Below, piece after piece: positions 1 to 34,676 of a stretch of 34,676 nt of DNA. Each line of letters opens with the position of its first letter. The stretch's first letter is position 1. This stretch comes from Zobellia amurskyensis (lineage in GTDB: Bacteria; Bacteroidota; Bacteroidia; Flavobacteriales; Flavobacteriaceae): contig NZ_RCNR01000051.1 in NCBI RefSeq assembly GCF_009725985.1, positions 1 to 34,676 on the forward strand, read 5' to 3'. The notes beneath the pieces are model-generated. The model saw nothing but the letters and a program-made list of their open reading frames with translations. It was not told the DNA's origin and searched no databases. Made by a program: the position numbers and the translations under genes.

Positions 1-368
1 TTATCAAAAGGCAGCGTAACCGCATACTTCTCTGAGTTCTCTTTCTCATAAAAAGTCTTGGCACTTCTGGGGAGGTTGTCCTGTATAAGGTTTGTAAAAT
101 CGGTTGCCCTAAAAATTGAATCCAATTGATCACCCGTATAGCCGGCTGCATACAACGACCCTACAATAGCCCCCATACTTGTGCCTCCAATATAATCTAC
201 CTTAATCCCCGCTTCCTCCAACACCTTTATAGCACCAATATGCGCCATACCTTTTGCCCCACCACCACTAAGCACCAACCCTACCTTAAGGCCTTTCTCC
301 TCAGGGTCCTGTGCTATGGAAAACCAGGTAAAAAAAAGTAAACCAATACTTATTATGGCTTTTTGCAT
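1..368 (-). CDS. Patatin-like phospholipase (5' part only)
   Basis: This is the N-terminal 122 residues of a secreted patatin-like serine acyl-hydrolase; the rest lies beyond base 1. A hydrophobic signal peptide (about residues 1-19, ending FSIAQ) is followed by the patatin oxyanion loop [13 protein letters not shown] and by the nucleophile elbow GGTSMGA (G-x-S-x-G with Ser as nucleophile). In this family a Ser-Asp dyad hydrolyses lipid acyl esters; the Asp would be beyond the window. Many Bacteroidota homologues continue into a C-terminal outer-membrane beta-barrel, which cannot be checked here. The start is the ATG at 366-368, 20 bases downstream of the uvrC stop on the same strand, so it is probably co-transcribed with uvrC. 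Confidence 0.93.
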
Positions 369-388
369 ACTATTCTATTCATCATAAT

Positions 389-2176
389 TTAGTGAAACGC
401 TTCATAAATCTTCTTTGCCCTAGACAACCCAACGGTTTCAGTCAGGTTTTCTATTGAGGCTTCTTTTATGCGTTTTACCGATTTGAACCGCTTTAAAAGT
501 TCTTCTGCGGTTTTCTCGCCAATACCCTCAATACTCTCTAATTTAGAGTTTATAGCGGCTTTACTTCTTTTATTTCTATGAAAAGTAATTCCAAAGCGAT
601 GTGCCTCATTTCTTAATTGCTGGATAATCTTTAAGCTTTCCGACTTTTTATCCAAATAAAGCGGAATTGGATCTTCTGGAAAATAGATTTCTTCCAAACG
701 TTTTGCTATTCCCACAATGGCTATTTTTCCTCTCAACCCAAGAATGTCCAAACTTTTTAAAGCGGAAGACAACTGCCCCTTACCCCCATCAATAACTATT
801 AACTGTGGCAATGGCTCATCTTCGGCCAAAAGGCGCTTATAACGCCTAAAAACCACTTCTTCCATAGAAGCAAAATCATCTGGACCTTCAACTGTTTTTA
901 TATTAAAGTGACGATACTCCTTTTTTGATGGTTTCCCATTTTTAAAAACTACGCATGCCGCTACTGGGTTACTCCCTTGAATATTACTATTATCAAAACA
1001 CTCAATATGGCGAGGCTCCTGAGAAAGACGCAAATCTGTTTTCATCTGTGCCATAATCCGGTTGGTATGTCTATCCGGATCAATTATCCTAATTTGCTTA
1101 AAGCGCTCCTGTCTATAAAACTTGGCATTACGCTCGGACAGTTCCAGAATTTTCTTTTTATCCCCTAATTTAGGTACAGTGATTTTTAAATGTGCCTCTA
1201 CCGGAATCTCAAAAGGAAGATAAAGTTCTCGAGAAAGAGAATTAAACCGTTGCCTGATTTCTATAACGGCCAGGGCCAGAAGGTCAGCATCGGTTTCATC
1301 AAGTTTCTTTTTTATCTCCAATGTATGTGAACGTACGATGGAACCGTGTGATAATTGTAAAAAATTAATATACGCATGGCTCTCATCTGAAATGATTGAA
1401 AACACATCTACATTGTTAATTTTTGGATTAACGATTGTAGATCTTACCTGATAATTTTCTAATATCTCTATTTTATCCTTTATCTGCTGAGCCTCCTCAA
1501 ATTTCATTTCTGCCGCCAAAGCTTTCATTTGGGACCGGAAATAATTTAAAGACGATTTAAAATCCCCTTTAATTATTTTTCTAATATCCTCGATCTGTTC
1601 ATGATATTCCTCAGCACTCTGAAAATCTTCACAAGGACCATTACAATTACCCAAGTGATATTCTAAGCATACCTTATATTTACCCGCCTCTATTTTTTCT
1701 CTTGAAAGGTCATAATTGCAGGTGCGAAGCGGATAAACGCCCTTTATTAAATCTAGTAGCGCTCTTACCGTTTTCATACTTGTATACGGCCCAAAATACT
1801 CACTACCGTCCTTAATTAATTTTCTTGTTGGGAAAATTCGGGGAAAACGCTCATTTTTAATACAAATCCAAGGATACGATTTATCGTCTTTTAACAAGAC
1901 ATTATATCTAGGTCTATATTTTTTAATTAAATTATTCTCTAGAAGTAGGGCATCAGATTCCGTTGGCACCACAATATGCTTGATGCGTTTTATTTTTTTA
2001 ACCAGAACACGGGTCTTACCGTATTCATGATTTTTTGTAAAATATGAGGATACCCGTTTTTTTAGATTTTTAGCCTTACCAACATACAGTATTTTATCGT
2101 CTACATCATAAAATTGATAGACCCCAGGACTCTGGGGCAATGTGCTTAATTGTACTTCTATAGGTACTTGGGGCAT
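389..2176 (-). CDS. uvrC: Excinuclease ABC subunit C (UvrC)
   Basis: This is the UvrC nuclease of nucleotide excision repair, which cuts on both sides of a lesion marked by UvrA and UvrB. At 595 aa it has the usual full length. The order is: GIY-YIG nuclease (GVY 18-20, YVG 31-33), four cysteines C153/C170/C178/C182 matching the positions known to hold an iron-sulfur cluster in UvrC, a UVR helix (FEEAQQIKDKIE), the RNase H-like nuclease (ECFDNSNIQG, then VIDGGKGQL), and C-terminal helix-hairpin-helix motifs (IEGIGEKTAEELL). The start is ATG. I found no consensus -7 element directly upstream; the 427-bp divergent gap holds several inverted repeats instead. Confidence 0.98.
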   Translation of the reverse strand: MPQVPIEVQLSTLPQSPGVYQFYDVDDKILYVGKAKNLKKRVSSYFTKNHEYGKTRVLVKKIKRIKHIVVPTESDALLLENNLIKKYRPRYNVLLKDDKSYPWICIKNERFPRIFPTRKLIKDGSEYFGPYTSMKTVRALLDLIKGVYPLRTCNYDLSREKIEAGKYKVCLEYHLGNCNGPCEDFQSAEEYHEQIEDIRKIIKGDFKSSLNYFRSQMKALAAEMKFEEAQQIKDKIEILENYQVRSTIVNPKINNVDVFSIISDESHAYINFLQLSHGSIVRSHTLEIKKKLDETDADLLALAVIEIRQRFNSLSRELYLPFEIPVEAHLKITVPKLGDKKKILELSERNAKFYRQERFKQIRIIDPDRHTNRIMAQMKTDLRLSQEPRHIECFDNSNIQGSNPVAACVVFKNGKPSKKEYRHFNIKTVEGPDDFASMEEVVFRRYKRLLAEDEPLPQLIVIDGGKGQLSSALKSLDILGLRGKIAIVGIAKRLEEIYFPEDPIPLYLDKKSESLKIIQQLRNEAHRFGITFHRNKRSKAAINSKLESIEGIGEKTAEELLKRFKSVKRIKEASIENLTETVGLSRAKKIYEAFH

Positions 2177-2344
2177 TACAAAAACGGTTTATCAAATTAA
2201 GTCAGAGGTATATCAAATTCTATCATGTTAAATTACTACGTTTTATTAAAAGGGCTAAGTGTTTTACTCTTTTTTAACGAATACGATAAACAGAGAACAT
2301 ATTGTTAGAGCAAAGTCTACGGCTTATCTTGGTTCATATCTTGC

Positions 2345-2376
2345 ACAAATTTGCGCACCAGAAAGCGCAAATTTGT
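2345..2376. repeat. Perfect inverted repeat / hairpin
   Basis: The arms ACAAATTTGCGC (2345-2356) and GCGCAAATTTGT (2365-2376) are perfect reverse complements separated by 8 bases. The bases after it on the + strand are A-rich rather than T-rich, and on the - strand the exit is GATA/AGCC-like rather than a T run, so it is not a standard terminator. It may be an operator or an RNA stem. Confidence 0.75.
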
Positions 2377-2397
2377 TAAAAAAAGATTAAAAATGCA

Positions 2398-2411
2398 TTT
2401 CATCGATGAAA
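2398..2411. repeat. 14-bp perfect palindrome
   Basis: TTTCATCGATGAAA reads the same on both strands. A short self-complementary site of this kind, 21 bases from the larger inverted repeat, could bind a dimeric regulator. No regulator can be assigned from sequence. Confidence 0.45.
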
Positions 2412-2477
2412 AGTTGCAGTTAAAAGTGTTTTTATTGATTTTTTTATTTAGATTTAAGAATCAAAATCAATTACCAC

Positions 2478-2564
2478 ATGGATAAATATATTATAACCCT
2501 CGGCCTGTATCTCATCTTAATGATATCTTTCAAGATATATTACGCTGTATCAGTAAAAGAATAG
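2478..2564 (+). CDS. Possible 28-aa single-helix membrane peptide
   Basis: An ATG-started 28-codon frame ends at TAG. The product begins MDKYIITLGLYLILMISFK and ends AVSVKE: a hydrophobic core of about 16-18 residues with charged ends, which fits a one-pass small membrane protein. It lies 39 bases before the 5-formyltetrahydrofolate cyclo-ligase start on the same strand, so it could be a leader peptide or a separate small protein. In AT-rich DNA such frames also arise by chance, because TTA/ATA/TTT codons give hydrophobic residues. No homologue is known to me. Confidence 0.3.
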   Translation: MDKYIITLGLYLILMISFKIYYAVSVKE

Positions 2565-2603
2565 GTATACTAGAGTTTCCCCAATTGTACTGAGATCAAA
2601 TCA

Positions 2604-3167
2604 ATGCTCAAAAAAGATTTAAGATCACTATACAAAAATAAAAGAGATTTAATAGATGATGAATCTCTTACAAATTCTAGCCTGAGTATTGCTAACGGAC
2701 TGCTCAAATTACCGGTATGGTCACACGACTATTACCATATTTTTTTACCGATTTCTGAGAACAAAGAAATTGACACCACTTTTATCCTTTCTATACTTCA
2801 AGGGAAGGATAAAAATGTAGTTCTACCCAAAGTAGTAAACAAAACCACATTAGAGCATTATTTGCTAACGGATTCTACTCGCCTTAAAAAGAACGAATGG
2901 AATATACCCGAACCTGTTGATGGTATAGAAGTTCCTATTCGTAAGATTGACGTTGTTTTTATTCCTCTACTTGCTTTTGACAAAAACGGAAACCGCGTAG
3001 GTTATGGCAAAGGGTTCTACGATAGATTTCTAGCAGAATGCAGGGAAGACGTCATTAAAATAGGATTATCTCTATTTCCGGCGGAAGAAGAACTAATTAC
3101 GGATACTTTCAGTAATGATATTCCATTAAATTTCTGTGTAACCCCTTCTACAACGTACTCCTTTTAA
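2604..3167 (+). CDS. 5-formyltetrahydrofolate cyclo-ligase
   Basis: This 187-aa protein belongs to the 5-FCL/MTHFS family, which uses ATP to convert 5-formyltetrahydrofolate to 5,10-methenyltetrahydrofolate in cytosolic one-carbon metabolism. Evidence is the basic N-terminal segment (KKDLRSLYKNKR), the WNIPEP substrate-loop motif (99-104), the PLLAFD strand (121-126) and the signature GYGKGFYDR (133-141). Length is normal. The ATG start is the first in frame. Its 3' end is only 4 bases from the end of the convergent lspA gene, with no terminator hairpin between them. Confidence 0.95.
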   Translation: MLKKDLRSLYKNKRDLIDDESLTNSSLSIANGLLKLPVWSHDYYHIFLPISENKEIDTTFILSILQGKDKNVVLPKVVNKTTLEHYLLTDSTRLKKNEWNIPEPVDGIEVPIRKIDVVFIPLLAFDKNGNRVGYGKGFYDRFLAECREDVIKIGLSLFPAEEELITDTFSNDIPLNFCVTPSTTYSF

Positions 3168-3171
3168 AAAG

Positions 3172-3819
3172 TTAAGCGCGTTCTTCTAAAGTACTTTCAT
3201 CTTCTCCCAAAGTACCAAAAGCCTTCTTATTAAAAACTAAAAGGATTCCAACACCTGTGCTTATTGCCATGTCGGCGATATTAAAGACGGGTTCGAAAAA
3301 GCGGAATGTAGAGCCTCCAAAATAAGGCACCCAATCCGGCCATGTAGTGTCTACCATTGGAAAGTAGAGCATATCTACAACTTTTCCATAAAAAACACTA
3401 CCATAAGGCTCATCTGAAAAAGCTGTTGCCAGTTGTTGATAGCTATCACTAAAAACAACGCCGTACAATACAGAATCAATTATATTCCCCAAAGCTCCGG
3501 CAAAAATTAGGCAAACCGCTAAAATTAGGGTTTTAGAAGATTCCTTCCGTATAGTGTCATACAACCAATATCCTATCCCAGCTACCGCAAACAACCTAAA
3601 CACGGTTAATACCAGTTTTCCCGTAGGTTCCGAAATAGGTAAGAAATCACTTAGTTTGGCTCCCCATGCGGCTCCAGAATTCTCTATAAACAGAATTTTG
3701 AACCAACTAAAAACCTCAACTGAATCACCCAATACAAAATGGGTCTTTATATATATTTTGCTCAGCTGATCTATCAATAATACTGCTATGATAATGAGCA
3801 ATGACTTCTTTAAATTCAT
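3172..3819 (-). CDS. lspA: Lipoprotein signal peptidase (LspA)
   Basis: This is signal peptidase II, the inner-membrane aspartyl protease that removes signal peptides from prolipoproteins after lipidation. Four hydrophobic segments are visible (about 5-22, 70-87, 97-114 and 184-198). The catalytic aspartates are D115 in GNIIDS and D183 in FNIADMA; ENSGAAWG (46-53) is the other conserved box. At 215 aa it is about 50 residues longer than the usual 160-170 aa enzyme, and the extra length sits mainly between the two catalytic aspartates (about 119-175). Several lipoproteins in this window would be its substrates. A TATTTTTG element lies 24 bases upstream of the ATG. Confidence 0.96.
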   Translation of the reverse strand: MNLKKSLLIIIAVLLIDQLSKIYIKTHFVLGDSVEVFSWFKILFIENSGAAWGAKLSDFLPISEPTGKLVLTVFRLFAVAGIGYWLYDTIRKESSKTLILAVCLIFAGALGNIIDSVLYGVVFSDSYQQLATAFSDEPYGSVFYGKVVDMLYFPMVDTTWPDWVPYFGGSTFRFFEPVFNIADMAISTGVGILLVFNKKAFGTLGEDESTLEERA

Positions 3820-3842
3820 AGTACGTCTACAACTTGAATAGG

Positions 3843-3850
3843 CAAAAATA
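3843..3850 (-). promoter_or_regulatory. Putative -7 promoter element of lspA
   Basis: Reading the minus strand gives TATTTTTG, an exact match to the Bacteroidota TAnnTTTG -7 consensus, 23 bases before the lspA ATG. A clear -33 TTTG is not seen. If used, it lets lspA be transcribed separately from the upstream genes. Confidence 0.45.
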
Positions 3851-3856
3851 AGTATA

Positions 3857-4471
3857 TTATTCGGTTTTCCTTATCCGTATGTTCCCAGTTACGGAAGTCA
3901 GTGTATACTTGGTATCTCCCTTAGGAATATCTTCTTTATTAATATTACCATATTTACTAACGGCATTTATATCAGCTTTTAGAGCCTCTACCAGTATGTG
4001 ACCGCTCTGAGTGTGCACTTTTACATTTTCTGAGGTATTGACAAGATCACAGTTACCATCATTAAGAGAAACATTAAGCTCTTGGTAATCACCAGACGCA
4101 AACACATTACAACTAGTCCCAAATACCGTAACATATTTATGTTGTGGCAAAACAATCTTTAAAGAAATAGAGACAACCTTATGCGCACTGAGCTTATCAT
4201 TAGGGTTTTTGAAATTAGGCTGAAAACCACTACTTATCATTATAGAACTGCCCTCTTCTTTTACGGATAGCAATAGGTCTTTTTTATACTCACCGTCAAT
4301 AATGGCCTCAACAGACATTTCATGACTCTGAGAAGTTTCCAACGTTAACCTGTAGCAATTATCCAAATTAATATTAATTGCAGTTACGGCATCATTGATC
4401 AAAGACTTTTTCACCACCTTTTGTGCTACTAAAAAATTGAGGAAGAAAAAGAAAACAAAAAAGCTCTTCAT
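3857..4471 (-). CDS. Secreted hypothetical protein, DUF4097-like beta-strand repeats
   Basis: This 204-aa protein starts with a strongly hydrophobic signal peptide (about 1-16, ending LVAQ). The mature part is mostly alternating beta strands. The C-terminal half has short SG/GN turns (VHTQSGHILVEA, VSKYGNINKEDI, LTSVTGNIRIRK) spaced about 20 residues apart, like the DUF4097/adhesin-like beta-helix rungs found in many Bacteroidota envelope proteins. I infer a periplasmic or outer-membrane-facing location and assign no function. It sits between the TraR/DksA-like gene and lspA, behind a terminator, where many relatives have those two genes adjacent. No -7 consensus was seen upstream. Confidence 0.75.
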   Translation of the reverse strand: MKSFFVFFFFLNFLVAQKVVKKSLINDAVTAININLDNCYRLTLETSQSHEMSVEAIIDGEYKKDLLLSVKEEGSSIMISSGFQPNFKNPNDKLSAHKVVSISLKIVLPQHKYVTVFGTSCNVFASGDYQELNVSLNDGNCDLVNTSENVKVHTQSGHILVEALKADINAVSKYGNINKEDIPKGDTKYTLTSVTGNIRIRKTE

Positions 4472-4484
4472 TTTTTTCGGGTGT

Positions 4485-4519
4485 AAAAAAGGCCTACAAG
4501 AATTAATTTCTTGTAGGCC
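4485..4519 (-). terminator. Rho-independent terminator after the TraR/DksA-like gene
   Basis: The stem arms GGCCTACAAGAA (4491-4502) and TTCTTGTAGGCC (4508-4519) pair perfectly over 12 bp around a 5-base loop. On the minus strand the hairpin is followed by six T (4490-4485). It would end the ileS / TraR-DksA-like transcript 24 bases after the latter's stop. Confidence 0.9.
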
Positions 4520-4542
4520 CTAAAATTATAATCTTGCTGAAA

Positions 4543-4926
4543 TTACTTCTGCATATTCTTTGCCTCAATGCTCAATGTAGCATGTGGCACAAGCTTAAGA
4601 CGTTCTTTGGCAATTAATTTACCAGTAACGCGGCAAATACCATATGTTTTGTTCTCAATACGCAAAACGGCATTTTTCAAATCTCTAATAAATTTCTCCT
4701 GACGTATGGCCAACTGCGTATTTGCTTCTTTGCTCATGGTCTCAGAACCTTCTTCAAAGGCTTTGAATGTTGGCGAAGTATCATCCGTGCCATTATTACC
4801 ATCGTTCATATAAGAACTCTTCAATAAGTCTAAATGACTTTTTGCCTTTTCGATTTTGTCCTCGATCAATACTCTAAATTCGGCAAGATCCTTGTCCGAA
4901 TACCTAACTTTTAAATCTTCTGCCAT
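4543..4926 (-). CDS. TraR/DksA-family zinc-finger-like regulator, cysteine-poor
   Basis: The 127-aa product has the DksA/TraR plan: a long charged coiled coil (about 10-88) and a C-terminal pseudo-zinc finger, TYGICRVTGKLIAKERL, ending in a basic helix. DksA-type proteins bind RNA polymerase through the secondary channel and alter promoter response. Only one (C98) of the four expected zinc cysteines remains, the CxxC partner being replaced by a TG turn, so zinc binding is unlikely. The start is taken as the ATG at 4924-4926 (MAEDLKVRYS) rather than an upstream TTG inside ileS; this leaves 4 bases after the ileS stop, so the pair is co-transcribed. Confidence 0.9.
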   Translation of the reverse strand: MAEDLKVRYSDKDLAEFRVLIEDKIEKAKSHLDLLKSSYMNDGNNGTDDTSPTFKAFEEGSETMSKEANTQLAIRQEKFIRDLKNAVLRIENKTYGICRVTGKLIAKERLKLVPHATLSIEAKNMQK

Positions 4927-4930
4927 TCTA

Positions 4931-7900
4931 TTAATGTTTTTCAATAAATAATTTAGTTTTCACCTCATCAAAAGAAACCTCGGTTCCTCTATCCAATTTT
5001 TCCTCAAAAACAAGTTCGGCGGTCAATGTTTCAGTCTTAATATAACTTAAATTGTTAGATACCGCTTTCTCTACGAAACCATCTTTAAGAATCTTTATGT
5101 CTATTCTATCTGTTACCTCAAATCCAGAATCTTTTCTTATGTTCTGAATTCTGTTTACAAGCTCTCTAGCAATACCCTCTTCTCTAAGATCTTCGTTAAT
5201 AGTAACATCTAAGGCTACAGTTATGGAGCCCGAACTGGCAACCAACCAACCTTCAATATCTTGTGAGGCTATCTCTACATCTTGCAGCTGTAATGTAATA
5301 ATTTTATCGTCAATGTCAAGCGAAATTTCGCCATCTTGCTCAATTTTTTGGATATCATCTTGATTCAGCTTAGCAACCGCTTGAGCGATTTTTTTCATAT
5401 CCTTCCCAAATTTAGGGCCTAAAACCTTAAAATTGGGCTTAATCTGCTTCACTAAAATACCAGAAGCATCATCAAGTAATTCTACTTCTTTAACATTAAC
5501 CTCAGACATTATAAGATCTGCAACAGCTTCTATTTCATGCTTCTGCTTTTCATCCAAAATAGGTATCATCACTTTTTGCAAAGGCTGACGCACTTTTATC
5601 TTCTCTTTCTGACGAATAGAAAGTACTAAAGACGAAATGGTCTGTGCTTTCTCCATCTTGCTTTCCAACTCTTTGTCTACTATTGCCTCATTATATTTTG
5701 GAAATTCTGATAAATGTACACTTTCAAAAACCTCCGTATGAGTCGTATTCGTTAAATCTTTATAAAGTCTATCCATAAAGAAAGGAGCGACAGGAGCCGA
5801 TAGTTTAGCTACGGTTTCCAGACAGGTATACAGTGTTTGATACGCTGATATTTTATCTTTCTCATAGCTACCTTTCCAAAAACGTCTTCTGCACAGACGT
5901 ACATACCAGTTACTTAAGTTCTCTTGTACATAGTCTGAAATAGCACGTGTAGCCTTTGTAGGCTCATAATCTCCATAAGCTTCATCAACTGTTTTGATCA
6001 AGGTGTGAAGTTCGGATAAGATCCATCGGTCAATTTCCGGTCTTTCGCTCAGCGGAATCTCTTCTTCAGAATAATCAAAAGCATCTATATTGGCATACAG
6101 ACAAAAGAAAGAGTACGTATTATAAAGTGTCCCGAAGAATTTTCGCTTCACCTCAACAATACCTTCGGTATCAAATTTTAAATTGTCCCATGGGTTGGCG
6201 TTAGAAATCATGTACCAACGCGTGGCATCTGCTCCGTGCTCGTTCATGGTATCAAAAGGATCTACCGCATTGCCCAAACGTTTGGACATTTTCTTACCCT
6301 CTTTATCCAGCACAAGTCCGTTGGAAACTACATTTTTATACGCTACAGAGTCAAAAACCATGGTAGCGATCGCATGCAAGGTATAGAACCAACCTCTGGT
6401 TTGATCTACTCCTTCCGCAATAAAATCTGCCGGGTAGGTCGTGCCCTCGTCTATCAATTCTTTATTCTCAAACGGGTAGTGCCATTGTGCGTACGGCATA
6501 GAACCACTATCAAACCAAACATCAATAAGGTCGCTTTCGCGCTTCATGGGTTTACCCGATGCGGAAACCAAAACAACATCATCTACAATATTCTTGTGCA
6601 GGTCTATTTTATCATAATTCTCGTCAGATAGGTCACCCACTACAAAATCGTCAAAAATATCTTTCGTCATCACTCCGGAAGCAACGGCTTTTGCCATTTC
6701 TGCCTTTAGCTCCGCTACGGAACCAATGATTATTTCTTCTTTACCATCTTCCGTTCTCCAAATAGGAAGCGGAATACCCCAATATCTAGATCTAGAAAGG
6801 TTCCAGTCATTGGCATTGGCCAACCAGTTACCAAAACGGCCTTCTCCGGTAGATTTTGGCTTCCAGTTGATAGTCTGATTCAATGCGAACATACGGTCTT
6901 TAACATCGCTAATCTTAATGAACCAAGAATCTAGTGGGTAATATAAAATAGGCTTATCCGTACGCCAGCAGTTAGGATAACTGTGTACATACTTTTCTAC
7001 TTTAAAAGCCTTGTTCTCTTCTTTTAATTTTATAGCAAGCTCAACGTCTATTGATCTTTCTGGCTCCTCACCTGCTTCGTAATATTCGTTCTTGACGTAT
7101 TTGCCGCCAAATTCTTTCATTTCTGAACGAAACTTTCCTTGCAAATCTACTAATGGCACAGGGTTGTTGTTTTCATCCAACACTAACAAGGGTGGTATTT
7201 CCGGAGATGCCTGTTTGGCCACCAAAGCATCATCTGCACCAAAAGTAGGTGCAGTGTGTACGATACCGGTACCATCATCTATAGTAACGAAATCTCCTGC
7301 AATTACACGAAACGCATTCTCTGGGTTCTGATAAGGGAGAGCATACTGCAATAATTGCTCATATTTTATACCCACAAGATCTTTACCTACAAACTCTTTT
7401 ACAACGTAGAAAGGTATCTTCTTGTCACCGGATGTATATTCTAATAATTCCGGTTTGGTCTCAACTTGCTTGAATTTTCCGGAAAACTGCTTGCCTACCA
7501 AATTTTTGGCCAGTACCACGTTCATAGGTTTGAATGTGTACTGGTTGTAGGTTTCCACCAAAACATATTCAATTTTTGGCCCAACCGTCAATGCTGTGTT
7601 AGAAGGAAGCGTCCAAGGCGTGGTTGTCCAAGCCAAGAAATAAACATCACCTTCATTTTGAAGAAAGTCTGGCAATGACTCTTCTATAGCTTTAAATTGT
7701 GCTACGACCGTAGTATCTGTAACATCTTGGTAGGTGCCCGGTTGGTTTAATTCATGCGAACTTAAACCTGTACCCGCTTTTGGCGAATAAGGTTGAATTG
7801 TATATCCTTTATAGATCAAGCCTTTATCATATATCTGCTTAAGCAACCACCAAACAGATTCCATATATTTTGGCTTATAGGTAATGTACGGGTCGTTCAT

Positions 7901-8329
7901 ATCTACCCAGTACCCTACTTGTTCGGTCATACGGTTCCAAACATCCGTATAGCGCATAACCGCTTTTTTACAGGCGGCATTATATTCCTCAACAGAAATT
8001 TTCTTTCCAATATCCTCTTTGGTAATACCCAATTCTTTTTCCACACCCAACTCAATAGGTAGTCCGTGGGTATCCCATCCTGCTTTTCTTTTTACCTGAA
8101 AACCCTTCATAGTTTTGTACCTAGGAAAGATATCCTTGATCGTACGTGCCATTACGTGATGTATACCTGGCATACCGTTTGCCGATGGCGGACCCTCATA
8201 AAACACGTAACTAGGTTTACCCTCCCTAGAGGAAATGCTTTTCTCGAAAATCTGGTTTTCTTTCCAGTAATCAAGTATATCTTCAGCTACTTTGGGCAAA
8301 TCCAATCCTTTATATTCCGCAAACTTCAT
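4931..8329 (-). CDS. ileS: Isoleucine--tRNA ligase
   Basis: This class I aminoacyl-tRNA synthetase charges tRNA-Ile. The 1132-aa length and the GPPSANGMPGIHHVM signature (46-60, a variant of the HIGH box) match the long Bacteroidota-type enzyme. Further motifs are GWDTHGLPIELG, the CP1 editing-site strand HTAPTFGADD, the GVDQTRGWFY segment and KMSKR at 680-684. The C-terminal third carries the anticodon-binding helices and a long extension. The ATG start is preceded 33 bases upstream by a TAATTTTG -7 element. It is the first gene of an operon with the TraR/DksA-like gene. Confidence 0.98.
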   Translation of the reverse strand: MKFAEYKGLDLPKVAEDILDYWKENQIFEKSISSREGKPSYVFYEGPPSANGMPGIHHVMARTIKDIFPRYKTMKGFQVKRKAGWDTHGLPIELGVEKELGITKEDIGKKISVEEYNAACKKAVMRYTDVWNRMTEQVGYWVDMNDPYITYKPKYMESVWWLLKQIYDKGLIYKGYTIQPYSPKAGTGLSSHELNQPGTYQDVTDTTVVAQFKAIEESLPDFLQNEGDVYFLAWTTTPWTLPSNTALTVGPKIEYVLVETYNQYTFKPMNVVLAKNLVGKQFSGKFKQVETKPELLEYTSGDKKIPFYVVKEFVGKDLVGIKYEQLLQYALPYQNPENAFRVIAGDFVTIDDGTGIVHTAPTFGADDALVAKQASPEIPPLLVLDENNNPVPLVDLQGKFRSEMKEFGGKYVKNEYYEAGEEPERSIDVELAIKLKEENKAFKVEKYVHSYPNCWRTDKPILYYPLDSWFIKISDVKDRMFALNQTINWKPKSTGEGRFGNWLANANDWNLSRSRYWGIPLPIWRTEDGKEEIIIGSVAELKAEMAKAVASGVMTKDIFDDFVVGDLSDENYDKIDLHKNIVDDVVLVSASGKPMKRESDLIDVWFDSGSMPYAQWHYPFENKELIDEGTTYPADFIAEGVDQTRGWFYTLHAIATMVFDSVAYKNVVSNGLVLDKEGKKMSKRLGNAVDPFDTMNEHGADATRWYMISNANPWDNLKFDTEGIVEVKRKFFGTLYNTYSFFCLYANIDAFDYSEEEIPLSERPEIDRWILSELHTLIKTVDEAYGDYEPTKATRAISDYVQENLSNWYVRLCRRRFWKGSYEKDKISAYQTLYTCLETVAKLSAPVAPFFMDRLYKDLTNTTHTEVFESVHLSEFPKYNEAIVDKELESKMEKAQTISSLVLSIRQKEKIKVRQPLQKVMIPILDEKQKHEIEAVADLIMSEVNVKEVELLDDASGILVKQIKPNFKVLGPKFGKDMKKIAQAVAKLNQDDIQKIEQDGEISLDIDDKIITLQLQDVEIASQDIEGWLVASSGSITVALDVTINEDLREEGIARELVNRIQNIRKDSGFEVTDRIDIKILKDGFVEKAVSNNLSYIKTETLTAELVFEEKLDRGTEVSFDEVKTKLFIEKH

Positions 8330-8362
8330 AATAAGTGGCTCTACTGCATTAATTTAAGGCTG

Positions 8363-8370
8363 CAAAATTA
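8363..8370 (-). promoter_or_regulatory. Putative -7 promoter element of ileS
   Basis: Minus-strand TAATTTTG matches TAnnTTTG exactly and ends 33 bases before the ileS start codon. No convincing -33 TTTG was found. Confidence 0.45.
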
Positions 8371-8518
8371 GGAATTTTTACCCGAATTAAGTCGATTTGA
8401 AAGAATTGAAATACGGTCTATTAAACAAGCTTGTAAGAAAATGTTAAAAAAATGCATCTAAATTCTCGTTTAACACGTATATGAGGAAAACAATTAAACA
8501 AACTTTAAACACAGAATC

Positions 8519-8959
8519 ATGAAAAAAGTAATTTTAAGTTCCGTTTTAGCACTTGCCTTAAGTATCTCTTTTGTTTCTTGTAGAGAAACTGCCGACAAAG
8601 CAAAAAGTGCTACTGATGAAGCTGGTGCCGCAATGGAGCAAGCTGGCGAAGATGCTAAAGAAATGGGAGCTGATGCCATGGACAAAGCTAAAGAAGCTGG
8701 TAACGAAGCAATGGAAAAAGCTGAAGAAGCTGGCGAAGAAATCAAAGCTGAGGCTGAAGATGCTGCAAACGACTTACAATCTAAAGCTGAGGCTGCAGGT
8801 GATGACATCAAAGCAAAAGCTAACGAGGCTGCTGCTGATGTTAAAGATGCTGCAAACAGTGCTACTGATAAAGCAAAAAACGCCGCTAACAAAGCTGGTG
8901 ACGATGCTAAAGCTGCCGCAAACAGTGCTGCTGACAAAGCAAAAGCTGCTGTAAACTAA
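8519..8959 (+). CDS. LEA-like, Ala/Lys/Glu-rich repeat lipoprotein
   Basis: This 146-aa product has a signal peptide with a lipobox-like end (SFVSC, C21), so it is probably a lipid-anchored periplasmic or surface protein. The whole mature part is built of Ala, Lys, Glu and Asp in degenerate 11-residue units such as ADKAKSATDEA, MDKAKEAGNEA and TDKAKNAANKA. These predict one long amphipathic helix or coiled coil, as in group 3 late-embryogenesis-abundant (LEA_4) and apolipoprotein-like proteins. Such proteins are linked to desiccation, osmotic or membrane stress; for this gene that is inference. It is monocistronic, with an 8986-9012 terminator. The low-complexity codons leave the opposite strand and another frame open too. 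Confidence 0.88.
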   Translation: MKKVILSSVLALALSISFVSCRETADKAKSATDEAGAAMEQAGEDAKEMGADAMDKAKEAGNEAMEKAEEAGEEIKAEAEDAANDLQSKAEAAGDDIKAKANEAAADVKDAANSATDKAKNAANKAGDDAKAAANSAADKAKAAVN

Positions 8960-8985
8960 TTTAAGTTATATTTTCTTACAACAAA

Positions 8986-9012
8986 AGAATCCCGGTCATT
9001 GGCCGGGATTCT
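8986..9012. terminator. Bidirectional rho-independent terminator
   Basis: The arms AGAATCCCGG (8986-8995) and CCGGGATTCT (9003-9012) form a perfect 10-bp stem with a 7-base loop. T-rich exits follow on both strands (TTATTTTAT on +, TTTTGTTGT on -), so it can serve the LEA-like gene and the convergent TonB-dependent receptor gene. Confidence 0.88.
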
Positions 9013-9035
9013 TTATTTTATATCAACTTGTAACA

Positions 9036-11447
9036 TTAAAACCGGTACGCCAATCCTATAATTAAATTAATTCCAGGCGCAGATACTCCCGAAGAATACG
9101 AACGATAACGCTGATCCGTAAAATTTTCAAGGTTTAGAGAAACTTTTAAAGCATTTGAAATTTCATATTGAGAGCGTAGATTCAAAGTATACCAAGAAGG
9201 GGAATATGGGTTTCCATCAGCATCTGAGGCATAAATATATTCCTTACTACGCTCAGAGGTTGCCAAGTCATAAAACGAAACTTCTCCGTTATAGTTTACA
9301 AACAAATCTGTCTTTAACCTTTGGTTTTTATAAATCAAATGTAAATCTCCAAAAGTAGGAGACACATGTCTCCCTGGAGACTCTGTACCGTTATCTTCTT
9401 CTTCAATACCCTCGGTAAATGTCAAATTAGATTCCACGGAAAAATTATCCGTAAGAAAAGCTTCCGCACCAAATTCAAAACCATAAACAAAGGCATTAGC
9501 CGCATTTTGTATGGCCTGCACATTACTCATCTCACCATTATAGATAATTTCCTCTTCTCCGTTGAACAGATAGTCCCGGCGCACCAAAGCATCTACTAAA
9601 TACGTATAAAAAGCTGCACTTTTAAGCACTACCTTATCATTAAAGTTCTTTTGAACTCCCAACTCAACATTGTATGCATATTCGGGTTCCAAATCTGGGT
9701 TCGGAACCACCACCGCTCCGGGTTCAGAATCAAAAATTTTGCCCACATCGTCAATATTAGGCGCCCTAAAACCAGTAGAACCATTAAAAGTTACCTGTAA
9801 ATCGGCCTTGGGGAACCAACTAAAACCCAAACTACCCGTAAGCGCACCATTATTTAAATTTGCATCATCAAAAGGAAAAGGGTAATAGGTCTTATCAAAT
9901 ACAGCATCGATCCAAACGTGACTGTAGCGCAAACCGCTCAATAACGTAAAATTAGGCTTGGCTTTGTATTCTCCGTGAACATAACCCGCTAAAGTTTGCC
10001 AAGTTGAACCATCAGGGTATCTTGAAGCGGATGCTGAAATTTCATTGGTTTCAACATTTTCCTGACTTCCCATGGAACCTACCTTATTAAAAATGTATTC
10101 TCCACCATAATACAGACGGAGGTTACCAATTTTCTTATTTTCAAAATCGATGTTAGTTGAAAGAGCATCTACTTTTTCTTCCGTACTATACCGTATAACA
10201 TCTTGAAAACCTCTGTCATTTCTACTTTCCTCAAAATGTTGATACGCGGTGGTTATTTTTAATCCATCATAGAAAATACCTTTTCCCCTTTTATTCATCT
10301 GTAAGTTGCCCATAAACCATTTCTGGGGACCATAATACCATTCCGCAGAGCGAAGTCCGTCTCCTGCACTATTAGGGCGAATTAAACGATCATACCTGGC
10401 ATAATCCGAGGTTTCCGAATAATGAAGACCTAAATCATATTGCCAAGTATTATTGGGCTTATACGCTATTTTCTGCATCAGGTTAAACTGATTATAACCT
10501 GTTGGGTTCTGTACTTTTGTATTGTTGTTCGGCACTAGAACATCCTTACCATTTACGGTAGATACATACTCCTTTCTCAAATAGGAATCAGGACCGTGAG
10601 AGCCCATTTTCATATCGTCAAAATTATTATAAGAGGCACTTGTTAAAAACGCCCATTTCTTTTTTCCCAGATTAACATCTACATGAAGTGTATTTTCCAG
10701 ATTGGCCGAAGCAAAGCGATAACTGGCATTTCCGGAAAATGAAAGACTATCCGAATTTGAGAATTCTGCCTTTTTCGTATAAAAGTTCATAACCCCTCCA
10801 ATAGCGTCACTACCATAAATAACAGAGCCAGGGCCAAATATTATTTCTGTACTTTTTACTGAATAAGGATCTATTGATATTACGCTCTGAAGGTTACCTC
10901 CCCTAAAAATGGCATTATTCATACGCACACCATCTACGGACAACAGAAGGCGGTTGGTTGCAAAACCCCTAATCATTGGGCTGCCACCACCTAACTGGCT
11001 TTTTTGAACGAATACCTTACCGCTATTCTGCAATAAATCTGCCGAGGTCTGCGGACTTACAAAAGCAATATCTCGTGCATCTATAATCGCAATTTTATTG
11101 GGAATATCCTTTTTTTGCTGCTCCCATTTTGAAACCGACATGACCACCTCATCAAGCTCTTCGGCCTTCATGACCAAGAACAAGTGGTCTCCATGCCTAT
11201 GAATCTGCTCCCTGGTACTCTTTCTTAACTGATAACTTAAGTGACGAAAAATAATACGTTCTTCTGACTCAAAAACAGTTAAATCTACCTTACCGTCAAA
11301 ATCGGTTAGCGCGGTTTTAGAGTGGTCATAATTGTAGATAGTTACATTTTCAATAGGTTCATGGGTTTCTATATCCAAAACCGTTACCTGCTGGGCAAAT
11401 ACAACTTGAATACACAAAAAAATAAGTAAAAACAGAACTTTGTTCAT
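9036..11447 (-). CDS. TonB-dependent outer-membrane receptor, heme-receptor-like
   Basis: This 803-aa protein imports a ligand across the outer membrane using TonB energy. It has a signal peptide (1-18, ending VVFA), a carboxypeptidase-regulatory-like beta-sandwich (about 20-95), a plug domain (about 110-240, with LLLSVDGVRMNNAIFRGG and GSVIYGSDAIGGVMN) and a 22-strand-type barrel ending in the aromatic IIGLAYRF. The GVRMNN box, FRAP (560-563) and NPDL (583-586) resemble hemoglobin/hemin receptors, but the His normally between FRAP and NPNL is absent, so the ligand is uncertain. The start is the ATG at 11445-11447, one base after the recO stop; a longer frame running back into recO lacks the signal peptide at its end. 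Confidence 0.92.
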   Translation of the reverse strand: MNKVLFLLIFLCIQVVFAQQVTVLDIETHEPIENVTIYNYDHSKTALTDFDGKVDLTVFESEERIIFRHLSYQLRKSTREQIHRHGDHLFLVMKAEELDEVVMSVSKWEQQKKDIPNKIAIIDARDIAFVSPQTSADLLQNSGKVFVQKSQLGGGSPMIRGFATNRLLLSVDGVRMNNAIFRGGNLQSVISIDPYSVKSTEIIFGPGSVIYGSDAIGGVMNFYTKKAEFSNSDSLSFSGNASYRFASANLENTLHVDVNLGKKKWAFLTSASYNNFDDMKMGSHGPDSYLRKEYVSTVNGKDVLVPNNNTKVQNPTGYNQFNLMQKIAYKPNNTWQYDLGLHYSETSDYARYDRLIRPNSAGDGLRSAEWYYGPQKWFMGNLQMNKRGKGIFYDGLKITTAYQHFEESRNDRGFQDVIRYSTEEKVDALSTNIDFENKKIGNLRLYYGGEYIFNKVGSMGSQENVETNEISASASRYPDGSTWQTLAGYVHGEYKAKPNFTLLSGLRYSHVWIDAVFDKTYYPFPFDDANLNNGALTGSLGFSWFPKADLQVTFNGSTGFRAPNIDDVGKIFDSEPGAVVVPNPDLEPEYAYNVELGVQKNFNDKVVLKSAAFYTYLVDALVRRDYLFNGEEEIIYNGEMSNVQAIQNAANAFVYGFEFGAEAFLTDNFSVESNLTFTEGIEEEDNGTESPGRHVSPTFGDLHLIYKNQRLKTDLFVNYNGEVSFYDLATSERSKEYIYASDADGNPYSPSWYTLNLRSQYEISNALKVSLNLENFTDQRYRSYSSGVSAPGINLIIGLAYRF

Positions 11448-11448
11448 A

Positions 11449-12168
11449 CTAGTTAAATACTTCGTTAAGGATGGCAAGGGATTTTGGTTTTCTAAACCCC
11501 TGTAAATGCAACTCATAGAACAGTACTAACGATTGTAAAAGTTCTTGACGGTTACTTTTATTCATTTTGATATGATGTATCTCATCAAAATTTATGCCCA
11601 AGAAGGTTTTAAAATAGGTAAGATTCTCTCCGCTTAGAATCGGGTTCAATGAAGGCGCAATGGTAAACTCTCCTTCCAGTAGATCAAAATAACTTAGTTC
11701 TATATGTTTGGTGTCCGGGTGAAACCCTAAATAGCGGGTTAAGCGAACCAAAAAATACATATGGAAATTGGAAATTTCACTTTGTGCATCCAACCATTGT
11801 AACGAAGCCTCAATAAACTCAAAAAGACCCTCATTCGCCTCTTCTTCATGAATGCTATTTGCCAACATTTCCGCTAGAAACATAGTCATGGCATTTTTTG
11901 AAATATCCGAATGCAATGTCTGGTAAGGGTAATTCACTTTTGCCTCGCGAATGCTTTCCAAAGCACCTTTATTCCTGTGGTTTGCAACAATTTCAAGCTG
12001 GGTTAATGGCTGAAAATAAGCCGTTTTCAACTTTCCTTTTTTAGAAGCTAAGACACCTTTTAACAAGTACGATTTTACACCTCCCAATTCTGTAAAGGCT
12101 TTTACGATCAGACTTGTGTCGCCATATTTAAGAGATGTAAGAACTATGGCTTTGGTAGTTACCTGCAT
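11449..12168 (-). CDS. recO: DNA repair protein RecO
   Basis: RecO works with RecR (and RecF) to load RecA on SSB-coated single-stranded DNA. The 239-aa length is normal. The N-terminal OB fold is recognisable (KAIVLTSLKYGDTSLIVKAF, then GGVKSYLLKGVLASKKGKLK, then QPLTQLEIV), followed by an all-helical domain. The zinc-finger cysteines of some RecO proteins are not present. The ATG start has a TATCTTTG -7 element 20 bases upstream. The TAG stop is separated by a single base from the ATG of the TonB-dependent receptor, so the two are read from one mRNA. Confidence 0.95.
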   Translation of the reverse strand: MQVTTKAIVLTSLKYGDTSLIVKAFTELGGVKSYLLKGVLASKKGKLKTAYFQPLTQLEIVANHRNKGALESIREAKVNYPYQTLHSDISKNAMTMFLAEMLANSIHEEEANEGLFEFIEASLQWLDAQSEISNFHMYFLVRLTRYLGFHPDTKHIELSYFDLLEGEFTIAPSLNPILSGENLTYFKTFLGINFDEIHHIKMNKSNRQELLQSLVLFYELHLQGFRKPKSLAILNEVFN

Positions 12169-12188
12169 TTATAAGGGTGGCTTTATAG

Positions 12189-12196
12189 CAAAGATA
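12189..12196 (-). promoter_or_regulatory. Putative -7 promoter element of recO
   Basis: Minus-strand TATCTTTG matches TAnnTTTG and lies 20 bases before the recO ATG. It would drive recO and the downstream receptor gene. Confidence 0.45.
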
Positions 12197-12235
12197 ACTT
12201 TAAATGTAGGAAATATGGTGTTAGGGATTACGGGG

Positions 12236-12271
12236 CAAAAAAAGACCTGTAACTTTAGAAGCTACAGGTCT
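12236..12271 (-). terminator. Rho-independent terminator after gdhA
   Basis: The arms AGACCTGTA (12243-12251) and TACAGGTCT (12263-12271) form a 9-bp stem, extended inside by CTT/AAG. On the minus strand it is followed by seven T (12242-12236). It ends the gdhA transcript 25 bases after its stop codon. Confidence 0.87.
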
Positions 12272-12296
12272 CAAAATATTATAGAATTACGGTTTT

Positions 12297-13682
<1,386 letters not shown>

Positions 13683-13730
13683 TGTTATTTATATAACTAA
13701 CCTATCCTTTTTTTAAAAATACACTAAAAA

Positions 13731-14885
13731 CTAATTTATCGCCTGTTCTAAATCAGCTATAAGATCATCAATATCTTCGATACCTACACTTAGCCTGATC
13801 AAGGCATCTACCACCCCACTTTTTTCTCTCTCCTCTTTAGGAATACTGGCATGTGTCATGCTTGCAGGGTGACCGGCTAAACTTTCAACACCTCCTAAAG
13901 ACTCCGCCAATGTAAACACCTTTAATTTTTCCACAATTTTAATGGCGTCTTCATAGCTACTCCCTTTTGTTACAAACGAAATCATACCCCCAAAACCATT
14001 CATTTGACTTTTAGCAACTTCATGATTCGGATGACTTTCAAAACCAGGCCAGTATACTTTTTCGATTTTAGAATGCCCTGCCAAAAACTTAGCTATTGCC
14101 TCGCCATTTTCACAATGACGCTGCATACGCACGTGAAGGGTCTTTATTCCTCTCAACACCAAAAAACTATCCATGGGGCCACAAACCGCACCACTTGCAT
14201 TTTGAATGAAATAAAGCTCATCTGCCAGTTTTTTATCCTTTACGACCAATGCTCCTACTACCACATCACTGTGCCCTCCTAAATATTTGGTTGCAGAATG
14301 CATGACAATATCCGCTCCTAAATCCAGCGGGGTCTGAAGGTAAGGTGTAGCAAACGTATTATCCACTGCCAAAAGAACGCCGTGCTTTTTTGCCAATTGG
14401 CTCACAGCTTTAATATCTATAATGTTCATCATTGGGTTCGTAGGGGTCTCTACCCAAATCAGTTTAGTATTGCTGTTTATAGCAGCCTCAATGGTTTCGG
14501 CATTTTGCATGCCTACAAAATTGAACTTGATACCAAATTTTTCAAATACCTTCTTAAACAAGCGATAGCTACCGCCATACAAATCGTTGGTTGAAACAAC
14601 CTCATCGCCAGGGTTAAGCAGTTTAATGACCGCATCCATAGCCGCAAGCCCACTAGCAAATGCCAAACCGTAAGTTCCATTCTCGATACTGGCCAGGGAG
14701 TTTTCCAACGCCGTACGGGTAGGATTGGCACTTCTTGAATATTCATACCCCTTATGCCCGCCCGGAGTGGTTTGTGCATAGGTAGACGTCTGATAAATAG
14801 GAGGCATAACCGCACCATATGCTGCATCAGGTTGCTGTCCGCCATGAATTGTTTTACTATTGAATTTTAACGTTTTTTCGCCCAT
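13731..14885 (-). CDS. Cystathionine gamma-synthase/gamma-lyase family PLP enzyme
   Basis: This 384-aa enzyme belongs to the Cys/Met-metabolism PLP family. It should either make cystathionine from an activated homoserine and cysteine (MetB) or cleave cystathionine to cysteine (gamma-lyase). Sequence cannot decide firmly between them. Seen features are YSRSANPTR (49-57), the AFASGLAAM phosphate loop (75-83), DLYGGSYRLF, VDNTFATPY (D175 pairs with the PLP ring nitrogen), and SATKYLGGHSD with the PLP lysine K200. The C-terminal SLGGVESLAGHP box is intact. The start ATG lies 89 bases before the divergent DUF3298 gene start, so the promoters share a short region. Confidence 0.93.
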   Translation of the reverse strand: MGEKTLKFNSKTIHGGQQPDAAYGAVMPPIYQTSTYAQTTPGGHKGYEYSRSANPTRTALENSLASIENGTYGLAFASGLAAMDAVIKLLNPGDEVVSTNDLYGGSYRLFKKVFEKFGIKFNFVGMQNAETIEAAINSNTKLIWVETPTNPMMNIIDIKAVSQLAKKHGVLLAVDNTFATPYLQTPLDLGADIVMHSATKYLGGHSDVVVGALVVKDKKLADELYFIQNASGAVCGPMDSFLVLRGIKTLHVRMQRHCENGEAIAKFLAGHSKIEKVYWPGFESHPNHEVAKSQMNGFGGMISFVTKGSSYEDAIKIVEKLKVFTLAESLGGVESLAGHPASMTHASIPKEEREKSGVVDALIRLSVGIEDIDDLIADLEQAIN

Positions 14886-14915
14886 TTTTTATATTTTTTC
14901 GAATAAATGTATCGT

Positions 14916-14923
14916 TATCTTTG
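14916..14923 (+). promoter_or_regulatory. Putative -7 promoter element of the DUF3298 lipoprotein gene
   Basis: TATCTTTG matches TAnnTTTG on the plus strand and ends 50 bases before the ATG at 14974. It lies in the short divergent gap shared with the cystathionine enzyme gene. Confidence 0.4.
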
Positions 14924-14973
14924 GTATTGGATAATCCAGAATTATTTGCTCTTACCCCCAATGAAACTTTTTT

Positions 14974-15714
14974 ATGAGAACCCAAGTTACCTATATCATT
15001 TTATTTTTAGCCCTAGTTGGATGCCAAAAAGAGAATAAACTAACCTTTGAAACGCTTAGTCTTGACGAGACACGTTGCTCCGAATGCCCGAGCGTAGAAA
15101 TCAATATTCCAAAGGCTCTTGAAAACTCTAAAATAGCGAAAAGCATAAATACTGCCATTAACGAAGAAATCATAGAGACCTTAAACTATGATGACGAATT
15201 AGAGGCCACCACTATTAAAGATGCCGTTGAATCTTTTAGTAATGGGTACTGGGAACTTAAAAAACTGTACCCGGAAGAAGCTACAAGTTGGGAAGCCAAA
15301 ATAGAAGGCAAAGTTTCATATGAAGACGCCGATTTTCTGACCGTTGAACTCAACTCTTATATTTTTACAGGTGGAGCCCATGGCTATAGCTCACAACACT
15401 TCCTGAACTTTGACAAAAACAAAGGAAAAGAACTTGAAAATTGGGAGATTTTTAAAGACCGGGAAGACTTTGAAAAGTTTGCCGAACAAAAATTCAGAAA
15501 CCAAGAACACATTCCTCTAGACGGTCCTATCAACAGCACTGGTTTTATGTTCGAAAGTGATATGTTCTACCTTCCCGAAAACATTGGGTTTACCGAAGAG
15601 GGTATAAAACTGCTCTACAACCCCTATGAAGTTGCTTCCTATGCCGATGGTCCAATTATACTAACCCTCTCCTTTGCCGATGCCAAGCCCTACTTGGTTA
15701 GGAGTAAATCATAA
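14974..15714 (+). CDS. DUF3298/RsiV-like (PdaC-type) lipoprotein
   Basis: The 246-aa protein has a short signal peptide and lipobox (LALVGC, C17). It continues with two domains seen together in the DUF4163-DUF3298 (RsiV/PdaC C-terminal) family: an N-terminal beta-rich part starting ECPSVEINIPKA, and a C-terminal part with FTGGAHGYSSQHFLNFD (about 129-145) and a final strand near PIILTLSFADAKPYL. In Bacillus RsiV this domain binds lysozyme, and PdaC is a peptidoglycan deacetylase, but the enzyme part is absent here, so no specific ligand can be claimed. It is convergent with the DinB-like gene, with only 3 bases between stops. Confidence 0.85.
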   Translation: MRTQVTYIILFLALVGCQKENKLTFETLSLDETRCSECPSVEINIPKALENSKIAKSINTAINEEIIETLNYDDELEATTIKDAVESFSNGYWELKKLYPEEATSWEAKIEGKVSYEDADFLTVELNSYIFTGGAHGYSSQHFLNFDKNKGKELENWEIFKDREDFEKFAEQKFRNQEHIPLDGPINSTGFMFESDMFYLPENIGFTEEGIKLLYNPYEVASYADGPIILTLSFADAKPYLVRSKS

Positions 15715-15717
15715 TTT

Positions 15718-16179
15718 TTATTTACCTACAACTTTAAGCAAAGCAACAATTGCACCTGTATGCAACCCTTCGTGGTATGCGTTAAATGCCAGGGCATCAT
15801 CTGCTGAACTTAAAGTTACCCCTGCACTTGTGGTGTATTCCTTATACTCTTGAAAAAGTCCGGCCTCATAGTCCTCAACCATCCATTCTAATGTAGAAAT
15901 TAGAAAATCTGCAATTACCATCATCTCTTCATCCGTTGCAGTTCCATCAGGTTTAGTTCCTTTCATGAACTTTTGAACAAGCTCATCCGAAACACGCATT
16001 TTAAGATGACTAAACTTATATACCAAAACCTGTGCTGTAATTACGGTATGGGCTATATTCCACCAGATATTATTATTGAAGCCCGCCGGAATTTCAAGTA
16101 ATTGTTCCTTGGGGGTTTCCGTCAATATTTTATACAACCGTTTTCTATTCTGTAAAGTAACATCAAAAAGCTTTTCCAA
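15718..16179 (-). CDS. DinB-like four-helix metal-site protein
   Basis: This 153-aa protein has the DinB/YfiT-like four-helix layout. The likely metal-binding histidines are one in NIWWNIAHTV and two in AYHEGLHTGAIVALL near the C terminus, the usual three-His set. Many members are bacillithiol- or mycothiol-dependent transferases or have no known role; no substrate can be inferred here. The only start that keeps the first helix (MEKLFDVTLQNRKRLY) is TTG at 16177-16179, since there is no early in-frame ATG or GTG. The neighbouring divergent gene is ArsC/Spx-like, which suggests but does not prove thiol-related chemistry. Confidence 0.85.
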   Translation of the reverse strand: MEKLFDVTLQNRKRLYKILTETPKEQLLEIPAGFNNNIWWNIAHTVITAQVLVYKFSHLKMRVSDELVQKFMKGTKPDGTATDEEMMVIADFLISTLEWMVEDYEAGLFQEYKEYTTSAGVTLSSADDALAFNAYHEGLHTGAIVALLKVVGK

Positions 16180-16265
16180 AGTATTCCTATTTTAAAGTGG
16201 AGGTTAAAAATAGTACAATTGAACTGAATTGGGTTTCTTTGCAAAGTGATTTTATGTTAAGAAAT

Positions 16266-16619
16266 ATGAAAAAAATTTACTACCTCAGCACCTGTGATAC
16301 CTGCAAACGCATCCTTAAGGAACTTCAACCTTTAGATGGGGTTGTACTTCAGGACATTAAAACGGAAGACATGACTGCCGAGCAAGTAGAACATATGCAA
16401 AAACTTGCCGGAAGCTACGAAGCACTTTTCAGTAAAAGAGCTCGTCTGTACAGACAAATGGGGCTACATGAAAAACAACCTTCCGAAAATGATTTAAAAA
16501 ATCTAATTCTAGAGCACTACACTTTCCTCAAGCGACCTGTGATTATAATTGATGACCAAATTTTTGTGGGCAACAGCAAAAAAATTGTGGAAGCGGCAAA
16601 AAACGCCCTACACCATTGA
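16266..16619 (+). CDS. ArsC/Spx-family thioredoxin-fold protein
   Basis: This 117-aa protein belongs to the ArsC/Spx/YffB family of thioredoxin-like proteins. It carries a C10-D-T-C13 motif (STCDTCKR), an AEQVEHM helix and the conserved cis-proline segment FLKRPVIIIDDQIFVG. The paired cysteines suggest a redox protein; arsenate reductase, glutathione-linked reductase or an Spx-like RNA polymerase partner are all possible, and arsenate reduction itself is not demonstrated because no other ars genes are nearby. The start is the ATG at 16266 (MKKIYYLSTC); a GTG frame beginning at 16197 adds 23 residues unlike the family. Its TGA overlaps the TTG start of the EamA transporter. Confidence 0.85.
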   Translation: MKKIYYLSTCDTCKRILKELQPLDGVVLQDIKTEDMTAEQVEHMQKLAGSYEALFSKRARLYRQMGLHEKQPSENDLKNLILEHYTFLKRPVIIIDDQIFVGNSKKIVEAAKNALHH

Positions 16620-17518
16620 GCAAACGCACACTCGCCATATTAGCCGCCATAGGTGCAACCATTATCTATGCTTTAAACCATACCATTGCCAAAGGTGTGA
16701 TGCCCAACCATGTACAACCTTTTGGGTTCATTATGTTACGTGTTATAGGGGCATCTATACTATTTTGGAGTATTTCATTTTTTGGTCCAAAGGAAAAAAT
16801 TGATAAAAAAGATTATCCCAGAATGTTCATTTGCGCACTCTTGGGAATGGGCTTTAACATGCTTGTTTTTTTTAAGGGACTATCCCTTTCCACACCCATT
16901 AATAGTGCTGTTTTAATTACCACAACGCCAATTATTGTGGTGTTGCTCTCCGCTGTTTTAATTAAGGAAAAAATCATTCCCAAAAAAATGGTGGGTATCC
17001 TTATTGGCCTTCTGGGCGCTTTGGGTCTCATTTTCTTTGGAAGTGAAACTCGACAAGATGCGCCAAATATTCCTTTGGGAAATTTCCTGATTTTTATGAA
17101 CTCGGTATTTTACGGATCTTACCTGATCGGTGCAAAAACCCTAATAGCCAAATACCACCCGTTTACCTTTATGAAATGGCTATTTACGCTAGGTATATTT
17201 ATATGCCTTCCCTTTGGGTACGAAGAGCTGATTGCCATAGACTGGCCCAACCTACCGTTTGAAGCCCTTTGGAAAATTACTTTTGTAGTTTTGGGAACTA
17301 CATTTTGCACCTATTTGTTCAATATTTTTGCCTTAACCCAGCTCAAGGCTTCTACGCTAAGCGCCTTTGTCTATATTCAACCCTTAATAGGTATACTTTT
17401 TGCCGTTGCCACAGGCCAGGATAAACTTACCACACTTAAAATAATAGCGGGTTGTTTGGTGTTTTTAGGGGTTTATTTGGCCAGTAAAAAACCTAAACCA
17501 AATCCTTTGGAGCCCTAG
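16616..17518 (+). CDS. EamA-family (DMT) transporter
   Basis: This is a 300-aa inner-membrane protein with about ten hydrophobic helices in two EamA halves, the drug/metabolite transporter fold. An internal repeat is visible as PINSAVLITTTPIIVVLLSA in the first half and STLSAFVYIQPLIGILFAVA in the second. Substrates in this family vary (amino acids, metabolites, drugs) and cannot be predicted. Translation appears to start at TTG 16616-16618 in a TTGA overlap with the upstream ArsC/Spx-like gene; the first later ATG would delete the first helix (LAILAAIGATIIYALN). The 3' end overlaps the convergent thioesterase gene by 26 bases. Confidence 0.92.
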   Translation: MSKRTLAILAAIGATIIYALNHTIAKGVMPNHVQPFGFIMLRVIGASILFWSISFFGPKEKIDKKDYPRMFICALLGMGFNMLVFFKGLSLSTPINSAVLITTTPIIVVLLSAVLIKEKIIPKKMVGILIGLLGALGLIFFGSETRQDAPNIPLGNFLIFMNSVFYGSYLIGAKTLIAKYHPFTFMKWLFTLGIFICLPFGYEELIAIDWPNLPFEALWKITFVVLGTTFCTYLFNIFALTQLKASTLSAFVYIQPLIGILFAVATGQDKLTTLKIIAGCLVFLGVYLASKKPKPNPLEP

Positions 17519-17969
17519 CGAATTTTCTGGTATCTTCTTTGGTGAGGACCCTAAAGCCTTCTGCTTTTTCAACACCACTAAATTTTTCCAGTAAATCGTT
17601 TGTCAGACCAGTAAGTTTTCTGGTCTTTAAATCCATCCATGCCCCCATCATTTCACAATGGGCAAAATTCCTTCCTTTGTAATCGTAAAAATTATGATGG
17701 AACTCAAAAAACTGCGCATCTTCGCTCATTCCCATAATTTCCATAGAAACCTTAACGGGCTTACCGGGAAACGCTTCTTTAAAATAATACATGTGTTCAT
17801 AAAAAACGACCGGTCCTATCTCTTTTTCCAATAGTGCCTTATGGCCAAAACCTATTTCTGTTAAATAAGTCATTCGAACATGACTCATAAAATTCAAATA
17901 GGCAGAATTAGCCAAATGGCGGTTTGCATCAACATCGCTCCAGCGTATTTCAAAGTCTTTTAAGTACAT
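17493..17969 (-). CDS. Acyl-CoA thioesterase, hot-dog fold (4HBT family)
   Basis: The 158-aa product is a hot-dog thioesterase, probably hydrolysing an acyl-CoA or related thioester in the cytosol. The signature WSDVDANRHLANSAYLNF (10-27) has the Asp pair and His-x-x-Asn typical of 4-hydroxybenzoyl-CoA-type members. The start is placed at the ATG 17967-17969 (MYLKDFEIRW). A longer frame to 18020 adds 17 hydrophobic residues that would cover the TATTTTTG promoter element at 18009-18016. The last 26 bases overlap the EamA gene on the other strand. Confidence 0.9.
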   Translation of the reverse strand: MYLKDFEIRWSDVDANRHLANSAYLNFMSHVRMTYLTEIGFGHKALLEKEIGPVVFYEHMYYFKEAFPGKPVKVSMEIMGMSEDAQFFEFHHNFYDYKGRNFAHCEMMGAWMDLKTRKLTGLTNDLLEKFSGVEKAEGFRVLTKEDTRKFARAPKDLV

Positions 17970-18008
17970 ATTTTTATGAATTATTTTATTATGCATGCAT
18001 AAGAATAG

Positions 18009-18016
18009 CAAAAATA
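18009..18016 (-). promoter_or_regulatory. Putative -7 promoter element of the thioesterase gene
   Basis: Minus-strand TATTTTTG matches TAnnTTTG and ends 39 bases before the chosen ATG. It supports the shorter start, because the longer frame would begin at this element. Confidence 0.45.
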
Positions 18017-18019
18017 CCA

Positions 18020-18027
18020 TAGTTTTG
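18020..18027 (+). promoter_or_regulatory. Putative -7 promoter element of the nitronate monooxygenase-like gene
   Basis: TAGTTTTG on the plus strand matches TAnnTTTG, 65 bases before the ATG at 18093. It is only 3 bases from the minus-strand element of the thioesterase gene, so the two divergent promoters would overlap. Confidence 0.35.
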
Positions 18028-18092
18028 AAAAACAGAGGAATTTCTATCCTTAAAATTTTTAGCTAAATTCAAATCTTTCTAAAACTGATAAT

Positions 18093-19067
18093 ATGAGCGC
18101 AAAACCTTCTTTTATAAACGAATTGGCGCTACCTGCCATTGCTGCCCCAATGTTTTTGATATCTGGACCTAAACTTGTTGTTGAATGTTGTAAAAACGGC
18201 ATTGTTGGGACTTTTCCGGCATTAAACCAACGCACTAGTGAAGGCTTTGAAGAATGGCTCATAGAAATAAAAACAGAACTAGATGCATTTGAAAAAGAGA
18301 CCGGTAAAAAACCCGCTCCATTTGGTGTAAACCTTATTGTTCACCCTACCAACCCAAGGCTCGAAGCCGATGTAAAGCTGTGTATAAAACACAAAGTACC
18401 TGTTGTTATTACCTCTTTGGGAGCTGTCTCAATGGTAGTAGACGCCATCCATAGTTATGGCGGACTTGTGTTTCACGATATCATTAAAAAACGTCATGCG
18501 GAAAAAGCCCAAGAAGCAGGAGTGGACGGACTAATCTTAGTTGCTGCAGGAGCGGGAGGCCATGCAGGAACCATTAATCCTATGACTTTGGTGTCAGAAA
18601 TAAAGAAGTTCTTTCACAAGACTATTATTCTTTCAGGATGTATCAGTACCGGAAGGGATATTGCTTCGGCATTGCAAATGGGGGCCGATTTGGCCTATAT
18701 GGGCACACGTTTCATCAATACCGAGGAGAGCAAAGCCACAACAGAATACAAAAAAATGATTATTGATGCAGGAGCTAATGATGTAGTTTATACCGCATCT
18801 ATTTCCGGTGTTCATGCCAATTTCTTGGGAGCAAGTTTAAAAGCTGCTGGAATAACCGAGGAAGATTTGAAAAAAGATACTAAAATCGACTTTGGAAAAG
18901 AGCTTGACACCGAGGCAAAAGCCTGGAAGACAATCTGGTCCGCGGGTCAAGGTTCCGCTTTAATCGAAAACACACTTCCCGTAGCTGAATTAATCTCTGA
19001 TTTAAAAACTGAATTTAAATCGGCAGTTGAACAACAGATTATGGTTTTAGAGAAATATCCGAAATAA
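18093..19067 (+). CDS. Nitronate monooxygenase-like flavoprotein
   Basis: This 324-aa protein is an FMN-binding TIM barrel of the 2-nitropropane dioxygenase / nitronate monooxygenase family, which oxidises alkyl nitronates or, in related members, reduces enoyl groups. Evidence: the first strand PAIAAPMFLISGPKLV, FGVNLIVHP (77-84), GAGGHAGT with the family histidine H157, the phosphate-binding SGCISTGRD (181-189) and GADLAYMGTRF (197-207). Length and motifs are intact. The natural substrate cannot be read from sequence. The start is the only good ATG. It converges on the cNMP/thioredoxin-reductase-like gene. Confidence 0.9.
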   Translation: MSAKPSFINELALPAIAAPMFLISGPKLVVECCKNGIVGTFPALNQRTSEGFEEWLIEIKTELDAFEKETGKKPAPFGVNLIVHPTNPRLEADVKLCIKHKVPVVITSLGAVSMVVDAIHSYGGLVFHDIIKKRHAEKAQEAGVDGLILVAAGAGGHAGTINPMTLVSEIKKFFHKTIILSGCISTGRDIASALQMGADLAYMGTRFINTEESKATTEYKKMIIDAGANDVVYTASISGVHANFLGASLKAAGITEEDLKKDTKIDFGKELDTEAKAWKTIWSAGQGSALIENTLPVAELISDLKTEFKSAVEQQIMVLEKYPK

Positions 19068-19121
19068 AAAAATTGACCAAAGGCAGTGTTAGGCTATGAG
19101 TTCATTAGAACACAAAGTCTG

Positions 19122-19131
19122 GCGCCGGCGC
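19122..19131. repeat. GC-rich palindrome in a convergent gap
   Basis: GCGCCGGCGC is a perfect 10-bp palindrome in a short GC-rich patch (about 19119-19136) inside an AT-rich 79-bp gap between two gene ends. On the plus strand a T run (19141-19146) follows, but the stem has no proper loop, so a classical terminator is doubtful. Confidence 0.4.
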
Positions 19132-19146
19132 TCGCTGAGTTATTTT

Positions 19147-20805
19147 TTAAACCTCTACAGATGCTGTCCTTGCCCGTAGCTCGCCCAAAAACTGATGCAC
19201 TTGGCTCACGGCCATTGAACCTTCGCCCACGGCAGAAGCTACTCGTTTTACGGACCCCTTCCTGACATCGCCTACGGCAAAAAAACCGGGTATACTAGTT
19301 TCTAAAGATTGTGGCTTTCGTTTGATATAAATATCACATTTGTAGAGGTCCTCTTCCTTAATACCCGGACCGGTACACACAAATCCTTTTTCGTCAGTAG
19401 CAACAATGCCCTCCAACCATTCCGTACACGGTTTTGCTCCAATAAATGTAAACAGGTTTGTGATATTCATCTCTGTTTTCTGGCCATCGCTCTTCTCAAG
19501 CACAAGGGACTCTAAGTGATGGTTTCCCTTTAATTCCGTTACCTGAGAATTCAACTGCACATGAATGTTTGGTGCAGCTACTATACGCTGTACTAGATAA
19601 TCACTCATTTTTGAGCCTATATCATCTCCCCTTAAAACCACATGTACTTCTTTTGCATAATCCGCTAGAAACAACGCGGCCTGACCTGCTGAATTTCCTC
19701 CACCCACAACACCTACCAATTCACTTTTACACGCCGAAGCATTCATTCCGGTAGCAGAATAATACACTCCGCTACCTTCAAATTTCTCAATAGTATCAAT
19801 GGGTAATTGTCGATAATTTGCACCCGTAGCCGCCATTAGCGACTTTGCTCTTATAACCTTCCCATTAGTTGCCGAAAGCACAAAATGCGTTCCGGTATGT
19901 TCAATTTTTTCTGCTCGATGGGGAATGGAAATATTACATCCAAATTTTTGTGCCTGTACATATGCTCTATTGGCAAGGTCTCGCCCTGAAATCCCCGTAG
20001 GGAAACCTAAATAATTTTCAATTTTAGAACTTTTACCTGCCTGACCACCAGGTGCGTTACTATCTATTGTAACAACACTCAACCCTTCTGAGGCCGCATA
20101 AACGCTTGCCGCCAAACCAGATGGTCCGGCACCAATGACCAACAGATCAAAAATCTTATCTTCAAAATCCATCAAAACACCCGAAAAACGAGCTACCTCA
20201 TCTAAAGACGGTTTTTTATGTAACTGCCCACCATTACAAATCATAAGAGGCAAGTCATTATCCGAAAGGTCAAAACTTTTGAGTAAACCTTTGGCCTCGT
20301 CGGTTTTATCTACATCCAAGAAATTATACCAGATATAGTTTTTATCCATAAAATCACGGATAGCATAGGCTTCTTTTGAATTGCCCGACCCTACAAGCTT
20401 AATGCCCCCAACAAAATCGTTCAAAATAGTATCTTGTCTTTGTAAAAAAGCATTGAGCAGTAAATCACTAACATTACTATGTTTGGCAATAGCCTCCTTT
20501 AATTTTGCAGGTGTAATCCTTAATAGCTCTGAGCCCGCTTTGGCAACAGCCCGGAACTGTGCTCCTCTGTCCGATAACATGCCGCTATCTCCTGAAAACT
20601 CGTTTTTTGCGTGTGTAACGATTGTTTTCTGCTCATTGTTTGGGTTAAGTATTACTATCTCCCCCTCAAGAACAACGAAAAAATCATATCTCAGTTCACC
20701 CAAATCAAAAACTACGGTCTCTTTACTACAAACTTCAATTTCACCATATTCTTTTAAAATGGCAATGTGACTTTGAGGCAATTCCGGAAATCTAGGGTCA
20801 TTCAT
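19147..20805 (-). CDS. Cyclic-nucleotide-binding domain fused to a thioredoxin-reductase-like flavoprotein lacking CxxC
   Basis: This 552-aa three-part fusion has a CRP-like cyclic-nucleotide-binding fold (about 10-120), a thioredoxin/glutaredoxin-fold linker without a CxxC (about 135-210, only C190), and a thioredoxin-reductase-type module (218-552). In the last, GAGPSG (225-230) binds FAD, PGGQAG (252-257) is intact, GGGNSAG (368-374) binds NAD(P)H, and FFAVGDVR is the C-terminal FAD motif. The redox CxxC of thioredoxin reductase is replaced by S350-A-T-G353. The phosphate cassette GDSGMLSDRGAQFRA is also atypical. I infer an FAD/NAD(P)H oxidoreductase or sensor rather than a disulfide reductase. 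It follows the UBP zinc-finger gene by 3 bases. Confidence 0.9.
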   Translation of the reverse strand: MNDPRFPELPQSHIAILKEYGEIEVCSKETVVFDLGELRYDFFVVLEGEIVILNPNNEQKTIVTHAKNEFSGDSGMLSDRGAQFRAVAKAGSELLRITPAKLKEAIAKHSNVSDLLLNAFLQRQDTILNDFVGGIKLVGSGNSKEAYAIRDFMDKNYIWYNFLDVDKTDEAKGLLKSFDLSDNDLPLMICNGGQLHKKPSLDEVARFSGVLMDFEDKIFDLLVIGAGPSGLAASVYAASEGLSVVTIDSNAPGGQAGKSSKIENYLGFPTGISGRDLANRAYVQAQKFGCNISIPHRAEKIEHTGTHFVLSATNGKVIRAKSLMAATGANYRQLPIDTIEKFEGSGVYYSATGMNASACKSELVGVVGGGNSAGQAALFLADYAKEVHVVLRGDDIGSKMSDYLVQRIVAAPNIHVQLNSQVTELKGNHHLESLVLEKSDGQKTEMNITNLFTFIGAKPCTEWLEGIVATDEKGFVCTGPGIKEEDLYKCDIYIKRKPQSLETSIPGFFAVGDVRKGSVKRVASAVGEGSMAVSQVHQFLGELRARTASVEV

Positions 20806-20808
20806 AAT

Positions 20809-21084
20809 TTAGTATCTAGCTATTTGTTCATCTTGGTAGCACCAAAGCCATCTTTCACCGGGCTCAGCACTACTGATTACCGGGTGGCTACTTGACCCAG
20901 CGTGCTTACTAGCGTGTTGATTAGGCGAACTATCACAACACAGTGTTACACCACAAGTCTGACAAGTTCTTAAATGAACCCAATTGTCACCTGTCTTGAT
21001 GCATTCGGCACACTCGTGCACCTTTGCCTGTTTTACTTCTGTGACCGCATTTAAATGACCACATTTTCGTGCTATTTTTGACAT
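20809..21084 (-). CDS. UBP-type zinc finger protein
   Basis: This 91-aa protein is almost entirely one ZnF-UBP domain, the fold that in eukaryotic deubiquitinases and HDAC6 binds the free C terminus of ubiquitin. The metal ligand set is complete: C8/H10, C25-x2-C28, C41-x2-C44, C49, H57, H61, H67; the aromatic ERWLWCYQDE (77-86) is near the position of the pocket residues. Bacteria lack ubiquitin in general, so the ligand here is unknown. It is the first gene of a two-gene operon with the cNMP/thioredoxin-reductase-like flavoprotein (3 bases apart), and likely partners it. The start is ATG; no -7 consensus was seen. Confidence 0.92.
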   Translation of the reverse strand: MSKIARKCGHLNAVTEVKQAKVHECAECIKTGDNWVHLRTCQTCGVTLCCDSSPNQHASKHAGSSSHPVISSAEPGERWLWCYQDEQIARY

Positions 21085-21194
21085 GCCTAAATTTACAATA
21101 AAGTTTTACATAGGAAATTACACCTAAATATCATTTTGTATACTTCTCAAGGTGTACCTAATTTTACTATTTAGTTCATAAATAAAAGACCTCA

Positions 21195-22157
21195 ATGCCT
21201 CTACTTCATTCAGATTACAACCCTAACCTATTATTCAGAAACGGACATCTTTCTACCGTATACTCAGGCCTTTTTAGACGAATAGAAGGACTAGAGCAAC
21301 AACGCGAACGTTTGGAGCTTTCTGATGGTGATTTTATGGATTTGGATTGGAGTTACTCCACCCCCCCCTCGGAGAAAGTGGTTATATTATTACACGGTCT
21401 GGAAGGCAATGCACAACGCCCGTACATAACCGGAAGCGCAAAGGCTTTCAACACGGCAGGTGTTGATGCTTGTGCCGTAAATTTTAGGGGATGCAGTGGT
21501 GAGACCAATAGGCTTTTTCGCTCCTACCATTCCGGTGCCACAGAAGATTTGGACGCCGTTGTTCAGTTTATTCTGAAGAAACAAAAGTATACGGAAATCT
21601 ATATTAAAGGGGTAAGCCTAGGCGGAAACATGGTTATGAAATATGCAGGTGAAGAGCGCACACTCCCTAAAGAAATAAAAGCAGTTATAGGGGTTTCCGT
21701 GCCTTGTAACCTACATAGTTCCTTAAAAGAACTGATGTCCACAAAAAACTACCTCTACTCCAAACGTTTCAAAAAACATTTGGTAGAAAAATTATACCCT
21801 AAACAACAAATGTTTCCAGACCGTATATCCAAGGCAGAAATCGCCAATATTAAAACTTTAAAGGATTTTGATGATATCTATACCAGCCGGGCACATGGCT
21901 TCAAAAATGCCATTGATTATTACAAAAAATGTAGTTGTAGGCAGTTTTTGCCCCAAATTAAAATACCCTCTTTAATCATCAATGCTAAAAACGATTCTTT
22001 TTTGGGCGAGGAATGTTATCCATACACCGAAGCAGAAAATAATCCGAATCTTTATTTAAAGGTTCCGAGTTTTGGCGGTCACGTAGGCTTTGTTGCACCA
22101 TCAAACATCTATTACTCAGAAAAAACAGCAATTAAATTTGTCCAAGACATGGTTTAA
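21195..22157 (+). CDS. YheT-like alpha/beta-hydrolase
   Basis: The 320-aa protein belongs to the YheT/EMB8 (COG0429) branch of alpha/beta-hydrolases, presumed esterases of unknown substrate. Motifs are N-terminal RNGHLSTVYSGLFRR (15-29), oxyanion HGLEGNAQRPY (67-77), nucleophile elbow GVSLGGNM with S141, acid NAKNDSFL with D267, and GGHVGF with H296, giving a complete Ser-Asp-His triad. A run of eight C (21361-21368) encodes part of STPPSE near residue 55-60; slippage there would frameshift the protein. The ATG is the only reasonable start. Confidence 0.93.
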   Translation: MPLLHSDYNPNLLFRNGHLSTVYSGLFRRIEGLEQQRERLELSDGDFMDLDWSYSTPPSEKVVILLHGLEGNAQRPYITGSAKAFNTAGVDACAVNFRGCSGETNRLFRSYHSGATEDLDAVVQFILKKQKYTEIYIKGVSLGGNMVMKYAGEERTLPKEIKAVIGVSVPCNLHSSLKELMSTKNYLYSKRFKKHLVEKLYPKQQMFPDRISKAEIANIKTLKDFDDIYTSRAHGFKNAIDYYKKCSCRQFLPQIKIPSLIINAKNDSFLGEECYPYTEAENNPNLYLKVPSFGGHVGFVAPSNIYYSEKTAIKFVQDMV

Positions 22158-22232
22158 TTTTAGTGAATCGTTATATTAGCATCGCGAACAAAAAGCCCTT
22201 AACTCGGCTCGAATATTGAAATAAAGCATAAG

Positions 22233-22718
22233 ATGAGAAAATTACTAAGCGTATTGGCACTTGGTGCCCTGCTTGCCAGCTGTGGCGAAGAAAAAAAGGA
22301 AGAAAAAAAGGGTGGTTTTGAAATGAACCGAACCAAGACCGAAACTAAAGCGGTAGAAGCCAAATCCGAAGGTGTTCCTGTAGACATGGACAACCAAGGA
22401 GTAGGCCCATATAAAGATATTACTTTTGATGCGGACATTAACGCCGATATGGCCGCTGCCGGAGAAGCAAAATTCAAAGCAGTTTGTACCGCTTGTCATA
22501 TGGTAGATAAGCGTTTAATAGGCCCTGCATTAAAAGGTGTTTATGAAAGAAGAAGTCCGGCATGGGTTATGAACATGATCGCCAACCCTGATAAAATGTT
22601 GAAAGAAGATCCCATTGCACAAGCGCTTCTAAAAGAATACAACAATGCTATTATGTTAAATCAGAATCTTTCTGAAGAGGACACAAGAGCCGTTGCAGAA
22701 TACTTGCGCACGCTTTAA
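22233..22718 (+). CDS. Cytochrome c lipoprotein
   Basis: This 161-aa lipoprotein has the lipobox LLASC (C17), a lysine/glutamate-rich linker (18-55), and a class I cytochrome c domain. Heme is attached at C85-T-A-C88-H89; G97-P98 of RLIGPALKGVY and a distal methionine, probably M141 in AIMLNQNLSEED, follow the standard mono-heme pattern. It should be a periplasmic or outer-leaflet electron carrier anchored by lipid; the partner oxidase or reductase is not in the window. It ends at a strong terminator (22739-22783), so it is a separate unit from the GH105 gene after it. Confidence 0.93.
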   Translation: MRKLLSVLALGALLASCGEEKKEEKKGGFEMNRTKTETKAVEAKSEGVPVDMDNQGVGPYKDITFDADINADMAAAGEAKFKAVCTACHMVDKRLIGPALKGVYERRSPAWVMNMIANPDKMLKEDPIAQALLKEYNNAIMLNQNLSEEDTRAVAEYLRTL

Positions 22719-22738
22719 GAGCTATAATTCTTATATTA

Positions 22739-22783
22739 CTATGCCGTTATCCTGATATTTTAGGGTAACGGCATAGTTTTTTT
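22739..22783 (+). terminator. Rho-independent terminator after the cytochrome c gene
   Basis: The arms CTATGCCGTTA (22739-22749) and TAACGGCATAG (22766-22776) form an 11-bp stem, extended by an imperfect CCT/AGG, and are followed on the plus strand by seven T (22777-22783). Confidence 0.93.
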
Positions 22784-22825
22784 GAATATATTAGTAGTTC
22801 TCAATCAACTTAAAAATTATTTTCA

Positions 22826-23941
22826 TTGAAAACACTACATCGTATTTTTATCGCCATTATCGTATTTTCGTGTACGAACACGTTAATTTCCCAAAAAATA
22901 AAACCTAAAAAAGTAAAGGAAAGTATGCAACATGTTGCGGACTGGCAAATAGCTAATTTTGAAGGACTTTACAGCGGCCATAAAAAACCTCATCACCCTT
23001 TAGACTGGACAAACGCGGCTCTTTATGTGGGTATGGTAAAATGGGCGGCCATGGCAGAAGATGATAGTTATTACGAATGGTTGAAAAACATTGGTGAAGA
23101 AAACGAATGGCAATTACATAAAAGAAAATACCATGCAGACGACCATGCTGTGGGACAAATGTATGTGGATTTATTCCGAAAGTATAAGGATGAAAAAATG
23201 ATTGCCCCTACAAAAGAGCAGTTCAACTTCTTAATGTTTCACCCTTCGCAAAGTGCATTAAATTGGGGCACTCCTTATCACCAAGACCGATGGAATTGGT
23301 GCGATGCCCTTTTCATGGCTCCTCCTGTCTTAGCTAAATTGTACAAGGTTACAGGCGAAAAAAAATACTTAGATTTCATGATGTCCGAATTTAAGGCATC
23401 TACAGATTTTCTTTTTGATAAAGAGGAGAGCCTTTACTATCGGGATGAACGTTATTTTGATAAATTGGATAATGGCACAAAGGTTTTTTGGTCTAGAGGT
23501 AACGGTTGGGTATTTGCCGGGCTTGTTAACATCATGAACGAGCTTGACCCCAAAAGTGAAGAATATGCGTATTTCTTGGATATCTATAAAAAGATGGCAA
23601 AAAAACTAATTGAAATCCAGACTCCTGAAGGTCATTGGGCCATGAGCCTACTGGGTCAAGAGTTTTACCCTACACCTGAAACAAGCGGTTCATCTTTCTA
23701 CGTGTACGGATTGGCTTGGGGCATCAACAATAGTATCCTGGACAAGGAAACTTACGAACCCGCCGTAAAAAAGGGCTGGAACGCCATGACAAGCCATGTT
23801 ACCAAAGATGGTATGTTAGGTTATGTGCAACCCATTGGAGCAGCACCGGGCAAAGCATGGCCAGATAAAACAGAAGTATACGGAACAGGAGCATTTTTAA
23901 GTGCTGGTTCCGAAGTGTACAAACTATATGGCGGAGAGTAA
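22826..23941 (+). CDS. GH105-type unsaturated glucuronyl/galacturonyl hydrolase
   Basis: This 371-aa secreted glycosidase matches the YteR-like GH105 (GH88-related) family, which hydrates the double bond of unsaturated uronic acids left by polysaccharide lyases acting on pectin, ulvan or similar polymers. An N-terminal signal sequence (1-22; FSC could also be read as a weak lipobox) precedes an (alpha/alpha)6 barrel. Key sites are KYHADDHAVGQ with D105, RWNWCDALFMAPP with D160 (equivalent to the catalytic Asp of YteR), and WSRGNGWVFAGL (222-233). The start is TTG 22826-22828, because an internal ATG would delete the signal peptide. No SusC/SusD or lyase gene lies nearby. Confidence 0.9.
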   Translation: MKTLHRIFIAIIVFSCTNTLISQKIKPKKVKESMQHVADWQIANFEGLYSGHKKPHHPLDWTNAALYVGMVKWAAMAEDDSYYEWLKNIGEENEWQLHKRKYHADDHAVGQMYVDLFRKYKDEKMIAPTKEQFNFLMFHPSQSALNWGTPYHQDRWNWCDALFMAPPVLAKLYKVTGEKKYLDFMMSEFKASTDFLFDKEESLYYRDERYFDKLDNGTKVFWSRGNGWVFAGLVNIMNELDPKSEEYAYFLDIYKKMAKKLIEIQTPEGHWAMSLLGQEFYPTPETSGSSFYVYGLAWGINNSILDKETYEPAVKKGWNAMTSHVTKDGMLGYVQPIGAAPGKAWPDKTEVYGTGAFLSAGSEVYKLYGGE

Positions 23942-23989
23942 AATCTTCTTCCTAAACAGAGACCTTACTTATAAGTGTTGCCGGATACA

Positions 23990-25573
23990 TTAAGCATTTG
24001 CCTTGTCCACCGCTACCTTGTAAGTAGGGTCATCAACAACATTTACATCAATAATATCTTCTGCGTTGGCTAAAAGACGTATACAGTCTTTACTCAAGTG
24101 ACGCAAGTGTACTTTTTTACCTGCTTTAGCATAACGTTCCGTTATTTTATTTAAAGCCTCAATGCCAGACATATCAGCTACACGACTTTCTTTAAAGTCA
24201 ATGACTACTTCTTTAGGGTCTTCTTGAATATCGAACTTCTCAGAGAACAAAGTAGTAGAACCAAAAAATAACGGTCCGTATATTTCGTAATGTTTCACTC
24301 CATTTTCATCAATGCGCTTTCTTGCTCTAATACGTTTAGCATTCTCCCAAGAGTATGCCAAAGCAGAAATAATCACCCCTAAAAGAACGGCAATTGCCAA
24401 GTTATGCGTAACTGCCGTAATTAAGGTAACCAATACCATAACCACTACATCCGACTTTGGCATTTTACCGAAAGTCTTAAAGCTAGCCCACTCAAAAGTA
24501 CCAATAGCCACCATAAACATCAACCCTACTAAAGCAGCCATAGGCAACTGTTCAATAAGACCAGAACCAAACATGATAAATACCAAAAGCATAACTGCTG
24601 CAGTAATACCAGATAATCGTGCTCTTGCCCCTGAAGATGTATTGATCAAACTCTGTCCTATCATAGCACAACCACCCATTCCCGATAAGAAACCAGATAG
24701 AATATTGGCAGTACCTTGCGCAACACATTCTTTATTTCCGCTACCACGGGTATCCGTAATTTCATCAATAATATTCAAGGTCAATAAACTTTCTATGAGA
24801 CCTACACCAGCAACAATGGCCGCATACGGAAAGATTATACCCAGCGTCTGAAGCGTCATTGGTATTTGAGGAATAGACAATGGTGGAAAACCACCTTTAA
24901 TGGATTCTCCTGGCCCCATAGTATCCGCAACAGTCAACGTATCAACTCCAAAACCGATAACGATACCCGAAACCACTACAATTGCCAATAATGAAGAAGG
25001 TATAGCTTTGGTCAATTTAGGAAAGCCCCAAATAATAAGCATAGTTAGAAGTGTAAGCCCTAGCATAACGTACATAGACGAACCGCTTAATAATTCATCT
25101 GTTCCTTTTTGATAGAAGTTAGGAAATTGCGCCATGAAAATGATAATGGCCAAACCGTTCACAAAACCGAACATTACGGGATGTGGTACCAAACGAATAA
25201 ATTTCCCCAACCTTAGCACACCTGCTAAAATCTGGAGTACACCTGCAATAATTACAGTTGCAAAGACATAATTCAATATCGTTTCGGGCTCAATACCCGG
25301 AAAGTTACGTTTCAATTCTAAAATTAATCCAATAAAAATTACAGCAACTGCTCCAGTAGCTCCAGAAATCATTCCTGGACGACCGCCCAAAATAGAGGTC
25401 ACTAAGCATAAAATAAATGCAGCATATAAACCTGTTAATGGAGAAAACCCTGGAATAAGGGCAAATGCAATGGCTTCAGGTACCAAAGCCAAGGCTACGG
25501 TAAGACCAGATAAAATTTCGGTCTTATAATCTACCTTTTGCTTAAAATCAAACAAATTCAAATACTTCTTCAC
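23990..25573 (-). CDS. SulP-family anion transporter with STAS domain
   Basis: The 527-aa protein is a SulP/SLC26-type secondary transporter, with 12-14 membrane segments followed by a cytosolic STAS domain (about 430-527; VIDFKESRVADMSGIEALNKI). Typical signatures are VPEAIAFALIPGFSPLTGLYAAF and GCAMIGQSLINTSSGARARLSG. Substrates in the family include sulfate, bicarbonate and organic acids; none can be chosen here. The start is taken as GTG at 25571-25573 (MKKYLNLFDFKQK), which matches the usual N terminus. A TTG-started frame 24 bases longer begins inside the TATTTTTG promoter element at 25595-25602. Confidence 0.94.
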   Translation of the reverse strand: MKKYLNLFDFKQKVDYKTEILSGLTVALALVPEAIAFALIPGFSPLTGLYAAFILCLVTSILGGRPGMISGATGAVAVIFIGLILELKRNFPGIEPETILNYVFATVIIAGVLQILAGVLRLGKFIRLVPHPVMFGFVNGLAIIIFMAQFPNFYQKGTDELLSGSSMYVMLGLTLLTMLIIWGFPKLTKAIPSSLLAIVVVSGIVIGFGVDTLTVADTMGPGESIKGGFPPLSIPQIPMTLQTLGIIFPYAAIVAGVGLIESLLTLNIIDEITDTRGSGNKECVAQGTANILSGFLSGMGGCAMIGQSLINTSSGARARLSGITAAVMLLVFIMFGSGLIEQLPMAALVGLMFMVAIGTFEWASFKTFGKMPKSDVVVMVLVTLITAVTHNLAIAVLLGVIISALAYSWENAKRIRARKRIDENGVKHYEIYGPLFFGSTTLFSEKFDIQEDPKEVVIDFKESRVADMSGIEALNKITERYAKAGKKVHLRHLSKDCIRLLANAEDIIDVNVVDDPTYKVAVDKANA

Positions 25574-25594
25574 GACATCGAGATTTTGAGCGGG

Positions 25595-25602
25595 CAAAAA
25601 TA
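25595..25602 (-). promoter_or_regulatory. Putative -7 promoter element of the SulP gene
   Basis: Minus-strand TATTTTTG matches TAnnTTTG and overlaps the TTG that would open the longest frame. It supports the GTG start 21 bases downstream. Confidence 0.45.
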
Positions 25603-25770
25603 CATCAAAATACCCTATAAGCCATAGACTTAGATACTAAATGCGTTAGAAGAAAAACAAACGAGATTCCTTAACTCTCAATATATTAGTTATGAAATCG
25701 TATTCAAAGTTAGAAGCTCCTAACGACTAGGTGATGATTAACAACATCATAAAAAAACATAATCATCCAA

Positions 25771-25805
25771 AAAAAAACCGCCCTAAGCACTGCTGCAAAG
25801 GGCGA
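25771..25805 (-). terminator. Rho-independent terminator after the two-repeat lipoprotein gene
   Basis: CGCCCT (25780-25785) pairs with AGGGCG (25800-25805) around a 14-base loop. On the minus strand it is followed by GG and eight T (25778-25771). The stem is short but GC-rich. Confidence 0.8.
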
Positions 25806-25835
25806 TTTCTAACTAAATAACCAACCAAAAAACGT

Positions 25836-26747
25836 TTATATTTCTCTACTTCTTTTCACCTTCATTATGGGATTGGAAGTCTTTTTTCTCTTTTTTTCTA
25901 CTGCGCCTTTTCCGGCTTTTAAATACTCTTGATATCCTTTTCCCCTAAACTCATATACTGTTTTACTACTGGGGTGATAAAGTTCAATTGTACTCTCATT
26001 AATAACGTACAATTCAAAGTAATCATTGCTCGATGAACGGTACGCTAGTGTTAAAGTTTTGAGCGTTTCATCGTTTGGAATGTCATACACCGAGTAATCC
26101 CCTTCAAAATCCCACTGGAGGTTCACAAGAGGTGTCCCAACTTGATCAACAGACGACCTAAAGAAGGTAGGATTGAACTGTAAAAAGTTCTCATTATCGA
26201 ATTCGTTTAAGGCTCCTTCTAGACTTGTGTATGTTTTTTCCCAAGCATGGTACTCCTGCAAGAAGTAATTGATATTGTCATAAAACAACATATCATAATC
26301 AAAATTACTACCTTGGTAGCCTTTTAGATAGTATGATGTATCCGAACGGCCGTCATAAAGTTCTATGGTATTTCCGTTTACGGCAAATACATCCAAGAGC
26401 CACAGCCCATCAACATCATGATCAATTTCTACCGCTCCACGAATGGTACTGTAATAACCTACGTCAATTCCTAAGCCATTGCCCGTTCTACCAATACCAA
26501 CAATATTGTTATTAGCGTACATGGCACCTCTATCAAAAGAAACGGTAAAGGCGCGCTGCAAAAAAGGAACTTCGCCATTCCCTTTAGTAGCATTTATATC
26601 TACATACCAAAGGTCATATGATTGCAATACTTGGTTTGTGTTATAAACCGGTTCCTCTATAAATTCATCTTCTACAATAACCTCTGTATAACACGAGGTC
26701 ATTAAAAAGGCAGTAAAAATGGATATTAAAAGTAGCTTTGTCTTCAT
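25836..26747 (-). CDS. Flavobacterial two-repeat lipoprotein of unknown function
   Basis: The 303-aa product has a signal peptide with lipobox FLMTSC (C19). I recognise it as a lipoprotein conserved in Flavobacteriaceae that is sometimes misnamed nicotinic acid mononucleotide adenyltransferase; no nucleotidyltransferase motif (HxGH) is present. It contains two related beta-rich halves: NTIELYDGRSDTSYYLKGYQ near 126-145 and STIELYHPSSKTVYEFRGKG near 252-271. The C-terminal 25 residues are strongly basic (KKRKKTS, KVKRSR). The start is the ATG at 26745-26747, because a longer frame to 26801 puts 18 extra residues before the signal peptide. Function unknown; a surface- or periplasm-facing role is inferred. 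Confidence 0.85.
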   Translation of the reverse strand: MKTKLLLISIFTAFLMTSCYTEVIVEDEFIEEPVYNTNQVLQSYDLWYVDINATKGNGEVPFLQRAFTVSFDRGAMYANNNIVGIGRTGNGLGIDVGYYSTIRGAVEIDHDVDGLWLLDVFAVNGNTIELYDGRSDTSYYLKGYQGSNFDYDMLFYDNINYFLQEYHAWEKTYTSLEGALNEFDNENFLQFNPTFFRSSVDQVGTPLVNLQWDFEGDYSVYDIPNDETLKTLTLAYRSSSNDYFELYVINESTIELYHPSSKTVYEFRGKGYQEYLKAGKGAVEKKRKKTSNPIMKVKRSREI

Positions 26748-26846
26748 AATCTTGGTATTGTGATTCGTTGTACATAAAACAAGCACCATGCCATTATTCA
26801 CAAAACCCTATTAATCAATACTTAAGGTTTCAATTTTTAATTTCCC

Positions 26847-26854
26847 TAGCTTTG
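26847..26854 (+). promoter_or_regulatory. Putative -7 promoter element of gpsA
   Basis: TAGCTTTG matches TAnnTTTG on the plus strand, 67 bases before the gpsA ATG, with no clear -33 element. Confidence 0.4.
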
Positions 26855-26921
26855 TACTTATTGAAACACCAATACCTAAAACCACCATCCAAACAGTTAC
26901 TAAGCCATATTTTATAGAGCA

Positions 26922-27917
26922 ATGAATCAAAAATTTACAGTATTAGGCGGCGGAAGTTGGGCTACGGCCATTGTTAAGATGCTTTGTGTGAACCAAGAAA
27001 AAGTGGGTTGGTATATGCGCAATTCGGATGCCGTAGGTTTTATCAACATTCAAAAGCACAACCCCAACTATTTAACTTCGGTTACTTTTGACACCAATCA
27101 ATTGGAACTAACCGACGATATTAATAAAGCAGTTGACAATTCCGATATTTTAATATTTGCCATACCGTCTGCTTTTGTAGAAGGAGAATTGAAGAAAATA
27201 ACCAGCTCCCTAAAAGATAAAATCGTTTTTTCTGCGATAAAAGGAATTGTTCCTGAAACCGGATTGATAGTCGGGAAACATTTTCATGAAAAATATGGCA
27301 TTCCCTTTGAGAACATTGGGGTTATTACCGGCCCATGCCATGCGGAAGAAGTTGCCTTAGAACGTTTATCTTATTTGACCATTGCTTGTGCCGATACCGA
27401 GAAAGCAGAATATTTGGCCAAAAACCTGAGCAGTGATTACATTAAGACTAAAGTTACCAAAGACATTATTGGAACGGAGTATGCAGCCATGCTCAAGAAT
27501 ATTTATGCAATTGCAGCCGGTATTGCACACGGTTTGGGCTATGGCGATAATTTTCAGAGTGTGCTTATGAGTAATGCCATTCGTGAAATGAAACGCTATA
27601 CCAAACGTATTCATAAAATAGACCGTAACATTAATGAATCTGCCTATCTAGGCGATTTATTGGTTACCGGGTATTCTACATTTAGCCGTAACCGTATGTT
27701 TGGCAATATGATAGGAAAAGGGTATACCGTAAAAAGCGCACAAATGGAAATGCGCATGGTAGCCGAAGGATATTATGCTACTAAAAGCGCTTATGAGATA
27801 AAATCCAACTTTAAGAAGAAAGTAAAAGTACCTATAATAGATGCAGTTTATGCTGTTCTTTACGAAGATAAAAGCGCTAAAAAGGTGTTTAACGCCCTAA
27901 CAGACAAGTTAGACTAA
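26922..27917 (+). CDS. gpsA: Glycerol-3-phosphate dehydrogenase [NAD(P)+]
   Basis: This 331-aa soluble enzyme reduces dihydroxyacetone phosphate to sn-glycerol 3-phosphate, the first step of phospholipid backbone synthesis. Motifs are the Rossmann GGGSWATAI (9-17), AIPSAFVE, FSAIKGIVPETG with its conserved Lys, GPCHAEEVA, and the catalytic-domain GTEYAAMLKNIYAIAAGIA. Length is normal. It works in the direction opposite to GlpD, which is encoded convergently and separated by a shared terminator, so the two G3P enzymes are controlled from different promoters. Confidence 0.96.
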   Translation: MNQKFTVLGGGSWATAIVKMLCVNQEKVGWYMRNSDAVGFINIQKHNPNYLTSVTFDTNQLELTDDINKAVDNSDILIFAIPSAFVEGELKKITSSLKDKIVFSAIKGIVPETGLIVGKHFHEKYGIPFENIGVITGPCHAEEVALERLSYLTIACADTEKAEYLAKNLSSDYIKTKVTKDIIGTEYAAMLKNIYAIAAGIAHGLGYGDNFQSVLMSNAIREMKRYTKRIHKIDRNINESAYLGDLLVTGYSTFSRNRMFGNMIGKGYTVKSAQMEMRMVAEGYYATKSAYEIKSNFKKKVKVPIIDAVYAVLYEDKSAKKVFNALTDKLD

Positions 27918-27940
27918 GGTATAAAAATCAATTAGCACAA

Positions 27941-27981
27941 AAAAGGTCGGTCCGTTTCTTTGGGAAACAGACCGACCTTTT
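27941..27981. terminator. Bidirectional terminator between gpsA and glpD
   Basis: GGTCGGTC (27945-27952) pairs with GACCGACC (27970-27977), extended inside by GTTTC (27954-27958) and GAAAC (27964-27968). A runs before and T runs after the stem give T-rich exits on both strands, so it can end both convergent transcripts. Confidence 0.92.
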
Positions 27982-28013
27982 ACTCAACTTAACTTTATTT
28001 ACATCTTACCGCT

Positions 28014-29681
28014 CTATACTCTATCTAAAGTAAAGTTAGAATGATCATCCAGTTCTTTTAATAAAACTTCTCTCCACTCATAAATTTGATTATCATCTAC
28101 AGTATAAATCGATTTAAATTCTTCCAAGATAGGCTCCATTAAAGTTCTGATACTATCAATATCAAAATACAATCTACCGGTTCTTCTGATAAAGAAATCC
28201 ATTGGGTTTTGTACCATTTCATAATCGATACCAAAACGAAGCTCGGCCTTAGCCATGCGCACATATATATCGGCATCCTTTATACTGGCATAATTCTCAA
28301 GAATCATTTCTGTCTGTTTTCCGTAATTGGTTACCAAGAACCATGCATCATGCTTGGAAAACCCATCAGGTTTGATTCTACTATAAATTTCGGCAATGTA
28401 TTTTTCTACATGCTTGAATTTCTTGAAATCAACGTTACCGCACAAGAAAATCTTCTCGGTAAAACATTCCTTTAACTCCGTACCATCTTCCTCTTCCATC
28501 TTCTTGGCAATACGATCTACAACACGCTCTGCCATTTTTCGGTACCCGGTAAGTTTTCCACCAGCAATACTAATAAGACCCGTATCCGAAGTAAAAATCT
28601 CATCCTTTCGAGACAGTTCAGAAGCCGATTTTCCTTCTTCGTGAATTAACGGTCGTAAACCTGCCCATGAAGAAATAATATCGTCCATTTCTAAATTAAT
28701 ACTCGGAAACATATTGTTCACCGCGGAAATCAGATAAATAGCATCTGCCAAATCTGTGCGGACATTATCCTTATCCTTATTGAAATTGGTATCCGTTGTA
28801 CCTACGTAGGTGATTTTTCCGCGTGGAATAGCAAACATCATCCTACCATCCGGAACATCAAAATATACCGATTGTTTTATTGGTAATTTCTCTTTTGGGA
28901 ATACAAGGTGTACGCCTTTGGTCAGGTGCAACTGTTTTCCCTTTTTAGAATTATTGGTACTTCTAAGTTCATCTACCCATGGGCCAGCTGCGCTTATGAC
29001 GTATTTGGACTTGATACTGAACGTAGCACCGCTTACACCGTCTTTAACCTTAACACCGGCCACTTTATCATCTACATAAATAAAATCTTCTACAGATGCG
29101 TAATTTAAGGCCTGAGCTCCAAACAATAGGCTAGACTTAATGTTCTCAATAGTCAAACGCGCATCGTCCGTGCGGTACTCTGCATAATAACCAGCACCTT
29201 TTACTATTTTCTTAGGAAGTAAGGGCTCTAGTTTCATGGCCTCTTTCTTTTCGAGCATCTTACGTTTATCCTCTCCGGTAACTTGCGCCAGAATATCATA
29301 GACTTTCAACCCTATAGAGGTAAGCCATTTTCCATAAGAACCGTTTTCAATAAGCGGTAATAACATTTTTTCTGGCAGCACTAAATGGGGCGCCAGTTTA
29401 TGAACGATAGCTCGCTCCGACCCCACCTCTTTTACCAACCAAAAATCGAACTGTTTTAAATATCGTAACCCACCGTGAATTAACTTGGTAGACTTGCTAC
29501 TAGTACCGGATGCAAAATCGCCCTTTTCAACTAAAGCAACTTTTAGCCCCCTAGAAGCCGCATCAAGTGCAATACCACCACCTGTAATACCACCACCAAT
29601 AACAACTAAATCATAGGTGTCGTTAGTTAATTCTTGTATTGTTTTTGCTCTATCTAAATTAGAGAATCTTATATTTTTCAT
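28014..29681 (-). CDS. glpD: FAD-dependent glycerol-3-phosphate dehydrogenase
   Basis: This 555-aa membrane-associated flavoenzyme oxidises glycerol 3-phosphate to dihydroxyacetone phosphate and passes electrons to quinone. The N-terminal FAD site is VVIGGGITGGGIALDAASRG, followed by GDFASGTSSKSTKLIHGGLRYL, both diagnostic of GlpD. The SWAGLRPLIHEEGK and SIAGGKLTGYRKMAERV regions complete the DAO fold and a helical C-terminal domain follows. Its ATG is 39 bases after the glpK stop, so it is the second gene of a glpK-glpD operon for glycerol use. No glpF-like channel gene is in the window. Confidence 0.97.
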   Translation of the reverse strand: MKNIRFSNLDRAKTIQELTNDTYDLVVIGGGITGGGIALDAASRGLKVALVEKGDFASGTSSKSTKLIHGGLRYLKQFDFWLVKEVGSERAIVHKLAPHLVLPEKMLLPLIENGSYGKWLTSIGLKVYDILAQVTGEDKRKMLEKKEAMKLEPLLPKKIVKGAGYYAEYRTDDARLTIENIKSSLLFGAQALNYASVEDFIYVDDKVAGVKVKDGVSGATFSIKSKYVISAAGPWVDELRSTNNSKKGKQLHLTKGVHLVFPKEKLPIKQSVYFDVPDGRMMFAIPRGKITYVGTTDTNFNKDKDNVRTDLADAIYLISAVNNMFPSINLEMDDIISSWAGLRPLIHEEGKSASELSRKDEIFTSDTGLISIAGGKLTGYRKMAERVVDRIAKKMEEEDGTELKECFTEKIFLCGNVDFKKFKHVEKYIAEIYSRIKPDGFSKHDAWFLVTNYGKQTEMILENYASIKDADIYVRMAKAELRFGIDYEMVQNPMDFFIRRTGRLYFDIDSIRTLMEPILEEFKSIYTVDDNQIYEWREVLLKELDDHSNFTLDRV

Positions 29682-29720
29682 AGCTTTTTATGTCTTTCTA
29701 TGTGCCGTTTTGACAATCAA

Positions 29721-31304
<1,584 letters not shown>

Positions 31305-33650
31305 TTATTCAATGGATATGGTTACGACAACCTCATTGCCCGATGCGTCCAAAACCATTACTTTATGCCTGCCTTCTTCGGGTTTTATGGCCATTTCATG
31401 AAAGTTCTTGGTCTGCCCTACAAAGGTCTCATCTACATACCAATACACTTCGGTTTCCGGTTTGGCGTGTGCCACTTTTAAAATGAGCTCATTAGTTTTC
31501 CCATCAAAACCTTTTGTTAGGTTGATGCGACTTCCGTTTTTGGGGTATATAAATTCCATAGGAGCAACACTATTGGTATTACAGCCGTTACGGTAAGGTG
31601 GTAGTACTTTATACGTTGGATTTTTAGGCCGATAATAAAATTGCATTAACGGCGGCAGTACAAACCAAGATTCAGATTCGGCCGAAGCCAATTCGGCACA
31701 AGAAGAATTAACCCTAAACTGTTTTGCGCTATCCAAATACACCATCTGATGGAATTTACATTCCGTAACATAATTCTCCTTATTAGGTATGGATATAGTC
31801 TTAGCCGGACAAATCTCAGTTGCCAAATATCCACTTTGGCCACACACCTCAACATCTACAAACTCATCCCACGGTTTTTGGAACCATTCACTCCTAGGCA
31901 ATACATTAAAAACATCAAATAGTAGTGGTGCCGCAGAGGATACTCCCGTTACATTTGGTCTTCCTTCACCATCTGCGTTCCCAACCCAGATTCCGACTAC
32001 GTGGTCTACTGTTACTCCAATGGCCCATGCGTCTTTGTTCCCAAAACTGGTTCCGGTCTTCCAAGCAATTTCTTTACTGCTATCGAAGAACTGCCAAGAT
32101 TCATCGCCTTCCGGTCTATTTACTTCTTTCATCGCCTCAAAAGTGAGGTAAATGCTCCCCGCATCAAACACGGTTTTCTCCATCGATTTTTTTCCAAAAT
32201 CGACCGTCTGGTCTGTTTTCAGAACCAAATCCGTGAACTCGTTCGTAAAATATTCGCTAGAACTTTCGTTAAAATGGTTGAGCGTAGACGCCAAATTTGC
32301 ATATGTTTTACACAAGTCCCATAAGTTACTTTCAGCACCTCCCAAAATCAAGGTTAACCCATAGTGGTCTGCTGATTTATTTATACCTCCCAGCTTAAAA
32401 ACATCCAATTGATCTCTGAATTTTTCCAATCCGTATTGTTGCAACAAACGAACCGCTGGAATATTTAATGAACGCGCCAAGGCTTTTTTTGCTTCAACCG
32501 CACCGCTGTAGTTCTCATTAAAATTTTCGGGCGTATAGCCGGCTATCTGGGTAGGTACATCTGCCACAAGCATATCCGGCAATAATTCCCCTGCATCTAA
32601 CATGGCCGCATAGAGTATGGGTTTTATAACGCTGCCTGTACTTCTATTGGCCTGAACCATATCCACATCCTTTTGATGCTCTTTGGTCGTAACCGTATTG
32701 CCTACATAAGACAGTACTTCTCTCGTATGGACATCCAGCACCAAAACAGCGGCATTGTGTACTTGGTTTTGCTTAAGGTTCTGATGATGTTTTTGTACAA
32801 TAGCATTTACGTTACGTTGTAAATTTTCATCTATGGTAGTTTTGATGCGTTTTCCCTTATTTTCCTTAGCTAAGTACTGTACTAAATGTGGAGTGGCTTT
32901 TGGAAGCGGAAAGGGTTTCTCTGGAAGTGACTCCAACAAGGAAAGCTCATAGGTTGTTTGATCGATTATTTTCTTTTCAAAAAGCTTTTTTAACAGACGG
33001 TTACGCTTCTTAAGAAGTTTCGTCTGGTTCTTACCCGGATAAATTAGGCTTGGTGCATTGGGCAATACCGCCAATGTAGCAGATTCTGCCCACGACAATT
33101 GATAGGGTCGCAACCCAAAATAACGCCATGAGGCCACATCTATACCAACCACGTTCCCACCAAAGGGAGCGTGACTTGCGTAAAGTTTAAGAATATCTTC
33201 TTTGGATCTTTTTAACTCAAGCCGAGTAGCCCATATCAACTCCACAAATTTTTCAAAGTAAGAACGCTTTTTTCCATTTCTGGCCAAACGGATTACCTGT
33301 TGGGTAAGCGTACTACCGCCACGAACTGTTCTGCCTGCGGCTATGTTACTCCCAATAGCTTTGCTTATGGCCACGGGGTTGAAACCAGGGTGGCTGTAGA
33401 AATATGCATCTTCAAACTGAAGAATACAGGCTTCAAATTTGTACGGAACGCTATCCACTTCTGAAAATCGCCACTGGCCATCATCAGCAATCCTTGCGCC
33501 TAACAAAGTCCCTTGTTCGCTTTCTACAACCGTAGCCGTTGGGGAATCAAATAATTTTTTAGGAAGACAGAAATAATAGGCAATCAACACGATTGCCAAT
33601 ACAATCAGCTTCTTTGGATGTCTTCTACAAAATGTACCAATTCTTATCAT
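31305..33650 (-). CDS. pbpC: Penicillin-binding protein 1C
   Basis: This 781-aa bifunctional class A penicillin-binding protein builds and cross-links peptidoglycan. An N-terminal anchor helix (14-28) precedes the glycosyltransferase domain: catalytic FEDAYFYSHPG with E80, RGGSTLTQQVIRL (110-122), and the RSKEDILKLY box. The transpeptidase has SVIK (S340 nucleophile, K343), SLN (394-396) and KTG (531-533). A C-terminal BiPBP_C Ig-like domain follows (about 690-781). The usual alpha-2-macroglobulin partner gene is not adjacent here. Its ATG overlaps the stop of the ABM-domain gene in an ATGA, so translation is coupled. Confidence 0.96.
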   Translation of the reverse strand: MIRIGTFCRRHPKKLIVLAIVLIAYYFCLPKKLFDSPTATVVESEQGTLLGARIADDGQWRFSEVDSVPYKFEACILQFEDAYFYSHPGFNPVAISKAIGSNIAAGRTVRGGSTLTQQVIRLARNGKKRSYFEKFVELIWATRLELKRSKEDILKLYASHAPFGGNVVGIDVASWRYFGLRPYQLSWAESATLAVLPNAPSLIYPGKNQTKLLKKRNRLLKKLFEKKIIDQTTYELSLLESLPEKPFPLPKATPHLVQYLAKENKGKRIKTTIDENLQRNVNAIVQKHHQNLKQNQVHNAAVLVLDVHTREVLSYVGNTVTTKEHQKDVDMVQANRSTGSVIKPILYAAMLDAGELLPDMLVADVPTQIAGYTPENFNENYSGAVEAKKALARSLNIPAVRLLQQYGLEKFRDQLDVFKLGGINKSADHYGLTLILGGAESNLWDLCKTYANLASTLNHFNESSSEYFTNEFTDLVLKTDQTVDFGKKSMEKTVFDAGSIYLTFEAMKEVNRPEGDESWQFFDSSKEIAWKTGTSFGNKDAWAIGVTVDHVVGIWVGNADGEGRPNVTGVSSAAPLLFDVFNVLPRSEWFQKPWDEFVDVEVCGQSGYLATEICPAKTISIPNKENYVTECKFHQMVYLDSAKQFRVNSSCAELASAESESWFVLPPLMQFYYRPKNPTYKVLPPYRNGCNTNSVAPMEFIYPKNGSRINLTKGFDGKTNELILKVAHAKPETEVYWYVDETFVGQTKNFHEMAIKPEEGRHKVMVLDASGNEVVVTISIE

Positions 33651-33955
33651 TTTGTAAAATCATACTCTCGCTCTACCAAACAAATACGCACTTTATAATA
33701 TGCATACCAATCCTTGATTCCCTTTTGTTGGGCAAAGAGATGATCTGTATTAGCCTTCCAATTGGCAATAGCTTCCAAGCTTTCCCAATAACTCACTGTA
33801 ATTCCCAATTGCTCCCGAGCACTCTCTATACCCAAATAACCGGGCTGCACCTTTGCCAAATTTTCCATTTCCTCAGCCATATCACCATAACCACTAATCT
33901 CTTTATTCAGTAGAGAGGTGAAAATAACCGCGTAATAAGGTGGCTTGCCTTTCAT
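33647..33955 (-). CDS. Antibiotic-biosynthesis-monooxygenase (ABM) domain protein
   Basis: The 102-aa product is a small ferredoxin-like dimeric alpha+beta protein of the ABM/YgiN-like superfamily. It has the AEEMENLAKVQPGYLGIESAREQLGITVSYWESLEAIANW pattern of these domains, where the YWES segment forms the central strand. Members include heme-degrading and quinol monooxygenases, but many have no catalytic role; no heme or catalytic residue set is clear here. Its stop overlaps the pbpC start (ATGA), and a small conserved gene lies 22 bases upstream on the same strand. Confidence 0.88.
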   Translation of the reverse strand: MKGKPPYYAVIFTSLLNKEISGYGDMAEEMENLAKVQPGYLGIESAREQLGITVSYWESLEAIANWKANTDHLFAQQKGIKDWYAYYKVRICLVEREYDFTK

Positions 33956-33977
33956 TTATTAGGAAAAACTGATTAGA

Positions 33978-34331
33978 TTATATATACTCTCGCTCTACAA
34001 AATACCCCACAATGGCTTCTTTCATTAAAACCGATTGCTCACCGGCCTTTAAGGTTGGCAATTCTTCTTTAACTACGTAGTGGGGCCAGCCTTCTTCATC
34101 AAAAAATTCAAATTCATAATACCCGTAAGGCTCCAATAAACGACAAATAGCAATGTGCATTAAATCTAACTTGTCGTCTTTTTTATATTTTTTGTGGTAT
34201 TGTCCCAATTCTTGGATTCCTACCAAATATATAATTGCGTCTAGCTCCAAAGTATCGCCACTAGCAAATTGGGCAGATAGTTTTTGCACCAACGTGTTCC
34301 ATTTTTCTTTTAACTCTTCGTCTCTTGCCAT
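33978..34331 (-). CDS. Small conserved flavobacterial protein, function unknown
   Basis: The 117-aa product starts MARDEELKEKWNTLVQKLS and has a helical, charged make-up with a C-terminal segment rich in aromatic and acidic residues (YGYYEFEFFDEEGWPHY). I recognise the pattern as a conserved flavobacterial hypothetical protein but know no function. There are no membrane segments or signal peptide, so it should be cytosolic. The ATG at 34329-34331 is preferred over a TTG 42 bases upstream, which falls inside the TACCTTTG promoter element (34371-34378). It leads the operon with the ABM gene and pbpC. Confidence 0.8.
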   Translation of the reverse strand: MARDEELKEKWNTLVQKLSAQFASGDTLELDAIIYLVGIQELGQYHKKYKKDDKLDLMHIAICRLLEPYGYYEFEFFDEEGWPHYVVKEELPTLKAGEQSVLMKEAIVGYFVEREYI

Positions 34332-34370
34332 TAATCTCTTTGCGTTTTTCCGCCGATTGAATATAAGTAG

Positions 34371-34378
34371 CAAAGGTA
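34371..34378 (-). promoter_or_regulatory. Putative -7 promoter element of the pbpC operon
   Basis: Minus-strand TACCTTTG matches TAnnTTTG, 39 bases before the ATG at 34331. It overlaps the TTG that opens the longest frame and so decides the start. Confidence 0.45.
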
Positions 34379-34391
34379 CAAATCAAAATAC

Positions 34392-34399
34392 TACTTTTG
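34392..34399 (+). promoter_or_regulatory. Putative -7 promoter element of the CvpA-like gene
   Basis: TACTTTTG on the plus strand matches TAnnTTTG and ends 16 bases before the ATG at 34416. It is 13 bases from the divergent element of the pbpC operon, so the two promoters share a short region. Confidence 0.45.
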
Positions 34400-34415
34400 T
34401 GTAAAGACATTCGCC

Positions 34416-34676
34416 ATGAGCTTCTTGGATATTATTTTAGGATTACTGCTTTTATACGGACTTTGGAAAGGTTTAAAAAATGGACTTTTTGTGGAGCTCG
34501 CCTCTCTTGTTGCACTGATTGCAGGTATTTACGGCGCTATTCATTTTTCATACTACGCAGGAGACTACCTTTCCCAAAACATGGAATGGAACGAACGGTA
34601 TATTAATATTGCCGCATTCGTGATTACTTTTATCGTTATAGTTTTTGCCGTGCAATTAGCCGGAAGATTTTTAACC
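34416..34676 (+). CDS. CvpA-family membrane protein (5' part only)
   Basis: The first 87 residues of an inner-membrane protein are visible before the window ends. The start MSFLDIILGLLLLYGLWKGLKNGL, the second helix ELASLVALIAGIYGAI and a third hydrophobic stretch (about 65-82) fit the CvpA family, known in Escherichia coli for colicin V production and cell envelope traits. No function beyond that is inferred. It is divergent from the pbpC operon. Confidence 0.88.
   Translation, partial: MSFLDIILGLLLLYGLWKGLKNGLFVELASLVALIAGIYGAIHFSYYAGDYLSQNMEWNERYINIAAFVITFIVIVFAVQLAGRFLT

Follow-up and report, generated by a model that had tools for sequence, protein, structure and literature searches.

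A UBP-type zinc finger encoded beside a CNB-domain flavoprotein in Zobellia amurskyensis: a linked gene pair with a likely redox/signalling role

What does a zinc finger of a ubiquitin-binding type do in a bacterium, and what does it have in common with the flavoprotein encoded directly behind it? These questions are raised by a locus of Zobellia amurskyensis on a stretch of 34,676 nucleotides (contig NZ_RCNR01000051.1), which as a whole is referred to as the window. The answer bears on the role of the zf-UBP domain where ubiquitin is absent, and the pair yields simple predictions on the class of peptide, the class of ligand and the electron acceptor.

The gene pair in the window

The original prediction, made from the letters of the sequence, placed a 91-aa UBP-type zinc finger (the finger) 3 bases before a 552-aa protein (the flavoprotein) that combines a CRP-like sensor fold, a thioredoxin-fold linker and a thioredoxin-reductase-like part. 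Both open reading frames are placed exactly so, with the finger gene upstream and on the same strand (Table 1). The finger is of the UBP type by its match to PF02148 (42.7 bits; curated cut-off, 22.7), and its AlphaFold2 model (mean pLDDT 86) has zf-UBP domains as top Foldseek matches (2ida, HDAC6, USP16 and USP5), with a TMq of 0.80 for bacterial 2ida and 0.67 for human HDAC6. The CRP-like fold was recovered as a cyclic nucleotide-binding (CNB) domain at residues 27-109 of the flavoprotein (PF00027; 34.1 bits, cut-off 27.5), for which the PDB matches include PKG, PKA-R and CRP. Residues 219-529 match Pyr_redox_2 (114.9 bits), and the folds closest to the flavoprotein model (mean pLDDT 85; FAD loop 251-270 not confident) are those of AhpF (473 aligned columns, E 2.8e-30, Foldseek) and thioredoxin reductases (TrxR). 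No Pfam match at E 0.001 was obtained for the linker (about residues 131-215); the thioredoxin-like fold predicted for it is backed by the predicted order of strands and helices and by the Foldseek match to whole AhpF.

The genes neighbouring the pair in the window encode thioesterase-like, nitronate-monooxygenase-like, alpha/beta-hydrolase and cytochrome c proteins (Pfam); no antiporter and no chaperone gene was found among them, and none is an evident partner. A scan for sigma-70-type promoters gave four sites against a chance expectation of 4.6, with a pattern that does not extend to the promoters of Bacteroidota. Public annotation names the two products 'UBP-type zinc finger' and 'cyclic nucleotide-binding domain-containing thioredoxin-disulfide reductase' or 'FAD-dependent oxidoreductase'.

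Table 1. Positions of the gene pair and of its domains and motifs in the window
Feature	Positions	Strand	Evidence
Gene for stand-alone zf-UBP protein, 91 aa	20809..21084	-	ORF; PF02148, 6.6e-11; model, pLDDT 86; Foldseek, 2ida/HDAC6
Gap of 3 bp, zinc-finger stop to flavoprotein ATG	20806..20808	.	ORF positions; spacing in relatives
Gene for flavoprotein, 552 aa (CNB, thioredoxin-fold linker, TrxR-like FAD/NAD(P)H module)	19147..20805	-	ORF; Pfam; model, pLDDT 85
CNB (CRP-like) domain, flavoprotein residues 27-109; A82 instead of the phosphate-binding-cassette Arg	20479..20727	-	PF00027
Thioredoxin/glutaredoxin-fold linker, flavoprotein residues 131-215; without conserved Cys	20161..20415	-	Model; Foldseek
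FAD/NAD(P)H module, flavoprotein residues 219-529; family signature NSAGQ (371-375)	19219..20151	-	Pfam; alignment
SATG, flavoprotein residues 350-353, at the place of the TrxR CxxC	19747..19758	-	Alignment
Finger C49-C50-D51: ligand C49, extra Cys C50, D51 at the place of the ubiquitin-tail-binding Arg	20932..20940	-	Alignment

Conservation, wiring and neighbourhood of the pair

In the genus the pair is fixed, whereas its presence elsewhere is patchy: the finger is present in 8/8 other genomes of the window's genus, each time adjoining the CNB-flavoprotein, and the other 51 relatives in the same draw, 28 of them from other genera of the same family with each genus represented once, gave no finger match at E 0.001. 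One genome of that family (G160) has the CNB-flavoprotein and no finger match. Ten further Flavobacteriaceae loci, named or uncultured, are among the best 80 of 591 finger loci (L078, L083-L086, L092, L117, L120, L123 and L140), and in 10/10 the flavoprotein gene lies beside the finger gene or in the same cluster, in L078 on the opposite strand to the finger. With adjacency throughout the genus, and adjacency or clustering at these ten loci, the two genes form a conserved unit as originally predicted; the gap between them is 0-12 bp in 13/14 loci (8 same-genus, 6 named Flavobacteriaceae; L086 gave no reading).

The same genome draws were searched for both proteins (flavoprotein threshold, E at most 1e-50). 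Both were present in 28 of 296 Bacteroidota genomes (finger in 32, flavoprotein in 45; 4.9 expected for both), 32 of 198 Actinomycetota genomes (46 and 44; 10.2 expected) and six of 249 Pseudomonadota genomes (7 and 22; 0.6 expected), counts for which the Fisher tests ignore the relatedness of the genomes. A flavoprotein gene lies within 6 kb of 22/33 finger places in Bacteroidota (the window's own genome counted; about 0.08 by chance), 13/61 in Actinomycetota and 6/7 in Pseudomonadota, and a finger gene within 6 kb of 22/46, 12/65 and 6/22 flavoprotein places, respectively; these counts leave out a weak finger row of Pseudomonadota (G661) and six short fragments, five of them of fingers from Actinomycetota and one of a flavoprotein. 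The 22 linked Bacteroidota places are not independent, since 14 belong to one family (f37) and the other eight are from f1, f17, f22, f24, f43 and f55. Co-occurrence and linkage of the homologues are hence above chance in all three phyla. In many genomes, above all those of Actinomycetota and Pseudomonadota, the two genes are also found apart: flavoprotein places without a finger within 6 kb amount to 24/46 in Bacteroidota, 53/65 in Actinomycetota and 16/22 in Pseudomonadota, and 48/61 finger places of Actinomycetota are without a linked flavoprotein.

Adjacency was furthermore seen, among the best 80 of 591 finger loci, in Acidobacteriota (L104, L142, L155), Gemmatimonadota (L093), Verrucomicrobiota (L082, L089) and Myxococcota (L087), as assigned from record titles and tree origins, which makes seven phyla with Bacteroidota, Actinomycetota and Pseudomonadota; the original prediction had likewise placed such pairs in other bacteria. 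Adjacent pairs are also carried on rhizobial and Rhodococcus plasmids, and the finger is found in 87 plasmid records. The association of finger and flavoprotein is real and old.

The flavoprotein occurs in two forms, either with a directly fused CNB domain, as in the window, or with a receiver domain (REC) and then in most cases next to a histidine kinase. The best 80 of 591 confirmed finger stretches (flanks of up to 6 kb), a set that leans to close relatives, comprise 14 loci with the CNB form, with a kinase in 0/14, and 23 with the REC form, with an adjoining CNB histidine kinase in 22/23; three loci have a flavoprotein of no recognised N-terminal domain, three are antiporter-finger fusions, four have the kinase only, and 33 have none of the searched modules within the flank, where absences are upper bounds because many loci end at contig ends. 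The module models and E-value limits were purpose-made, with a Pfam check on examples. In loci collected around the flavoprotein (1.5-kb flanks), a kinase part was found beside 22/27 REC forms in one draw and 20/23 in another, the CNB part of the kinase falling within the flank in one of those 22 and 14 of those 20, and beside 0/31 CNB forms. The histidine of the kinase is kept in 56/56. On the flavoprotein tree (88 sequences, left from 133 after filtering at 80% identity) the CNB/REC split is a single change, so that the kinase pattern reflects one old inherited event, and many independent swaps were rejected. The finger tree, which is poorly resolved (83 columns), has seven partner-type changes, at least three of them forced by starred branches; the finger thus seems to have switched repeatedly between one enzyme form and the other while it was kept with this enzyme family. 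Read most simply, the two arrangements have a CNB sensor act on the enzyme, directly in one and via a kinase-receiver relay in the other.

Linked stress genes that do not cooperate directly and are co-carried by horizontal transfer would also give a patchy presence (0/28 other genera of the family), frequent plasmid carriage and the frequent occurrence of each gene without the other. The narrow same-strand gaps, the spread of adjacency over seven phyla and the retention of the enzyme family through the forced partner changes on the finger tree, poorly resolved as it is, make this explanation improbable.

Other genes recur around the finger. A cation/proton antiporter gene is present in 20 of 28 Bacteroidota finger loci (fused to the finger in four, beside it in 16) and a CNB kinase in 17; the 20 antiporter-linked loci are confined to the families f37 (16), f43 (3) and f55 (1). 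Pfam identified Na_H_Exchanger with TrkA_N in L019, L024 and L038, and Na_H_Exchanger with zf-UBP in single reading frames in the actinobacterial L144, L178 and L193; in L146 and L154 the antiporter gene is directly upstream of the finger gene. The fused forms that had been thought worth finding therefore exist, but with antiporters: no fusion of finger and flavoprotein was found among finger ORFs over 200 aa, and all recognised fusions are to antiporters. On Rhodococcus plasmids (4/4 that were read, of at least 12 listed), the gene order is grpE-dnaJ-cbpM-clpB-trxA-finger-flavoprotein, and dnaK was seen in three of the four clusters, the fourth stretch starting after dnaK. Thioredoxin-like genes adjoin the finger in some clusters. 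A DsbA-like partner encoded in family-f37 loci has CPYS or CPFS, i.e. a single thiol, in 10/10. For the 37 finger-only loci among the best 80 of 591, a scan of 20 neighbour proteins gave DUF5996 four times, an antiporter once and others 0-2 times, the second antiporter neighbour of such loci being that of L154; no second general partner of the finger was established among these 20 proteins.

Residues at the enzyme, sensor and peptide sites

Family alignments comprised 159 finger and 145 flavoprotein sequences, which include some genes twice via overlapping loci (full and cut copies). The part of the flavoprotein that had been read as thioredoxin-reductase-like retains its FAD/NAD(P)H module, with the nucleotide-binding signature NSAGQ invariant among the 145 sequences, but not the CxxC of such reductases. 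In place of it stands S350-A-T-G353, and position 350 is occupied by Gly, Ala, Ser or Trp throughout the family (Cys, 0/145). No conserved Cys was found in the linker either. The flavoprotein also falls below the NCBIfam cut-offs for the TIGR01292 equivalog (230.4 against 343.45 bits) and AhpF (150 against 503 bits). With Cys absent from position 350 and none conserved in the linker, a role as dithiol reductase is unlikely, and the conserved residues give no backing to the chemistry that the public names imply. A single column reaches 30% Cys, that of C359 (118/145), which is kept in 62/62 CNB forms, 49/75 REC forms (lost in 26/75) and 7/8 others, and which is Phe in the REC enzymes of family f37, most of them finger-linked; C359 was rejected as the partner of a finger thiol for that reason.

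In the sensor, A82 aligns with the phosphate-binding-cassette Arg of PKG (profile alignment). For the CNB domains of flavoproteins, three cut pieces were dropped and 59 pieces reduced to 56 distinct ones; the cassette Arg is present in 0/56 of these and in 5/56 kinase CNB domains, and the cassette's acidic residue is largely retained (position 73; E in 33 and D in 20 of 56). Judged by these residues, the domain probably does not bind cAMP or cGMP in the canonical way. CNB domains can bind ligands without the canonical Arg.

Bacterial ZF-UBPs reportedly belong to a novel redox signalling system that depends on cyclic nucleotides (Burroughs, Iyer and Aravind 2011, Mol BioSyst 7:2261). In such a system, binding of a cyclic nucleotide to the CNB domain would switch an enzyme of the thioredoxin-reductase type that has a ZF-UBP protein as partner. 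Domain content and neighbourhood fit, as does the retained acidic residue of the cassette, but the cassette Arg is missing as described and the first Cys of the CxxC is absent from 145/145 flavoproteins, so that we consider this sequence of events unlikely.

The zinc ligands of the finger, following the topology of HDAC6, are presumably C8 H10 C82 D85, C25 C28 C49 H57 and C41 C44 H61 H67. Eleven of these positions are kept in 158-159/159 sequences and the twelfth is Asp in 141, His in 17 and Glu in one (n=159), in agreement with the expectation that the metal ligands are conserved across homologues. In zf-UBP domains of the USP5/HDAC6/USP16 type, an Arg two residues after a ligand Cys anchors the ubiquitin C terminus. 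This Arg is absent from the finger family (Asp/Asn, 159/159): position 51, two residues after ligand Cys49 and occupied by Arg in USP16 and HDAC6, is Asp in 157/159 and Asn in 2/159, in an alignment that needs no gap against CGR of USP16 and has an ambiguous gap place against HDAC6 and USP20. D51 may be a structural residue. The aromatic residues W35 (158/159), W/Y/F81 (159/159) and Y/F83 (158/159), which presumably correspond to pocket residues of tail-binding zf-UBP domains, are kept. R39, invariant in 159/159, lies within an insertion of the bacterial type that is missing from the aligned HDAC6, USP16 and USP49 fingers; it could provide an alternative carboxylate site, by which route a C terminus could be bound.

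The original prediction suggested that the finger recognises a protein C terminus or another ligand. Recognition of a C terminus in the manner of USP5 and HDAC6 is not supported, in view of the exchange at position 51; the fold and the presumed pocket aromatics are kept, the tail-anchoring Arg is not. The prediction in full, with free C termini (those of a protein tag or of proteolytic fragments) as ligands of the finger and the flavoprotein as reporter of the redox state, could draw on the match to HDAC6/USP5 fingers, on the retained aromatics and on R39 as a replacement for the lost Arg. The acidic exchange speaks against it, as do the USP20/33 fingers, which are acidic at this place and, according to PMC13376213, do not measurably bind the ubiquitin tail; we regard it as quite improbable. 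The C-terminal tail of the flavoprotein itself was considered as ligand of the finger and is not supported, the tails compared (up to 14 per class) being variable in both length and sequence whether a finger is near or not.

Position 50, next to ligand Cys49, is Cys in 159/159 sequences and Gly in USP16 and HDAC6. On this ground the finger might be a thiol protein that senses redox state and has the flavoprotein at its service, with Cys50 forming a switchable disulfide, and the thioredoxin-like genes adjoining some fingers would suit such a role. The flavoprotein, however, has no universal Cys, C359 being replaced by Phe in just those f37 enzymes that are mostly finger-linked, and the DsbA-like partner in f37 has its single thiol only; a thiol switch of this kind is improbable.

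Proposed function and comparison with known systems

The domains, linkage, architectures and residue losses are observed, and a redox/signalling role of the pair is likely. The reading we prefer, at a probability of roughly 0.4, is that of an NAD(P)H flavoprotein that is gated by a signal and works without a dithiol, and of a zinc finger that serves it as peptide-docking adaptor, the two genes being a module of a widespread signalling/redox system. The enzyme would have the TrxR/AhpF fold, contain FAD and depend on NAD(P)H; as both thiol sites are lost, electrons would most likely pass straight from FAD to a non-dithiol acceptor; candidates are a quinone-like molecule, O2 or a partner protein. 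The N-terminal domain would gate the enzyme, either as a degenerate CNB domain in cis, as in the window, or as a receiver fed by a CNB histidine kinase in the sister form, with the signal running from sensor to enzyme. The zf-UBP protein would act as adaptor and dock the enzyme to its clients via a short peptide, for which a basic internal motif is more likely than a free C terminus. Candidates for such clients are cation/proton antiporters and the chaperone machinery.

A more specific version is more tentative still, with odds of perhaps one in three: the pair would be a pan-bacterial regulatory module made of three borrowed parts, none of which retains the chemistry it is named for. These would be a CNB-fold sensor for a ligand other than a cyclic nucleotide, a thiol-free TrxR-like flavoenzyme and a zf-UBP with swapped charge whose target, as for USP20/33, is a basic motif inside the chain, with the CNB domain wired in cis or by a kinase-receiver relay and the finger docking the enzyme on antiporters or chaperones. 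If this is true, prokaryotic zf-UBPs would be short-motif adaptors outside any ubiquitin system.

In the literature search (titles and starts of abstracts, among the matches listed, with few subscription papers) we found no bacterial zf-UBP/flavoprotein pair and no experiment on such a pair. The zf-UBP domain appears among bacterial mini-proteins with no function assigned in PMC2602986.

The nearest relative of known structure is RPA1320 of Rhodopseudomonas palustris (PDB 2ida), a structural-genomics NMR structure of the same subfamily (E 1.2e-22, TMq 0.80) that has the insertion and the CCD motif of the finger; its entry title states no function. The fingers of USP20 and USP33 share the fold and have an acidic residue two places after a ligand Cys, as has the finger with D51; the spacing fits E55 at that place. 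They bind the internal basic motif [KR]xxL[NED], E55 contacting the basic residue (PMC13376213). The likeness is partial, in that the second acidic residue of USP20/33, D59, is unmatched (position 56 of the finger is mostly K, R or Q), and the USP20/USP33 fingers are auxiliary domains of eukaryotic deubiquitinases, whereas the finger is a stand-alone bacterial protein.

The flavoprotein has the FAD/NAD(P)H fold and the N-terminal thioredoxin-like domain in common with AhpF and thioredoxin reductase, but is unlike them in its want of the reductase CxxC and of a conserved linker Cys, and in the CNB or REC domain in front. For a flavoprotein partner of an antiporter the model is KefF, the flavoprotein subunit needed for full activation of the KefC antiporter (PMC10224563), KefC being a CPA2-type antiporter that carries a KTN/RCK (TrkA-N) domain. 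KefF, an FMN quinone reductase, has a fold unlike that of the flavoprotein, and the antiporter link described here is a genomic one; by analogy, KefF shows that a partnership of flavoprotein and antiporter is possible.

The system proposed in 2011 reportedly has the same zinc-finger family and the same kind of partner (CNB and redox proteins), and linkage of a ZF-UBP gene to a CNB/redox protein gene was found here. The pair is in consequence probably not a new discovery, having probably been predicted in outline by Burroughs, Iyer and Aravind, whose paper of 2011 is cited in PMC4506424; new here, as far as checked, are the residue tests and the tabulation of the two wirings. The family-wide loss of the CNB Arg, of the TrxR CxxC and of the finger's pocket Arg argues against a literal reading of that system's name.

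Chaperone clusters and thioredoxin-type neighbours

On four Rhodococcus plasmids (L043, L253, L254, L255), a GrpE/DnaJ/CbpM/ClpB chaperone cluster precedes trxA, after which come the zinc finger and the CNB-flavoprotein; genes in this stretch overlap. dnaK was observed in three of the four. The DsbA/Thioredoxin_4-like protein that adjoins the finger in the Bacteroidota family f37 has a single-thiol CPYS/CPFS motif at all ten of these loci (L019, L021, L023, L025, L026, L028, L030-L033), and its counterpart in L093 has CPFC, with two thiols.

Fusions and other neighbours

The zf-UBP domain forms the C-terminal part of actinobacterial Na_H_Exchanger ORFs in L178, L193 and L144. A DUF5996 (PF19459) gene immediately adjoins the zinc-finger gene at four loci. 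In L096, the finger gene starts shortly after the end of a gene for a 130-aa bacterial-globin-like protein, which itself comes after a histidine kinase gene; gene lengths and gaps in L103 equal those of this arrangement.

Coordinates of features associated with finger homologues
Feature	Sequence	Positions
DUF5996 beside finger gene	L097	5425-6372
DUF5996 beside finger gene	L106	6337-7245
DUF5996 beside finger gene	L148	281-1813
DUF5996 beside finger gene	L151	4822-5952
Globin-like protein	L096	5587-5976
Partial zf-UBP homologue	PP885686.1	63854-64006

Mobile elements

A partial zf-UBP homologue in Tunturiibacter phage Tunturi_3 was the sole finger match among phage records. The finger encoded on a Gemmatirosa kalamazoonensis megaplasmid (L039) is 69% identical to that of the window, despite the different phylum, possibly through horizontal transfer.
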